From Natrinema saccharevitans (GTDB lineage Archaea > Halobacteriota > Halobacteria > Halobacteriales > Natrialbaceae), in NCBI RefSeq assembly GCF_001953745.1, contig NZ_LWLN01000001.1, forward strand, positions 1,116,001 through 1,180,000: DNA of 64,000 nt. The letters are read 5' to 3'. Numbering within the stretch: the first letter of the stretch is position 1; each line of letters opens with the position of its first letter. Below, in pieces: positions 1 through 64,000 of the stretch. The notes below the pieces were generated by a model. That model ran no database searches and was not told the origin of the DNA. It saw nothing but the letters and a program-made list of their open reading frames with translations. Position numbers and translations under genes: made by a program.

Positions 1-2
1 AC

Positions 3-632
3 GGGCAGGGTCACCTCGCGGTGACCGGCCTCGAGACGAACGCGCCGGTGACGGGCGGCGATCGGCTCGAGGTGACGGTCACGCTCGCGAACACGGGCGA
101 GGGGCCGGCGAGTCGCGAGGTCGAACTCGTGGTGGGGCACGATCCGACGACCGTCGATAGCCGATCGGTCACCGTCGGCGCGGGCGAGACGACGGCGGTA
201 ACGATGGGCTACGATACTTATCCCGTCGAGAACGACGACGAGTTTCCCGTCCGCGTGCGGACGGGCGACGACAGCGCTTCGCGGTCCGTCCTCGTGTCCG
301 GTCGCGACGGGGGCGACGGCGGCGACGAGGCGCAGTTTGCCGTGTCGATTACCGGGACGAAGGCACCGGTGTCGGGCGGCGACTTTCTCGCGGTGACCGC
401 GACCGTCGAAAACGTCGGCGGGACAGCAGGGTCGGGCGACGTCGAACTCGTGGTCGGCCATTCGCCGACGGTGGTCGATACCCGACGCGTCGGGCTCGAA
501 CCGGGCGAGACGGCGACGGTCCGGTTGGGCTACGACACCTACCCGGTCGCCAACGACGACACGTTCCCGGTGTCGGTTCGGTCGCCCCACACGAGCGACA
601 CCCGGACGGTGACGGTCTACGGGACGGACTGA
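3..632 (+). CDS. C-terminal part of a repeat-containing surface or adhesin-like protein (5' truncated by window edge)
   Basis: The reading frame is open to the first base of the window, so this is the 3' part of a longer gene; the GTG at 21 is probably internal. The visible ~203 residues are two tandem copies of one ~95-residue beta-rich module (roughly residues 1-93 and 106-200) joined by a Gly/Asp linker. Both copies share the phrases VELVVGH, a GET turn and GYDTYPV-NDD-FPV. This resembles CARDB/BACON-like immunoglobulin-fold repeats of secreted haloarchaeal proteins. That is a family-level inference, since no signal peptide or catalytic part is visible. The two repeats are close in sequence, suggesting recent tandem duplication. 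The full protein lies mostly outside the window. Confidence 0.7.
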   Translation, partial: GQGHLAVTGLETNAPVTGGDRLEVTVTLANTGEGPASREVELVVGHDPTTVDSRSVTVGAGETTAVTMGYDTYPVENDDEFPVRVRTGDDSASRSVLVSGRDGGDGGDEAQFAVSITGTKAPVSGGDFLAVTATVENVGGTAGSGDVELVVGHSPTVVDTRRVGLEPGETATVRLGYDTYPVANDDTFPVSVRSPHTSDTRTVTVYGTD

Positions 633-779
633 CGCTCGATCGCCTCGGTCGACGGCCCCGTGTGGCGTCGCCGGTTGCGGCCCGCGTCGGCCGATAGTCC
701 CGGATACTACCACCCAGTTTAATTACCATTACCAACGAAATTCCGGTACACCTAAACGACCGGCGGGAGACCCTCGAGT

Positions 780-983
780 ATGTCGAACGCGTCGCAGCTG
801 CGTGACAGCACCCAGATCGTGCTTCCCGCGGAGACCCTCGAGTCCCTCGAGCCGCAGCTCGACGAGGCGTTCACCGTCACGATCGCGTCGGCCGGCGAGG
901 ACCGCCGTCGGATCATCGGCAGTCCCGTCGAGATCCGAGCGGTCCACGAGTTTCTCACCCGCCGCGGCGTCAGCGTCCGCTGA
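780..983 (+). CDS. Small conserved haloarchaeal protein (VNG_1110C-like)
   Basis: A 67-residue acidic protein with ATG start and TGA stop, isolated between the surface-protein gene and tiaS. It contains the phrase STQIVLPAETLESL near the N terminus and ends with a compact segment built around IIGSPVEIRAV. From memory this matches a conserved haloarchaeal family typified by VNG_1110C, for which no function is known. There are no cysteines, membrane segments or recognisable catalytic residues. Length and composition are typical of haloarchaeal microproteins. Confidence that it is a real gene is good; function is unknown. Confidence 0.65.
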   Translation: MSNASQLRDSTQIVLPAETLESLEPQLDEAFTVTIASAGEDRRRIIGSPVEIRAVHEFLTRRGVSVR

Positions 984-1030
984 TCCCGGCCGGCGCGGAC
1001 GCTGCTACGCCGAGCCGCCCCGCCGATCCC

Positions 1031-2332
1031 CTATCGCTCCGGGTGCGTCGGCGCGTCGAACCCGCCCCGGACCAGCGGCTTCGCGACGTGGCGGCGCGCA
1101 CACGGCGGCACCTCGTACCAGCCGGGCTCGAGGGCGCGCTCGAGGCGTCGGATCGCCTTCTCGTCCCGGCTCGTCCCGCAGTCCCGGCAGCGGTACCCCT
1201 GGTTCCGACCGGCGCTTTTCATCCGCCGGTCGCAGTCGGGACAGGTCGGCGTCACCCGCTCGGTGCGGACGAGGTCGCGGACCGCCAGCTTCTCGAGTTT
1301 GATCGTGCCGTCCGCCACTTCGCCACAGGCCGTAATTCGATCGCCGACCCGGAGCGCCCGTACCCGATCGCGGAACCGCTTCGTCGGTTCGAAGGCGGCA
1401 CAGCTCAGTCGCTCGGTGGCTGCGGTCGCTGCGCTCTCGCCGGCCTCGGGCGGCTCGAGGTCGACGAAGACGTGGCCGCCGCGGCGGGTCTCGGGTTCGC
1501 TGGCGACTCGACCCGGGAGCCGGTAGGCCCGCCCGTTTCTCACCTCGGCGATCGTCCCGTTCCGAAGGTGGACGTCGGTCCCCTGATTGGTCACGAACAG
1601 CTGGCTCGCGGCGGCCGGTTCGCCCTCGATCCGCCGGGCGACCGCCCGGACCGCGTCCGGGTCGTCGCCGCGGATCCCGTGCAGGATCGGGCCCGGCGTG
1701 TGCGGGACGCAGACGGTCTCGTCCTCGCCGCGGTCGACGGTGTCCCAGACCGCGGGATACCCCCAGTCGGCCGCCGCGAAGACGCTCTCGTGATCGACGT
1801 CGCGAGGCGTTCCCCACCGTTCCGGCTCGCGGTAGGTGATGTACTCGTAGGTCCACTCCGAAAGGGCCGCCCACGCGCCGACGGCGGCCACCGCGCCGAT
1901 GCGGCCCCGACCGTCGCCGGCGTGCCACGACCGATAGCCGCAGTCGTCGACGAGCGCCGCGGCGTCGTCGATCTCGAGGTGATCGCGGATCGCCGCCCGC
2001 GAGAATCGGCACACCGCGTCGGCCACGTCGTCGGGGCGGTGATCGGCGACGACCAGCCCGGGATTCGTGCGTTCGTCGGCGGTTTCGGAAAGCGCCTCGA
2101 GGCGGTCGCGGGCGACGGCGAACGCCGTCTCGGAATCGCAGTCGGTATGGATCGCCAGCGCGGCGTTCCCTCGCGTCTTGTACTCGACGGCGGGATTGAG
2201 GCGGACGAGGAGAAGTCGGGAAACTGACGCTCCGTGATCCCGTCGCAGTCGCTCGGCGATCGTCGCGGCGACGTAGGTCGTACACATGCCGCGCTCGCGC
2301 GAGTCGGTATCGTCGATCCCGACGACGGTCAT
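1031..2332 (-). CDS. tiaS: tRNA(Ile2) 2-agmatinylcytidine synthetase TiaS
   Basis: TiaS attaches agmatine to C34 of the AUA-reading tRNA-Ile in an ATP-dependent reaction, so the tRNA reads AUA and not AUG; it is essential in archaea. The 433-residue length is normal. The N terminus begins with the family signature GIDDTDS (residues 5-11), followed by the kinase-like TCKD and ferredoxin-like domains. An OB-fold lies around residues 290-350, and a C-terminal zinc ribbon has cysteine pairs at about 364/367 and 382/385. The gene is transcribed divergently from the COG1395 regulator. The ATG at 2332 places the GIDDTDS signature at the N terminus as expected. Confidence 0.95.
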   Translation of the reverse strand: MTVVGIDDTDSRERGMCTTYVAATIAERLRRDHGASVSRLLLVRLNPAVEYKTRGNAALAIHTDCDSETAFAVARDRLEALSETADERTNPGLVVADHRPDDVADAVCRFSRAAIRDHLEIDDAAALVDDCGYRSWHAGDGRGRIGAVAAVGAWAALSEWTYEYITYREPERWGTPRDVDHESVFAAADWGYPAVWDTVDRGEDETVCVPHTPGPILHGIRGDDPDAVRAVARRIEGEPAAASQLFVTNQGTDVHLRNGTIAEVRNGRAYRLPGRVASEPETRRGGHVFVDLEPPEAGESAATAATERLSCAAFEPTKRFRDRVRALRVGDRITACGEVADGTIKLEKLAVRDLVRTERVTPTCPDCDRRMKSAGRNQGYRCRDCGTSRDEKAIRRLERALEPGWYEVPPCARRHVAKPLVRGGFDAPTHPER

Positions 2333-2415
2333 CGGCGGTCCTTGGCCGAGCAGCGAGTAACCCCTTTCGGGACGGCGCGGTCGGCGCGGGAGCGTCGCCG
2401 GCCGCGGGCCGAATC

Positions 2416-2490
2416 AAGTATATAAACATGTTCCCGATATGAGTTCGAATCGCGATACGGCACACGGACATATCGGGGAAAACGTCTTAT
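2416..2490. promoter_or_regulatory. Divergent promoter region with 9-bp inverted repeat between tiaS and the COG1395 regulator
   Basis: The 182-bp divergent gap contains an AT-rich TATA-like run (tatataaa, near 2420) that could serve tiaS. A second, cttata, near 2485 is about 25-30 bases before the regulator ATG and would give a nearly leaderless mRNA. Between them a perfect 9-bp inverted repeat (cccgatatg at 2433-2441 and catatcggg at 2469-2477) encloses a 27-base spacer. Because the downstream gene is a DNA-binding regulator, the repeat is a candidate autoregulatory operator. This is inference from position only. Confidence 0.4.
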
Positions 2491-2514
2491 AGGAGGAATC
2501 GCTTACAACCCCCT

Positions 2515-3480
2515 ATGTCCCGCTCCGCAATGGTCGGCAACGTGACCGCGATGTTAGAGGACGCGGGATTCGTGGTAAGCGACCGGTGTGCGATCCGGCC
2601 GAAGAGCTTCGATATCGCCGCGCGTCGCGGCGACGATCTGCTGTTGGTCAAGATCCTCGCGAACATCGACGCGTTCAACGAAGCGACCGGCCACGAGATG
2701 CGGCGACTGGGGACCTACCTCCGGGCGACGCCGCTGGTCATCGGCCTGCGGAGTCGCGACGAGGACCTGAAACCCGACGTCACCTACTTCCGACACGGCG
2801 TGCCGGTCCTCAGTCCCGACACGGCGTACAATCTCTTCATCGAGGAGGTCCCGCCGCTGATCTACGCCGCTCCCGGCGGCCTCTACGTCAACATCGACGG
2901 CGACCTGCTGGCCGACGAACGCGAGGACCGCGACTGGAGCCTCGGACAACTCGCCAGCGAACTCGGCGTCTCCCGCCGGACCGTCTCGAAGTACGAGGAC
3001 GGCATGAACGCCTCCGTCGAGGTCGCGATGGAACTCGAGGACCTCTTCGAGGCACCGCTGACCAGTCCCGTCGACGTCCTCGAGGGGGCCGACGACGTCC
3101 ACGAGAGCGAGGCGACGCCGGACGACCCCGCGGCGGACCCGGACGACGAACAGGTCGTCGCCGTCTTCACCCGGGCCGGCTACAGCGTCCATCCGACGGT
3201 CCGCTCGCCGTTTACCGCGGTCAGCGAGGACGAAGACGACAGCGACGTCGTCCTGACCGGCCACTCCGAGTTCACCAAGGCCGCGGAGAAACGCGCCCGG
3301 ATCATGAGTTCGATCGGCCACGTGACCCGCACCCGTTCGGTCTACGTCGTCGACCGCGCGAAACAGGACAACGTCGACGGCACCGCTCTGGTCGAACGCG
3401 ACGAACTCGCCGACCTCCGGAACGCCGACGAACTCCGCGACGTCATCCGGGAACGCGCCGACTACGAAGAGGCGGCCTGA
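2515..3480 (+). CDS. COG1395-type XRE-family transcriptional regulator
   Basis: A 321-residue protein of the archaeal family annotated as putative HTH-type transcriptional regulatory protein (COG1395). An N-terminal nuclease-like alpha/beta domain (about residues 1-125, containing [14 protein letters not shown]) is followed by a Cro/CI helix-turn-helix at about 141-165 ([22 protein letters not shown] region) and an acidic C-terminal domain. The family is near-universal in euryarchaea but its regulon is not established. It is transcribed divergently from tiaS. A TATA-like element lies close to the ATG, and no well-spaced Shine-Dalgarno is seen, suggesting a leaderless transcript. Confidence 0.85.
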
Positions 3481-3555
3481 GTCGGCCTCTCCCCGCCACG
3501 ACCGTCGCTTTCTATCGGGTACTCCGTCTGTAGACGGTTCTGGGAACAGTAGCTA

Positions 3556-3634
3556 TCGTAGCGACTGAAACGTTCACATACCGATCGCAACGCAGTCCTG
3601 CGAGCGGGTGTACCTCGAGTTTCAATCGCCACTA
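3556..3634. repeat. Palindromic MITE-like element, family 1, copy A
   Basis: A 79-bp element between convergent genes. Its ends (ctatcgtagcgactgaaac from 3553 and gtttcaatcgccactatag to 3637) form an imperfect inverted repeat matching at 16 of 19 positions. The terminal six bases on the right and the interior (acataccgatcgc and a tcctgcgag core) match the 80-bp copy at 9834-9913. TA dinucleotides flank both ends, as expected for a Tc1/mariner-IS630-type target duplication. It lies 72 bp after the regulator's stop codon and 71 bp before the end of the convergent glutaredoxin gene. Confidence 0.7.
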
Positions 3635-3705
3635 TAGTCGACGAACGATCACCCGTCGGACGAGAAGAGGCGACCGAAACTCGAGAAAATCGGCTCCTGT
3701 CGGCT

Positions 3706-3963
3706 TCAGGTCGCGCCGCTACTGTAGGTCTTCTCCAAGTATTCAACGATGTCGTCGCTCTCCGACATCCCGTCGATCCCGTTGGCCTCGTCGACGATGA
3801 CCGGCACGCCGGTCTGGCCGCTGACCGTCTCGACTTCCGTCCGATCGCCGTGGGAGCGGGGCACTTCGATGGTGTCGTACTCGAGGTCGAGTTCGTCGAG
3901 TTTCGAGCGGACCTTTGCACAGTACGGGCAGCCGGGGAGTTCGTACATCGTGATGTCTGCCAT
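3706..3963 (-). CDS. Glutaredoxin-like thiol oxidoreductase
   Basis: An 85-residue thioredoxin-fold protein with the dithiol active site CPYC at residues 12-15, a cis-proline segment (TGVPVIV) and a C-terminal helix, all in normal glutaredoxin spacing. It should catalyse reversible disulfide exchange in the cytoplasm. Haloarchaea use gamma-glutamylcysteine instead of glutathione, so the physiological thiol is probably that compound (established knowledge for haloarchaea, inferred here). The ATG at 3963 starts the canonical MADITMYELPG N terminus; an upstream in-frame ATG at 4041 would add 26 residues that do not belong to the fold. The gene is monocistronic. Confidence 0.88.
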   Translation of the reverse strand: MADITMYELPGCPYCAKVRSKLDELDLEYDTIEVPRSHGDRTEVETVSGQTGVPVIVDEANGIDGMSESDDIVEYLEKTYSSGAT

Positions 3964-4090
3964 AAAAAACCGTTGTCCCGGAAGCCGTATCAGCCCACCG
4001 GTCGCCCGACCGGTTGCCGGAATCGCGGCGGGCGACGACACGGCGACCCGCGAGCGAAACGCTGACCGCGTCCGGAGAGCGACGGGGCCG

Positions 4091-5527
4091 TCAGAACGAG
4101 AGCATCCCGGCGTCGACGGCGAAGTAGACGGCGAAGTAAACGACGAAGGCGAGAGCGAGCGCCCACTGCCCGGCCGAGACGTCGTCGGCCTCGCCCATCG
4201 CGCCCTTGACGAGCGGGTAGCTCATGATCCCGGCGGCGAGCCCGTTCGAGATCGACGCGGTCATCGGCATGACCGTGATCGTCAGCCCGCCCGAGATCGC
4301 CCATGCGGGGTGTTGCCAGTCGATGTCGGTGACGCCTTGTAGCATGATGATTCCGACGACGACCAGCGCCAGATAGGAGGCGTACTGCGGGATCGCGCTG
4401 ATTAGCGGCACGAGCAGCAGCGACAGGAAAAAGAGGACGCCGACCACGAGCGCGGTGAAGCCGGTCCGGCCGCCCTCTTCGACGCCGGTCGAGGACTCGA
4501 TATAGGTCGTCACCGTCGAGGTCCCGATCATCGCGCCGACCGTGGTCCCGATCGCGTCGGCCATCAGCGGTTTCTCTATCTCGGGGAGGTCGCCGTCCTC
4601 GTCGAGGAAGCCGCCGATCTGGGAGACGCCGATGAGCGTTCCGGCCGTGTCGAAGAAGTCGACGAAGAAGAACGTGAACACGACCAGCACGAAGACGAGC
4701 GGATCGTCGGTGATCATGCCGAGGCCGTCGACGAAGCCGGCGACCAGCGGCGTGAAGTCGTACTGGACGTTCGCGATCAGGCCAAGCAGGCCTTCGTTGG
4801 TCATCTGCTCGTAGCTTCCGGGCGGCGTCAGCGTCCCCGGCGAGACGACGTCGAGGGCCGTCAGGAGCCAGCCGGCGACGGCGGTAACGAGGATTCCGAT
4901 GACGATCGAGCCCCTGATACCGCGGGCGTGTAAGACGAGCATCAGCGCGAGCCCGGCGACCGACAGCGCCGCGACGGCGCTGGTCGCGACGTTGCCCAGC
5001 GAAACGAGCGTGTCCGGGTTGTCGACGACGAGTTGCATCTCCTGGAGGCCGAGAAAGAGCAGGTAGACGCCGATCCCGGCCCCGACGGCGAACTTGACCG
5101 GTTCGGGGAACAGTTCGATGATGTAGCGACGCGCGCCGACGGCAGTCAGGACGATGAAGACGATCCCCTCGACGAAGACGGCCGCGAGCGCGACCTGCCA
5201 CGGGACGCCGAGCCCGAGGACGACCGTGTACGCGAAGAAGGCGTTCAGTCCCATCCCGGGCGCGAGGCCGAACGGCCGGTTCGCCCAGAACGCCATCACG
5301 AGCATGGCGACCACCGACGAGAGGATCGTCGCGACGGTGATCATCTGCGTGACCTCGCCCGAACGGTAGCCCTCGAGCGAGATCGCCTCGCCGAGGATGA
5401 TCGGGTTGACGACGATGATGTACGACATCGCCAGGAACGTCGTCAGCCCCGCGATCGATTCCGTCTCGAGGTCGGTCTCGTGGTCGCCGAATCGGAAGTA
5501 CGCTGCGAGCGAGTCGAGTGCCCCCAT
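4091..5527 (-). CDS. NCS2/AzgA-type nucleobase permease
   Basis: A 478-residue polytopic membrane protein of the COG2252 group (AzgA/PbuG-like guanine, hypoxanthine or adenine permeases). The N terminus carries the family signature GLTTFLAMSYIIVVNP at about residues 25-40, followed by hydrophobic segments consistent with 12-14 helices. The conserved substrate region TSTVTTYIESSTGV lies in the second half. It probably imports purines in symport with cations. The ATG at 5527 was chosen because the 35 upstream in-frame residues are non-hydrophobic and basic. No purine gene is adjacent, although purF lies 23 kb away. Confidence 0.88.
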   Translation of the reverse strand: MGALDSLAAYFRFGDHETDLETESIAGLTTFLAMSYIIVVNPIILGEAISLEGYRSGEVTQMITVATILSSVVAMLVMAFWANRPFGLAPGMGLNAFFAYTVVLGLGVPWQVALAAVFVEGIVFIVLTAVGARRYIIELFPEPVKFAVGAGIGVYLLFLGLQEMQLVVDNPDTLVSLGNVATSAVAALSVAGLALMLVLHARGIRGSIVIGILVTAVAGWLLTALDVVSPGTLTPPGSYEQMTNEGLLGLIANVQYDFTPLVAGFVDGLGMITDDPLVFVLVVFTFFFVDFFDTAGTLIGVSQIGGFLDEDGDLPEIEKPLMADAIGTTVGAMIGTSTVTTYIESSTGVEEGGRTGFTALVVGVLFFLSLLLVPLISAIPQYASYLALVVVGIIMLQGVTDIDWQHPAWAISGGLTITVMPMTASISNGLAAGIMSYPLVKGAMGEADDVSAGQWALALAFVVYFAVYFAVDAGMLSF

Positions 5528-5719
5528 ATTGGATGCTCGAGCATAACAACAGGGGTTAGTTAAGCGTTCTTGTCCGGATCGACGCGAAATGTAGCCACGT
5601 TCGTGCATACACACCCGAGCCCGCCGACCCACGCCCGCCTCGAGCGCTGCGGTGTCGCGCCGCCGCGAGCGACGATGCCGGACGAACGTATTTTACCCCG
5701 GAGCGTGTACCTCGTTCAC

Positions 5720-6394
5720 ATGAGGTTCGTCATCGTGGGGTACGGGCGAGTCGGCTCCCGGACCGCGCGCATCCTCGCTGAGGAAGGCCACGACGTCGTC
5801 GTCGTCGACAACGACACGGACCGGATCGAACGCGCCGGCGACGACGGGTTCGAGACGAGACACGGCGACGGTGCCGACGAGGACGTCCTCGTCGACGCCG
5901 ATATCGGGACCGCCGACGCGATCGGTGCGTTCACGCCCGATCTCAACGCCAACTTCGCGGCCTGTATGGTCGGCACGCACCACGGTTGTCGGACCGTCCT
6001 GCGGATCGACGAGGACTACCGCGAGGACATCTACGAGAAGTACGCCGCGGAGGTCGACGAGATCATCTACCCCGAGCGGCTGGGTGCGGCGGGCGCGAAG
6101 ACGGCGCTTCTGGGCGGCGACTTCAACGTCGTCGCCGACCTCGCGGCGAACCTCCAGCTGACCGTCCTCGAGATTCGAGAGGGATCGCCCGCAGTCGGGA
6201 AGCGGATGAGCGAACTCGACCTGCCCGAGGCCGCGCGAATCTACGCACACGGGCGCGCTCGCGAACCGCTGACCATCCCGCTACCCGGGACCGAACTCGC
6301 GGTCGGCGACGAGGTCGCGATCGTCACCGAGGCCGACCGCGCGGCCGACGTTCGATCGTCGCTGTTGCCTGCAGGCGCCCGAACCTCGCGGTAG
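5720..6394 (+). CDS. trkA: TrkA-type potassium uptake regulatory protein
   Basis: A 224-residue cytoplasmic protein with one RCK/TrkA-N Rossmann domain (GYGRVG at residues 7-12, acidic VVDND at the end of beta-2) and one TrkA-C domain (about 140-220). Such proteins bind NAD(H) or nucleotides and gate Trk/Ktr potassium transporters; K+ uptake is central to the salt-in strategy of haloarchaea. No membrane subunit gene is adjacent, so its partner is elsewhere. The ATG at 5720 gives the canonical MRFVIVGYG start; 50 extra in-frame residues upstream are not part of the fold. Confidence 0.88.
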   Translation: MRFVIVGYGRVGSRTARILAEEGHDVVVVDNDTDRIERAGDDGFETRHGDGADEDVLVDADIGTADAIGAFTPDLNANFAACMVGTHHGCRTVLRIDEDYREDIYEKYAAEVDEIIYPERLGAAGAKTALLGGDFNVVADLAANLQLTVLEIREGSPAVGKRMSELDLPEAARIYAHGRAREPLTIPLPGTELAVGDEVAIVTEADRAADVRSSLLPAGARTSR

Positions 6395-6539
6395 CGGTCG
6401 GATCGGAAGGGGGGAGAGGAACGGTAGTAGGCGCGCGGACGGACGGATGGGGGGAGGGGTGGGGAGGCCGCCAGCGCGCCTGTTCGTTCCGACGGATCCG
6501 AGCCCAATAAAACCGCGTCAGACGATCGACTGACGACTG

Positions 6540-7634
6540 TCAGTTCGCGTCCGAATCGTCGTCGGGTCGGAAGACGAGAACGTTCTGGTGGACCATCGAC
6601 GGGACGAACGAAAACGGGTAGCCGTAGACGTGGAGGTCCTTCGTCGGATCGTACCAGATCAGGTTCGCCGAAAGCGTCAGCGGTGCCGCCGATTCGATCG
6701 CCCGCGCGAGGTCGGCGGCGAGGAACTCGTAGGACTGCTCGCGGTACATATCGCCGATGAAAACGACGACGTGACCGTCCGGTGTGACCGCGTCGGTAAA
6801 GCGGTCGAACTTCGCGGCCATATCCTCGAGCCAGTCGGCTTTCGTCTCCCACTCGTCGTCGGTCGACCCCGCTTCGCGGGACGTGGAGTCCGCGTCGCCG
6901 CCGGCGCTCTCGTCGTCCGCATCGTCGGCCGCCGGTCCGTCGAACGACCCCAGGTTGCTCTCGCGGGTCCGGCGCTCGTTGCGCGTCTGCTCGAGTTCGT
7001 CCATGTGCCAGTAGGGAACGTCGGTCAACAGGAGGTCGACCGAGTCGTCGGGAACTCCCTCGATCAGTTCGGCGCAGTCGCCGTGGCGCATGTCCTGTGC
7101 GGCCAGCGGGGGGTCGCCGCGCTCGCGTCTCTCCTCGTTTTCCCGGACGAGGACCGTCTCGTAGATCTCGACCCACCGCCGCGTGCGCTCGAAGCCGATG
7201 GCCTCCCGCAGGCCGGTCCCCTCGTGTTCGCAGAGGCTCGCGCCCAGCAAGGTGCCGCCGACGCCGGCGAACGGATCGAGGACGGTGTCTCCGGCCTTGC
7301 TGAACCGGCCGATCAGTTCCGCACAGAGTCGCGGGGGTTTCTGCCCGCCGTGTTCGCCCCGGAGATCGTGCTGGAGGTCCGGCGGGTACCCCTCGGGGAT
7401 CACGGACTTGGTGGCGTACTTCCACTCCTTGCCGGTGAGGTCGTTGACCCGGTTGCGCTCGTCGTAGATCCCGCGGCCCTCGAGGTAGGTCTGGTGATCG
7501 GCCAGTTCGTCGGTGTCGATCACCTCGCCGTCCTCGACGGGCAGGGACTCCTCGCGTGCGCGCTCGGCGTCGAACCCGCCGTCGTCGTCCGTGAACAGCC
7601 GGCTCTGGCGGTGCCGGTCCCCGTCGTCTGCCAT
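6540..7634 (-). CDS. Orphan amino-type DNA methyltransferase with a DVPYW catalytic motif
   Basis: A 364-residue SAM-dependent methyltransferase. Motif I (DPFAGVGGTLL) lies at about 120-130, an acidic SAM-binding loop (GFE) at 147-149 and motif IV at 205-209. The order (SAM site before the catalytic motif, target-recognition part after) fits the gamma group of N4-cytosine/N6-adenine DNA methylases. Motif IV reads DVPYW, where DPPYW is usual for the (D/S)PP(Y/W) consensus. An acidic Ser/Asp-rich insert (about 225-262) follows. No restriction enzyme is nearby, so it is probably an orphan, possibly the haloarchaeal CTAG methylase (Zim-type); that assignment is not proven by sequence reading. A tRNA or rRNA substrate is less likely. 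Confidence 0.75.
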   Translation of the reverse strand: MADDGDRHRQSRLFTDDDGGFDAERAREESLPVEDGEVIDTDELADHQTYLEGRGIYDERNRVNDLTGKEWKYATKSVIPEGYPPDLQHDLRGEHGGQKPPRLCAELIGRFSKAGDTVLDPFAGVGGTLLGASLCEHEGTGLREAIGFERTRRWVEIYETVLVRENEERRERGDPPLAAQDMRHGDCAELIEGVPDDSVDLLLTDVPYWHMDELEQTRNERRTRESNLGSFDGPAADDADDESAGGDADSTSREAGSTDDEWETKADWLEDMAAKFDRFTDAVTPDGHVVVFIGDMYREQSYEFLAADLARAIESAAPLTLSANLIWYDPTKDLHVYGYPFSFVPSMVHQNVLVFRPDDDSDAN

Positions 7635-7746
7635 ACCAGGAGTGGTCGCGCGACCCGTTTAAATACTCCTTTCGCGCTCCGCCGGCTCGAGCGCCGGGGG
7701 CCGTCCCCGTCGTTTTTGGCGGCCCCGTCCGAAGGGATCCGGTACG

Positions 7747-8736
7747 ATGGTCCCCCTCGGAGACGCCGTCTCGCTGGCCGTCGGCGTCCTCGCGCTCTGG
7801 GTCGGCGCTCGCTTCCTCGTGACCGGAGCCTCGAGGATCGCCGGCGCGGCCGGGATCTCGGCGCTCGTCGTCGGGCTCACGGTGGTCGCCTTCGGCACGT
7901 CCGCGCCGGAGATCGTCGTCTCGACGGGGGCCGCCCTCGAGGGCCAGGGCGACGTGGCGGTCGGCAACGTCGTCGGCTCGAACGTGTTCAACCTGGGCGT
8001 GATCCTCGGGTTCGTCGCCGTCATCGCGCCGTTTCGCGTCGCCGAACCGCTGCTTCGACGGGACGTACTGGCGATGGCCGCCTCGACGGCCGTCGCGGTC
8101 GCCGTCCTCGCGAACGCCCTCGTCTCGCGGCTCGAGGGGGCCGTCCTCCTCGCGCTGCTCGCGTGCTATCTGGGCGCGCTCGTGATCGCGGTCAGGGGCG
8201 GGGACGAGGCTGGCGAACCGACGGGCGACTCGAACGGCGGAACCGACGACGCGGCCGCGTCCGTCACGGTCGACGGCGACGGGCGAGAAGTCCGCCTCGG
8301 CCTCGAGGCCGGCCGAACCGCGGCGGGGCTCGCGATCGTGATCGTCGGCGGGCGCGTACTGGTCGACGCCGCCGTCGGACTGGCCCTCTCGGCGGGAATC
8401 TCCGAATGGGTCGTCGGCGCGACGATCGTCGCGGCTGGCACGTCGCTGCCGGAGCTAGTGACCTCCGTCGTGGCCGCCCGCCGTGGCGATACCGGGATCG
8501 CCGCGGGCAACGTCGTCGGTTCGAGCGTCTTCAACGTGCTCGGTGTACTGGGGCTGGCCGCCACAGCCCGTCCGCTGACCGTCGATCCGGCGGTCGTTCT
8601 CGCGCTCGGGTGGCTCGCCGCCCTGACCGCGTTCGCAACGGTCGTCCTCGCAACGGGCCGGCAGCTGACCCGCCTCGAGGGGGCTGCCCTCGTCGCGGCC
8701 GGCGCGGGCTACTGGGCCGTCAGCGCCCTCCTCTGA
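7747..8736 (+). CDS. CaCA-family calcium/sodium antiporter
   Basis: A 329-residue membrane protein with the two inverted alpha-repeats typical of the Ca2+/cation antiporter superfamily. The first contains AFGTSAPEIVVS (about residues 48-59) and GNVVGSNVFNLG. The second contains AAGTSLPELVTS (about 232-243) and GNVVGSSVFNVLG. About ten hydrophobic helices are separated by one acidic cytoplasmic loop around residues 155-180. It should expel Ca2+ (or exchange K+) at the cost of the Na+ gradient. The length is standard for prokaryotic YrbG-type exchangers. Start at ATG 7747, preceded by a short leader. Confidence 0.92.
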   Translation: MVPLGDAVSLAVGVLALWVGARFLVTGASRIAGAAGISALVVGLTVVAFGTSAPEIVVSTGAALEGQGDVAVGNVVGSNVFNLGVILGFVAVIAPFRVAEPLLRRDVLAMAASTAVAVAVLANALVSRLEGAVLLALLACYLGALVIAVRGGDEAGEPTGDSNGGTDDAAASVTVDGDGREVRLGLEAGRTAAGLAIVIVGGRVLVDAAVGLALSAGISEWVVGATIVAAGTSLPELVTSVVAARRGDTGIAAGNVVGSSVFNVLGVLGLAATARPLTVDPAVVLALGWLAALTAFATVVLATGRQLTRLEGAALVAAGAGYWAVSALL

Positions 8737-8823
8737 CGCCGCGGTGTCGTCGATCGGCGTCCCGAGTCGGGTGACACGAGTGTTAGCGAGGGCATATGAG
8801 GACACCGGCCCTTGGATGCGAGT

Positions 8824-9846
8824 ATGAACATGCTCGTCGACGGCGAGTGGCGAACCGACGCCTACGAGTCGACGGACGACGACGGCTCGTTCGAGCGCCA
8901 GACGTCGCCGTTCCGCGACCGCGTCCGCGACGACCCAGACGCCCGGTTCCAGCCGGAGGCGGGCCGGTATCACCTCTACGTCTCCGACGCCTGTCCGTGG
9001 GCCCACCGGACGCTCGTAACGCGGGCGCTGAAGGGCCTCGAGGACGCGATCTCGGTCTCGATCGTCGACCCCTACCGGGACGAGGACGGCTGGCAGTTCA
9101 CCCCCGAGAAGGAAGGGTGTACGCGCGATCACGTCCACGACGCCGATTCCCTGCGTGAACTGTACGTGAAAGCGGATCCCGACGCGACCTGTCGCGTCAC
9201 GGTGCCGGTACTGTGGGACACCGAGGAAGGAACCATCGTCAACAACGAGTCCGAGGAGATCATGCGGATGCTCGACACCGAGTTCGACGAATACGCTCGG
9301 CGGGACGTGGATCTCTATCCCGAGGGCTACCGGAACGAGGTGGACCGGATCATCGACGACATCTATGACCCGATCAACAACGGCGTCTACCGGGCCGGCT
9401 TCGCGACGAAGCAGGGACCCTACGACGAGGCGGTCGACGCCCTCTTCGCGGCGCTTTCCCACTGGGACGAGGTGCTGGCCGACCAGCGCTACCTCGCGGG
9501 CGACCGGCTGACCGAGGCCGACATCGCGATGTTCACGACGCTCGTCCGGTTCGATAACGTCTATCACACGCACTTCATGTGTAACGTCCAGTACATTCGC
9601 GAGTACGACAACCTCTGGCCGTACCTCCGCGACCTCTACCGAACGCCCGGCGTCGCCGAGACGGTGAACATGGCCCACATCAAAGAACACTACTACACGA
9701 CCCACCCGGACGTCAACCCCCACCGAATCGTCGCCAGGGGTCCGGACGTAGACTTCGAGCAACCCCACGACCGCGACGACCTCCCCGGCGGCCCGCCGTC
9801 GGATCTGGTCGCGGCCGCCAGCGCCGACGACTATAGTAGCTCTTGA
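8824..9846 (+). CDS. Glutathionyl-hydroquinone reductase-like GST-family protein (Gto/ECM4 type)
   Basis: About 340 residues with the Xi-class GST layout: a thioredoxin-fold domain holding the catalytic CPWAHR motif, the VPVLWD segment and a NNESEEI site, then an all-helical domain containing RYLAGDRLTEADI. The family reduces thiol-conjugated hydroquinones; in a haloarchaeon the thiol is presumably gamma-glutamylcysteine. ATG 8824 (MNMLVDGEW) is preferred; ATG 8812 would add four residues. The last four codons (YSSS) and the TGA stop come from the repeat at 9834-9913. The ancestral gene probably ended at TAG directly after Asp-Asp, because removing the repeat restores that stop. Confidence 0.85.
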   Translation: MNMLVDGEWRTDAYESTDDDGSFERQTSPFRDRVRDDPDARFQPEAGRYHLYVSDACPWAHRTLVTRALKGLEDAISVSIVDPYRDEDGWQFTPEKEGCTRDHVHDADSLRELYVKADPDATCRVTVPVLWDTEEGTIVNNESEEIMRMLDTEFDEYARRDVDLYPEGYRNEVDRIIDDIYDPINNGVYRAGFATKQGPYDEAVDALFAALSHWDEVLADQRYLAGDRLTEADIAMFTTLVRFDNVYHTHFMCNVQYIREYDNLWPYLRDLYRTPGVAETVNMAHIKEHYYTTHPDVNPHRIVARGPDVDFEQPHDRDDLPGGPPSDLVAAASADDYSSS

Positions 9847-9913
9847 AAGTCAACGCACACCCGATCGCAGGACAGCGTTGTGATCGGTGTGTAAATCGTT
9901 TCAAGAGCTACTA
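9834..9913. repeat. Palindromic MITE-like element, family 1, copy B (intact type copy)
   Basis: An 80-bp element with perfect 18-bp inverted ends when the flanking TA and outer base are included (ctatagtagctcttgaaa at 9831-9848, complement at 9899-9916). TA dinucleotides at 9832-9833 and 9914-9915 look like a 2-bp target duplication. The interior holds a second inverted motif (cacacccgatcgc versus gatcggtgtg). Its left end provides the last codons and stop of the upstream gene. No coding capacity, so it must depend on a transposase encoded elsewhere. Confidence 0.85.
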
Positions 9914-9949
9914 TAGGTCGTCCCCGAGCAGAAGAGAAATCTTGCGGCG

Positions 9950-10285
9950 TCAGGACTCCGCAGTCGCCTGTTCGGTTTCGTCCCCGGACTCGGTATCGTC
10001 CGCTACGTCGTCGTCTTCGGCGTCGTCCGCGTCTGCCGCTGCGGATTCCGCCTCGGCGGCGGCCGCACGGTCATCGGGGGTACGGCCGGTGTCGCGCCGC
10101 CAGTCCTCGAAGCTGTGGCCGAACTCCTCCTCGGAGACGAACACTTTCCAGAGGATCCAGACCGGGATCAAGACTGGAATCAGCGGGAGCAAGACGATCA
10201 CGAGTACCGCGGCCATAATATAGCCGAACAGGGACATCTGGGTGTTGGGCCCGTACCCCGTCGACTCGGACACCTTGACTGACAT
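9950..10285 (-). CDS. Small haloarchaeal membrane protein with acidic tail
   Basis: A 111-residue protein. Residues ~18-50 form one long or two short hydrophobic helices rich in Val, Leu, Ile and Pro. A conserved-looking motif follows (FVSEEEFGHSFEDWRR, about 49-64), then a very acidic, low-complexity Ala/Asp/Glu tail. It resembles an uncharacterised haloarchaea-only family (DUF7535-like, from memory). The tail should lie in the cytoplasm. The gene converges on the GST-like gene with the family 1 repeat between them. Function unknown. Confidence 0.7.
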   Translation of the reverse strand: MSVKVSESTGYGPNTQMSLFGYIMAAVLVIVLLPLIPVLIPVWILWKVFVSEEEFGHSFEDWRRDTGRTPDDRAAAAEAESAAADADDAEDDDVADDTESGDETEQATAES

Positions 10286-10349
10286 ATGCGATCGTACGAA
10301 CGTATCGGTGTTCGGTCTTTCGATTCGGCGGGTCCTCGCCGCCGTCGTT

Positions 10350-11126
10350 CTACTCGCCGTCCAGCACTGCCTCGGCGTCGTCTTGCGGCCGATACTGAAG
10401 CGCTTGCATGGTCTCGGACAGCGAGAGGAACCGCTCCGAGTTGTCGGAGATTCCGTGTGCGACGAGCGGCGATCCCTCGAGCGTCGCCGTCGCGGCCGCC
10501 TCGAGCAGCCGTCGACAGTCGCCGGGACTGAGCCACATCGCGCGGGCGTAGCGCTCGCCGGCCCCGTCGCGCTCGCGACACTCCGCGCGGAGTTGCTCGC
10601 GGCTGAGCAGCCAGCCGATCCGCAGGTTCACCACCTCGAGCCCGTGGCGCGTCGCGTAGTACGACCCCAGCGCCTCGCCGAAGACCTTCGTGACGCCGTA
10701 GTAGGTGTCGGGATCGGTCGGACCGCCCGGCCGAACGATCTCCGGTTTGCCGACCGTCGACTCCGGCCGGATCCCCGAGACGACGTTTCGCATGTTGACC
10801 GCGTGGTTCGAACTCGCGAAGACCACCCGCTCGAGGTCGTTCTCGGCGGCCGCCTCGAAGGCGTTGTAGACGCCGTCGACGTTCGGCTCTCGGACCGCGT
10901 CCCACTCGGCCCGCGGCGAGGGGTTGGCCGCGAGGTGGAGCAGGACATTCTGGCCCGCGAGCGCCTCGAGAAACGCCTCGCGATCGGTTATCTCGAGGGT
11001 TTCGGACTCGAGATCCGAGGTCTCGTGGTGGGTAAACAGCGCGAGGTCGTGGTCGTCGTCGGAGAACGCGTCGATTGCCTTTCGGCCGACGTTGCCCGCC
11101 GCGCCGGTGATGGCGACGTTCGTCAT
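10350..11126 (-). CDS. NAD-dependent epimerase/dehydratase-family sugar dehydrogenase (Azf-like)
   Basis: A 258-residue extended short-chain dehydrogenase with the N-terminal cofactor motif GAAGNVG (residues 8-14), HLAANPS, FASSNHAV and the catalytic YYGVTK (Tyr-x3-Lys). The combination SSNHAV, AMWLSPGDC and HGISDN resembles the haloarchaeal NAD-dependent glucose-6-phosphate dehydrogenase Azf, so oxidation of a sugar or sugar phosphate is likely; the exact substrate is not certain. ATG 11126 gives the compact MTNVAITGAAG start; the 58 residues upstream in frame are basic and non-conserved. Between it and the next gene upstream lies a pseudogene and a palindromic repeat. Confidence 0.83.
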   Translation of the reverse strand: MTNVAITGAAGNVGRKAIDAFSDDDHDLALFTHHETSDLESETLEITDREAFLEALAGQNVLLHLAANPSPRAEWDAVREPNVDGVYNAFEAAAENDLERVVFASSNHAVNMRNVVSGIRPESTVGKPEIVRPGGPTDPDTYYGVTKVFGEALGSYYATRHGLEVVNLRIGWLLSREQLRAECRERDGAGERYARAMWLSPGDCRRLLEAAATATLEGSPLVAHGISDNSERFLSLSETMQALQYRPQDDAEAVLDGE

Positions 11127-11235
11127 ACGAGGTGGACGGCCACCGGTGCAAAATAGGTCGGGCCGGCGTCTTCTTGCCGAGTCGTGTGCGCCGCTGCGAG
11201 TAATCCGGACGCCGGAGACGCGGACACAACGCCCT

Positions 11236-11352
11236 CGAAAGCCCCTCTCGCTCTGGATTCCCGGGGCTCGCTGTGCGCCTCGGTCGCTCGCTTCGCTCAC
11301 TCCCTACGGTGCTTGCGTCGTCCGGGCTCGGCCAGAGCGCGAGCCCCTTTCG
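11236..11352. repeat. Haloarchaeal-type palindromic repeat (about 117 bp)
   Basis: Imperfect inverted ends at 11236-11256 (cgaaagcccctctcgctctgg) and 11332-11352 (complementary at about 16 of 21 positions) enclose the motif tcggtcgctcgcttcgctcac. I recall similar sequences as abundant intergenic repeats in haloarchaeal genomes. It abuts the broken end of the quinone-oxidoreductase pseudogene and lies upstream of the Azf-like gene. It has no coding capacity. Confidence 0.55.
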
Positions 11353-11693
11353 TTCCCGCCCGCCGTGCGGCCACAGATCGCCGTCGTCCCGCTGCGTCGC
11401 ATGACCGACTGGCCCAGCGCGGTGAACTCGCCGCCGGCCGCGCCGGGGCCGACTTCGGCCCACCGGAGCATGTGAAAGGCGGTCGTGTCGGCCGTCGGGA
11501 TCACGGTGGCGGTCGTCGCGTCGACGCCGTCGGGCAGCGAGACGAGCCGATCGCCCTCGAGGATCCAGCGGTCGTGGCGATTGATCGCGCAGGCCGCGAC
11601 GTCGACGGCGGCTTCGCCCGGGCCGGACTCGTCGCGCTCGATCGTCCGCACTCCCTCGGGGCCGATCAGGTCGGTGAAGGCTGCGGCTCGCAT
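11353..11693 (-). pseudogene. Remnant of an MDR-family zinc/quinone oxidoreductase
   Basis: The reading frame begins with a normal medium-chain dehydrogenase N terminus (MRAAAFTDLIGPEGVRTIER, then a NRHDRWILEGD segment). It then jumps to the middle of the family (LPDGVDATTATVIPTADTTAFHML) and next to a C-terminal-like stretch (GEFTALGQSVMRRSGTTAICGRTAG). The central Rossmann nucleotide-binding core and much of the catalytic domain are missing, so at least two internal deletions have occurred while the frame stayed open. The tail then runs into the palindromic repeat at 11236-11352. A normal member has about 330-350 residues; here ~115 family-like residues survive. It is almost certainly non-functional. 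Confidence 0.7.
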
Positions 11694-11815
11694 CGAGTTT
11701 CGGACCGGTCCCGAGGAGAAAGACCCTGGGGAAGGCGGAACCCACGTCGAGCGCGGATCGGCGGGTTTGGGACCGCCGGCCCAGCCCTTTTTCCCCGTCG
11801 GCCGTAGGTGTACCC

Positions 11816-12202
11816 GTGACAGCGCCCACGACGTGGGAGGTCGAACTCCGCGTCCCCGACGACGCCGACCTCGAGGCCGCCGGCGAGTCCCGAACCATCG
11901 ACGTCCGCGAGGACGAGGCGATCCTCGCGGCGGCCCGCCGGGCGGGGCTGTGGCTCTCCGCGGACTGCCAGCAGGGCTGGTGTATCACCTGCGGCGCGCG
12001 ACTGCTCGAGGGCGAGGTCGACCACAGTAACGCGAAGCGGTACTACCCCGAGGACGAGGCCGAGAACTTCGTGTTGACCTGTGTCGCCCGGCCACGCGCC
12101 GACTGCGTCGTCGTGGTCGAACAGTACGACGAACTGCTCCGCCATCGCGCCGACCACGACAGGCCGCCGGGGCGGTCGAAGCTCGGCTATAGTAGCTCTT
12201 GA
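11816..12202 (+). CDS. Plant-type [2Fe-2S] ferredoxin
   Basis: A 128-residue acidic electron carrier. The cluster ligands appear as CQQGWCITC (Cys-x4-Cys-x2-Cys, about residues 55-63) and a fourth Cys in FVLTCVARP about 30 residues later, the standard plant-type pattern. It starts at GTG 11816; no ATG lies in a suitable place. The last residues YSSS and the TGA stop derive from the left arm of a family 1 repeat. Deleting that repeat and the composite transposon inside it restores a TAG directly after Gly. A dedicated partner oxidoreductase is not adjacent. Confidence 0.88.
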   Translation: MTAPTTWEVELRVPDDADLEAAGESRTIDVREDEAILAAARRAGLWLSADCQQGWCITCGARLLEGEVDHSNAKRYYPEDEAENFVLTCVARPRADCVVVVEQYDELLRHRADHDRPPGRSKLGYSSS

Positions 12203-12204
12203 AA
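12190..12204. repeat. Family 1 MITE-like element, copy C, left part (split by the composite transposon)
   Basis: The 15 bases from tagtagctcttgaaa, preceded by TA at 12188-12189, are identical to the left end of the intact copy at 9834-9913. The rest of this copy lies 7.15 kb away at 19362-19426. Joined, the two parts give 80 bp differing from the intact copy at only two interior positions. The last seven bases (cttgaaa) are the target duplication made by the inserted transposon. Confidence 0.9.
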
Positions 12205-12354
12205 GAGGGTGTCATAGAACGAGTAGCACACCAAAGAGCAGGGTGAACGCTGTGGTGGATGAGCCCAGCGACCCTGCAAGATGATCCTTCGGTAGAGACG
12301 TTCTTCAATGTCGTGGAGACAGAGACGCTCGCGTTGTTTGAGCACCTTTCATTC
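12205..12354 (+). pseudogene. 5' fragment of an ISH11-like transposase (left boundary of island)
   Basis: Contains the IS terminal inverted repeat, its leader and the first ~32 codons of the transposase (ATG at 12259, MSPATLQDDPSVETFFNVVE and on to HLSF). Identity with the longer copy at 18386-19354 stops exactly at 12354, where unrelated sequence leading to the IS5-type transposase begins. The fragment points into the island, opposite to the right-hand copy. Confidence 0.85.
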
Positions 12355-12431
12355 TGCTCTGTTGAACAGCGGTCTAATCAGCCGATATCACTGGCTTAGA
12401 AGGATGAAGCCGAGGAATTCGATTCTGTCCT

Positions 12432-13256
12432 ATGGAAATCGATCTCCTCGACTTCATTGAGCAGTGTCGTGACCTAGCCAAACAAGCGTTGGGGAAGCAC
12501 GCGGGCGAGCCCGCCAGCGGCGGGTTCGCCCGCTGGGTCCATGTCGTCCTACACTGTTTTCGGCTCGAAGAAGGCCACAGCTACCGTGAAACGCCGAATC
12601 GGTTGAAGTATATGACCGAGGTTTGTGACGTGCTCGGTCTCGATCGAGAGAACCTCCCCGACTACAGCACGATCTACAAGTCGTTCGACCGGCTGAAAAT
12701 GTGGGTGTGGCGGGCGTTGCTGCGCGTTTCAGCGCAGCAACACCCGCAGTCTGGCCACGCTGCTCTCGACAGCACGTTCTTTGACCGCCGCCGTTCATCG
12801 TCGTACTTCCGCCAGCGGTCAGGAAATACCGTGCAGACGCTGAAAGTGACGACATTAACTGATATAGAGTCGCTCGCTGTTCTTGATGTCCATATCACAG
12901 CACGGTGGAAGCACGATACGAAGACTGGACCGCAGGTCGTCCGCCGAAACGCGGACGACCTGCAGTCCGTGGTTGCCGACAACGGGTTCCAAGACTGGCA
13001 CACTGAGTACGAAATCTCTGCACTTGACGTTGAGTACCTTGTTCACTACCGCGGCTCATCGCCGAATGCAGTCGTGAACAACGCGCTCATCCGGGCAAAA
13101 GGTTACTCTCAGCGCTGGATGGCCGAAACCTCGTACTCAACAACGAAGCGCTCGCTCGGCGACGCCGTGCGAGCGCTGGGCTGGTATCGCCAGTTCCGTA
13201 AAATTGTCTTGATGTTCACCCTCATCAATATAGAATCGCTGTGTGAACCGCTGTAA
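12432..13256 (+). CDS. IS5-family transposase
   Basis: A 274-residue DDE transposase. Candidate catalytic residues are Asp in LDSTFFDRR (about 117), Asp in VVADNGFQDW (about 182) and Glu in MAETSYSTTKRS (about 232), in the expected spacing. The length and the N-terminal block with GKHAGEPASGGFARW match complete haloarchaeal IS5-group enzymes, so the gene appears intact. Its left flank begins right after the ISH11-like fragment at 12355 (tgctctgttgaacagcgg). A weak match to the complement of acagcggt occurs near 13248-13255, but clear terminal inverted repeats could not be drawn, so one end may be lost. Confidence 0.88.
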   Translation: MEIDLLDFIEQCRDLAKQALGKHAGEPASGGFARWVHVVLHCFRLEEGHSYRETPNRLKYMTEVCDVLGLDRENLPDYSTIYKSFDRLKMWVWRALLRVSAQQHPQSGHAALDSTFFDRRRSSSYFRQRSGNTVQTLKVTTLTDIESLAVLDVHITARWKHDTKTGPQVVRRNADDLQSVVADNGFQDWHTEYEISALDVEYLVHYRGSSPNAVVNNALIRAKGYSQRWMAETSYSTTKRSLGDAVRALGWYRQFRKIVLMFTLINIESLCEPL

Positions 13257-13483
13257 CCGTGATTCAGTATCTATTCACCTATGGAAATTCTGCTGACTGA
13301 CCAAACCACGCTTGCCAAGATAATTCTTCCGGCGACGAGGACTTGCTGTAGTTTTCGAACGTAGAATCGACAACCGGCGAACCGATAGCTACTGAGACAA
13401 CCATCAGGCGGGGGATTTCTTGTTTGCGAGAGCAGTCGCTCACGCTGCCACCAACCGGCCAATGAGCGCCGCCGGAGCGGCGC

Positions 13484-14482
13484 TCAGGCACTCACCCCTG
13501 GTGGGTCGTACACCTCCTCACGATCCAGCATGTGATACATTGAAACCAGCAACTTTCGGGCGGTTGCTACAATCGCTGTCTTCGAGTTCTTTTTTCGAGC
13601 TAACCGGTTGTAGAACCGGCTGAGGTACTCGTCTTTGCACGTATGTACCGCTGAGTATGACGCTTGAACGAGCAGCCACCGGACTCGTCCTGATCCTCGC
13701 TTCGAGATGCTCCCCTCAAACCGCGAGTCGCCAGACTCGCGGATTATCGGGTTCAATCCAACGTAACTTACGACCTCTTTGGCCCGATCAAACCGGTTTA
13801 TCTCTCCCAACTCCGCGTAAATCGTCAACGCCGTAAAGTAACTCACACCAGGAATCGTCATCAGGAGCTGGGTCTCCTTCAGAGACCCAGCCCGCTCCTC
13901 GATCTCTGCTTCTAACGACTCAATCTGTTCGGTGAGCACCTGAATGAGTTCCAGATACGACTCCAACAACGCATCCCACGGGGCCGGGAGCGAGAGTTCC
14001 GCTAGGAACTCTCGTCCCTTCACACTCAACGGCTTCACCTCCCGAGTGATGCCGTGATCACTCAACAAGCCATGGATCTTGTTCGCGTACTCGGTCCGGT
14101 TCTCGACGAGCTTCTGGCGCCCGCGCACAAGTGCGCGGGCTTGCCGAACCTCGTCAGTTGGAACGTAGCTTTCAGGAATTGATCCTAACCGAACCATCCG
14201 AGCGAGTTGTTTCGCGTCAACGCGGTCAGTTTTCTTGTCCGAGTCGGAGATCAACTTCAATTCGCCGGGGTTAGCGACGGTCACATCCAGATACTCTGAA
14301 AGAGTGTCATGGATGTGGTAGTAGTTGCTGGTCGCTTCAAGCGCGGCTTTTGACCCGGCGTACTGCTGGGCGAAGTCGTCGAGGTTCGCGTTTTCGACGC
14401 GAACCTCTTCGACGATCTCACCGTTTTGGTCCAATACTGCGATTTGTGAGTACCGCTTGTGTACGTCGATTCCGATGAACAT
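13484..14482 (-). CDS. IS110-family transposase (RuvC-like DEDD recombinase)
   Basis: A 332-residue transposase with the IS110 two-domain layout. The N-terminal RuvC-like domain has Asp in GIDVHKRYSQ, Glu in AALEATSNYY and two Asp in KKTDRVDAKQLARMV. A coiled region (about 170-215) leads to a C-terminal Tnp domain with the helix-hairpin motif TIPGVSYFTALTIYAELG and the serine-containing segment RFEGSISKRGSGRVRW. All expected catalytic residues seem present. ATG 14482 (MFIGIDVHK) is the conserved start; the upstream 14 codons are not. A 9-bp hairpin (gagcgccgc/gcggcgctc, 13474-13486 region) overlaps the stop codon and may act as terminator. Confidence 0.9.
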   Translation of the reverse strand: MFIGIDVHKRYSQIAVLDQNGEIVEEVRVENANLDDFAQQYAGSKAALEATSNYYHIHDTLSEYLDVTVANPGELKLISDSDKKTDRVDAKQLARMVRLGSIPESYVPTDEVRQARALVRGRQKLVENRTEYANKIHGLLSDHGITREVKPLSVKGREFLAELSLPAPWDALLESYLELIQVLTEQIESLEAEIEERAGSLKETQLLMTIPGVSYFTALTIYAELGEINRFDRAKEVVSYVGLNPIIRESGDSRFEGSISKRGSGRVRWLLVQASYSAVHTCKDEYLSRFYNRLARKKNSKTAIVATARKLLVSMYHMLDREEVYDPPGVSA

Positions 14483-14720
14483 TGGGTTCACCTCGGGACG
14501 GTGGTGCGTGAAACAGAGATTCACCTATACGGGCTTTCCCGACTGCCGCCAGGAGCGGCAGTCGGGCTGTAATGCCCAGGACTCGGCTTCCTACGCACTT
14601 GGGCCAGTCAACAGCACGTGCTTCGGAGCACGGAATAGATCTCGGCCTCTTGCGTCCCATACTTGTTTCACGCTCTCATGGGATAGCAGGATTTCCATCG
14701 AGTCAACAGAGCAAGACTAA
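14483..14720 (-). ncRNA. Candidate IS110 left-end non-coding region (possible bridge RNA)
   Basis: This ~240-bp stretch upstream of the IS110 transposase has no credible gene. It contains a perfect 12-bp hairpin with a 5-base loop (stem 14538-14549 and 14555-14566) and a second smaller stem (gcacgtgcttcggagcac). In IS110 elements the non-coding end upstream of the recombinase gene encodes a structured guide (bridge) RNA with target- and donor-binding loops (established for IS621 and relatives). Whether this region makes such an RNA is an inference from position and structure. The element boundaries are not defined because IS110 members lack terminal inverted repeats. Confidence 0.35.
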
Positions 14721-14906
14721 CTACTCTGATCGAAGATACTGTGCTAAGGTAGACGTAATTAAATATATAATATAGAGGAGAACCCCATATGACAGGAAAA
14801 AAGATGCTTGTTGGAACCACCGAGTAGGCTGTTTCTCAAGACTATTAAGTAGTATAAATACCAATAGTGTTACTATTAGTATGAATCGATTGTTATCTTC
14901 GCTCAT
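14721..14906 (-). CDS. Small two-helix membrane protein (island cargo)
   Basis: A 61-residue protein, MSEDNNRF onward, with two hydrophobic segments (about residues 8-22 and 34-54) separated by a charged loop (SLEKQPTRW). The DNA is much richer in A and T than the core genome, and codon use is correspondingly unlike its neighbours, indicating foreign origin. It lies on the same strand and 81 bp downstream of the broken Tat-exported gene, so the two may have formed one unit. ATG 14906 is preferred to an upstream in-frame start at 14969 that adds a hydrophilic leader. No family recognised; an immunity-type or anchoring role would be speculation. Confidence 0.5.
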   Translation of the reverse strand: MSEDNNRFILIVTLLVFILLNSLEKQPTRWFQQASFFLSYGVLLYIIYLITSTLAQYLRSE

Positions 14907-14986
14907 ATGCCTAATACAATGGTCAGATGTAAAAGGTTTAAGATTTAACTCAACTCGTACGCCTATCAATATGCCTTATCCAATGG

Positions 14987-15909
14987 CTACTGGTTATCTG
15001 GTATCTCTTTTATTGCATCCGCACTCCAAGAATCAGCCTCATAGGGTACCGAAACATCAACAGAAGAAGCATTTCTTGATATGCTAGTATTTAAAATTGG
15101 GTCAAATTGTGAAATATTTCCGATTGACCACGTATGCTCAAATAGTGTCTGAATATTTGTAGGTCCATCAGACTGACGTTCAATATGCACCTCTGCAGAG
15201 CCATACTGTCTTTTCGGCCAATATACATGAACTCCATCCGACTCTTGTGCATGGTCGAAGATCCGGAAACCGATGCCATTGTTGAAATCACCGATGAGCG
15301 GGCCGTCAGACACCTCCATATAATCAACGTACTTTCCACCCTCTAGTTGATGACCGTTCCTATGCGTCACAGTTTCTGTTGGCATATCATACACATGCGA
15401 TACCTGATATTTAAGTGACCCCCCCCTTGTCATATTTGAAATGTGAGTCATCTCATGCCAAGATCAGTCCATCTGTAGGCTCCGGCCCGTCGATATCAGA
15501 ATTGCGGTTGAAATCCCAGCTCACACTCAGATGCCAGACCCCATCCGTATCCGTTTCATACAGAATGGTGTGGATATCATCAGAACCTGGTTTTGTGAAA
15601 AAGTCCTGAGTTGAAACACCACCCCCCATTCTCTTCTGAGTCTAATGCAGTGGGGTCCTTCGAAATAGGAACAGACTGTTCGGCATGGAGGTGTGGAACG
15701 CCGGCTTTCTTCAGGACTGAGACTGCTTTTGAGGGTTGGTTTTCGTGAATCAGCGCTTCTGCCTTTTGGCGAGCATTGTTGTTTTCGCTTAATTTTCCAG
15801 CGCTGGCCGCGCTTGTCATACCCGTTGCCCCAGCAGTGCTGAGGAGGAGGGCGGATGTTTTAAGAGCGGTTCGTCTTTTCAGGGATCGGCCTGAGCTTCT
15901 ATTAGACAT
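14987..15909 (-). pseudogene. Frameshifted Tat-exported protein of unknown function (island cargo)
   Basis: The gene starts at ATG 15909 with a clear twin-arginine signal (SLKRRTALKTSALLL, then ASAG). The first frame ends at a stop near 15580, but the protein resumes in another frame from a poly-G tract at about 15627 (GVSTQDFFTKPGSDDIHT and onward to DGLILA). A second shift near 15455 leads into the last frame, which encodes 154 residues to 14987. Near this junction the last frame reads WHEMTHISN, formally a HExxH sequence, though this may be accidental. The G runs (6 and 8 bases) could be slippage sites or sequencing errors. Low GC. If intact it would be a ~300-residue exported protein. Confidence 0.6.
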
Positions 15910-16160
15910 CCGGTTAGTAATAATTAGTTCTAATACTAAAATATTACTGTTTGAACTAAGTCGTTAATAGATAAACTTCTATCACCTACCGAATCTCGAT
16001 ACTCGTTACCAGAGATTGGAGATAAGGTTATATCGATCATTCCTGCTATTTTGTAGAATTAAAGTTAATTTGTGGATATAAGGACGAATAGGGGCAAAGA
16101 GATACCACCAATCATGGGTAGGTGAAATTGTTTCGCGCACTATTCTACTATCAATACTCT

Positions 16161-16748
16161 TCAGAGCCAACTAACTTTCTGGCGCTCTCGTTGCTGCACT
16201 TCAGGACTGTAGCTGCCCCGATAATGCTCGAGGAAGGTCTCGAGGTCGTTCCATCCACCCCAGTCGCACACCAGAAGCGGGTCGACATCTTCCGAGGCAA
16301 GTGCAGTCGCCCAGGTCCGTCGGAGATCGTGGAACCCGAGGTGATCCCAGCCGGCATCTCCTGTCTCGTCGTGCAATTGATCTGCCGCCGATCGCACCCA
16401 CCGCCGGAGTGACCGTGTACTCGTGATCTCGACGAGCGACGAGCTGGTCGGTGCGTCGCGCACGTCGTCGACCGTCCGGATGGTCGTCGCGAGATCTCGC
16501 GGGACCGGCGTCTCTCGAAACTTGTCACCCTTCCCGTGCCAGACGCGGAGCATCGTCCCAGCGTCGGTATCGACGATGTCCTCCGGTGCAACGTCGAGGA
16601 CTTCGTGTGAGCGGAGCCCGCATCGCGCCCCAAGTGCAAACGCGATCCGCTGCTGGGTATCGTCGGCCGCCTCGAGCAATTGTTCTACTTCGTTCTGGCT
16701 GAGCCAGACCTTCATGTCGTCGCGGTTCTCGTGCTGTTGCAGATTCAT
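16161..16748 (-). CDS. Tyrosine recombinase (catalytic-domain-only integrase)
   Basis: A 195-residue phage-integrase/XerD-like enzyme lacking the usual N-terminal core-binding domain. Visible catalytic residues are Arg in GARCGLRSHEVLDV (about 47), Lys in WHGKGDKFRETPVP (about 75), His and Arg in FHDLRRTWAT (about 142-145), a Trp replacing the second His (GGWNDLETF) and the nucleophile Tyr in LEHYRG (about 177). The active site looks complete. Related short integrases occur in many haloarchaeal genomes and plasmids. It may have integrated or resolved the element whose remnants surround it. GC content is closer to the host than the flanking cargo. Confidence 0.85.
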   Translation of the reverse strand: MNLQQHENRDDMKVWLSQNEVEQLLEAADDTQQRIAFALGARCGLRSHEVLDVAPEDIVDTDAGTMLRVWHGKGDKFRETPVPRDLATTIRTVDDVRDAPTSSSLVEITSTRSLRRWVRSAADQLHDETGDAGWDHLGFHDLRRTWATALASEDVDPLLVCDWGGWNDLETFLEHYRGSYSPEVQQRERQKVSWL

Positions 16749-16925
16749 GCGTCCGGGTTGCCTGCATTCCGGACAAAAACCGCTAGCAATCTAGTTCTTT
16801 CGGTGGTCCTCAAGGGGGAGATCGGGGTGATTCTGTCCGACTCTACTGCAGTTCTCGGACAGGTGGCTTTGGTAAGTAATTATGTTGGACCAACATAGTA
16901 TGTAGAACAGGAGAAAGTACGGACG

Positions 16926-23525: not shown

Positions 23526-25301
23526 TCACTCGCCGGTCGTCCAGCGGGCGTCCGCGAGCGTCCGCTGGACGACGTCGTTACCGACCGCCTCGGCGAGCGT
23601 CTCGAAGCCGGCCCGCTCCCCGCGGTCGTCCGCGTTGGCGACCAGCCGCGAGACGATGAACTCCGGCGTCGACCGACCCACCGTGTCGAAGCGGGGCTGG
23701 TAGTCGACGAGCAACTCGAGGTCGGGGTTCAGCCCCTCCGCGAAGATGCCGTCGACGCGGGCCTCGGGCGGCAGCGGTTCCAGGTCGTCCGCGAGGTGGG
23801 TGACGAAGACGCCCAGCGCCTCGCGGTCGACCGAGAGCGTGACCAGCCCGTGTAGCAGGTCCGCGGCGCTGCCGGGTTCGGTGATCGCCTCGAACTCGTC
23901 GACCAGCATCAGCGTGCGCCCGCCGGTCGAGAGCGGCGGGACGATCGACTTGAGCGTGGACTCGAGGACGCCGGCGTTGAAACTCGCGTGCCGGCGGTGA
24001 AAGACCAGCGAGTCGACGGGCGTCACCTCGGCCCGATCGGCCGGGACGGGCAGCCCCATCGTCGCCAGCAGGACGACCTGACACAGCGTCTCGAGCAGCG
24101 TCGTCTTCCCGCCGCTGTTGGCCCCGGTCAGGACCGCGACCCGCTGCTCGCCGGGGACCGAACCGACGCCGTCGGGGACGCTCGCGACGCCGTGGTCGCC
24201 GAGCCCGTAGGTCACCGGCTGGACCGATTCGTCGTCGCGAGCCGCGAGCGTGAGGTTGCGCGCGTTGACGACGGAGACTGCGGCTTCTTCACCCTCCACG
24301 AAGACCGGCCGCGTACAGTCGTACTCGAGCGCGAAGCGAGCTAGCGACAGGTGCAAGGCGATGTCGTCGACGGCCGCGACGGCCCGGTCGACGGCCTCGC
24401 TGGCGTCCGCGAGGGTGTCCTCGAGGTCGCTCGCGACGGCGTCCTCGCGCTCGTCGACCGCTTCGGTCAGGTCGGTCCGGAGGGTCCGCAGCGTCCCGCC
24501 GACGAAGTCCGTCGCGTCGGCGGCGTCGGTCGCCATCGCGTCCCGAACGCGATCGATCGTCACGTCGGTCTCGGTCAGCAGGTGGTCCTCGAAGGACTGG
24601 CGGAAGCTCTCGACGTCGCGAACCCCCTCCGAGCGCAGCTCCTCGATCAGCTCGAGGGCGTTCGCGTCCATGTCCTCGATCGCTCCCAGCGCGTCCCGGA
24701 GGCGATCGAGTTCGTCGTCGGCCCCCTCGCGGACCCGGCTCCCGTCGAGCGCCGCCAGCGCGTCGGCTGCGTCGGCGAGCCGGTCGCGCTCGAGGTCGGC
24801 GATCGCGGCGAACGGCCCGGAGTCGACGCCGGCCGAGAGCAGCGCCAGCGCGGCCTCGACGGCGGCGTACTCGCTGCCCTCGCGTTCGTCGTAGCGCTCG
24901 TAGGCCGAGAGGACCGCCTCGCGGTCGGCCTCGCCGAGGGCGGCCCACGCGTCGCGAGCCGCGATCACGTCGTCGAGACGGTCCTCCATCGCCTCGCGGG
25001 TGGCGAGCGGCGTCAGCACGCGAATGCGGTCGGCGGCCCGCTGCGTGACGGCGTGGTCGACCGCGAGGTCCAGCAGTTCCTTGTAGGCCGACCGCGCGTC
25101 GCTCGTCGCCAGAACGTCCATGCCGGCACCGCCGGTCGCCCGCCGGAGGATCCGCGTCGCCCGCCCGCGGGCGAGCCCGGCGTCGGCGAGCGCCCGGACG
25201 TCGCCGTTCTCGATCGCGCGAACCGCCGCTTCCGTCCCCAGTTCGTCGACCAGCCGCTCGCGCGTCTTCGGGCCGACGCCCCAGTACTCCTCGAGTCGCA
25301 T
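23526..25301 (-). CDS. MutS-family ATPase with N-terminal helix-hairpin-helix (archaeal MutS-like)
   Basis: A 591-residue protein. The N terminus (MRLEEYWGVGPKTRERLVDELG) is a helix-hairpin-helix DNA-binding motif. The middle (about 100-330) is helical and resembles the lever/clamp region of MutS. The C-terminal ABC-type ATPase carries Walker A TGANSGGKTTLLETL, then HRRHASFNAGVLESTL, and Walker B LMLVDEFEA. There is no MutS mismatch-recognition domain I, and no Smr nuclease domain of MutS2 is seen. The role is probably recognition of branched or recombination DNA. The long upstream frame (88 more residues) is dismissed because the HhH motif begins at ATG 25301. Confidence 0.82.
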   Translation of the reverse strand: MRLEEYWGVGPKTRERLVDELGTEAAVRAIENGDVRALADAGLARGRATRILRRATGGAGMDVLATSDARSAYKELLDLAVDHAVTQRAADRIRVLTPLATREAMEDRLDDVIAARDAWAALGEADREAVLSAYERYDEREGSEYAAVEAALALLSAGVDSGPFAAIADLERDRLADAADALAALDGSRVREGADDELDRLRDALGAIEDMDANALELIEELRSEGVRDVESFRQSFEDHLLTETDVTIDRVRDAMATDAADATDFVGGTLRTLRTDLTEAVDEREDAVASDLEDTLADASEAVDRAVAAVDDIALHLSLARFALEYDCTRPVFVEGEEAAVSVVNARNLTLAARDDESVQPVTYGLGDHGVASVPDGVGSVPGEQRVAVLTGANSGGKTTLLETLCQVVLLATMGLPVPADRAEVTPVDSLVFHRRHASFNAGVLESTLKSIVPPLSTGGRTLMLVDEFEAITEPGSAADLLHGLVTLSVDREALGVFVTHLADDLEPLPPEARVDGIFAEGLNPDLELLVDYQPRFDTVGRSTPEFIVSRLVANADDRGERAGFETLAEAVGNDVVQRTLADARWTTGE

Positions 25302-25404
25302 ACGGTGGTGACTCGTGGCGACCGTCTTGAACACTGCGCCTCGCGGGCTCGAGCCCGCCGTAGAACCGGGACGAACGCCTCGGCGCGGGGAGCGCGAGCC
25401 CGCG

Positions 25405-28400
25405 TTACCGCGACGCGGCGTGTGCGAGCAGTTCGATCGGCGTCGGCGGCGACTCGCCGTCCAGCGAACCGCCGGCGAGGGAGCTATCGGCCGGGACCGG
25501 CTCGACCCGGCTGTCGCCGAGTTGGGTCCGACAGGAGGTACCCGGCGCGGCGACGACGTCGGCACCGCTGTCCTCGATCTGGTCGACGAGGATGTCGCCG
25601 ATCGACTGACTCAGCGAGTAGTGTTCGGCCTCGTAGCCGAACGTGCCGGCCATGCCACAACAGCCCGAGTCGAGCGGGTCGACGGCGTAGCCGGCCCGCC
25701 GGAGGACCCCCACCGCGTGGTGGTCTTTCTTCTCGGCCTTCTGGTGGCAGTGGCCGTGGTAGACGACCGACTCGTCGGGCGCCGCCCAGTCGACGTTCTC
25801 GTCGAGCCGGAAGGTGTCGAGGTACTCACAGAGGCCGTACGAGTTCGCGGCGAAGCGCTCGACGGCCGTCCCCGAGCGCAGGTCCAGCGCGTCGGACTGG
25901 AACATGACCGCGTCGGAGGGCTCCGCGACGACGACGTCCCAGCCCTCGCGGATCCGGGGCTCGAGTTCGGCCACGTTCGCCTCGATCGCCTCGCGGGCGG
26001 TATCGATAAAGCCCTTCGACAGCGCCGGCCGGCCGCTGTCGGTCCGGTCGGCCACGTCGACGCGGACGCCCGCGGCCTCGAGGACGCGGACGGCCGCCTT
26101 GCCGACCTCGGGGTGGCTGTAGTTCGTGTAGGTGTCGGCGAAGAGGATCGCTTTCCGCTCGGCGTCGGCTTCCGAAACGCGCGAGCCGCCTCGCTGCTCG
26201 AACCAGTCCTGCAGCGTCTCCCGCTCGAACTCGGGCAGCGACCGCTCGCTCGCGATGCCGACCGTCTTCTCGGCGATCGTGCCCGAACCGGGCAGCGACT
26301 GGGCGAGGTTCGAGACGGGTGCCAGCGCGCTGCCGACGGCCGCGAGCGTATCGAAGTTGGCGAACAGCTTGTCCCGGAGGCTCGCGCCCTCCTCCTGATG
26401 GCGCTCGTGCATGACCTCGGTCTTGAGCTTGGCCATGTCGACGCCGCTCGGGCAGTCCCGCTTGCAGCCCTTGCAGCCGATACAGAGGTCCAGCACCTCC
26501 TCGGCGAACTCGTCGTCGGTCGGATCGTCGGGCAGGTCGCCGCTCATCGCCTGCCGGAGGAGGTTCGCCCGGCCGCGGGTGGCCGTGATCTCCTCGTCGG
26601 CGGCCCGGTAGGTCGGACACATCACGCCGCCGGTCGTCTCCTGGCTCCCGCGACAGCCGCCACAGCCGTGACAGAGTTCGACCATCCCCTGCATCCCGTT
26701 CTCGTTGTCCCAGTGCAGCGACGGCTCGAGCCCGGCGTCGTACGCGTAGTCGTCGTCGTACCGGAGGTGCTCGGTCATGTCGTGGTCGCCACAGACGTTG
26801 CCGGGGTTGAGCAGCCAGTCGGGATCGAACGCGGTCTTCAGGTCGCGGAAGGCCCGCCAGAGGTCGTCGCCGTAGAGCTTGTGATTCCACTGGGTGCGCG
26901 CGCGGCCGTCGCCGTGTTCGCCGGAGACGCTGCCGCCGAACTCGACGACCATGTCGGTGACCGCGTCGGCGATCGCCACCATCTCCTCGCGGTCGCGGTC
27001 TGCCTTCGTGTCGACCAGCGGCCGGACGTGGAGGACGCCCGGGCCGGCGTGGGCGTAGAAGGCCGCGTCGTCGTCCCGCCCCTTCTCGGTCAGCAGCGAC
27101 TGGAACCGCTCGACGAACTCGGGGAGGTGTTCCGGCGGGATCGCGCAGTCCTCGATGAAGCTGATGTGCTTCTCGTCGGAGGTCCGCGAGAGCAGGATCG
27201 GGAGCCCGGCCTTCCGCAGCGTCCAGAAGGTCTCGCGCTCGCCCTCGTCGTGGGCCTCGAGGCCGTCGAACGCGATCGTCTCGTCGATCGCCGGCCGCTC
27301 GGCGGGCGGGGCTTCCTCGGTGTCGGGCTCCGGTACCCTGTCGGCGAGCAGGCCGGCGGTTTGCTCGCGGCCGTGGTCGTCGTCCTCGGCGTAGAACTCG
27401 ACCAGCAGCGCCGCGTCGGCCGCGTCGGGAACCAGCGACGCTGCCGCCTCGAACTCCGTCGTGTCGCGGGCCAACCCCAGCAACACGTCGTCGATGAGTT
27501 CGACCGCCGCCGGCTCGTGTTCGAGGACGTGCTGGACGTCGGTGACGGCCTCGAGGACGCTCTCGTAGAACAGCAGCGAGACGGCCTTGGTCTCGGGAAC
27601 GGGCTCGAGCGCGACCTCGGCCTCGGTGACGACCGCCAGCGTCCCCTCGCTGCCGGCCAGCAGCCGCGCGAGGTTGACGGTCCCCGTCTCGGCCTCCTCG
27701 ACGAGGACGTCGAGGTTGTAGCCGGAGACGTTGCGCTTCATGTCAGGGAACCGCTCCCGGACCGCCTCGCTCTCCTCGTCGACGATCCGGACGACTTCGG
27801 CGTGAATCCGCTCGAGCAAGGTGCCCTCGGGATCGGCGGATTCGCGGAGGTCCTCGACGGCGATCTCGCCGAGCGTGGCGACCGTGCCGTCGGCGAGTAC
27901 CGCCTCGCACTCCTCGACGTAGGCGTCGGTCTTGCCGTAGACCAGCGAGTGTGCGCCCGTCGAGTTGTTGCCGATCGCGCCGCCGATCGCGCTGCGGTCG
28001 CCGGCCGCGGGGTCGGGCGCGAACTTCAGGCCGTGGGGAGCGAGCGCGTCGTTGAGTTCGCCAAGGACCGTCCCCGCCTCGACGCGGGCCCGGCCGGCGT
28101 CGGGATCGATCGAGACCACGCCGTCCATGTAGCGGGTGAAATCGAGGACGACGGCCTCGTTGACGGCCTGCCCGGCGAGGCTCGTCCCGCCGCCCCGCGG
28201 GAGGACGGGAATCCCCCGGTCGGCGCAGTAGGCGACGGTCGCGGCGACGTCGGCGGTCGATCGCGGATAGACGACGCCGATCGGCGTTAGCTCGTACGCG
28301 CTCGCGTCGGTGGCGTACAGCTGTCGCGTGTAGGTGTCGAAGCGAACGTCCCCCGCGACGCGGTCGCGGATCTCGTCTACCAGCGCCGGTTGCGCGACGT

Positions 28401-28482
28401 CCTCGGAGACGAAATCGTAGTCGGCCCGCCGGTCACCGGTTTCGGCCCCGTCGTCGAACGTCGTGTTAGAGCTTGCAGTCAT
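25405..28482 (-). CDS. FAD- and Fe-S-containing dehydrogenase, GlcD-GlcF fusion (D-lactate/2-hydroxyacid type)
   Basis: A 1025-residue fusion of a GlcD/Dld-like flavoprotein and a GlcF/GlpC-like iron-sulfur protein. The FAD-binding PCMH domain includes RGGGTSLAGQAVNEAVVLD (about 93-111) and IGGAIGNNSTGAHS. A substrate-binding cap follows. Further on are a CHGCGGC...MCP motif, the [4Fe-4S] motif CIGCKGCKRDCPSG, and two C-terminal CCG-type domains (YHGHCHQKA; DSGCCGMAGTFGYE). It likely oxidises D-lactate, glycolate or a related hydroxyacid and passes electrons to the respiratory chain. The exact substrate cannot be read from sequence. ATG 28482 follows a TTG two codons upstream. Confidence 0.88.
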   Translation of the reverse strand: MTASSNTTFDDGAETGDRRADYDFVSEDVAQPALVDEIRDRVAGDVRFDTYTRQLYATDASAYELTPIGVVYPRSTADVAATVAYCADRGIPVLPRGGGTSLAGQAVNEAVVLDFTRYMDGVVSIDPDAGRARVEAGTVLGELNDALAPHGLKFAPDPAAGDRSAIGGAIGNNSTGAHSLVYGKTDAYVEECEAVLADGTVATLGEIAVEDLRESADPEGTLLERIHAEVVRIVDEESEAVRERFPDMKRNVSGYNLDVLVEEAETGTVNLARLLAGSEGTLAVVTEAEVALEPVPETKAVSLLFYESVLEAVTDVQHVLEHEPAAVELIDDVLLGLARDTTEFEAAASLVPDAADAALLVEFYAEDDDHGREQTAGLLADRVPEPDTEEAPPAERPAIDETIAFDGLEAHDEGERETFWTLRKAGLPILLSRTSDEKHISFIEDCAIPPEHLPEFVERFQSLLTEKGRDDDAAFYAHAGPGVLHVRPLVDTKADRDREEMVAIADAVTDMVVEFGGSVSGEHGDGRARTQWNHKLYGDDLWRAFRDLKTAFDPDWLLNPGNVCGDHDMTEHLRYDDDYAYDAGLEPSLHWDNENGMQGMVELCHGCGGCRGSQETTGGVMCPTYRAADEEITATRGRANLLRQAMSGDLPDDPTDDEFAEEVLDLCIGCKGCKRDCPSGVDMAKLKTEVMHERHQEEGASLRDKLFANFDTLAAVGSALAPVSNLAQSLPGSGTIAEKTVGIASERSLPEFERETLQDWFEQRGGSRVSEADAERKAILFADTYTNYSHPEVGKAAVRVLEAAGVRVDVADRTDSGRPALSKGFIDTAREAIEANVAELEPRIREGWDVVVAEPSDAVMFQSDALDLRSGTAVERFAANSYGLCEYLDTFRLDENVDWAAPDESVVYHGHCHQKAEKKDHHAVGVLRRAGYAVDPLDSGCCGMAGTFGYEAEHYSLSQSIGDILVDQIEDSGADVVAAPGTSCRTQLGDSRVEPVPADSSLAGGSLDGESPPTPIELLAHAASR

Positions 28483-29036
28483 CCTCAACTGAACACGTTG
28501 AATGGTCCATCATACGTTTCACACCGATAAACCGTTCGAACCGCTGGTCGGTGTGATCGCCAACCGATCTCTTGTAGACTCCGAAGGGGTTCGACGATCG
28601 TGGGTCGGATGGGTTCGTCCCGGTACGTACTCGAGTCAGACGTCTACTGTACGTCAGTATCGGTGCAACCGCAGAGCAGTCGGGGTTGCACCGGTACACG
28701 AGTGTCATACAACGGTTTACACATCCGTTCTTCGCCCCACTGATTCACAGATCACCTGTGAAAAATAACACTCCGTGGGGTATTGTACAATGCCCTCCCG
28801 GTACATCGGGACAGCAAACCACATCAGAACGCCACCGGACCGTGAAATCGGCTCGGAGACCCGCTCAGCGAGAGGGGGGCACTCGAGCCCGGTCGGCCGC
28901 TCTCGCCGTGACGGAACATCACTGTCACGTGGCCCCACACCACATATACACGAACACGTATATAGTTCTGCTTAGAGAGGAGTCGAAGCAGCACAAACAC
29001 GGGGGTTTTTATCGGTTCGGTGTCCTACGCACTCCC
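28483..29036. promoter_or_regulatory. 554-bp divergent intergenic region upstream of purF
   Basis: No convincing gene is present. Features include an inverted repeat tcacaccga/tcggtgtga (about 28519-28556), a 10-bp hairpin cggtgcaacc/ggttgcaccg (about 28661-28693) that may be a diverged family 2 repeat, and a near-perfect palindrome gggtattgtacaatgccc at 28778-28795 with the shape of an operator. A TATA-like box gtatatag lies at 28959-28965, about 72 bp before the purF ATG. The length and number of palindromes are unusual here. The palindrome could bind a purine or flavoenzyme regulator, but nothing identifies which. Confidence 0.4.
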
Positions 29037-30560
29037 ATGACTGATGGGCGGGGCGAGACTCCCCGGCGAACAGGAATGACCGAAAAGTGCGGCGTCGTCG
29101 GCGTCTCACTCGACGGTCGGGACGCGGCACGGCCGTTGTACTACGCGCTGTACGCACTCCAACACCGGGGACAGGAGTCCGCAGGCATCGTCACACACGA
29201 CGGGTTCCAGCAGCACAGCCACGTCGAAATGGGGCTCGTGGGAGACGCCTTCGACGAGGGCGACCTCGAGACGCTCAACGGGTCGGCCGGGATCGGCCAC
29301 GTCCGATATCCGACGGCCGGCTCGGTCGACTCCTCGTGTGCCCAGCCGTTCTCCGTCTCCTTCAAGAGCGGCTCGCTCGGGCTGAGTCACAACGGCAACC
29401 TCGTCAACGCCGACGAGATCCGCGAGGAACTCGCCAGCGCGGGCCATGCCTTCACCAGCGACGGCGACACCGAGGTCATCGCCCACGACCTCGCGCGCAA
29501 CCTGCTCGAGGAGGATCTGGTACGAGCCGTCAAGGACACGATGACGCGGATTCACGGCTCTTACTCGCTGACGATTACCCACGACGATACCGTCCTCGGC
29601 GTGCGCGACCCGCGGGGCAATCGCCCGCTCTGTATCGGGAAACTCGAGGACGGCTACATACTCGCCTCGGAGTCGGCGGCGATCGACACCTTGGACGGGG
29701 ACCTCGTCCGCGACGTACGGCCGGGCGAACTGGTCGTCCTGCAGGACGACGGCGGGGGCTTCGACTCCTACCAGCTCGTCGAGAAGGACAACACCGCCCA
29801 CTGTTTCTTCGAACACGTCTACTTCGCCCGCCCCGACAGCGTCATCGACGACACGCTGGTCTACGAGGCCCGCCGGAACCTCGGCCGCAAGCTCTGGGAG
29901 GAAAGCGGCGTCGAGACCGATGTGGTGATGCCGGTCCCCGACTCCGGGCGCGCGTTCGCCTCGGGCTACGCGGACGCGGCGAGCGAGACCACCGCCGACG
30001 GCGAGGCCCGCGACGCCGACGACGACGGCGTCGCGTTCGCCGAGGGCCTGATGAAGAACCGCTACGTCGGTCGCACGTTCATCATGCCGACGCAGGACGA
30101 ACGCGAGCGCGCGGTGCGGCTCAAACTCAACCCGATCAAGTCGACGATCGAGGGCAAGACCGTCACCGTCATCGACGACTCGATCGTCCGCGGCACCACG
30201 TCGACGCAGCTCGTCCAACTCCTCAAAGACTGCGGGGCCGAGGCGGTCCACGTTCGCATCGGCGCGCCCGCCATCGTCGCCCCCTGTTACATGGGGATCG
30301 ACATGGCCACCCGCGAGGAACTCATCGCCTCGGACAAGTCCGTCGGCGAGATCCGCGACGAGATCGCCGCCGACAGCCTCGCCTACCTCTCGACCGACGC
30401 CGTCGCCGACATCCTCGGGAAAGAGCGCATCGACCTCTGTCTGGGCTGTGTCACCGGCGAGTACCCCTACGACATCGAGGGCGAGGAGACCGACCGCGAC
30501 GTCAGCCGGCCCGACGTCGGCGACCAACGACTCACCACGGCCGACTATAGTAGCCACTGA
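29037..30560 (+). CDS. purF: Amidophosphoribosyltransferase PurF
   Basis: PurF catalyses the first step of purine synthesis, converting PRPP and glutamine to phosphoribosylamine. The class II glutaminase domain begins at the nucleophilic Cys in MTEKCGVVGVSL; SHNGNLVNA is also visible. The phosphoribosyltransferase domain carries VTVIDDSIVRGTTS (PRPP loop). A cysteine pair in LCLGCVTGEYPYD near the C terminus fits the Fe-S-type (Bacillus-like) branch. ATG 29037 gives a short propeptide before the Cys; ATG 29076 would put Cys at position 5. The C terminus ADYSSH and stop TGA come from a family 1 repeat. Confidence 0.93.
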   Translation: MTDGRGETPRRTGMTEKCGVVGVSLDGRDAARPLYYALYALQHRGQESAGIVTHDGFQQHSHVEMGLVGDAFDEGDLETLNGSAGIGHVRYPTAGSVDSSCAQPFSVSFKSGSLGLSHNGNLVNADEIREELASAGHAFTSDGDTEVIAHDLARNLLEEDLVRAVKDTMTRIHGSYSLTITHDDTVLGVRDPRGNRPLCIGKLEDGYILASESAAIDTLDGDLVRDVRPGELVVLQDDGGGFDSYQLVEKDNTAHCFFEHVYFARPDSVIDDTLVYEARRNLGRKLWEESGVETDVVMPVPDSGRAFASGYADAASETTADGEARDADDDGVAFAEGLMKNRYVGRTFIMPTQDERERAVRLKLNPIKSTIEGKTVTVIDDSIVRGTTSTQLVQLLKDCGAEAVHVRIGAPAIVAPCYMGIDMATREELIASDKSVGEIRDEIAADSLAYLSTDAVADILGKERIDLCLGCVTGEYPYDIEGEETDRDVSRPDVGDQRLTTADYSSH

Positions 30561-30619
30561 AACGATTCACACACTGATCGCGCCGCTGTCATGCGATCAG
30601 GTGTGCGATGACTTTTCGG
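30548..30619. repeat. Family 1 MITE-like element, copy E (right end eroded)
   Basis: Starts with tagtagccactgaaacgatt after TA (30546-30547), followed by cacacactgatcgc, a short spacer and gatcaggtgtgcgat. This is the interior of the family, but the expected right terminal repeat is absent after about 30619. It provides the last four codons and TGA stop of purF and lies between convergent genes. Confidence 0.7.
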
Positions 30620-30667
30620 GTTCCCTCGCGGATGCAACCGGTGTCCGCGTTCCACCGACCGTACTGG

Positions 30668-32494
30668 TCACCCTTGGAACGCGTCAGCAAACTCCGTCGG
30701 GAGCGTGCCGATCTCGATCCCCCACGCGATCGGGAGCCAACCCACCGCGACCAGGGTGATCAAGACGATGCCGATGACGTTGAGTCCGAACCCGATCTTT
30801 GCCATCTGGGGCAGCGTGATGTAGCCGCTACCGAACACGATCGCGTTCGGCGGCGTCGCGACCGGCAGCATAAACGCGAACGACGCGGCGGTCGCGCCCG
30901 CGATCATCAACCCGAACGGGTGGACGCCGATCCCGACCGCGACCCCGGCGAGGATCGGCATCAGCATCGCCGTCGTCGCCGTGTTCGAGGTGACCTCCGT
31001 CAGGAAGATCGTCATCACGACCACCGCGAACAGGATCGCGATCATGGGGACCCCCGCGAGCAACTCGAGGCGCTCGCCGATCCAGGCCGCGAGCCCGGTG
31101 TCGCCGAAGCCGCTGGCGATGGCGAGCCCGCCACCGAACAGGAGGATGACGCCCCAGGGGATGTCGACGGCGTTGGTCCAGTCGAGCAGGAAGGTCCGGT
31201 CGCCGTCGGCGGTCGTCGTCGGCAGCGTAAACAGCACCATCGCGCCGCCGATCGCGACGATGGTGTCGGCGTCGTCCGGCGGCGCGATTCCGAGCAACGG
31301 GTCGAGCAGGCTCGAGCCGATCCAGGCCGTCGCCATCCCGACGAAGACGACGGCGACCCATCTCTCCTGTCGGTTCATGGGACCGAGCCGCTCGAGTTCG
31401 CGGTCGATCGTGTCCGCGCCGGCGGGCAGTTCCGCGAACTGCGGCGAGACGGCCCGCGTGACGTAGGTGTAGACCGCCACCAGGCCGACCGCGGAGATGG
31501 GGACGCCGTAGAGCATCCACTCGGCGAAGGAGACCGACTGACCGAACAGCGCGTCGGCCTGTCCGGCGAAGAGGACGTTCGGCGGCGTCCCGATCAGCGT
31601 CGAGACGCCGCCGACGGAGGCCCCGTAGGCGATACACAGCATCAGCGCGATCCCGAACGAGAAGTTTCCCTCGCTCGTGTCGACCTCGAGGCCGGTCTCG
31701 TCGATCAGATCGGCGGTCTGGTAGATGACCGCCAGCGCGATCGGGACCATCATCATCACGGTCGCGCTGTTGGAGACCCACATCGAGAGGAAGGCGGTGG
31801 CGAGCATGAACCCGAGAATGAGTCTCGAGGGTTCGGTGCCGACGGCCTTGATCGTCCGGAGCGCGATCCGTCGGTGGAGCCCCCACCGCTGCATCGCCAC
31901 CGCGAGGAAAAAGCCGCCCATGAAGAGAAAGATCAGCGGGTGGCCGTAGGACGGCGTCGTGTCCGCGACCGGCAGCGCGCCGGTCAGCGGGAAGAGGACG
32001 ATCGGGAGCAGCGACGTGGCGGGAATCGGGATCGCCTCGGACATCCACCAGACCGCGACCCACGCGGTGACGGCGGCGACCGCCTTCCCCGCGGCCGAGA
32101 GGCCGTCCGGCGTCGGCGAGAGGAAGAGCAGGGCGAACAGGACCGGTCCGAGGACGAACCCCACCTGCTGTCGGCGGCCGTAGGTGCCGCCGACGTCGAA
32201 CGGCGAGCCGTCGTCGCCGCTGTCAGAGCGGGGACCACCGCCGGAACCGCCGCCCGGGTCGGACTCGCGTTCCCGATCGGGCTCGGTGTCGTCGGTTCCG
32301 GACGGGTCGCGCCCGCCGTCGGCGAACACCCGCCGCGCGAGCCGCCGTTTCTCGGCCGTCAGGTCGTCCATGTCCGCGATCATAGCCGGCGCGTCGAGCG
32401 TCAGATACGCCTTCGTCCGGGCGTTGACGCGCCACAGGGACCGCCACAGTCGCCCCGCCACCGATCGAGCGTCCCGCTCGCGTTCGGTTCCCAT
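30668..32494 (-). CDS. DASS/SLC13-family sodium-coupled anion transporter
   Basis: A 608-residue secondary transporter of the divalent anion:Na+ symporter family. After a hydrophilic, acidic N-terminal region of ~110 residues come about 12 helices. They include the two Ser-Asn-Thr-type ion-binding signatures, SNSATVMMMVP and SNTATTAMLMP, and a second-half VATPPNAIVFGSGY motif. Probable substrates are dicarboxylates (succinate, malate), sulfate or phosphate; sequence alone does not decide. ATG 32494 begins MGTERERD. The long N-terminal extension with an Asp/Gly/Ser-rich segment is typical of haloarchaeal members. Confidence 0.88.
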   Translation of the reverse strand: MGTERERDARSVAGRLWRSLWRVNARTKAYLTLDAPAMIADMDDLTAEKRRLARRVFADGGRDPSGTDDTEPDRERESDPGGGSGGGPRSDSGDDGSPFDVGGTYGRRQQVGFVLGPVLFALLFLSPTPDGLSAAGKAVAAVTAWVAVWWMSEAIPIPATSLLPIVLFPLTGALPVADTTPSYGHPLIFLFMGGFFLAVAMQRWGLHRRIALRTIKAVGTEPSRLILGFMLATAFLSMWVSNSATVMMMVPIALAVIYQTADLIDETGLEVDTSEGNFSFGIALMLCIAYGASVGGVSTLIGTPPNVLFAGQADALFGQSVSFAEWMLYGVPISAVGLVAVYTYVTRAVSPQFAELPAGADTIDRELERLGPMNRQERWVAVVFVGMATAWIGSSLLDPLLGIAPPDDADTIVAIGGAMVLFTLPTTTADGDRTFLLDWTNAVDIPWGVILLFGGGLAIASGFGDTGLAAWIGERLELLAGVPMIAILFAVVVMTIFLTEVTSNTATTAMLMPILAGVAVGIGVHPFGLMIAGATAASFAFMLPVATPPNAIVFGSGYITLPQMAKIGFGLNVIGIVLITLVAVGWLPIAWGIEIGTLPTEFADAFQG

Positions 32495-32630
32495 GGTCTC
32501 GAGACCTCCCACGGACAGGCGTATAAATAGTGGTCGCTTACAGGGCCGCCGGCGGTGACGCCTCCCGGCGACGAGCGACCGCCCCTCGTCCGCCGGAACG
32601 CCCAAGCCGGTGGCCGGCCGACTCGAGGTA

Positions 32631-33020
32631 ATGCCGCTGTTACAGTTCGAGACGACGTTATCGCTCTCTGACGAGGAAAAGACCGCCCTCGCCGAGCGAG
32701 TAACGGAACTGTACACGACCGAGATGGCGACGACGGCGGGCCACGTCGCCGTCTCGATCCGCGAGCGCGGGGCGGCCGCCCTCCATCTCGGCCGTGCCGT
32801 CGACGGGCCGCTGCTCTTTCTGGACGCCGAGATCCGTCGCGGCCGGCCGTTCGAGCGAAAGCGCGCGTTCGGGCTCGCGACGATGGAGTACGTCGGGGAG
32901 CGCTTCGACGTTCCCGACGAGAACATGAAGATCGTCTTCGCCGAACACCCCGGCGAGTCGATGATGGGCGTCGACCGCGTCGGCGGCGAGTGGGACGGCG
33001 AGAGCGAGGACGCCGAGTGA
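32631..33020 (+). CDS. Tautomerase/MIF-superfamily protein
   Basis: A 129-residue protein. ATG 32631 gives MPLLQFET, placing Pro at position 2, which after Met removal is the catalytic N-terminal proline of the 4-oxalocrotonate tautomerase/MIF superfamily. A repeated beta-alpha-beta plan fits the ~120-residue 5-carboxymethyl-2-hydroxymuconate isomerase/MIF class. The substrate is unknown; no aromatic degradation genes are nearby. The family 2 repeat at 33072 lies just downstream. Confidence 0.75.
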   Translation: MPLLQFETTLSLSDEEKTALAERVTELYTTEMATTAGHVAVSIRERGAAALHLGRAVDGPLLFLDAEIRRGRPFERKRAFGLATMEYVGERFDVPDENMKIVFAEHPGESMMGVDRVGGEWDGESEDAE

Positions 33021-33071
33021 TCGTCACGGGGAGCGACCGGCTCTCCGTCCCGACCGCGCTCCGGCCCCTGA

Positions 33072-33151
33072 TACGGATTGCTGTCCCGATGTCCCGGCGC
33101 ACCCGCCGCCCGGGTCGCGGGTGCGCCGGCAATGACTGACAGGAAACCGTA
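33072..33151. repeat. Palindromic MITE-like element, family 2
   Basis: An 80-bp element, tacggattgctgtcccgatg at left and gacaggaaaccgta at right, with the same inner GC-rich hairpin as the copy at 22574. TGA triplets flank it at 33069-33071 and 33152-33154. It sits 51 bp after the tautomerase stop and 37 bp before the UspA start, and is the only clear family 2 copy not on a stop codon. Confidence 0.8.
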
Positions 33152-33188
33152 TGAAACCACTATCCGTCTCGCGCCCGAAGCCGTTCGT

Positions 33189-33644
33189 ATGTACCGCGTG
33201 TTGCTCCCGGTCGACGACAGCGAGTCTCGGGCGCGGGCGCAAGCGAACGCCGTCCGCGACCTGCCGAACGCGGCGACGGCCGTCTCGGTCGACGTCCTCC
33301 ACGTCAGCGAGGGCGGGTCGGGGCCCGACGCCGAGTGGGCGGCCGGCGGCTTCGCCGAGGAGTACGCCGCCGAGATGGAACGGCTCGCCGGCGACGACGC
33401 GCTCCCGGCGTCGGTCGAGGCGGCCGTCGACGCCCTCGAGGCGGACGGTATCGAGTGGACGGTCCGGACCGCGATCGGCGACCCCGCGGACCGGATCCTC
33501 GAGGCGGCCGCCGAGTACGACAGCGACCTGCTCGTCCTCGGTTTCGAGGGGCGATCGCCGGTCGGCAAGGCGCTGTTCGGGAGCGTCGCCCAGTCGGTCG
33601 TCCTCGAGAGCGACCGACCGGTGACGGTCGTCCCCGCGGAGTGA
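33189..33644 (+). CDS. Universal stress protein (UspA family)
   Basis: A 151-residue alpha/beta protein with the ATP-binding UspA signature G-x2-G-x9-G-S seen as GFEGRSPVGKALFGS near the C terminus, and VLLPVDDSE at the N terminus. Members with this motif bind ATP and accumulate under stress; targets are usually unknown. ATG 33189 (MYRVLLPVDD) begins the first beta strand. It converges with get3, only one base between the stop codons. Confidence 0.9.
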   Translation: MYRVLLPVDDSESRARAQANAVRDLPNAATAVSVDVLHVSEGGSGPDAEWAAGGFAEEYAAEMERLAGDDALPASVEAAVDALEADGIEWTVRTAIGDPADRILEAAAEYDSDLLVLGFEGRSPVGKALFGSVAQSVVLESDRPVTVVPAE

Positions 33645-33645
33645 G

Positions 33646-34869
33646 CTACCGCAGACAGGCCGCGACGACCTCGAGCATCCCCTCGCCCCGGACCTCGTCG
33701 GCGAACAGCGGGACGCGTCGCACGTCCGTGCCGCGGAACAGTTCCTGTGCCTCCGCGAGGGCGCTCTGCTGGACGTCCCAGCGCCGTTGACAGAACTCGC
33801 AGTCGTCCAGATTCGGCTGGAGGAACTCGCCGCGGACGTCGTCGGTAACGTTTGACAGGGGCTCCATCACCCGGTTGACGACGACGGTACCGACCGGGAT
33901 CCCGAACTCCTCGAGTTGCGCTCGCAGGCGCTTGGACTCGAAGACGCTCATCTCCTCTGGCACCATGACGATCCGGAAGTCCGTCCGCGCGGGATCGCGC
34001 AGGGCCGCCCGCAGGCGCTCGATGCGCTCGCGCAGGACCTCCAGATCCTCGAGGTCGTCGCCGTCGTCGGGCGCGTCGCCGCCGAACATCCCCTTGACGC
34101 CCTCGAGCATCCCGCCGAGGCGCTGGCGGAGTTTCATCAGCCGACCCATCATCGTGTCCATGATTTCGGGGAGCCGCAGCAGGCGGAGCGTGTGGCCGGT
34201 CGGCGCGGTGTCGATCACCACGCGCTCGAACCGCGGGTCGTCCATGTACTCGAGCAAGAGCTGCATGGCGGCGGCCTCGTCGGCACCGGGCATCGCGCCG
34301 CCGAAGAGGGCGTCCATCGGCGATTCGCCGCCGAGCATGTCGCCGAGGCCGCCGAGCGGCCCGCCCTCGGCCCCCTCGCCGGGGAAGGGCGAGCCGCTCG
34401 TCTCGCCGCCCGCGAAGGGGTCCGTCTCGTCGGCTGAGTCCGTCGCACCGGCCGCACCACTGAAGGGCGTGTCCCCCTCCTCGAGCGCGCTTTCGGGATC
34501 GATCTCGGCCGCGTACAGCGGGATGTCGTCCCGGATTCGGCCGGGTTCGGCCGGAATCTCCGTCTCGAAGGTGTCCGACAGCGAGTGGGCCGGGTCGGTC
34601 GAGACGACCAGCGTCGACGTCCCGCCGCGGGCGCTGTCCAGCGCCGTCGCGGCCGCCATCGTCGTCTTCCCGACGCCCCCTTTCCCGCCGTAGAGGACGT
34701 AGTCGGGGCCGTCGATCGGCTCGTCGGACGGCTCGACGTCGACGGTCTTGCGCTCCTCGTCGCCGACGGACTCCGTCGGCGTCACCTCGATGGTGTGTGC
34801 GCCGTCGTCGTCGCCGTCGTTCGTCGCCCCCTCGTCCTCCTCCACCGGTTCGACGTCGATGCCGCTCAT
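33646..34869 (-). CDS. Get3/ArsA-family ATPase
   Basis: A 407-residue P-loop ATPase of the Get3/TRC40/ArsA family. An acidic N-terminal extension (~55 residues) precedes the deviant Walker A GGKGGVGKTT (about 62-71). Other features are STDPAHSLSD (switch), VVIDTAPTGHTLRLLRLPE, and a CEFC motif in the C-terminal quarter matching the Cys-x2-Cys zinc site that dimerises Get3. The Met/Gly-rich middle could form the hydrophobic groove for tail-anchored membrane proteins. This Cys pair and the absence of arsenic genes nearby favour Get3 over an arsenite pump subunit. The archaeal role is not firmly established. Confidence 0.87.
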   Translation of the reverse strand: MSGIDVEPVEEDEGATNDGDDDGAHTIEVTPTESVGDEERKTVDVEPSDEPIDGPDYVLYGGKGGVGKTTMAAATALDSARGGTSTLVVSTDPAHSLSDTFETEIPAEPGRIRDDIPLYAAEIDPESALEEGDTPFSGAAGATDSADETDPFAGGETSGSPFPGEGAEGGPLGGLGDMLGGESPMDALFGGAMPGADEAAAMQLLLEYMDDPRFERVVIDTAPTGHTLRLLRLPEIMDTMMGRLMKLRQRLGGMLEGVKGMFGGDAPDDGDDLEDLEVLRERIERLRAALRDPARTDFRIVMVPEEMSVFESKRLRAQLEEFGIPVGTVVVNRVMEPLSNVTDDVRGEFLQPNLDDCEFCQRRWDVQQSALAEAQELFRGTDVRRVPLFADEVRGEGMLEVVAACLR

Positions 34870-34935
34870 ACGCCGCCGTTCCCGGTCCCGACAGGAGTAT
34901 TCGTCGGTCTCCCGCGGCCGGCCGTCGCCCTCGAG

Positions 34936-36378
34936 TCAGCCCTTCGGCGTCACGTCGAACGTCGGGACGACGCCGCGGACGGCGTCTGCGAGCGCCAGAC
35001 AGATCGGGACGGCCCACAGCGTCGCGTACAGCGCCTGCGTGACCGGGTTCGAGAGCAGCGAGTACCGCGCCTGCTCCCACCGGCTATCGAATGGGACCGC
35101 CTCCCAGGCCGCGCGGTAGGACCGCCAGCTGTAGTAACACCAGACGACGCCGTTGAACGCGACGAGCGGGAGCAGCGACGCGGGGACGACGCCGGTCGAG
35201 CCGGTGAGTGTCTGCCAGAGGACGGCGAGTCCCACCGGCAGGCCGAGGACGTTCGTCACCGCCAGGAGCTGGGTCAACACGGTGCCCGCCCAGAACCGGC
35301 CGCGCTCGAGCCCGGACCAGCCCGGCGTCAGCAGGTGCCGATACGGGCCGCGGACCCAGCGGCGCTTCTGACGGATCCACGCCTCGAGGTCGGCCGGACA
35401 GAGGTCCTGCACGTAGCGGTCGATGATACCGAGCGTACAGCCCCGTTCGTGGGCGGCGACGCCGAGCGCCATGTCCTCGGTCACCGCGTCGAGTTGCCAC
35501 CGATCGAGGTCGTAGAGGACGCCGGCCGGGACGAAGTAGGCCTTCCCCAGCAGCTGGTAGGGGCCGTCCGTCGAGTTGGCGTAGATCAGGTCCGACCACG
35601 CCGCGATCCCCATCGACTCGAGCAGCGGGAGGAGCCCGTCGTCGACGTTTCGCGCGGTCTGTTTCGCCTGGACGATGTCGTACTCCGCGAGGCCGGCGGC
35701 GGCGAGTTCGAACGTGTCGAGGGGCACCTGCGTGTCCGAGTCGAAGACCGTCACGACGTCGTCGGCCGCGAACGAGCGCGTCGTGAAGGCGTAGGTCAGG
35801 GCGGCGGCCTTCGTCCGCGGGACGCCCGTCCCGCTGAACGTCCAGTCGCCGGGCGCGCGGTCGGCCGCGAGCGCCGCCCGATCGACGGCGACGAACTCGA
35901 CGGCGAGGTCGTCCTCGCGAGCCGCGACCGCCTCGCGGACCGCCGACGCGGTCGGATCGTCGGGTTCGTAGATCACGTACACGGAGACGGCCGCGGTCGG
36001 ATACCGCTGGGCGGCGATGTTGTCGAGCGTCTCGGTGAGGACGGCCGGCGACTCGCGGTAGATCGGGACGAGAACGCGGAGCCGGCGGACCGCCGACTGC
36101 GGGAGCCGACAGCCCGACCGGGCCGTCGGTCGCGGCTCGCCGGCCGTCCGGTCCGCGTTCGCCGATGCGGGAGCGACGCCACTGCTCGAGCCCCCGTCGG
36201 GCCGTGCCAGCGGTCGATCGCGGTCGGTCTCGGTCCCCTCGGCGACGCGCCGCTCTACGGTGGCGTCGTCGACCAAGGCGTCGGAGCGGCGAACGAGCAG
36301 CGTCACCAGCGCACAGTTGCCGACGAAGTAGGCCACCTGGGTCAGGACGAACACCGCGATCACGGCCTCGAGAAGCAT
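34936..36378 (-). CDS. Membrane-bound family 2 glycosyltransferase
   Basis: A 480-residue processive-type GT2. One N-terminal helix (about residues 3-27) is followed by a ~50-residue disordered linker and the GT-A domain: VLVPIYRES, VTVFDSDTQVP (DxD metal site), TEDMALG (catalytic Asp) and RQKRRWVRG, a Q-x2-RW-type acceptor motif. Three or four C-terminal helices complete a hyaluronan/cellulose-synthase-like layout, implying export of a polysaccharide or glycolipid synthesis at the membrane. Sugar and acceptor cannot be determined. ATG 36378 starts directly at the first helix. Confidence 0.85.
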   Translation of the reverse strand: MLLEAVIAVFVLTQVAYFVGNCALVTLLVRRSDALVDDATVERRVAEGTETDRDRPLARPDGGSSSGVAPASANADRTAGEPRPTARSGCRLPQSAVRRLRVLVPIYRESPAVLTETLDNIAAQRYPTAAVSVYVIYEPDDPTASAVREAVAAREDDLAVEFVAVDRAALAADRAPGDWTFSGTGVPRTKAAALTYAFTTRSFAADDVVTVFDSDTQVPLDTFELAAAGLAEYDIVQAKQTARNVDDGLLPLLESMGIAAWSDLIYANSTDGPYQLLGKAYFVPAGVLYDLDRWQLDAVTEDMALGVAAHERGCTLGIIDRYVQDLCPADLEAWIRQKRRWVRGPYRHLLTPGWSGLERGRFWAGTVLTQLLAVTNVLGLPVGLAVLWQTLTGSTGVVPASLLPLVAFNGVVWCYYSWRSYRAAWEAVPFDSRWEQARYSLLSNPVTQALYATLWAVPICLALADAVRGVVPTFDVTPKG

Positions 36379-36450
36379 TACGCGGTGGGTCGGCCGCCCG
36401 ACGTATCGGTATTTCGGCCGGACTGTCACCGTCGCCGACCGTTCGGCCGC

Positions 36451-37551
36451 TCACCCGAAGTACGCCGCCAGCCGCTCGGCAGCTTCCTCGACGCGCGGGG
36501 TCACGAGGGCAAAGCGCAGCCACTCGCTCCGGGAATCGCCGAAGGCTTCGCCGGGCATCCCCGCGACGCCGGCCTCGTCGATCAGGCGCTCGACGTTCTC
36601 GAGCGTGCCGGGGTAGCCGTCGAAGCGGGCCAGCACGTAGAACGAGCCCTGCGGCGTCGTGTACTCGGCACCGACGGCCTCGAGCGCGTCGGTGAAGGTA
36701 TCGACGCGCTCGCGGAGCAACTCTCGATTGCGCTCGTAGTACTCGGGACCCGTCTCGCGGAAGGCCTTCAGGGCCGCGTACTGGCCGGGACGGGTCGTCG
36801 CGACGTTGACCAGCATGTGGCGGCTCCTAGCGTCCCCGACCAGCTCCGGCGGGAAGATCGCGTAGCCGACCCGGAGGCCGGTAACGGCCATCGACTTCGA
36901 GACGGCGTTCGTGACGATCCGGTGGACCGACTCGGTCTCGAGCGCGCTCGCGAACTCCCCGGCGAGGTCGTAGTGGTCGTAGACCTCGTCGCTGATGAGA
37001 ACGGCGTCGTGGTCCTCGGCGACGGCGACGAGTTCCCGCATCGTCTCGGCGGGATAGACCGCGCCGGTGGGGTTGTTCGGCGTGTTGACGACGATCGCGG
37101 CCGTCTCGTCGCTCGCGGCGGCGCGGACGTCCGCGGGGTCGAGTCGTCCCTCGTCGTCAGCCGCGACGTACCGCTGTGTGCCCCCGAGCATCGTCGTCTT
37201 GCCGGGGTAGTAGGGGTAGACGGGATCGGTCAGTAGCACCTCGTCGCCGGCGTCGCGCTCCAGGGCCCGCGCCATCGCGAGATAGTTGGCCTCGCCCGCG
37301 CCGTTGGTGACGACGATCTGGTCGGCGTCGACGCCCCGCCGGGCGGCGATCTCTTCGCGCAGTTCGGGCAGTCCCTCGCTGGCGGGATACTGCAACCGGT
37401 CCGGCTCGAGATCGGCGTACTCGCGCAGTCCCTCTCGAAGCGCCTCGGGGGGCTCCCAGTCGGGGTTGCCGCTGACCATGTCGACCACGTCGCGGTCCGC
37501 CGCGTCCGCGTACTCCATCACGTGGAAGAAAAGCGGCGTCTCGTAGTCCAT
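36451..37551 (-). CDS. Class I/II PLP-dependent aminotransferase
   Basis: A 366-residue fold-type I aminotransferase. Visible landmarks are MVSGNPDWEPP at the N terminus, VTNGAGEANYLAM (phosphate site), NTPNNPTGAVY, ISDEVYDHY (Asp and Tyr contacting PLP) and the Schiff-base Lys in NAVSKSMAVTGLRVGY; an Arg near the C terminus (ALVTPRVEEA region) may bind substrate carboxylate. It belongs to the aspartate/aromatic aminotransferase group (COG0436), but the substrate cannot be decided. ATG 37551 begins MDYETPLFF; ~76 in-frame upstream residues are not part of the family. Confidence 0.88.
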   Translation of the reverse strand: MDYETPLFFHVMEYADAADRDVVDMVSGNPDWEPPEALREGLREYADLEPDRLQYPASEGLPELREEIAARRGVDADQIVVTNGAGEANYLAMARALERDAGDEVLLTDPVYPYYPGKTTMLGGTQRYVAADDEGRLDPADVRAAASDETAAIVVNTPNNPTGAVYPAETMRELVAVAEDHDAVLISDEVYDHYDLAGEFASALETESVHRIVTNAVSKSMAVTGLRVGYAIFPPELVGDARSRHMLVNVATTRPGQYAALKAFRETGPEYYERNRELLRERVDTFTDALEAVGAEYTTPQGSFYVLARFDGYPGTLENVERLIDEAGVAGMPGEAFGDSRSEWLRFALVTPRVEEAAERLAAYFG

Positions 37552-37660
37552 GCGGGCCACTGGGGCGACGACCGTCGTTTGTCTTTCCGTTTCCGCCGGA
37601 CGACGCGAGGGGGCGAGCCGGACCCTCGCTTTCACAACGACCGGGCCCGTCGACTCACGT

Positions 37661-38173
37661 ATGAACGACGACATCGACCCCGATCTGCCGATGGCCGTCG
37701 GCGACGTGCTTCGCGACCGAGAGGAGACGCTCGCGGTCGCCGAGTCCTGTACCGGCGGGCTGATCGGGGCCGCGATCACGGCCGTGCCGGGCGCGAGCGA
37801 CTACTTCGACGCGGGGCTGACGACCTACGCTTACGGCGCGAAACGCCGCCACCTCGGCGTCAGCCGCGAGGCGCTCGACGATCACGGCGCGGTCTCGGAA
37901 CCCGTCGCCCGCGAGATGGCGCGAGGGGTCCGGGACGTGACCGACGTCACCTGGGGCGTCGCGACGACCGGCGTCGCCGGCCCCACCGGCGGGACCGAGG
38001 CAACCCCGGTCGGGACCGTCTACATCGGCGTCGCCCACGCCGCTCCGTGGGACAGCGGGGACTCCTACGCCACCGTCTCCCGGTACGTCTTCGACGGCGA
38101 TCGTGCCGTTGTGCGCGCACAGACCGTCGATCGAGCCCTCGAGGACCTGCTCGCCGAACTCGAGGATCGTTGA
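37661..38173 (+). CDS. CinA C-terminal-type nicotinamide-nucleotide amidase
   Basis: A 170-residue protein equal to the C-terminal domain of CinA (PncC). The active-site region LAVAESCTGGLIGAAIT holds the catalytic Ser/Thr, and ATTGVAGPTGG is the second signature. PncC-type enzymes deamidate NMN to NaMN and recycle pyridine nucleotides. The CinA N-terminal (MoaB-like) domain is absent, as in stand-alone archaeal forms. ATG 37661 follows 109 bp after the divergent aminotransferase start, so both may share one control region. Confidence 0.85.
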   Translation: MNDDIDPDLPMAVGDVLRDREETLAVAESCTGGLIGAAITAVPGASDYFDAGLTTYAYGAKRRHLGVSREALDDHGAVSEPVAREMARGVRDVTDVTWGVATTGVAGPTGGTEATPVGTVYIGVAHAAPWDSGDSYATVSRYVFDGDRAVVRAQTVDRALEDLLAELEDR

Positions 38174-38288
38174 TCGGCCCGCGAGTCATCCGTCCCTCGG
38201 CGACCCCGCGCCGACGCGACGATCGGTTCGCAAACCTGACAGTCTCGAGAGAAAACTATTCCCGGGTCGACCCCCCAGAGTCGGGTGA

Positions 38289-38774
38289 ATGAACAAGAAG
38301 GGACACGTGTTGAACGCCGTGCTGTTGAGCATCGGGCTGGGGTATCTGCTCGAGCCTTCCGGGAGTCTGGAGACGTTCAGGACCATCGTGATGATCGGCG
38401 TTCCGGTGACGCTGGGGGCGCTCTTTCCGGACGTCGACACCGCCTTCGGCAAACACCGGAAGACGCTGCACAACCTGCCGATCCTGCTCGGTTTCCTGGC
38501 CTTTCCGTACGTCTTCGGCAATCTCGAGTACGTCTGGGTCGGCGTTCTGACCCATTACGTCCTCGACGTGGCGGGGAGCAAGCGCGGGATCGCACTGTTT
38601 TACCCGCTCTGGAAGAAGGAGTTCGGACTGCCGATCGGGGTCGCGGTCAGCAGCAAGCGCGCCGACCTCATGATGGTGGTCGTCACCGTCGCCGAACTCC
38701 TGTTGGTCGCGCTGGTCGTCTTCCGGGTGCCTCAGTGGGGGTTCGAGCTGGGCCGGCAGGGACTCGGGCTGTAG
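38289..38774 (+). CDS. YdjM-like membrane-bound metal-dependent hydrolase
   Basis: A 161-residue protein with four hydrophobic segments. Conserved polar residues fit the COG1988 (YdjM/DUF457) family: MNKKGHVLNA with an early His, LGALFPDVDTAFGKHRKTLHN with Asp and His, and LTHYVLDVAGSKRG with His/Asp. These probably bind metal at the membrane surface. Homologues are LexA-regulated or phospholipase-like hydrolases in bacteria; the archaeal substrate is not known. Confidence 0.82.
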   Translation: MNKKGHVLNAVLLSIGLGYLLEPSGSLETFRTIVMIGVPVTLGALFPDVDTAFGKHRKTLHNLPILLGFLAFPYVFGNLEYVWVGVLTHYVLDVAGSKRGIALFYPLWKKEFGLPIGVAVSSKRADLMMVVVTVAELLLVALVVFRVPQWGFELGRQGLGL

Positions 38775-38795
38775 CGGTCTCGCCCCGTCTCGCCG

Positions 38796-39119
38796 TCACG
38801 GCCCGCCGCTGACGAGGTGGAGCCCGACGATCCCGACGACGATCAGGCCGATGAACCCGATTCTGGCGAGCGTCGCCGGCTCGTCGAACAACACGATGCC
38901 GAGCGACGCGGTCCCGACGGCTCCGATGCCCGTCCAGACCGCGTAGGCCGTCCCGATGGGAAGTTCTTCGACGGCCCGCGCGAGGAGAACCACGCTGACG
39001 AGCATCGCGAGCCCGGTCGCGAGCGTCGGCACCGGCCGCGAGAGGTCGTCGGAGTACGCGAGTCCGATCGCCCACGCGATCTCGAAACAGCCGGCGACGA
39101 ACAGGAGCGGCCACGACAT
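38796..39119 (-). CDS. SMR-family exporter of the Gdx/SugE type
   Basis: A 107-residue protein with four transmembrane helices. The essential membrane Glu is at position 13 (AGCFEIAWAIGLAYSDD), and the phrase LPIGTAYAVWTGIGAVGT is characteristic of the SMR family. WAIGLAYSDD resembles the WAIGLKY of the Gdx subgroup, which exports guanidinium in exchange for protons, more than EmrE/QacE drug pumps. No guanidine riboswitch is recognisable upstream. A single gene usually implies a dual-topology homodimer. Confidence 0.88.
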   Translation of the reverse strand: MSWPLLFVAGCFEIAWAIGLAYSDDLSRPVPTLATGLAMLVSVVLLARAVEELPIGTAYAVWTGIGAVGTASLGIVLFDEPATLARIGFIGLIVVGIVGLHLVSGGP

Positions 39120-39188
39120 TCCATCGGAGGTATCGATCGGCGGCGAGTATAGCTTCCGTTCTCGGACGGCGTGCGGGGCCGGACGAGC

Positions 39189-40163
39189 CTAGCGGTTCGG
39201 CGTCCACTCCTCGCAGGCGTCCATGTCGTCCATGGCCGTCTCGTGGCGGGCGCAGTAGGGGACCATCCCCTCCGACGAACGGACGTACTCGAAGTGTTCG
39301 CAGTTCCCGCAGTAGCGGTCGGTCGGCTCGGTCGGACCGGCGGGCTCGGATTCGACGATCTCGGCGTCGCCCCCCTCGAGCGGCGAGGAGATGTCCGACG
39401 CCGCCGAGCCGCCGTCGCTGGTCGCGGCGCCGACGGCTCGTCCGGGAGTCGAGGTGCCGGTCGACCGCGACGACGCGGCCGATCGCTCCGTCGTCCGACC
39501 GCCGACCGATCCCTCGTCGTAGGACAGCGACGTACCGTCGGCCCCGCCGTCCGCGTTCGTCTGCGTCTCGACGTCGCCGTCGGGGGTCCCCCCGAGGAAG
39601 CCGATCCCGCCCAGGCCGCCGTCCTCGCTTTCCTCCTCGACCTCGAGGACGGTCTTGTTGTGTCGGGTGACGTTCATCTGGAGGTTGCCGCCGGGATCGT
39701 TGCGCCGTTTGAACGTGGCGACGGCGGCGAACAGACACCAGATCGCGGGCAAGAGTCCGAGCAGGTAGACCGCCGAGACTTCGAAGGTCAGTTCCTGGCC
39801 GTGGCCCCGCCAGTGGTGGGGGTAGGCGTGCCAGAAGAGCGCGACCCCGAGCAGGCAGAGGCTCGCGCTGATCGCGGCTGCGGCCTGTACGCGACGGCCG
39901 GCCGGCAATACGACGAAGACGCCGACGAGTGCCGTCGGGACGGCGAGTCCGGCCAACACACCCGCGGCGCGGACGGTCGCGAACTGGGGCGCCATCCCGC
40001 TCGAGAAGGCGGCCGCGTATCCGCCGACGAGGTCGGTCGTCGCCGCGAGGACGGCCACGACGGCCAGGATCGCGCCGAGGACCACGAGCGTCGTGCCGGC
40101 GTACAGCCGGCGACTCGTCACCCCCGATGCGGTCCCGTCGTAAACCTCCGTCAGGCTAGTCAT
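39189..40163 (-). CDS. Haloarchaeal membrane protein with C-terminal zinc-binding-like motif (DUF7139-like)
   Basis: A 324-residue protein. Residues ~20-145 form four transmembrane helices. A KRRNDPGGNLQMNVTRHNKT segment follows, then an acidic Ser/Gly/Thr-rich linker (about 175-270). The C terminus has four cysteines in CGNCEHFEYV...PYCARHETAMDDMDACEEW, probably a small zinc or redox site. It resembles an uncharacterised haloarchaea-only family (DUF7139, from memory). The cysteine module is reminiscent of cytoplasmic zinc-finger microproteins. Function unknown. Confidence 0.7.
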   Translation of the reverse strand: MTSLTEVYDGTASGVTSRRLYAGTTLVVLGAILAVVAVLAATTDLVGGYAAAFSSGMAPQFATVRAAGVLAGLAVPTALVGVFVVLPAGRRVQAAAAISASLCLLGVALFWHAYPHHWRGHGQELTFEVSAVYLLGLLPAIWCLFAAVATFKRRNDPGGNLQMNVTRHNKTVLEVEEESEDGGLGGIGFLGGTPDGDVETQTNADGGADGTSLSYDEGSVGGRTTERSAASSRSTGTSTPGRAVGAATSDGGSAASDISSPLEGGDAEIVESEPAGPTEPTDRYCGNCEHFEYVRSSEGMVPYCARHETAMDDMDACEEWTPNR

Positions 40164-40404
40164 ACGAGCCCGTTCGATGTCCTATCACAAAACGATACGT
40201 CAGACACATTTCGGATCGTAGAGGGGTCGAGGGCCGTCGACGAATCGCCGGGGAGTCGTCGGGGGTGCGGGGACCCAGTCCGGTCGCCGGGAAGCCACCT
40301 CGGTTGCACCGCGTTCGGTCGGTCACTCGCAGCACGGCCGTGTGCCCGCTCTCGCGATCCACGGAAGCGAAAGCTTGAATCACCGCGATCGCAAACGACT
40401 CGCC

Positions 40405-40689
40405 ATGAGCGACGACGAGGACGCGGAGCCGGCCGTCGAACTCGGATCGCACACGCCCGTCGAGGGCGAACCGCTCGCCCGCGTGAGTTCGCGGCTGACC
40501 TGGCCCAAGGAAAAGAGCGAGGTCGAACGCATGGAGGGCGAGACGGTCGTTCGAACGCCGGACGGTCCCCGCGAGCTATCGACGATCCTCGAGTCGGTCG
40601 ACGAGACGTACTTCCAGCGCAAACAGGAGTTCGAGGGCCACGTCCGGGACGTGATCGGGACCGGACCGATTCCGACCGCCGACGAGTAA
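40405..40689 (+). CDS. Small conserved haloarchaeal protein (DUF5789-like)
   Basis: A 94-residue cytoplasmic, acidic protein starting at ATG 40405. The conserved-looking core runs from LTWPKEKSEVERMEGETVV through TPDGPRELSTILESV to VRDVIGTGPIPT, resembling haloarchaeal family DUF5789 (from memory). Its stop codon is four bases before the GTG start of the CPBP-type protease gene, so the two are probably co-transcribed. Function unknown. Confidence 0.72.
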   Translation: MSDDEDAEPAVELGSHTPVEGEPLARVSSRLTWPKEKSEVERMEGETVVRTPDGPRELSTILESVDETYFQRKQEFEGHVRDVIGTGPIPTADE

Positions 40690-40693
40690 CACC

Positions 40694-41389
40694 GTGGCGT
40701 CCGAGCCGGATCGACGCGCCGTGCGCTGGCTTCGCCAGCGGTTGGGCCTCTCCTGGGTACAGAAGTCGTTACTGTTTGGGGCTCTCCTGACGGTGCTGTG
40801 GATGCGGTTCGTTCCCGACGGGTTGGACGATCGGCTCCTCGTCGACGGGATCCTCTTGATCGGCGGCCCGCTCGCGCTGGGGCTGTCCCACGGGCGACGC
40901 GTCGGCTGGCGGGCCGACCGGGTCGCGGTTCGGAACGCGGTCCTGCTCGGGCTGTTCGTGTTGCCGTTCTATCTGGTCGGCTCGACGCTGCCGACGATCC
41001 GCGCGTACTACCCGATCTGGGAGACGTCGGCCGCGCCGGCCGCGTTCGTCCCCCACGCGATCAAGCTCTTCGTCCTCGCGCTGGCCGCCGAGACCTACTA
41101 CCGGGGCCTGCTGTGTGTCGGCGTCCGGGAACTGGGCTTCGGCGCGGTGTTCATCAGTCCCGTCGTCTACATGCTTCACCACACCTCGAAGCCGCCGATC
41201 GAGTTCCTGCTGTCGGGGCCGACCGACGTCCTGTTCGGGGCCGTCGACTACACCTCCGACTCGATCCTCCCCTCCGTGATCGCCCACGGCGGCGGGCTCG
41301 TCTTACTGGACTGGCTCGTTCTTCACGACCCGCTGTTCGATCCGGCTCCGGTCCTGAACGTCCTCGAGGCGCTGCCGCTCCCGCTCTGA
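40694..41389 (+). CDS. CPBP-family intramembrane glutamic-type metalloprotease homologue
   Basis: A 231-residue membrane protein with about seven hydrophobic segments. CPBP/Abi motifs are recognisable though relaxed: AAETYYRGLL (motif 1, normally EExxxR), VVYMLHHTSKPP (motif 2, with His), and VIAHGGGLVLLDW (motif 3 His and Asp). The first Glu of the EE pair is Ala here, so activity is uncertain. Members process prenylated or other membrane proteins (Rce1-like) or bacteriocins. It starts at GTG 40694, translationally coupled to the DUF5789-like gene. Confidence 0.72.
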   Translation: MASEPDRRAVRWLRQRLGLSWVQKSLLFGALLTVLWMRFVPDGLDDRLLVDGILLIGGPLALGLSHGRRVGWRADRVAVRNAVLLGLFVLPFYLVGSTLPTIRAYYPIWETSAAPAAFVPHAIKLFVLALAAETYYRGLLCVGVRELGFGAVFISPVVYMLHHTSKPPIEFLLSGPTDVLFGAVDYTSDSILPSVIAHGGGLVLLDWLVLHDPLFDPAPVLNVLEALPLPL

Positions 41390-41457
41390 CGATCCTTTCG
41401 CTGCGCCCAACAGTATAGAACATCAACACTTATGGCCACCAGCCGAGTGGATCGCGT

Positions 41458-42534
41458 ATGGACGCCCGGACGTCGTTTTTCGCCCTCCTCGTCTCCATCC
41501 TCGCCGGCGTCGCCGCCCTGCTGGTCCGCCCGCTGCTCGAGTACGTCCTCGGAGCCTGCCTGCTCGCGGTCGTCCTCCGGCCCGCGTACGAACGGCTGGC
41601 ACCGCGGTTCGGCGACCGCGTCGCCGCGCTCGCGCTGACCGCACTCGTGATCGTCGCCGGCCTCGTACCGCTCGTACTCGTCTCGCTCGTCGTCGTTCGA
41701 ACGGCCGCCTCGACGCTCGAGAACGTCTCAGTCGAGGGGCTCACGGCGTACGGTGGCGAGGTGGCACGGACCGAACTCGGCATCGAGCGGGAGTCGGTGG
41801 CGGTCGTCGAATCCGAACTGCAGACGCGGGTTCAGGAGGCGGTTGCCAGCGTCGTTGACGTCACGTTCGAGCGGTCGGTCTGGCTCCTTTCGACGGCCGT
41901 CGACGTGGCGATCGGAACGGTCGTGTTCGCGTTTTTGCTGTACTACCTGCTCGTCGACGGCGCCGCGTTGCTCGCCTGGCTGCGCCGGATCGTCCCGCTC
42001 GAGTCGGCCGTCGTCGACGAGCTGTTCGCGGAGGTCCACGCGGTCACGTGGGCGGTTCTCCGCAGTCACGTTCTCGTCGCGGTGTTGCAGGGGGCACTCG
42101 GCGGCATCGGGCTGGCCCTGCTCGGCGTGCCCTCCGCCACCGTTCTGGCGGTGGTCCTGTTGTTCGCGTCGTTCCTGCCGACGGTCGGCGTCTGGCTCGT
42201 CTGGGGCCCGGTCACGGTCGCTCACGCGGCCGCGGACGGGCCGGCGAGCGCGGCCGTCCTGCTCGGCTACGGGATCGTCGTACTGGCGGTCGCCGACTAC
42301 TACCTGCGGTCGATCCTCGTCGATCGCCGGTCCGGGCTCCATCCCGCACTGGCCCTGCTCGGGGTCATCGGCGGAATCTCGCTGTTCGGCGTCGTCGGGC
42401 TGTTCGTCGGCCCGGTGATCCTCGGGGCGTTCGTCGCCGCGTTGCGGGTCGCGAACCGCCGTCTCGAGCCCGTCTCGACCGAGTCCGGAACCGAGATCGA
42501 ACGGGAATCCCCGGTCGTCGAGACCGAACGGTAG
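41458..42534 (+). CDS. AI-2E family transporter
   Basis: A 358-residue membrane protein of the AI-2 exporter/PerM family, with eight predicted helices. A large soluble loop after the third helix (about 85-150) is followed by paired helices including LQGALGGIGLALLGVPSA and ASFLPTVGVWLVWGP. Bacterial members export autoinducer-2 or act as Na+/H+ antiporters; the haloarchaeal role is not established. It converges with the NhaC gene (6 bp apart). Confidence 0.88.
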   Translation: MDARTSFFALLVSILAGVAALLVRPLLEYVLGACLLAVVLRPAYERLAPRFGDRVAALALTALVIVAGLVPLVLVSLVVVRTAASTLENVSVEGLTAYGGEVARTELGIERESVAVVESELQTRVQEAVASVVDVTFERSVWLLSTAVDVAIGTVVFAFLLYYLLVDGAALLAWLRRIVPLESAVVDELFAEVHAVTWAVLRSHVLVAVLQGALGGIGLALLGVPSATVLAVVLLFASFLPTVGVWLVWGPVTVAHAAADGPASAAVLLGYGIVVLAVADYYLRSILVDRRSGLHPALALLGVIGGISLFGVVGLFVGPVILGAFVAALRVANRRLEPVSTESGTEIERESPVVETER

Positions 42535-42540
42535 GCCCAC

Positions 42541-43977
42541 TCAGTCGGCGTACTGGGCGCTCTCGCGGCGACTCGTCGTCGGCACCCCCCAGCCTGACCC
42601 CGCCATCGCGAACAGCACGAGCGGCGACAGCACGCCGAACAGGTAAAACGGCGCGTACTCGAGGGTGGGGACGCCGGTCGCGGAGGCCATGAAGACGCCG
42701 CCGGCGTGCCAGGGGAGCAGTGCGCCGGTCGGCGTCCCGGCGGCCTCGACGGCCCGCGAGAGTTCGTCGCTGTCGAGACCGAACTCCTCGTAGAGGTTAC
42801 GCAGCGTCAGCCCCGGCAGGACGATGCTCATGTACTGCTGGGCGGTCAGGACGTTGACCAGGATCGCCGACGCGCCGGTGCCGGCGATCAGGCTCCCGGA
42901 GCTGCGGACGCCCTGCGAGAGGCGATGGGCCAGGACCGCGAGGACGCCGGTCCGCTCGAGGAGGCCCCCGAGCGAGAGCGCGGCGACGACGACGGTGATC
43001 GTCCAGGCCGAGCCGGTGAGTCCGCCGGTCGCGAGGAGGTCGTTCACGAGGTCGGTGCCGGTCTCGGGCGCGGTCCCGCTCATGAAGACCTCCCAGGCGG
43101 CGACGAAGCCGGTGCCCTGCACCGCGATCGAGGTGAGGACGCCGGCGAAGACGCCGGCGACGAGCGTCGGGAGTGCGGGATAGCCGTAGAGGGCCAGCCC
43201 GAAGGTGACCACGAGCGGCAGGAAGACGAGGATCGAGAGATCGTACGCGCCCGCGAGCGCGGTCTGGATCTCGGCGACTCGGTCGGTCGGGATCTCCCCG
43301 GCCGCCCGGAGTCCGAGGACGGCGAACCCGGCCACGGAGAGGCCGAAGGCGACGGCCGTCCCGGTTCGCATGCGACGGATGTGGTCGTACAGCGGCGTGT
43401 TCGTCACGCCGGCCGCGAGGTTGGTCGTATCGGAGAGGGGAGACTGCTTGTCGCCGGCGTAGGCCCCCGAGATGACCGCGCCGACGGTCATCGGCGCGGG
43501 GACGCCCAGCCCCGCGCCGATCCCGACGAACGCGACGCCGAGCGTGCCGACCGTGGTCCACGAGGAGCCGATCGAGAACGCCACGACGGCCGCCAGTATC
43601 GCCGCGACGGGCAGGAAGACGGACGGCGTGAGCAACTCGAGGCCGTAGTACATCATCGCCGGGATCGTTCCCGCCTCGACCCAGGTGGCGATCAGCGCGT
43701 AGATCGTAAAGATGATCAGCAGCGCCTGGATCCCCATCAGGAGACCGTTGGCAACGCCGTCGGAGAGTTCGGGCCAGTCGTAGCCGAGATAGATGCCGAA
43801 CGCGCCGACGAAGACGATACTCCACAGCAGCGGGACGTGCGGATCGAGCCCGAGGACGGCCGATCCGACCCCGAGGAAGGCGACGACCGCGAGGACCGGA
43901 ACGAGCGCGAGCGCGAACGACGGCCGCCGTTCGGGCGCGATGTCGTCGATCGTCGTCGGTGTGAAGTCGAAGGTCAT
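42541..43977 (-). CDS. nhaC: NhaC-family Na+/H+ antiporter
   Basis: A 478-residue antiporter with about 12 transmembrane helices. Family landmarks include AFSIGSSWTTVGTLG (about 134-148), GAYAGDKQSPLSDTTNL with acidic ion-binding residues (about 172-188), and LTAQQYMSIVLPGLTL near 385. NhaC exchangers extrude Na+ in exchange for protons, central to pH and Na+ control in haloarchaea. Upstream (43986-44004) a small inverted repeat ttatgc/gcataa overlaps an AT-rich stretch that could be the promoter. Confidence 0.9.
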   Translation of the reverse strand: MTFDFTPTTIDDIAPERRPSFALALVPVLAVVAFLGVGSAVLGLDPHVPLLWSIVFVGAFGIYLGYDWPELSDGVANGLLMGIQALLIIFTIYALIATWVEAGTIPAMMYYGLELLTPSVFLPVAAILAAVVAFSIGSSWTTVGTLGVAFVGIGAGLGVPAPMTVGAVISGAYAGDKQSPLSDTTNLAAGVTNTPLYDHIRRMRTGTAVAFGLSVAGFAVLGLRAAGEIPTDRVAEIQTALAGAYDLSILVFLPLVVTFGLALYGYPALPTLVAGVFAGVLTSIAVQGTGFVAAWEVFMSGTAPETGTDLVNDLLATGGLTGSAWTITVVVAALSLGGLLERTGVLAVLAHRLSQGVRSSGSLIAGTGASAILVNVLTAQQYMSIVLPGLTLRNLYEEFGLDSDELSRAVEAAGTPTGALLPWHAGGVFMASATGVPTLEYAPFYLFGVLSPLVLFAMAGSGWGVPTTSRRESAQYAD

Positions 43978-44192
43978 CGGCCGGGTTATGCATTTGGAGC
44001 ATAAAAACTGAACGATACATTACTACTGGGCATGCATCATGGTACCAGTGATCATATTCCGGAACGGACGGGAGTCACGCCCACAGTTCCTTTCGAGACG
44101 GGGATCGAACTGACGAGGTCGCGTGCGCTCGCTCGCACCGGCACGAGAAACTACCGTGACGATTGCGGACCGAGAACCGCGCCGTTCGGCGC

Positions 44193-45494
44193 TCAGTCGC
44201 GGCTCGAGAAGGCGCTCAGGTTCGACTGCAGCCCGGCCGCGAGTTCGGACTTGCGGCGCAACCGGGCGAGCGACACCGGCAACTGCGTCGCGACCTCCGA
44301 GACCGCGTCGTGGAAGGTCTCGGCCTCGCCGTACTGGCCTTCGAATGCGTTGCGGACGCTCTCGCGGACCTGCCAGACGCCGACCGGAGCCCAGTAGTCG
44401 TCCGAGACTTCCCGCAAGACCAGACACTTCGCCTGGCGGCCGATCGACTCGAGGTACTCCAGCACGCCCAGCCGGGCGGCGTAGTAGGCCCCGGCGGTTT
44501 CCTCGACGTAGCTCGAGCGGCCTTCGTACCCCTCAGAGGCGCTGGCCATCCAGAGGCCGTCCTCGGGGTCGGGGTTCCAGATGCTGCCCGGCGCTTTCAT
44601 CTCGACGAGTTCGAACTCCCAGTTGCCCGGCGCGAGGACGATCCAGTAGCGGTTGCCGACGTACTCGTTGGCCCAGACCTGTACCTCGTCGATGCTGGGC
44701 GCGTTTCGAATGGTCCCGCGGAGGAACTTCCCGACGGTGTCGTCGACGGCCGTGATCGACCACCGCGTCGGGACGAGCCGGCGCTGTTTCGTCCGCCCGA
44801 GCGCGCCCGCCGAGAGGATCGAGTTGATCTCGTAGACGTCGAACCCCCGGCGATAGAGGTAGGTCATCGCCCCCTCGGCCTGCCAGTCGTCGTCCTCCAA
44901 GGTCTTCTTGACCGGCCGCGGGACGTGGGGGTTCTCGGTGAGATCCGCGTTGCGGGCGTTCGCGCGGGGACCCCGCGGCGTCGCCACGTCCGTCCCGGCG
45001 TCGAGTCCGAGGTCGGGCGTGTCGTCCAGCCCGATCTCGAGATCGACCGGGCGGTCGGCGATGGCGACCTCCCGCTGGACGCCGACGAAGCCGTCCCACG
45101 TGTCGTGGACCGACGGCGTCAGTCGACTCGCGATCGACGGCGAGTCGACGTTGGCCCGCTTGTTGGAGTTCAGGAGGCCGGTCCGGCGCTGGAGGACGTC
45201 GTCGATCGCGTACCCCTGCCGGTACCAGTCGCCGTCGGTGACGTACTCCTCGGCGTCGCCCTCGTCGCCGACCGGCGAGAGCAGTCCGACGGGGATGTCG
45301 GGGTAGTTCGACCGCCCGACGAAGATCGAAGGGGAAGTCGACCCCACGAGCGTGTCACCGCTCAGGGCGTCGTCGAACCGGCGCTCGAACTCCTCCAGGT
45401 GGTCCGTGATCGCGTAGGACTTCTCCTTGGCGAGGCGGCGACGCTCGGCCTCCTCGTCGGGCTCTAACTCCTCGATGTAGTCGTCGAGGCGCAT
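44193..45494 (-). CDS. nreA: NreA-family DNA repair protein with C-terminal PIP box
   Basis: A 433-residue archaeal DNA repair protein (COG1602). Core motifs include STSPSIFVGRSNYPDIPVG (about 53-71), LYRRGFDVYEIN, and LVPTRWSITAVDDTVG. In other archaea NreA acts in repair of alkylation or crosslink damage with PCNA. The last residues QSNLSAFSSRD fit a PCNA-interacting peptide (Q-x2-L-x2-F). The N-terminal zinc motif seen in some NreA proteins is not visible here. ATG 45494 (MRLDDYIEEL) is preferred; 20 more in-frame residues upstream are unlikely. Confidence 0.9.
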   Translation of the reverse strand: MRLDDYIEELEPDEEAERRRLAKEKSYAITDHLEEFERRFDDALSGDTLVGSTSPSIFVGRSNYPDIPVGLLSPVGDEGDAEEYVTDGDWYRQGYAIDDVLQRRTGLLNSNKRANVDSPSIASRLTPSVHDTWDGFVGVQREVAIADRPVDLEIGLDDTPDLGLDAGTDVATPRGPRANARNADLTENPHVPRPVKKTLEDDDWQAEGAMTYLYRRGFDVYEINSILSAGALGRTKQRRLVPTRWSITAVDDTVGKFLRGTIRNAPSIDEVQVWANEYVGNRYWIVLAPGNWEFELVEMKAPGSIWNPDPEDGLWMASASEGYEGRSSYVEETAGAYYAARLGVLEYLESIGRQAKCLVLREVSDDYWAPVGVWQVRESVRNAFEGQYGEAETFHDAVSEVATQLPVSLARLRRKSELAAGLQSNLSAFSSRD

Positions 45495-45801
45495 TCGGTC
45501 GACGTAGGGACGGCACCGGTTTGAATGTTCGTCGTTCCGGCCGTCGATCGGCACCGCTCTCGGAGGCGAGTCCGGACAGAATGTCAGAGGCAGAGGTTCG
45601 GTCGGGCGTCGAGTAACCGAACCTCATCCCAACTATCACACGGGGACATAAAATAGCCGCCAGTGCGTTTTCAGAGTCGGAAAACGCCGCGGCTGTGGTC
45701 GGACGCCGTCTCGAGCCGCCACCATGTGTCCTGCTACCGCTCGATAGTGGGAGGGATGCGGAAAGACAACCGTTAAAAACGGCGGGCGGGAAAGGATGGA
45801 T
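45495..45801. promoter_or_regulatory. 307-bp divergent region between nreA and the zinc-finger/aEF1-beta operon
   Basis: No gene seen. It contains a 10-bp hairpin gaggttcggt/accgaacctc (about 45593-45626) and an 8-bp hairpin gcgttttc/gaaaacgc (about 45664-45687). An AT-rich ttaaaaa about 30 bp before ATG 45802 is the likely TATA element of the zinc-finger gene. Confidence 0.35.
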
Positions 45802-45981
45802 ATGAGTACGACCGACGACCGAGAGACGCGTTCCTGCGTCTCCTGTGGGCTCAACATCGCGGGCACGAACGCCGCCGCGTTCAAATGCCCCGACTGCGGC
45901 CAGCAGATCTACCGCTGTGCCAAGTGTCGCAAGCAGAGTAACCTCTACGAGTGCCCCGACTGCGGGTTCATGGGTCCATAA
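45802..45981 (+). CDS. Zinc-finger microprotein (HVO_2753-like)
   Basis: A 59-residue protein with four Cys pairs: CVSCG, CPDCG, CAKC and CPDCG, enough for two zinc sites. It closely resembles the haloarchaeal zinc-finger microprotein HVO_2753, which has been linked to swarming and biofilm formation in Haloferax. ATG 45802 (MSTTDD) is preferred over 45796. The stop codon ends two bases before the aEF1-beta ATG, so the pair is translationally coupled, a context conserved in other haloarchaea and pointing to a link with translation. Confidence 0.9.
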
Positions 45982-45983
45982 CA

Positions 45984-46250
45984 ATGGGAAAAGTCGCTGC
46001 CAAAATCAAGGTCATGCCGGACAGCCCCGAAATCGACCTGGACGCGCTCCAGGAGCGCCTCGAGAGCGCCCTCCCCGAGGGCGCGAAGATCAACGGCGTC
46101 GAACGCGACGATGTCGCGTTCGGCCTCGTCGCGCTCTACCCCACCGTGATCGTCCCCGACGGTTCGGGCGGCACGGAGACCGTCGAGGAGAACTTCGGCG
46201 ACGTCGACGGCGTCGAAAGCGTCGAAGTCGAAAACGTCGGCCGGATATAA
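45984..46250 (+). CDS. ef1b: Translation elongation factor aEF1-beta
   Basis: An 88-residue guanine-nucleotide exchange factor for aEF1A with a single ferredoxin-like domain. Typical features are [19 protein letters not shown] at the N terminus and the C-terminal segment [21 protein letters not shown]. Length matches archaeal EF1B. Co-transcribed with the zinc-finger gene immediately upstream. Confidence 0.95.
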
Positions 46251-46259
46251 CCGGTCAGT

Positions 46260-46279
46260 AGCCGATTTTCGGCTGTTTT
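46260..46279 (+). terminator. Hairpin plus T-run after aEF1-beta
   Basis: Stem agccga (46260-46265) pairs with tcggct (46269-46274) over a short T loop and is followed by gtttt. It starts ten bases after the stop codon, where a transcript end is expected; archaeal termination mainly needs the T-run. Confidence 0.4.
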
Positions 46280-46412
46280 CGTCAGTCGTGAGCCACGGGG
46301 CCGTCGATTTCTCCGTCCGAGACGGGGACCGTCGGCACTCGAGCCGACGCCGGCGAAAACGGCGTGAAAACGGACGCCAGCGGAGCAGCGGTAGTGCCGG
46401 GTTCGACCGCCC

Positions 46413-46847
46413 TCACTGTTCCTGCTCGCGGTTCGCACCGAGATCGGCCTCCGAGACGATCTCCGCGCCGATCGGCGAGAGGTCGACGGTCACGTCCTCG
46501 GTGACGGCCTTGCTGATCTCGTCTAGGTTCCCCGCGAGGACGGTCAACACGTCGTCGGGGTTCGCGTAGAGCAGCATGTTCCCGTCCTGGCCCTCCGCGA
46601 CGAGTTGCGTGTCGTTCAGCACGACCTGATCGTTCTGGATCGTCGCCGAGACGACCGGCAGCGCCGCGGGCTTGCCCGGTTCGTCGTCCTTGACTTTACG
46701 GATGTGGACCGCATCGAGGTCGATGACTTCCTTGTGTTTCTTGATCTGTTCGGCGCAGTTTACCATGTCGTTGAGCAGCGCGGTTCGCTTCTCGTTACCG
46801 TGATCGCCGTCGAGACAGTGCTGGCAGACGCGGAGTTCGAGTCGCAT
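46413..46847 (-). CDS. Conserved haloarchaeal protein of unknown function
   Basis: A 144-residue acidic cytoplasmic protein. The N terminus MRLELRVCQHCLDGDHGNEKR has a Cys-x2-Cys and a His, a possible half zinc site. The middle includes VIDLDAVHIRKVKDDEPGKPAALPVVSATI, and the C terminus VTVDLSPIGAEIVSEADLG. I do not recognise the family. It lies between aEF1-beta (convergent) and an MBL hydrolase on the same strand. Real gene judged by codon use and composition; function not proposed. Confidence 0.65.
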   Translation of the reverse strand: MRLELRVCQHCLDGDHGNEKRTALLNDMVNCAEQIKKHKEVIDLDAVHIRKVKDDEPGKPAALPVVSATIQNDQVVLNDTQLVAEGQDGNMLLYANPDDVLTVLAGNLDEISKAVTEDVTVDLSPIGAEIVSEADLGANREQEQ

Positions 46848-46941
46848 TGGGCGCCCCTACGCGAGCGACACCGATGAGAATTCCGCTTCGATTCCTCGAG
46901 ACCCCGCGCACCGCCCGCGAGCCGCGTTCGGACACGATGCC

Positions 46942-47628
46942 CTACGCTTGCAGTTTCTCGTGAATCTCCCGAAGCCGCTCGGTCCCCCGTTCCACGTAGC
47001 CGCCGTGAAAGCACACCACGTGGTCGATCTCGCGGTCGGCCAGGCGTCCGACCGAGTCGGTCGCCCGCTCCATGTCCGGCGTGAAGTGGGGCTTCGGTCC
47101 GGCCAGCGGCTCGTCGCCGTCCGCGACGAGCGCGTCGCCGGCGATCAGCAGGTTCCCCTCGGGGAGGTACAGCGAGACGTGGCCGGGGGCGTGACCCGGC
47201 GTCGCCACGACCTCCATCGGCCCGGCCAGCGTCGGGAACCGAACCCCGTCGGCCAGTTCGATGTCGACGTCGACCGGCGGATACCGGTCGCCGTCGCCCT
47301 TGATCGGTTCCCGGTCGCCCGTCAGGTACGGCGCTTCCTCGCGGTGTGTCGCGACGACCGCATCGACGCGTTCGAGCAGGGCCGCGAGGCCGCCGGCGTG
47401 ATCGCCGTCGTGATGCGTCAGCAGGACCAGCCAGATGTCTTCGAGTTCGTACCCCAGCGACCGCAGGTGCGTTCGAATCCCCTCGCGGGCACCCTCCGGG
47501 CCGGCGTCGATCAGGATCGGGCCGCGCTCGGTCTCGACGAGCGTCGGCGTGATGGTGATCTCCCGACCGCCGTACTCTACCGTCAGCGGCAGCACGTGGA
47601 CGCCCGCGCCGCGTTCGTCAGCCGTCAT
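46942..47628 (-). CDS. MBL-fold metallohydrolase
   Basis: A 228-residue metallo-beta-lactamase-fold enzyme. Metal ligands appear in THHDGDHAGG (HxHxDH variant, THHDGDH), PGHAPGHVSLY, IAGDALV, and CFHGGYVERG. This pattern is typical of glyoxalase II-like or lactonase-like hydrolases with two metals. ATG 47628 (MTADERG) is preferred to a longer frame. Substrate unknown. Confidence 0.85.
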   Translation of the reverse strand: MTADERGAGVHVLPLTVEYGGREITITPTLVETERGPILIDAGPEGAREGIRTHLRSLGYELEDIWLVLLTHHDGDHAGGLAALLERVDAVVATHREEAPYLTGDREPIKGDGDRYPPVDVDIELADGVRFPTLAGPMEVVATPGHAPGHVSLYLPEGNLLIAGDALVADGDEPLAGPKPHFTPDMERATDSVGRLADREIDHVVCFHGGYVERGTERLREIHEKLQA

Positions 47629-47703
47629 GCTCGAGTCGTCGACGGCGACCACAAAAGGTCGTTCGCCTCCGATCGCCACACCGTCCCGCAGCCAATAATG
47701 TGC

Positions 47704-47730
47704 TAATTTATAATAATTCGTAATAAATTA
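47704..47730. promoter_or_regulatory. AT-rich palindromic promoter or operator upstream of the terpene-synthase-like gene
   Basis: A 27-bp block with inverted repeats taattta (47704-47710) and taaatta (47724-47730) surrounding taataattcg, in strong contrast to the GC-rich surroundings. It begins 56 bp before ATG 47760 and includes TATA-like sequence. It could be both core promoter and binding site for a dimeric regulator. Confidence 0.45.
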
Positions 47731-47759
47731 TTTTAGTATGAGGGACAGAACTATCGGTA

Positions 47760-48761
47760 ATGGCTCTCGAATCGATCAATTCTGTCCTCGAGGTCGAATC
47801 GGACCCGTTCTCGAACGCACCACAGCGGACCCTTTCGGAGACGGTTCGGCCGTTGGCCGACGCCTACGACGAGCGGATCGGTGACCGTGACCGGTCGACG
47901 TGGCGCTGGTTCGACGCGGTCGAACCGGCGTTCCGACTGTCCTGTGTCGACGACGGGGCTGGCCAGCGCGTCCACGACGCGAAGGTCCTCGCGACGATGT
48001 TTATTACAGTCATCGACGACGTCGCCGAACGCCACGGTGACCGCGCGACCCTCGAGGAACTCCGCCTCGTGCCGTTCGATTCCCGGGCGGCCGATCCGAC
48101 GCGAGCGGGTGTCGACGGCGAGTACGTCCGGTTCCAGCGGGACCTCTGGGGCGCGCTTTGCGAGCAGTTCCGGGCGGGTCCACGCGCCGACGAATTCGAG
48201 ACCCTGTTCCGGTTCGACGTTCGACAGGCGCTCCAGTCGGTCGACTACTCGGCGTTGCTGGCCCGCCATCCCGGCCTCACGAGCGAGCGCGAACTCCTGA
48301 CTTACGACGTCTACAACATGATGCTATTCCCGTTCGCCGACATCGACATCGCAAACGCGAGCGCGTTCGATCCGAGCGACCTCTCGACGCTCCGGACCGT
48401 CGTCGATCACGGCCAGCGAATGGCGCGGATCGGCAACTGGCTGGCCACCTGGGAGCGGGAACTCGCCGAGGGAGATTACAGTTCCGGCGTCGCCGTCCGA
48501 GCCCTCGAGTCGGGAGTCGTCTCGCCCGCGGAACTTCGAACGCTCCGGAACGAGTCGACCGACGCGGCCGTCGCGTCCGTGATCGAGCGGATCCGCGAGT
48601 CCGACATCGAGACCGCCTTCGTCGAGCAGTGGGGCCGCGAGTTCGAGACCGCGATCGGCGCTTGCGTCGACGGCGAATCGTTCGACGCACGCGCCTACCT
48701 CGAGGGGTTCGAGCCGATCTTCCGCTCGCAACTCGCGCGACGGGCCCGGGCCAGGGAGTAA
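47760..48761 (+). CDS. Class I terpene-synthase-like protein
   Basis: A 333-residue mainly helical protein. Residues 86-90 read DDVAE, matching the Asp-rich metal motif DDxx(x)E, within ATMFITVIDDVAERHGD. Residues 226-234 read NWLATWERE, matching the NSE motif (N-x3-S/T-x3-E). The spacing of 140 residues between them is typical of bacterial class I terpene cyclases. A possible diphosphate-sensing Arg (177) lies about 49 residues before the NSE motif. Polyprenyl synthases have two DDxxD motifs and squalene/phytoene synthases have DxxxD motifs; neither fits. The product would be a cyclised or ionised prenyl diphosphate. Supported by motifs only; such enzymes are uncommon in archaea. Confidence 0.62.
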   Translation: MALESINSVLEVESDPFSNAPQRTLSETVRPLADAYDERIGDRDRSTWRWFDAVEPAFRLSCVDDGAGQRVHDAKVLATMFITVIDDVAERHGDRATLEELRLVPFDSRAADPTRAGVDGEYVRFQRDLWGALCEQFRAGPRADEFETLFRFDVRQALQSVDYSALLARHPGLTSERELLTYDVYNMMLFPFADIDIANASAFDPSDLSTLRTVVDHGQRMARIGNWLATWERELAEGDYSSGVAVRALESGVVSPAELRTLRNESTDAAVASVIERIRESDIETAFVEQWGREFETAIGACVDGESFDARAYLEGFEPIFRSQLARRARARE

Positions 48762-48766
48762 GCACA

Positions 48767-48846
48767 TACGGACCGCTGTAAGTCATATCCGGAGCGACCG
48801 CAGGACGGCTCGCGGTCGTTCCGGGGAACAGTTACACCAGCCCGTA
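48767..48846. repeat. Palindromic MITE-like element, family 2
   Basis: An 80-bp imperfect palindrome beginning tacggaccgctgtaa and ending ttacaccagcccgta. An inner stem gagcgaccgc/gcggtcgttc is present. The right flank tca (48847-48849) is the TGA stop codon of the cystathionine gamma-synthase gene on the opposite strand; the left flank is aca, one mismatch from a duplicated tca. Confidence 0.72.
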
Positions 48847-50013
48847 TCAGGCGAGCGCGGCGTCGATCGCGCTCTCGAGGTCGGCGATCAGGTCGTCGAC
48901 GTGTTCGATCCCCACCGAGACGCGGATCAGGCTGTCCGAGAGGCCGGCCGCGAGCCGTTCCTCCCGCGGAATGGCGGCGTGGGTCATCGGCGCCGGCTGT
49001 TCGATCAGGCTCTCGACGCCGCCGAGGCTCTCCGCGAGCGTGAAGACCTCGGTGTTCGAGACGACCGCGCTCGCTTGCTCGAGGCTCGCGTCGAGTTCGA
49101 AGCTCAGCATGCCGCCGAAGTCGTCCATCTGCTCGGCGGCGATCTCGTGGCCGGGATGGGACTCGAGGCCGGGGTAGTAGACCCGGTCGACGTCGGGGTG
49201 GTCGTCGAGCCACTCCGCAATCTGTCGCGCGTTCTCACAGTGTCGGTCCATCCGGACGGGGAGGGTCTTGGTCCCCCGGAGGACGAGAAAGGACTCGAAG
49301 GGGCCGGGCGTCGCGCCGACGGAGTTCTGGTAGAAGCCCAGTCGCTCGTCTATCTCCTCGTCGTTGGTCAGGAGGGCCCCGCCGACGACGTCGGAGTGGC
49401 CCCCGAGGTACTTCGTCAGGGAGTGGGAGACGATGTCCGCGCCCAGATCGAGCGGCCGCTGGAGGTACGGCGTGGCGAACGTGTTGTCGATCGCACACAG
49501 CGCGCCGTGGTCGTGGGCGATCTCGGCCGCCCCCGCGATGTCGACCACCGACATGAGCGGATTCGTCGGCGTCTCGAGCCAGAGCAGTGCCGTCTCCTCG
49601 CGGAACGCGGCCTCGATCTCGTCGAGGTCGGTCATATCGACGAAGGAGAACTCGAGGTCGTAGTCCTCGTAGACCTGCGTGAAGATGCGGTGGGTCCCGC
49701 CGTAGACATCGTTGCCGGTGACGACGTGATCGCCGGCCTCGAGCAGGTTCAGAACGGTGTTGATCGCGGCCATCCCGCTGGCGAAGGCCCGGCCGTGTTC
49801 GGCGTTCTCGAGGCTCGCGAGGTTTTCCTCGAGGTCGGTTCGCGTGGGGTTCCCGGTGCGGGAGTACTCGTAACCACGGTGGTCCCCCGGGGCGTCCTGC
49901 TTATACGTGGAGTTCGCGTGAATCGGCGTCATCAGCGCGCCCGTGTCGGAATCGGGTTCCTGACCGGCGTGGATGGATCTGGTCTCGATCCGACGGTCGT
50001 GGTCGTCGTCCAT
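48847..50013 (-). CDS. Cystathionine gamma-synthase/lyase-type PLP enzyme
   Basis: A 388-residue Cys/Met metabolism PLP enzyme. Landmarks are TRSIHAGQEPD at the N terminus, SRTGNPTR, GMAAINTVLNLL, AIDNTFATPYLQ, the Schiff-base Lys in SHSLTKYLGGHSD, and the C-terminal GGVESLIEQPAPMTH and SVGIEHVDDLI. It forms cystathionine from acylhomoserine and cysteine, or cleaves it; these activities cannot be told apart by reading. The methionine synthase pair 4.6 kb away fits a methionine/transsulfuration role. ATG 50013. The stop codon coincides with the flank of the family 2 repeat. Confidence 0.9.
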   Translation of the reverse strand: MDDDHDRRIETRSIHAGQEPDSDTGALMTPIHANSTYKQDAPGDHRGYEYSRTGNPTRTDLEENLASLENAEHGRAFASGMAAINTVLNLLEAGDHVVTGNDVYGGTHRIFTQVYEDYDLEFSFVDMTDLDEIEAAFREETALLWLETPTNPLMSVVDIAGAAEIAHDHGALCAIDNTFATPYLQRPLDLGADIVSHSLTKYLGGHSDVVGGALLTNDEEIDERLGFYQNSVGATPGPFESFLVLRGTKTLPVRMDRHCENARQIAEWLDDHPDVDRVYYPGLESHPGHEIAAEQMDDFGGMLSFELDASLEQASAVVSNTEVFTLAESLGGVESLIEQPAPMTHAAIPREERLAAGLSDSLIRVSVGIEHVDDLIADLESAIDAALA

Positions 50014-50142
50014 ACCCGTACGAGTGCCCCGCGGTCGGATCACTGTTGTGGACGCCGTTGTCGCAGTCGGTTGCAGAAGCGAGGATTCTTGCCCGCTCGC
50101 GGCTGCTGAGGATGGTGTTTCCCCACAGGTAACCGTCCCGGC

Positions 50143-50739
50143 TTACTGGTTTTGCTCCCGGTCGCGTCGGCCCACGAACGTCTGGTATTTGAGATCGTCG
50201 TCGCGTAGCTCCTCGAGGATGCGCTCGACGAGGATCTCGTCGGGGTCGTGCAGCCCCGAGACGCGCTCGGATAGCTCCTCGAAGCTCTCGAAGGGTTTGC
50301 GCTTTCGCTCGTCGAGGATGCCGTTGCGGAGTTTCTTCCCGATCCCCGGCAGCAGGTTCAGTTGGTGGAGCCGCAGCGTGATCGGCTGGGCGTCGTTGTA
50401 GAAGTCGACGAACCGCTCCTCGTTCTCCTCGACCAGATCGGCCACGACGTACTCGAGTTCCGATTGGGCACCCGAGGAGAGGTCCTCGTACTCGACGCGG
50501 TGACACTCGGTGACGATGCCGCGCTCGGCGGGCGGTTCGACGACGACTTCGCTGCCGATCGTGAGTCGCTCGTCCTCGTCGAAGGCGACCTGATAGAGCT
50601 GGAAGTCCTCGATTCCGACGGCGTACCCTGCCGGTGACTTCTCGTACTGCGGTCGGCCGTCGTCAGACAGCCCGTGGGCGAGGTAATCCAACACGACCGC
50701 GCGCCGAACGTCCGTCTCGTCGCCATCGGCTTCGCTCAT
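50143..50739 (-). CDS. DUF655 family protein (predicted nucleic-acid binding)
   Basis: A 198-residue archaeal protein (COG1491). An N-terminal OB-like beta region is followed by a helix-hairpin-helix in LNLLPGIGKKLRNGILDERKRKPFESFEEL (about 131-160), typical of DNA/RNA-binding domains. The family lies beside rpoF and L21e in many archaea, as here, suggesting a role in translation or transcription. Function undetermined experimentally as far as I know. ATG 50739. Confidence 0.9.
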   Translation of the reverse strand: MSEADGDETDVRRAVVLDYLAHGLSDDGRPQYEKSPAGYAVGIEDFQLYQVAFDEDERLTIGSEVVVEPPAERGIVTECHRVEYEDLSSGAQSELEYVVADLVEENEERFVDFYNDAQPITLRLHQLNLLPGIGKKLRNGILDERKRKPFESFEELSERVSGLHDPDEILVERILEELRDDDLKYQTFVGRRDREQNQ

Positions 50740-50860
50740 TGGTTTACGATACGTCGAGGCCGCACTTAAAGAGTCGGCTCGCTTTCAGTCGGCCGGACGA
50801 AACATCCGACGTCGTCGGCGGCCGGTCCGTCTGGTCGGGACGCTCGAGACCGACCGGTCA

Positions 50861-50939
50861 TACGGACTGGTGTAACGATGTCCCGACGCAACCGCCGCCC
50901 GGGTGCGGTTGCGCCGGCAATGACTGACAGTAAACCGTC
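50861..50939. repeat. Palindromic MITE-like element, family 2, on the rpoF stop codon
   Basis: A 79-bp element beginning tacggactggtgtaacgatg and ending gacagtaaaccgtc, with the inner hairpin ggcgcaaccgcc-type stem. Flanking triplets are tca at 50858-50860 and tca at 50940-50942, a perfect direct repeat. The latter is the TGA stop of rpoF on the minus strand. Confidence 0.82.
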
Positions 50940-51296
50940 TCAGGCGTACTGTGCGACGACGTTGAGAATCTCGTCGAGTTCGTCCCCCGACAGCGAGTAG
51001 CGCTGCTTTGCGTACACCGACCGGAGTTCGTCCCGGTCGCGCGGCAGGAGGTTGGCGATCTTGTACGCGGTCGGCTCGTCTACCTTCTCCAAGTCCTGGA
51101 GGTCGTCGACCAGCGCCTGGGCCTCCGCCGGCTCCAGGACCGCGAACCGATTGGCGTGTTCGATCGCTCGCGCGAGTTCGTACCGCAGCTCGCGGTCCTC
51201 GTCCATCGCGCGTTCGGCTTCGATGTCGGCGAGCAGCTCCTTCGTCTCCGAGACCGTCAGGAACTCCTCGTCGACGATCTCTTTGAAGATCGTCAT
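50940..51296 (-). CDS. rpoF: RNA polymerase subunit Rpo4 (RpoF, Rpb4-like)
   Basis: A 118-residue stalk subunit of archaeal RNA polymerase that pairs with Rpo7 (RpoE). The N-terminal tip-associated part (IFKEIVDEEFLTVSETKELL) and the C-terminal HRDC-like helical domain (TAYKIANLLPRDRDELRSVYAKQRY) are standard. It follows L21e by five bases, forming the conserved archaeal L21e-rpoF-DUF655 operon. The stop codon is part of the family 2 repeat flank. Confidence 0.93.
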   Translation of the reverse strand: MTIFKEIVDEEFLTVSETKELLADIEAERAMDEDRELRYELARAIEHANRFAVLEPAEAQALVDDLQDLEKVDEPTAYKIANLLPRDRDELRSVYAKQRYSLSGDELDEILNVVAQYA

Positions 51297-51301
51297 CCTG
51301 C

Positions 51302-51610
51302 TTAGATCCGGCTCTTTTCCTGATTCTGTGCGCGCATGTGAGCCGCGGCGACGAGCAGGGTCTTGTCCTTGCCGCCGTCGTTGATCGCGACCTTGAAGAC
51401 GCTGCCCTGTTTGCCGACGACTTCGCCGGTGCGACCGTCGAATCGCGGGTGGAAGCGACCGTCGGAGACGCTGGGGTCGATCTTCAGGTGGACTTTCTCA
51501 CCCTCCTCGTACTCCTGAATCGCGCGCTGTGGCGGCGACGTACCGCGGTCTCGAGGATCGTTCGCGAGCTTCTTCCGGGTTCCCTGACGAGGGCCATTAG
51601 ATTTCGGCAT
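51302..51610 (-). CDS. rpl21e: Ribosomal protein L21e
   Basis: A 102-residue large-subunit protein. N-terminal [24 protein letters not shown] and the central [23 protein letters not shown] are diagnostic of eL21. It starts at ATG 51610; the longer in-frame extension upstream is rejected. First gene of the L21e-rpoF transcription unit, with DUF655 downstream beyond a repeat. Confidence 0.95.
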
Positions 51611-51822
51611 AGTCGTACGCCCGCTTTGTCCGGTGACGGTTATAAAACACACGTATTCCACCCACCAGCTGTATCGGGATCCACGCCCAGCGGCGTTGGC
51701 CTCGACTCGCGTCCGCTCACGAGTTGGCGGTACGTCGCACGTCCCCCGAGACCGTCGGTCCCGCACTGTCGACGGACGGCCGAGACGGTGCGTTTACACC
51801 CGTCCCGGCCGAAGCGCCGACA

Positions 51823-52659
51823 ATGAGAGACCCAGACGGACTGATCGCCCGAGCGGGCGTGCGGGGCGATCCGGACCGCGATCAACACTTCCTCGTCGAC
51901 GATCGGGTGCTGGACCGGCTGCCGACCTACCTCGAGGAGATCGGTGCGGACGCGAGTCACCTGCTCGAGATCGGCGGGGGAACGGGCGCACTGACAGACC
52001 GACTGCTCGCGGTCGGCGACGAGGTGACCGTCGTCGAGCGCGACCGCGAACTCGCCGCCTTCCTGCGCGAGGAGTTCGCCGACGAGATCGCGGCCGACGA
52101 GCTGACCGTGATCGAGGGCGACGCCCTCGAGGTCGACCTGCCCGACTTTACCGCGTCGGTCTCGAACCTCCCCTACGGCGTCTCGAGCGAGATCGCGTTT
52201 CGGCTCTTTCCGGAGAAGGAGCCGCTCGTGTTGATGTTTCAGCAGGAGTTCGCCGAGCGGATGGTCGCCGAGCCCGGAACGTCGGAGTACGGCCGGCTCT
52301 CGGTCTCGAGCCAGCACTACGCCGACGTCGAACTCGTCGAGTCGATCCCCAAGGAGGCGTTCGATCCCCAGCCCGCCGTCCGGAGCGCGGTGGTCCGGGC
52401 CATCCCGCGCGAGCCCGACTACACGGTCGCGGACGAGGACTTTTTCCTGCGGTTCGTCAAGGCCGTGTTCACCCAGCGCCGGAAGACGGTCCGCAACGCC
52501 GTCCGGAACACGGCCCACATCTCCGGGCTCGGCGACCCGGACGCGGTCGTCGAGGCGGCCGACGAGGACCTGCTTCGCAAGCGGCCCGACGCGATGGCAC
52601 CGGCGGAGTTTGCCGCGCTGGCTTCGCTCGCGCGGGACGTCGGCGAACCCGAGACGTAG
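51823..52659 (+). CDS. rsmA: 16S rRNA dimethyladenosine transferase KsgA/RsmA
   Basis: A 278-residue SAM-dependent enzyme that dimethylates two adjacent adenines in helix 45 of 16S rRNA. Features are DQHFLVDDRVLDRL at the N terminus, the SAM motif LEIGGGTGALTDRLL (about 46-60), ERDREL, and the catalytic SNLPYGVSSEI (about 114-124, NLPY). The C-terminal helical part includes FTQRRKTVRNAVR. ATG 51823 (MRDPDGLI) is chosen over upstream in-frame starts. It diverges from L21e, a common archaeal arrangement. Confidence 0.93.
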   Translation: MRDPDGLIARAGVRGDPDRDQHFLVDDRVLDRLPTYLEEIGADASHLLEIGGGTGALTDRLLAVGDEVTVVERDRELAAFLREEFADEIAADELTVIEGDALEVDLPDFTASVSNLPYGVSSEIAFRLFPEKEPLVLMFQQEFAERMVAEPGTSEYGRLSVSSQHYADVELVESIPKEAFDPQPAVRSAVVRAIPREPDYTVADEDFFLRFVKAVFTQRRKTVRNAVRNTAHISGLGDPDAVVEAADEDLLRKRPDAMAPAEFAALASLARDVGEPET

Positions 52660-52780
52660 TCGGTTGCGGGCCCGGGACCTAACGCCGGGTCGAGGCGGCT
52701 CGAGCCGACCACTCGGGCGGGGGCGGAGTAACCAACGAATACTCAAAGCTGCACGGCCGAGGAACCCGGGAGACGAACGC

Positions 52781-53920
52781 ATGTCAGTACTGACGCGGCT
52801 CGACTGGCTCTCGGAGGTGTTTTCGACGGTCCCGCTTCGGCTCGCGGTGTCCCTCGTCGCGGTCGGGCTCGTCTTCGCCGTCCTGCTCACCTACCGCCGG
52901 CTACACGCGCGCGTCGCAGAGCGAACGCGACCGCTGTACGCGGACGTCGTCTCGGTGGCGGTGCTGGTCGGGGCCTGTGCGGTCAGCGCCGGCGTCGTCC
53001 TGGGCGTCTGGGACCGCACCGACGAGGTCCGCCAGCTCTTCGTGGGACTCGATCCGGGCGGCGACACCGTTCCGCGCGCGGTCTTTTCGTTCATTCTGCT
53101 CGTCCTGACCGTCATCGTCACACGGTTCGTCCGACGGATCATCGAGGAGGTGATGGACTCGACGGCCGCGGTCACCGAACATCAGCGACAGATCACCCAC
53201 CGGCTCTCGCAGGTGATCATCTGGACCGTCGCGCTGGTCGTGATCCTCGGCATCTGGATCGAGGACCTCGGCAGCCTGCTCGTCGGGGCCGGCTTCCTCG
53301 GGATCGTGCTGGGCATGGCGGCCCGGCAGACGCTGGGGACGATGCTGTCGGGGTTCGTCCTGATGTTCGCCCGACCGTTCGAGATCGGCGACTGGATCGA
53401 AGTCGAGGGCGACGAGGGGATCGTCACCGACATCTCGATCGTCAACACCCGCATCCGGTCGTTCGACGGCGAGTACATCATGATCCCCAACGACGTCATC
53501 GCCTCGAGCATGGTGACGAACCGCTCGAAGCGGGGCCGCCTGCGGATCGAAGTCGAGGTCGGCGTCGATTACGGAACCGACGTCGATCGGGCCGCGTCGC
53601 TCGCCGAGTCGGCGATCGGGGAGGTCGACGAGGTGCTGTCCGCGCCGTCGCCGCAGGTCGTCGGGAAGTCCTTCGGCGACTCGGCGGTGATCCTCGGCGT
53701 GCGCTTCTGGATCGACAAGCCGAGCGCCAGACGCTACTGGGAGGCCCGGACCGCCGCGATCGCCGCGGTCAAGCGAGCCTTCGAAGACGAGGGGATCAAG
53801 ATCCCGTTCCCGCAGCGGGAACTCTCGGGCCGCGCCGAGACCGGGGGGTTCCGGATCGCCGACGAGTCGGAGCGCGAACGGAGCGATGAACACCGCATGC
53901 AGACACCGGAGGAACGATAG
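52781..53920 (+). CDS. MscS-family mechanosensitive ion channel
   Basis: A 379-residue membrane protein. Four transmembrane segments lie in the first ~200 residues. The MscS pore helix and beta domain follow: LLVGAGFLGIVLGMAARQTLG then MFARPFEIGDWIEVEGDEGIV and SFDGEYIMIPNDVIASS. A cytoplasmic C-terminal domain ends with a hydrophilic tail. Such channels release solutes on hypo-osmotic shock, relevant for a halophile. The stop codon TAG directly abuts the ATG of the next gene, indicating translational coupling. Confidence 0.92.
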   Translation: MSVLTRLDWLSEVFSTVPLRLAVSLVAVGLVFAVLLTYRRLHARVAERTRPLYADVVSVAVLVGACAVSAGVVLGVWDRTDEVRQLFVGLDPGGDTVPRAVFSFILLVLTVIVTRFVRRIIEEVMDSTAAVTEHQRQITHRLSQVIIWTVALVVILGIWIEDLGSLLVGAGFLGIVLGMAARQTLGTMLSGFVLMFARPFEIGDWIEVEGDEGIVTDISIVNTRIRSFDGEYIMIPNDVIASSMVTNRSKRGRLRIEVEVGVDYGTDVDRAASLAESAIGEVDEVLSAPSPQVVGKSFGDSAVILGVRFWIDKPSARRYWEARTAAIAAVKRAFEDEGIKIPFPQRELSGRAETGGFRIADESERERSDEHRMQTPEER

Positions 53921-54493
53921 ATGGGACTCGAGGAACAACGCGATGTCGAGACCGACGTGTATCAGCCGGCCGAGGACTCGCAGCTGTTGGCCGAGGCGGT
54001 CTGTGACCGGCTCGAGGGGGCCGATCGCGTCCTCGAGGTCGGCACGGGCTCGGGGTTCGTCGCCGGCCGGATCGCCGCCGAGACCGACGCTCGCGTGATT
54101 GCGTCGGACCTGAACCCCCACGCCGTCCGCCAGGCCCGAGGCGAGGGCGTCGAAACGGTGCGTGGAGATCTCGTCTCGCCGTTCCGCGACGGCAGTTTCG
54201 ACGCGGTCGCGTTCAACCCGCCCTACCTGCCGACCGATCCGGACAACGAGTGGGACGACTGGATGGAACGCGCCCTGTCGGGCGGCGAGGACGGCCGGGC
54301 GGTCATCGACCCCTTCCTCGAGGCGGTCGGGCGCGTCCTCGCGCCCGACGGGGTCGTCTACCTGCTCGTGAGCAGCCTCACCGGCGTCGACGAGGTCGTC
54401 GAACGGGCCGGCGAGGAGGGCTTCAGCGCCGTCGCCGTCGCCGACGAGTCGTTCCCCTTCGAGACGCTGACGGTACTCGAGTTGCTTCGGTAA
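53921..54493 (+). CDS. HemK2/Mtq2-like protein methyltransferase
   Basis: A 190-residue class I SAM methyltransferase. YQPAEDSQLLAEAV at the N terminus, VLEVGTGSGFVAGRI (motif I), ASDLNPHAV, and the catalytic AFNPPYLPTD (NPPY) identify the HemK/Mtq2 group. In eukaryotes and archaea this group methylates the GGQ glutamine of the release factor, with a Trm112-like partner in some species. ATG 53921 begins immediately after the MscS stop. The ksgA-MscS-HemK2 grouping is common in haloarchaea. Confidence 0.9.
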   Translation: MGLEEQRDVETDVYQPAEDSQLLAEAVCDRLEGADRVLEVGTGSGFVAGRIAAETDARVIASDLNPHAVRQARGEGVETVRGDLVSPFRDGSFDAVAFNPPYLPTDPDNEWDDWMERALSGGEDGRAVIDPFLEAVGRVLAPDGVVYLLVSSLTGVDEVVERAGEEGFSAVAVADESFPFETLTVLELLR

Positions 54494-54639
54494 TCGCGAT
54501 CGGCGTTTCTCCACTGTGCCGGCTGTTGACGCGGCCCTCGGTGCGAACGCTCGAGCGTCCGGAAACCCGCAAGAATTACTGCAGTGTATTAGTATGGATG
54601 GAAAATATTAAGCGTCGGTATAGCCTAGTCGGGGCTACG

Positions 54640-55644
54640 ATGACTGAGTACGTTTCGACCACGCCGGGGCTCTATCCGCTCCCGGACTGGGCGAAAGACG
54701 ATCTCTCGGATCTCAAGGGACACCAGAAACACGACCTCATCAGCGGCGACGAGGGCGAGGCAATCACCGCCGCCTACGAGCAGGCCCGCGAGGAGGTCGT
54801 CGGCGTCCAACAGGACGCCGGCCTCGATCGGATCGTCGAGGGCCAACTGCGCTGGGACGACATGCTCGCCCATCCGCTGGCCGTCGCCGACGCCGTCGAG
54901 ACCCGCGGGATCGTCCGCTACTACGACAACAACAACTTCTACCGGGAGCCGGTCGTCACCGACGACCTCGAGCCGACCGGCGACGTCGCCGCGGAACTCG
55001 AGGCCCTCGTCGAACTGACCGACGGCGAGGACCTGCAGGCCGTCCTCCCCGGCCCGTACTCGCTGTTCGATCTCGCGACCGACGAGCGCTACGGCGACGA
55101 CGCCGACTTCCTCGGCGCGATCACCGAGTTCCTCGCGGGAGAGGTCGAGACCTTCCCCGCGGTCGAGACGCTGTTCCTGCTCGAGCCCTCGCTGGTCGAG
55201 TCCGCGCCCGCGGACGGGCTGGACGAACGCGCCAGCGAGGCGATCGACCGGGTCGCGAGCGCGACCGACGCCGAGGTCGTCGTCCAGCCCTACTGGGGCG
55301 CACTCGAGGAGAAGGTCTATGCACACCTGCTCGATGCGGACATCGACGCGGTCGGCTTCGACTTCGTCGCGAATCAGGACGACAACGTCTACAACCTCCA
55401 GGAGTACGGCGCGACCGACGACGTCGCGCTCGGGCTCGCGGACGGCCAGAACACGCTCGTCGAGGACCCCGAAGCGATCCGTGACCGGGTCGAGTGGGTC
55501 GAGGGCCAGCTCGGGGTCACCGACTTCGAGACGGTCTACCTGACGACCAACACCGAGACGTTCTACCTGCCCTACGCCAAGTACGTGGAGAAACTCGAGG
55601 CCCTTGCGGAGGCCGCGGACCTCGCGGAGGTGACCGCAGCATGA
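54640..55644 (+). CDS. Methionine synthase MetE-like subunit, N-terminal-type paralogue
   Basis: A 334-residue member of the UROD/MetE superfamily (COG0620 type), beginning MTEYVSTTPGLYPLPDWAKDDL. It has the barrel landmarks EGQLRWDDMLAHPL and VLPGPYSLFDLAT, and VVQPYWGALEEKVY where the catalytic partner has HVCYGD. The His-Cys zinc ligands are thus absent here, suggesting it binds the methyl donor or supports the partner. Expressed with the downstream zinc-containing gene (4-bp ATGA overlap). Upstream AT-rich aaaatattaag near 54603 is a TATA candidate. Confidence 0.85.
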   Translation: MTEYVSTTPGLYPLPDWAKDDLSDLKGHQKHDLISGDEGEAITAAYEQAREEVVGVQQDAGLDRIVEGQLRWDDMLAHPLAVADAVETRGIVRYYDNNNFYREPVVTDDLEPTGDVAAELEALVELTDGEDLQAVLPGPYSLFDLATDERYGDDADFLGAITEFLAGEVETFPAVETLFLLEPSLVESAPADGLDERASEAIDRVASATDAEVVVQPYWGALEEKVYAHLLDADIDAVGFDFVANQDDNVYNLQEYGATDDVALGLADGQNTLVEDPEAIRDRVEWVEGQLGVTDFETVYLTTNTETFYLPYAKYVEKLEALAEAADLAEVTAA

Positions 55645-56714
55645 CAAACGAGAACAAAGATCAGTTCCGACCGGACGACCACGAGAACGACCACTTCCTG
55701 CTGACGACCGTCGTCGGCTCTTACCCCAAGCCCAAGTGGCTCAACCGCGCGAAGGATCTCTACGAGGACGAAAACAGCGACTTCGACGAGGACAACTGGC
55801 AGGAAGCGCAAGACGACGCGGCCCGCCTGATCACGGCCGAACACGAGCGCGCGGGCTTAGACGTCGTCGTCGACGGCGAGATGCGGCGCAACGAGATGGT
55901 CGAGTTCTTCGCCCACCGGATCGAGGGCTACGAGTTCAACGGCCCCGTCAAGGTCTGGGGCCACAACTACTTCGACAAGCCCTCCGTGGTCTCGGAGGTC
56001 GAGTACGACGACTCCTGGCTGGTCGACGAGTACGAGTTCACCGCGGCCGCCACCGATCGCCCGGTCAAGGTCCCGATCACCGGCCCCTACACGCTCGCGA
56101 ACTGGTCGTTCAACGAGGCCTACGAGGACGACGACGAACTCACCCTCGAGCTGGCCGACCTCGTCAACGAGGAGATCGAGAAGCTCGTCGACGCCGGCGC
56201 GCGCTACATCCAGATCGACGAGCCCGCGCTCGCGACGACGCCGGACGACCACGCCATCGTCGGCGAGGCCCTCGAACACATCGTCGCCGACATCCCCGAA
56301 GAGGTCCGAATCGGCCTCCACGTCTGTTACGGCGACTACTCCCGGATCTACCCCGAGATCCTCGAGTTCCCCGTCGACGAGTTCGACCTCGAACTGGCCA
56401 ACGGCGACTACGAACAGCTCGACGTCTTCAAGGACCCCGAGTTCTCCAAGGACCTCGCGCTCGGCGTCACCGACGCCCACGTCGCCGAGGTCGAATCGGT
56501 CGAACAGATCGAGGAAAACATCAAGAAAGGGCTCGAGGTCGTCCCGCCGGAACAGCTGGTCGTCTCGCCGGACTGCGGCGTGAAGCTGCTGCCGCGTGAC
56601 GTCGCCTACGGCAAGATGGCGAACATGGTCCAGGCCGCCCGCAACGTCGAAGAAGCCCTCGACGCGGGCGACATCGATATCGAGCGCGGCGCGCCGACGC
56701 CCGCCGACGACTGA
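55641..56714 (+). CDS. metE: Methionine synthase, cobalamin-independent type (MetE catalytic domain)
   Basis: A 357-residue enzyme that methylates homocysteine to methionine. TTVVGSYPKP at the N terminus, the IQIDEPALA motif, and zinc ligands in GLHVCYGDYS (His and Cys) and VVSPDCGVKLL (second Cys) are all present. It corresponds to the C-terminal half of bacterial MetE. Short archaeal forms do not use methyltetrahydrofolate directly in some lineages (established for methanogens), so the methyl donor here is open. ATG 55641 overlaps the preceding stop (ATGA), showing tight co-expression. Confidence 0.92.
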   Translation: MTNENKDQFRPDDHENDHFLLTTVVGSYPKPKWLNRAKDLYEDENSDFDEDNWQEAQDDAARLITAEHERAGLDVVVDGEMRRNEMVEFFAHRIEGYEFNGPVKVWGHNYFDKPSVVSEVEYDDSWLVDEYEFTAAATDRPVKVPITGPYTLANWSFNEAYEDDDELTLELADLVNEEIEKLVDAGARYIQIDEPALATTPDDHAIVGEALEHIVADIPEEVRIGLHVCYGDYSRIYPEILEFPVDEFDLELANGDYEQLDVFKDPEFSKDLALGVTDAHVAEVESVEQIEENIKKGLEVVPPEQLVVSPDCGVKLLPRDVAYGKMANMVQAARNVEEALDAGDIDIERGAPTPADD

Positions 56715-56803
56715 GCGAGACTTCCCTTTTCGGTACTCGTCGCGGGCGTCGGCCGGCGAGACCACCGCAAAGCGCTAACTACCGGGCCGGTGAACGGCCG
56801 TCC

Positions 56804-57943
56804 ATGACCCTCGAGGTCGGTGTACTCGGCTACCGGTTTATGGGCAAGGCACACGCGAACGCGATGGCGCGGCTGCCGATGTTCTTCCCGGACGCGCCGG
56901 AGATCGAACGCTCGGTGCTTGTCGGCCGCGACGAGGAGGCGCTCGCCGACGCCGCCGATCGGTTCGGCTTCGAATCGACCGCGACCGACTGGCGCGCGGT
57001 CGTCGACGACGTCGACGCCTTCTACAACCTCGGTCCGAACCACGTCCACGCCGAGCCGTCGATCGCCGCCCTCGAGGCCGGCACCCCCGTGTTCTGCGAG
57101 AAGCCGCTCGCGCCGACGCTCGAGGAGGCAGAGGCGATGGCCGAAACGGCCCGGGAGGCCGGCGACGACGTGCCCGCCGGCTGTGCGTTCAACTACCGGT
57201 TCGTCCCCGCGATCCGGTACGCCAAGGAGCTGCTCGAGGCGGGCGACCTCGGCGAGATCCACCACGTCCGCGGGCGCTACTTACAGGACTGGCTGGTCGA
57301 CCCCGACGCGCCGTGGTCGTGGCGCAACGACGAGGACATGGCGGGGTCGGGTGCGCTGGGCGACCTCGGCGCGCACACCGTCGACCTCCTGCGCTTTCTC
57401 GTGGGTGACGACGACCTCGCCGGCGAGATCGAACGCGTCAGCGGTCACTTGGGGACGTTCGTCGAGGAGCGGCCGGTCGAAGACGGCGGCGAGGGCGGGG
57501 ACCCGGAGACCCGCCCCGTCACCGTCGACGACGCCTACACCGCCCAGCTCGAGTTCGCGAACGGCGCGCTGGGTACCCTCGAGGGGTCGCGGTTCGCGAC
57601 GGGGCACAAGAACGACCACACCCTCGAGATCCACGGCTCGAGTGGGAGCCTGCGGTTCTCGCTCGAGCGGCTGAACGAACTCGAGGTGCTCCGGGAGGGC
57701 GACCGGGGGTACGAGACGATCCTCGTGACCGACGAAGACGACCCCTACGTCGACCACTGGTGGCCGCCGGGCCACGTGTTGGGGTGGGAACACACCTTCG
57801 TGCACGAGAACTACGAGTTTCTCAGCGCCGTCGCGCGCGGCGAGTCGTTCGCGCCGAGTTTCGCGGACGGGCTCACCGCCCAGCGGGTCCTCGACGCGAT
57901 CGAACGCAGCGACGAGCGGGGAGAGTGGATCGACCTCGAGTGA
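56804..57943 (+). CDS. Gfo/Idh/MocA-family NAD(P)-dependent oxidoreductase
   Basis: A 379-residue sugar or inositol dehydrogenase-like protein. The N-terminal Rossmann motif is GVLGYRFMGKAHANA. EKPLAPTLEEAEAM contains the catalytic Lys of the EKP motif; LGDLGAHTVDLLRFL carries the conserved GxH segment. Substrate unknown (myo-inositol, xylose, glucose or dehydro sugars are typical). No sugar operon is adjacent. Internal acidic loop (about 222-238) is a halophilic insertion. Confidence 0.87.
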   Translation: MTLEVGVLGYRFMGKAHANAMARLPMFFPDAPEIERSVLVGRDEEALADAADRFGFESTATDWRAVVDDVDAFYNLGPNHVHAEPSIAALEAGTPVFCEKPLAPTLEEAEAMAETAREAGDDVPAGCAFNYRFVPAIRYAKELLEAGDLGEIHHVRGRYLQDWLVDPDAPWSWRNDEDMAGSGALGDLGAHTVDLLRFLVGDDDLAGEIERVSGHLGTFVEERPVEDGGEGGDPETRPVTVDDAYTAQLEFANGALGTLEGSRFATGHKNDHTLEIHGSSGSLRFSLERLNELEVLREGDRGYETILVTDEDDPYVDHWWPPGHVLGWEHTFVHENYEFLSAVARGESFAPSFADGLTAQRVLDAIERSDERGEWIDLE

Positions 57944-57995
57944 GTTCGGTCCCTCGAGATAGGCAAGTTGGGTTTTGGGTCGGACCGCCACAGCC

Positions 57996-58331
57996 GACGT
58001 GCGGTGGCGCACGCTGTCGACTGCTCGAGTGAGAACGAGAGCAGTCGACGACACCGTGCGAGGGATGAGTGAACGCCGCCAGGCGTGAACGAATCGGTTG
58101 GGGAGGGTGTGGAGACTCCGTGCAGCCACGATAGCAGAACGACCCTCTCCTTCCCAACATCGCAGTCGATACGGACTTCCCTGCTATCGTGGCAACGGGG
58201 AATAACCACGTCCTCCCCAGCCGATTCGCTCTCTCCTTTCAGTCGGTCGCTCATCCCTCGCGCAGAGTCGTGTCGCGGTTCGTTACTCACTCACCGCGAC
58301 ACAGCGCGCGCCACCGCACGCCGGGTGGTCG
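57996..58331. repeat. Long imperfect inverted repeat (about 336 bp)
   Basis: Three paired arm segments are visible: gacgtgcggtggcgc (57996 on) with gcgcgccaccgcacgcc (58315-58331); tgcgagggatgagt (58057-58070) with gctcatccctcgcg (58249-58262); and gaacgaatcggttgggga (from 58087) with its partner in 58207-58232. A perfect 13-bp inner pair gccacgatagcag/ctgctatcgtggc (58124-58136, 58181-58193) is near the centre. A separate 10-bp hairpin (tcgactgctc) is near 58017-58049. The structure fills most of the 513-bp gap between the oxidoreductase and the thioesterase. It is non-coding and looks like a MITE or degenerate IS remnant. Confidence 0.65.
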
Positions 58332-58456
58332 GTTCGGCGCGAGACGTCGCCTGGCCCCGAGAACGGTAGCTCGAATCGTACGCCGACGAACTGCGTGACT
58401 CGAGCGGCCGACCGAGTTCGCAACGTATTCGCCGTGGCACCCCCTCTCACAGATCG

Positions 58457-58849
58457 ATGGCGGCCTACGAGACGACGATCGACGTCAGGACCGACGACCT
58501 CGGGCGCAGCGGCCACGTCAACAACTCGAAGTTCGTCGCCTACACCGACCTCGCGCGGGACCGGTATCTCGCGAGTCACGGCTACGGCCCCGACGACCTC
58601 GCTCATCTGGTCGTCCGCCTCGAGGTCGAGTACGAGCGGGCGCTCGCGTCGCTGACGCCGGTCACCGTCGGAATCGACGTGACCGCCGTCGGCGAGACGA
58701 GTTTCACGCTCGAGTACGAACTCCGGGACGACGACGCGGTCGTCGCGACGGTCACCACGGTAGCGGTCACGGTCGACGGGGACGGCCCGACGCCGCTCCC
58801 GGACTCGCTGCGCGAGGGACTGAGTGCCGACCTCGAGGCGGTGACCTGA
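58457..58849 (+). CDS. Acyl-CoA thioesterase (4HBT hotdog fold)
   Basis: A 130-residue single hotdog domain. The signature TDDLGRSGHVNNSKFVAYTDLARDRYL (residues 12-38) includes the Asp/Gly-His-Val-Asn-Asn motif of 4-hydroxybenzoyl-CoA thioesterase-type enzymes (YbgC/FcbC-like). It hydrolyses acyl-CoA or similar thioesters as a homotetramer in the family. The substrate is unknown. Confidence 0.85.
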   Translation: MAAYETTIDVRTDDLGRSGHVNNSKFVAYTDLARDRYLASHGYGPDDLAHLVVRLEVEYERALASLTPVTVGIDVTAVGETSFTLEYELRDDDAVVATVTTVAVTVDGDGPTPLPDSLREGLSADLEAVT

Positions 58850-58896
58850 CGCCAGCCGTCGCGTTCCGGGGGACGATCGGGCGGACTCGACGGCCT

Positions 58897-59142
58897 CTAG
58901 CCCTCGATCTTCCCGACCGTGTGGATCTCGTCGTAGCGGACGCTCCCCTCGTCGAGCGACCGGCCGTCGATCTCGAGGTAGCCCGGTTCGAACCCCGTCA
59001 CCTCGCCGACGACGTCGGTCCCGTGGTCCTCGGTCCGTTCCGCGTCGCGCACTTCGACGGTGTCGCCGATCTCGAGGTGGTCCTGCACGAGGGTTTTGAT
59101 ACGGTCCGTGCCGGCGTCGGCCGGGATCGTCAGGTCGGTCAT
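58897..59142 (-). CDS. Small conserved haloarchaeal beta-rich protein
   Basis: An 81-residue acidic protein starting MTDLTIPADAG (ATG 59142). Short beta strands (IGDTVEVRDAERT, GEVTGFEPGYLEIDG, VRYDEIHTVGKIEG) suggest a small SH3-like or Hfq-like barrel. I do not recognise the family with certainty. It is convergent with the thioesterase gene and divergent from the HD-domain gene. Longer in-frame extensions of the frame are rejected. Confidence 0.65.
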   Translation of the reverse strand: MTDLTIPADAGTDRIKTLVQDHLEIGDTVEVRDAERTEDHGTDVVGEVTGFEPGYLEIDGRSLDEGSVRYDEIHTVGKIEG

Positions 59143-59271
59143 AGCGTATCGATCGTCCGGGAGCCACGCGGGTAGTTGTTGTACCGGTATTCGCAACTCC
59201 GAGCGCGGCGTCCGGACGGCCGTCGGGGCCGGACGACCGTTTTTGTACGTTCGGGCCGAACCCCCGCGCCA

Positions 59272-60504
59272 ATGAAGACGATCAAGGACAGCGTTCACGA
59301 CCACATCCGGGTCGACGGCGTCGCCCGCGATCTGCTGGACACGCCGGCGCTCCAGCGGCTGCGCCGCATCAACCAACTGGGCACCGTCTCGCTGGTCTAC
59401 CCCTCGGCCAACCACACCCGCTTCGAACACAGCCTCGGCGTCTATCACCTCGCCTGCGAGGCCCTCGAGCAGCTCGGTATCGAAGGTCGGGAGGCCCAGC
59501 GGGTCCACGCCGCCGCCATGCTCCACGACGTCGGCCACGGCCCCTTCAGCCACAACCTCGAGTCGCTGACCCACCGCCGGACGGGCCGGTATCACGACGA
59601 CGTCCACGACCTGCTGGCCGACGGGGAGGTCGGCGAGGTGTTGCGATCGCACGGTTTAGAGCCCGACCGCGTCGCGGACCTGGTCGCCGGCGAAGGCCGG
59701 TTCGGACAGCTCGTCTCCGGGGAACTCGACGTCGATCGGATGGACTATCTGGTACGGGATGCCCACCACACCGGAGTCCCCTACGGGACGATCGATCACG
59801 GCCGACTCGTCCGTGAGTTGACCTTCGCCGACGGCGAGCTCGTCCTCGCGGAAGGCAACGTCCAGACCGCCGAGAGCCTGCTGGTCGCCCGGGCGCTGAT
59901 GAACCCGACCGTCTACAGCCACAGCGTCGCCCGAATCGGGAAGGCGATGCTGCGCCGGGCGGCCGAACGGCTGCTCGAGTCCCCCGAGACCGACGTCGAC
60001 GCCGGGATCCTCCAGCGGATGGACGACCCCGAACTGCTCGTGGCGTTGCGGTCGTGTCCGGCGACGAGCGAGTTCTCCCGCCGCCTCGACCAGCGGGACC
60101 TGTTCAAGCGGGCGGTGTGGGCGGAGATGGACGACGTGCCCGGCGGGATCATCGAGGCCGATCACGGGACGATCCGGGCGTTCGAACGCGAGATCAGCGA
60201 CCGGGCCGGCGTCGATCCGGAGCGGGTCATCCTCGACGTGCCGAGTCGCCCCTCGATGACCGAGTCCACCTCGCGGGTGATGGTCAACGGCGAGATCAGA
60301 CGACTGGACGAGCAGTCGCCGCTGGTCGCGGCCCTGCGGGCGTCCCAGTACTCCCAGTGGCGGCTCGGGGTGTACTCGCCGGCCGACCTCCGCGACCGGG
60401 TCGGCCGGGCCGCCGTCGACGTCCTCGGGCTCGACATCGACGGTGCCTTGGTCAGCGAGGTCCGGGACGGCGTGGACGCGACGCTGGACCAGTTCGTCGA
60501 GTAG
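59272..60504 (+). CDS. HD-domain phosphohydrolase (dNTPase/SAMHD1-like)
   Basis: A 410-residue metal-dependent phosphohydrolase of COG1078. N-terminal MKTIKDSVHDHIRVDG and LRRINQLGTVSLVYPSANHTRFEHSLG precede the HD motif MLHDVGHGPFSHNLE (about 81-95) and a later Asp in GELDVDRMDYLVRDA. Related proteins hydrolyse dNTPs, with possible roles in nucleotide balance or phage defence. ATG 59272 sits close to the promoter with no leader visible. Confidence 0.88.
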   Translation: MKTIKDSVHDHIRVDGVARDLLDTPALQRLRRINQLGTVSLVYPSANHTRFEHSLGVYHLACEALEQLGIEGREAQRVHAAAMLHDVGHGPFSHNLESLTHRRTGRYHDDVHDLLADGEVGEVLRSHGLEPDRVADLVAGEGRFGQLVSGELDVDRMDYLVRDAHHTGVPYGTIDHGRLVRELTFADGELVLAEGNVQTAESLLVARALMNPTVYSHSVARIGKAMLRRAAERLLESPETDVDAGILQRMDDPELLVALRSCPATSEFSRRLDQRDLFKRAVWAEMDDVPGGIIEADHGTIRAFEREISDRAGVDPERVILDVPSRPSMTESTSRVMVNGEIRRLDEQSPLVAALRASQYSQWRLGVYSPADLRDRVGRAAVDVLGLDIDGALVSEVRDGVDATLDQFVE

Positions 60505-60622
60505 CGGGGCGCGCCTCGCTCGCGGAACCGGCGGCGTTCGAGACGACTCGAGCGACGGCGAACGCAGCCCCGACCGATATCGGGTCGGAACGATTGAAAA
60601 GACGGCCCACGAACGGCCCGGT

Positions 60623-61675
60623 ATGGAACGAACGGGAACGATCCTCCGCGGCCGCGAGTTCGAGCCCGTCGAGGGGCGGGTCGTGATCGACGACGACGGC
60701 CGCATCGAGGCCGTCGAGGAGACGTCGGTCGAGAGCGACGACATCATTCTGCCGGCCTTCGTCAACGCGCATACCCACATCGGCGACTCGATCGCCAAGG
60801 AAGCCGGCGGCGGCCTCTCGCTCGAGGAACTGGTCGCGCCGCCGGACGGGCTGAAACACCGACTCCTGCGGGCGGCCTCGCAGGACGAACTCGCCGCGGC
60901 GATGCGACGCTCGCTGCAGTTCATGCAGCGGGGCGGCACGGCGGCCTGTCTTGAGTTCCGCGAGGGCGGCGTCGAGGGTGTCCGGACGCTCGAGCGGGCG
61001 GCCGAGGGGCTCTCGATCGACGCGCTGTCGTTCGCGCGGGGATCGATCGACGCGATGCATGCGGGCGACGGCTTCGGGGCCAGCGGGGCCAACGACGACA
61101 GCTTCGACCGGGAACGGACGGCGACCCGTGAGACCGGCAAGCCTTTCGGCATCCACGCCGGCGAGGTCGATTCGAGCGACATCAACCCGGCGCTGGACCT
61201 CGAGCCCGACTTTTTGGTCCACATGGTCCATCCCGAACCGGTCCACCTCGAGCGGCTCGCGGACAGCGAGATTCCGGTCGTCGTCTGCCCGCGATCGAAC
61301 CTCGTCACGGACGTGGGACTCTCGCCCTACGCGGAACTCGACGAGCGGACGACGCTGGCGCTGGGGACGGACAACGTGATGCTCAACTCGCCGTCGATGT
61401 TCCGCGAGATGGAGTTCCTCGCGAAGCTGTCGGACCTGCCGGCCGCCGAGATCCTCCGGATGGCGACGGTCAACGGGGCCGAGATCGCCGACCTGGAGTA
61501 CGGACTGGTCGAGCCCGGGCGGGAGGCCCGACTGCTGGTACTGGACGGTGACTCGGATAACCTCGCGGGCGCTCGCGATCCGGTCCGGGCCGTGGTCCGG
61601 CGGGCCGGCGTCGACGACGTGCGGGAGGTCCGCTACGGTGCGGACGCGACCGCGGACGGCGACGGCGATCGCTGA
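60623..61675 (+). CDS. Amidohydrolase-family protein
   Basis: A 350-residue TIM-barrel metal hydrolase of the cytosine deaminase/chlorohydrolase type. Metal ligands appear in VNAHTHIGDS (HxH), GIHAGEVDSSD, VHMVHPEPVH and ALGTDNVMLNSP (Asp). It probably deaminates or hydrolyses a cyclic amine or related compound; the substrate cannot be named. It follows the HD-domain gene after 118 bp on the same strand and converges with the carbonic-anhydrase-like gene. Confidence 0.85.
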   Translation: MERTGTILRGREFEPVEGRVVIDDDGRIEAVEETSVESDDIILPAFVNAHTHIGDSIAKEAGGGLSLEELVAPPDGLKHRLLRAASQDELAAAMRRSLQFMQRGGTAACLEFREGGVEGVRTLERAAEGLSIDALSFARGSIDAMHAGDGFGASGANDDSFDRERTATRETGKPFGIHAGEVDSSDINPALDLEPDFLVHMVHPEPVHLERLADSEIPVVVCPRSNLVTDVGLSPYAELDERTTLALGTDNVMLNSPSMFREMEFLAKLSDLPAAEILRMATVNGAEIADLEYGLVEPGREARLLVLDGDSDNLAGARDPVRAVVRRAGVDDVREVRYGADATADGDGDR

Positions 61676-61682
61676 GTGATGG

Positions 61683-62183
61683 TCAGTCGAGCCGTTCGGA
61701 TGTCGCCGCGTGTTCCGACGAGAGTTCGACGTACCGGTCGGCCGTCGCCTGCAGGTGGGCGTCCTCGATCTCGGTCTTCGGCTCCGCGGGGGTGCCGGCG
61801 ACCAGCGTCGACTCGGGGATCTCGGTGCCCTCGGTGACGACGCTGCCGGCGGCGACGACCGATCCCTCGCCGACGTGGGCGTCGTCCAGGACGACCGCGT
61901 TCATGCCGACCAGCGCGCGCTCGGCGACGGTCGCGGCGTGGACGATGGCGCTGTGGCCGACCGTCGAGTACGGCGCGAGTTCGGCGTCCTCGTGGAGGAC
62001 GGCGTTGTCCTGGACGTTCGCTCCCTCGCCGACGACGATCCGGCCGTGATCGCCCCGGATCGTGACGTTCGGCCAGACGCTCGCGTCTTCCTCGATGACG
62101 ACGTCGCCGATGACGACCGCCGCGTCGTCGACGTACGCCGAGTCGGCGACCTGCGGTTCCGTCCCGTCGAACGATCGTAACAT
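61683..62183 (-). CDS. Gamma-class carbonic anhydrase-like left-handed beta-helix protein
   Basis: A 166-residue hexapeptide-repeat protein. Repeats run through VVIGDVVIEEDASVWPNVTIRGD to GSVVTEGTEIPE, then a C-terminal helix. His residues in IRGDHGRI and GHSAIVHAA (H-x5-H) correspond to metal-binding His of gamma-CA/PaaY proteins. Function could be CO2 hydration or acyl-CoA-linked as in PaaY; not decided. ATG 62183 (MLRSFDG) excludes a 58-residue non-family extension. Confidence 0.87.
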   Translation of the reverse strand: MLRSFDGTEPQVADSAYVDDAAVVIGDVVIEEDASVWPNVTIRGDHGRIVVGEGANVQDNAVLHEDAELAPYSTVGHSAIVHAATVAERALVGMNAVVLDDAHVGEGSVVAAGSVVTEGTEIPESTLVAGTPAEPKTEIEDAHLQATADRYVELSSEHAATSERLD

Positions 62184-62527
62184 GGCTGTTCCTGTCTCGA
62201 GGACGCTCTTGAACCTGCCCATCCCGACTCGCACGCGCGCCGTCGTCGAGCGGTCTCGACGCGAGGGAAATCGGCTCGACCGACCGGCTCCGAGCGCGCA
62301 GCGCCGCAGGGTGGCCGATGCTGCCGACTCTCGGGATTCGTTCGGCTCGAGACCCAATACATTTTGGCAGTAGGGCTAATGCAGTTTCTCCCCAAGATGG
62401 AAACGGCGACACGCCATCGTCGCACCGACGGCCGCGTGTCGCCTGTCATCCCCCCGAACCTACCGCGGTTCGGTACTTCCCCCTTTCCGTTTCGTCCCCT
62501 CCCTTCCACCCATCCCGTCCGCTGGCG
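62184..62527. other. 344-bp intergenic stretch without recognised gene
   Basis: No credible coding frame, tRNA or strong hairpin was found. The lower-GC part (about 62350-62410) may hold the promoter for the beta-helix gene on the minus strand, though it would be distant from the ATG. The pyrimidine-rich run (about 62450-62515) follows the DUF3006 stop and might help termination on the minus strand. Confidence 0.4.
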
Positions 62528-62872
62528 CTACTCGTCGGGCAACCGCTCGGAGAGCCGGTCGAATCGCTCCCGGGCGGACGCCCGACGCTCCCCTTCCGCG
62601 TCCGCCCGGTAGCTCGCCTCGAGCAGCGTTCCGTCCGTATCGACGCGAACCGCGAAGACGGCCCCCTCGTGACGGCCCTCGGCCGGCAGGGCGTCGACGC
62701 CGACGACGAGTTCGTCGACGACGGTCGCCCGTCCGGGTTCGGCTCCGTCCCCGGGTTCCTCGCCGGCCGCGTTCTCGGTCGCTCGGTCGTCGTCCCCGCC
62801 GTCCTCGAGCAACAGCACCGCTCGTTCCCCGTCGACGATCCGGTCGAGGACCCCGGTGTAGGGTTCGCTCAT
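62528..62872 (-). CDS. DUF3006-domain protein
   Basis: A 114-residue protein. The N terminus (MSEPYTGVLDRIVDGERAVLLLEDG) and the segment VVDELVVGVDALPAEGRHEGAVF match DUF3006, a small beta domain often encoded with ComEC/Rec2-like MBL hydrolases. The C terminus is a basic-acidic helix. Its ATG overlaps the stop of the upstream MBL gene by four bases, so the two are translationally coupled. Function unknown. Confidence 0.85.
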   Translation of the reverse strand: MSEPYTGVLDRIVDGERAVLLLEDGGDDDRATENAAGEEPGDGAEPGRATVVDELVVGVDALPAEGRHEGAVFAVRVDTDGTLLEASYRADAEGERRASARERFDRLSERLPDE

Positions 62873-63936
62873 CGAGGGAGCGTACGGGCGGGAGCGCCAT
62901 CAAACGAGGGTCGGACCTCGTTGGCGCGTGGGCGGTCGAGCCCATCCGGTGCGGCCGCGAGCGACGACTGTGCGGCCGCGAGCGACGACTGTGCGTCCGC
63001 CTTCCGCTCGAGCAGCGCCTCGGGAGCCGTCGGCCCCTCGCGTTCGGTCGCGACGTCGATCTCGTTTCCGTCGGTCGCGAGGACGACGGTCCCGTGGACG
63101 CCGGTCCAGTAGGTCTCGACGCCACGGTCGGCGAAGGCCGCCAGCACCTCGTCGTGGGGGTGGCCGTACCGCGAGTCGAGCGGGCTCGAGACGACGGCTA
63201 CCTCGGGGGCGACTGCGTCGAGCAAGGGGGCGCTCGAGGAAGTCGAGGAGCCGTGGTGGCCCGCCTGATAGGCGTCGGCCGCGAGGTCGTCGCCGCGCGT
63301 TTCGACCAGTCGCCGTTCGGTCCGCTCGGCGATATCGCCGGTCGCCAGATAGGAGAAATCGCCGTACTCGAGGGCGAGGACGATGCCGTTGGCGTCGACG
63401 TCGCCGCTCGTCTCGTTCTCGGGCGGGTTCAAGACGGTCGCCGTGAGATCGTCGCTCTCGAGCGGGAGACGATCGCCCGCCGCGACTTCGTACAGCGTCA
63501 CGTCGTGGGCCTCGATCGCGTCGAGATACGCGTCGTAGGTCGCGGTCGTGTGCGGGACGCCGGAGTCGTAGACCGCGCCGACGCCCTCGCCCTCTGTCTC
63601 GAGGGATTCGATGACGGCGGGGTGGCCGCCGATGTGATCCGCGTGGCCGTGAGTCGTGACCAGATGGTCGATCCGGTCGATGTCGCGGGCCTCGAGGTAG
63701 TCGATAACCGTCTCGCCGTCGTCGCGGTAGTCGCCGGTGTCTATCAGGATCGTCTCGTTCGACGGCGTGACCACGAGCGTCGAGTCGGCCTGCCCGACGT
63801 CGATGTGGTGGATCTCGAGGTCGCCGCTGCGTTCGACCGCGGCGGTTCCGTCGCCGTCGTCCGTGCCGAACCCGCCGCTACAACCGGCGAGGACGAGCAG
63901 CCCCGCGATCGCGACGACCGTGATGGTTCGCCCCAT
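62869..63936 (-). CDS. Lipoprotein MBL-fold hydrolase (ComEC/Rec2 C-terminal-like)
   Basis: A 355-residue exported protein. The N terminus is a lipoprotein signal (ITVVAIAGLLVLAGCSGG, Cys lipobox), so the enzyme is anchored outside the membrane. The MBL domain matches ComEC-type hydrolases: HHIDVGQADSTLV, ILIDTGDYRDDG, VTTHGHADHIGGHP, LVLALEYGDFSYLATGDI and AGHHGSSTSSSAPLLDAV. Homologues are predicted extracellular nucleases or phosphodiesterases, as in DNA uptake. Here the channel part of ComEC is missing, so DNA scavenging is plausible but unproven. Confidence 0.87.
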   Translation of the reverse strand: MGRTITVVAIAGLLVLAGCSGGFGTDDGDGTAAVERSGDLEIHHIDVGQADSTLVVTPSNETILIDTGDYRDDGETVIDYLEARDIDRIDHLVTTHGHADHIGGHPAVIESLETEGEGVGAVYDSGVPHTTATYDAYLDAIEAHDVTLYEVAAGDRLPLESDDLTATVLNPPENETSGDVDANGIVLALEYGDFSYLATGDIAERTERRLVETRGDDLAADAYQAGHHGSSTSSSAPLLDAVAPEVAVVSSPLDSRYGHPHDEVLAAFADRGVETYWTGVHGTVVLATDGNEIDVATEREGPTAPEALLERKADAQSSLAAAQSSLAAAPDGLDRPRANEVRPSFDGAPARTLPR

Positions 63937-64000
63937 TCGTGTCCGTGACGGACGGCCTCGAGGGCAATGGGGGTTCGGACCCCTGCGATCGAGAAACTGC

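Follow-up and report, generated by a model that had tools for sequence, protein, structure and literature searches.

The 80-bp palindromic repeats of Natrinema saccharevitans very probably constitute a MITE of the IS630/Tc1-mariner type, mobilized in trans by an IS630-family DDE transposase and inserted into TA dinucleotides, preferably those of CTAG. This assignment, proposed in an earlier note on a single stretch of the genome, is supported by empty sites, by duplication of TA, by the lack of conservation of the occupied loci, and by the presence of similar IS630 elements in relatives. The stretch, further referred to as the window, comprises 64,000 nucleotides (G000:C1:1116001-1180000, 66.6% G+C) of a 3.98-Mb genome. 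The elements are short (80 bp), non-coding and dispersed, with many near-identical copies among about 100 elements; they have inverted ends and a target duplication proved via empty sites. The target is TA, and it is duplicated, as in IS630/Tc1-mariner elements.

All five copies previously listed for the window are present and can be read directly from the sequence. The intact copy, an 80-bp member of subfamily A with more than 40 genomic copies, occupies positions 9834..9913 of the minus strand, given with the CGATTTAC end taken as the left one. It consists of TAGTAGCTCTTGAAA-GTCAACGCACACCCGATCGCAGGACAGCGTTGTGATCGGTGTGTAAATCG-TTTCAAGAGCTACTA with one TA at each side (9832-9833 and 9914-9915), so the reported TA flanks were indeed found. 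The perfect 18-bp inverted end (CTATAGTAGCTCTTGAAA and TTTCAAGAGCTACTATAG) is also seen, with the flanking C-TA and TA-G counted in. Another subfamily-A copy on the minus strand is split: its first 15 bp lie at 12190..12204, and the other 65 bp, at 19362..19426, starting after the second CTTGAAA (19355-19361) and ending at the TA at 19427-19428. The first CTTGAAA (12198-12204) forms the last 7 bp of the 15-bp piece, and the two together are the target duplication of the interrupting island. Once this 7-bp duplication is removed, the reassembled copy is exactly 80 bp long with two differences, in agreement with the earlier description. A decayed copy at 3556..3634 (minus strand) is flanked by TA at 3554-3555 and 3635-3636. 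A further decayed copy, at 22561..22724 (plus strand), contains a different palindromic repeat (approximately 22566-22656). Finally, the copy at 30548..30619 (plus strand) belongs to subfamily B; its left end is intact, and its right end is truncated.

The region 12205-19354 is a nested mobile-gene island inserted into the split copy with the 7-bp target duplication CTTGAAA. Its arms form a 171-bp inverted repeat (12199-12369 and 19190-19360; 95% complementary). The island encodes two DDE_Tnp_1, an IS110 and an IS1595 transposase, and a tyrosine recombinase, the DDE_Tnp_1 type being IS4/IS5-like.

Empty sites were sought in genomes of the same genus, the query for the intact copy being the window segment 9000-10800. 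Two congeners, G006 and G026, match query positions 1-834 and 915-1801, and the matches overlap by exactly two bases. Both genomes read GCCGACGACTAGGTCGTCC, that is, one TA versus TA-element-TA in the window. The cleanest empty site among those of all window copies is GACGACTAGGTCG at 9834, and the 9834 site is also empty in Natrinema mahii (G004), which has the same CTAG. The 12190 site reads CTCGGCTAGACC in G004 (CTCGGCTAG) and is likewise empty in G006 and G026. At the 22561 site, G006 and G026 have the empty sequence GCCTAGAA; G004 is occupied by an element at the same place, hence this insertion seems to predate the split from G004. Three congeners retain a single TA within GACTAAC (GACTAACG or GACTAACA) at the 30548 site, and a single TA is found in G026 at the 3556 site. 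Therefore each of the five window sites is empty in congeners with one TA, and this demonstrates both the boundaries of the mobile unit and its insertion with duplication of TA, as the earlier note had anticipated. Recent and older insertions coexist, several being younger than the species splits.

These observations bear on the reading of the repeats not as a transposon but as a conserved hairpin of RNA or regulatory nature (REP-like or a terminator). The element does have a predicted stable hairpin, and its two arms co-vary, but exact TA duplications with empty sites are foreign to such a reading. The window yielded no Rfam match at gathering scores (0 matches). Conservation at the same loci in all relatives, which the earlier note would have held against a transposon, was not observed: between species, only one site is shared. 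We therefore consider this reading highly improbable; a secondary RNA or regulatory role of the MITE hairpin is possible.

The genome-wide search proposed in the earlier note was performed with the 80-bp element as a BLAST query. It produced 61 matches in this genome, distributed over C1 (3.47 Mb) and C2 (0.42 Mb); owing to the palindromic sequence, some copies were matched on both strands. The 15-bp end, exact or with one mismatch, occurs 82 times in the genome, and the end pattern TATAGTAGCNNNTGAAA, 206 times; the respective reversed controls gave 0. Hence the 206 ends correspond to about 100 elements, of which 78 well-preserved ones were used for detailed analysis. Subfamily A, with TCT at the variable place, contains about 43 near-identical copies (mostly 95–99% identity), 30 on C1 and 13 on C2 by a hand count of places. 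Subfamily B has CGC, CAC and others at this place and is more diverse than A. Per base, the density of subfamily A on C2 is approximately 3.6 times that on C1, which may reflect the route of entry or weaker selection on C2. In total, the family was matched in 73 of 149 genomes (this one and its relatives) representing 24 of 59 genera, and on 40 plasmid records from Haloarcula, Natrinema, Natronorubrum, Halomicrobium and others; the phage records searched gave no match. Relatives hold additional subfamilies as well as longer forms of 108, 117 and 151 bp. The longer forms (L165, L166, L170, L176, L184, L193-L195) have the same ends and an extra hairpin in the centre; the middle of the element is thus replaceable.

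Joined sites reveal a strong target preference: 49 of 77 copies are at CTAG versus 15 of 1124 (1.3%) background TAs in the window. Four of the five window copies (9834, 12190, 22561 and 30548) hit a TAG or TAA stop codon. Moreover, insertion into a stop creates the frame TAT AGT AGC NNN TGA, and TGA is present in that frame at both ends of 92% of distinct elements, the IS relatives having TAG at the same codon. One might conclude that insertion is directed to stop codons and that the element brings a built-in stop with it, as a selected safe-landing device. Genome-wide, however, 14 of 77 copies fall at predicted gene ends, not above the 19 of 77 for background CTAG sites (46 of 1124 for TAs); these figures are rough, given that the classifier found 83% of training gene ends and called 20% of random positions, yet a second, stricter classifier gave the same answer. 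Thus, the targeting of stop codons to which the window copies pointed was rejected on the genome scale. The hits at stop codons are explained by the CTAG preference, as CTAG in this genome often represents a C-TAG stop. As to the built-in stop, the TGA is part of the conserved end, where recognition may be its only role; at the right end of the IS, these bases supply the stop codon of the transposase itself. Overall, a device directed at stop codons seems quite unlikely. For annotation, it matters that a protein whose TAG stop is hit by an insertion ends in four extra residues, Tyr-Ser-Ser-X, and that MITE copies can give rise to false ORFs. A risk of mis-annotation is seen in the ORFs 3417-4781 of L031 and 2817-3143 of L315, where the MITE is read as the peptide NRFKSYY.

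The earlier note had predicted an autonomous relative of the element. Similar IS630 elements exist in related genomes: they are 1055 bp long (1059 bp including both TAs), contain two overlapping ORFs with HTH_33 and DDE_3, and are named ISNpe3 and ISNamo16 in plasmid-record annotation. Their ends are TATAGTAaCCGTTAGAAcTTT.. and TATAGTAGacGTTAGAAaTAATTGCTCAC, with the tip TATAGTA. Of 26 copies in one set, 22 reside at CTAG, as do 46 of 64 scored copies in another. When the MITE ends TATAGTAGCNNNTGAAACGATTTACACACC and TATAGTAGCNNNTGAAAGTCAATGCACACC are aligned to the IS ends, the boxes are in register. With a weight matrix built from the MITE ends, even without the TATAGTA tip, the right ends of the IS outscore at least 99.6% of background TA sites; for the left ends, the figure is at least 98%. 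The MITE and ISNpe3/ISNamo16 have in common the tip, the TA duplication, the CTAG target, the N3 spacer, and equally spaced TT-RR-AA and subterminal CAC boxes. The left/right asymmetry TAGTAAC versus TAGTAGC is shared by ISNpe3/ISNamo16 and some MITE subfamilies. Unlike the MITE, these IS are autonomous 1055-bp elements with two overlapping ORFs and ends without co-variation, and positions 12-17 from TA read TTAGAA in the IS versus TTGAAA in the MITE. At positions 13-15 (TAG in the IS, TGA in the MITE) there are almost no exceptions. With end sequences that are not identical in this respect (TTGAAA versus TTAGAA), direct derivation of the MITE by deletion from ISNpe3/ISNamo16 was rejected. The prediction therefore stands in part: relatives carry IS630 elements that target CTAG and have TATAGTA ends laid out in the same way, but they have TTAGAA and not TTGAAA, and the genome of N. 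saccharevitans itself has no match to Pfam DDE_3, HTH_33 or ISNpe3-group DNA.

A partner with exactly matching ends was searched for in several ways. A DDE_3 search of 149 genomes was part of this, and no element combining a DDE_3 gene with TGAAA ends was found. No such partner was retrieved with an end pattern designed to leave MITEs out, with ISNpe3-group DNA in the genus, in other IS630 subgroups, in one scan of GTDB genomes and one of viral contigs, or via single-ended MITE copies in five congeners. The candidates inspected turned out to be MITEs, nested MITEs, or IS with other ends. Thus, the candidate in G003 consists of two MITEs 1.1 kb apart flanking a gene, and the one in L315 is a MITE next to an IS remnant. 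The MITE looks orphaned: about 40 near-identical copies make up a recent burst, and no matching transposase was detected. Its helper would be a sister of the ISNpe3 group, either lost from this genome or met only on another replicon; in our reading, such a sister is absent or rare in the genomes examined. Alternatively, no helper is missing, and the known transposase of the ISNpe3/ISNamo16 group moves the MITE directly, tolerating TTGAAA for TTAGAA. The common tip, spacing, subterminal CAC box and CTAG target agree with this, as does N. mahii, the closest relative seen, which carries both these IS and copies of subfamily A. On the other hand, the two-base difference is fixed on either side, and many MITE-bearing genomes, including the one studied here, show no such IS. 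We regard direct mobilization by ISNpe3/ISNamo16 as a genuine possibility, if on balance a doubtful one.

Whichever the helper, a DDE transposase of the IS630 family, provided in trans, would bind both ends of roughly 27 bp, TAGTAR-N3/4-TGAAA-N6-RCNCAC. The 80-bp element would then be cut out and pasted into a TA, preferably that of CTAG, with duplication of TA. The cut-and-paste chemistry is assumed by analogy with published work on ISY100, for which purified transposase alone is sufficient and insertion occurs at TA with its duplication (PMC2170065). For the same element, 30 bp of each end are as good as the whole element (PMC2170065). The title of Tenzen and Ohtsubo 1991, cited in PMC2170065, indicates that IS630 favours TA in CTAG. 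The MITE possesses in cis everything that movement of this type needs, and it would be moved in trans by such an enzyme. ISY100 and IS630 duplicate TA as the MITE does, but they come from bacteria and are autonomous, encoding a transposase of their own.

The element is predicted to fold as a near-continuous hairpin. Inside it, CGATTTA faces CATTGAC in a conserved stretch where most bases are mismatched; the MITE ends can therefore be told apart, as can those of the IS. Outside this stretch, variable positions of the arms agree beyond expectation. At positions 10-12, agreement between the arms was observed in 74, 89 and 92% of 122 distinct elements, compared to 38, 33 and 50% expected from composition. 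For 57 distinct IS, there is little excess (observed versus expected: 67 vs 61, 49 vs 46 and 72 vs 64%). The inner-stem pairs 30-54 and 31-53 exceed all 300 shuffles. The counts of arm agreement are inflated by relatedness within subfamilies, yet several different arm-matched triplets occur. Since the arms co-vary across subfamilies, unlike the ends of the IS, the palindrome itself is kept. The simplest account would be that it is maintained through a hairpin or cruciform with arm-to-arm correction, beyond recognition by the transposase alone. A broader suggestion is that the hairpin functions in the life cycle of the element, either by such mutual correction of the arms or because the folded form is needed for mobility; it is tentative, and we consider it rather improbable.

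Among bacterial MITEs of the IS630 type, the RUP element of Streptococcus pneumoniae is comparable: it is palindromic, about 100 bp long, duplicates TA, and uses an IS630 transposase in trans. The sequences and hosts are different, and for RUP a helper with near-identical ends is known. In Haloquadratum, MITEs, PATEs and SMRs are short mobile repeats that lack a transposase and outnumber complete transposons (PMC3119063). PATEs have neither inverted ends nor a target duplication, and SMRs have no target duplication (PMC3119063). Accordingly, a PATE-like derivative of IS200/IS605 was rejected for our element, which has inverted ends and a target duplication, and so was an SMR, given the duplication of TA. 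In the literature collection searched, nothing specific on haloarchaeal IS630 MITEs was found. The family is new, large and haloarchaeal, although this kind of element is already known, and its CTAG-directed insertion is now defined through empty sites. The features worth following are the recent burst with no helper detected and the co-varying arms, the latter making the element a good test object for the upkeep of symmetry in palindromic MITEs.

The window also contains other inverted repeats. A second palindromic family of about 90 bp, TACGGATTGCTGTCCCGAT...AAACCGT, is represented at 22566-22656, 33064-33154 and 50850-50904, the first member being situated within the MITE at 22561. In addition, a repeat search revealed a long imperfect inverted repeat at 58081-58237, with 57-nt arms that are 77% complementary and spaced by 43 nt.
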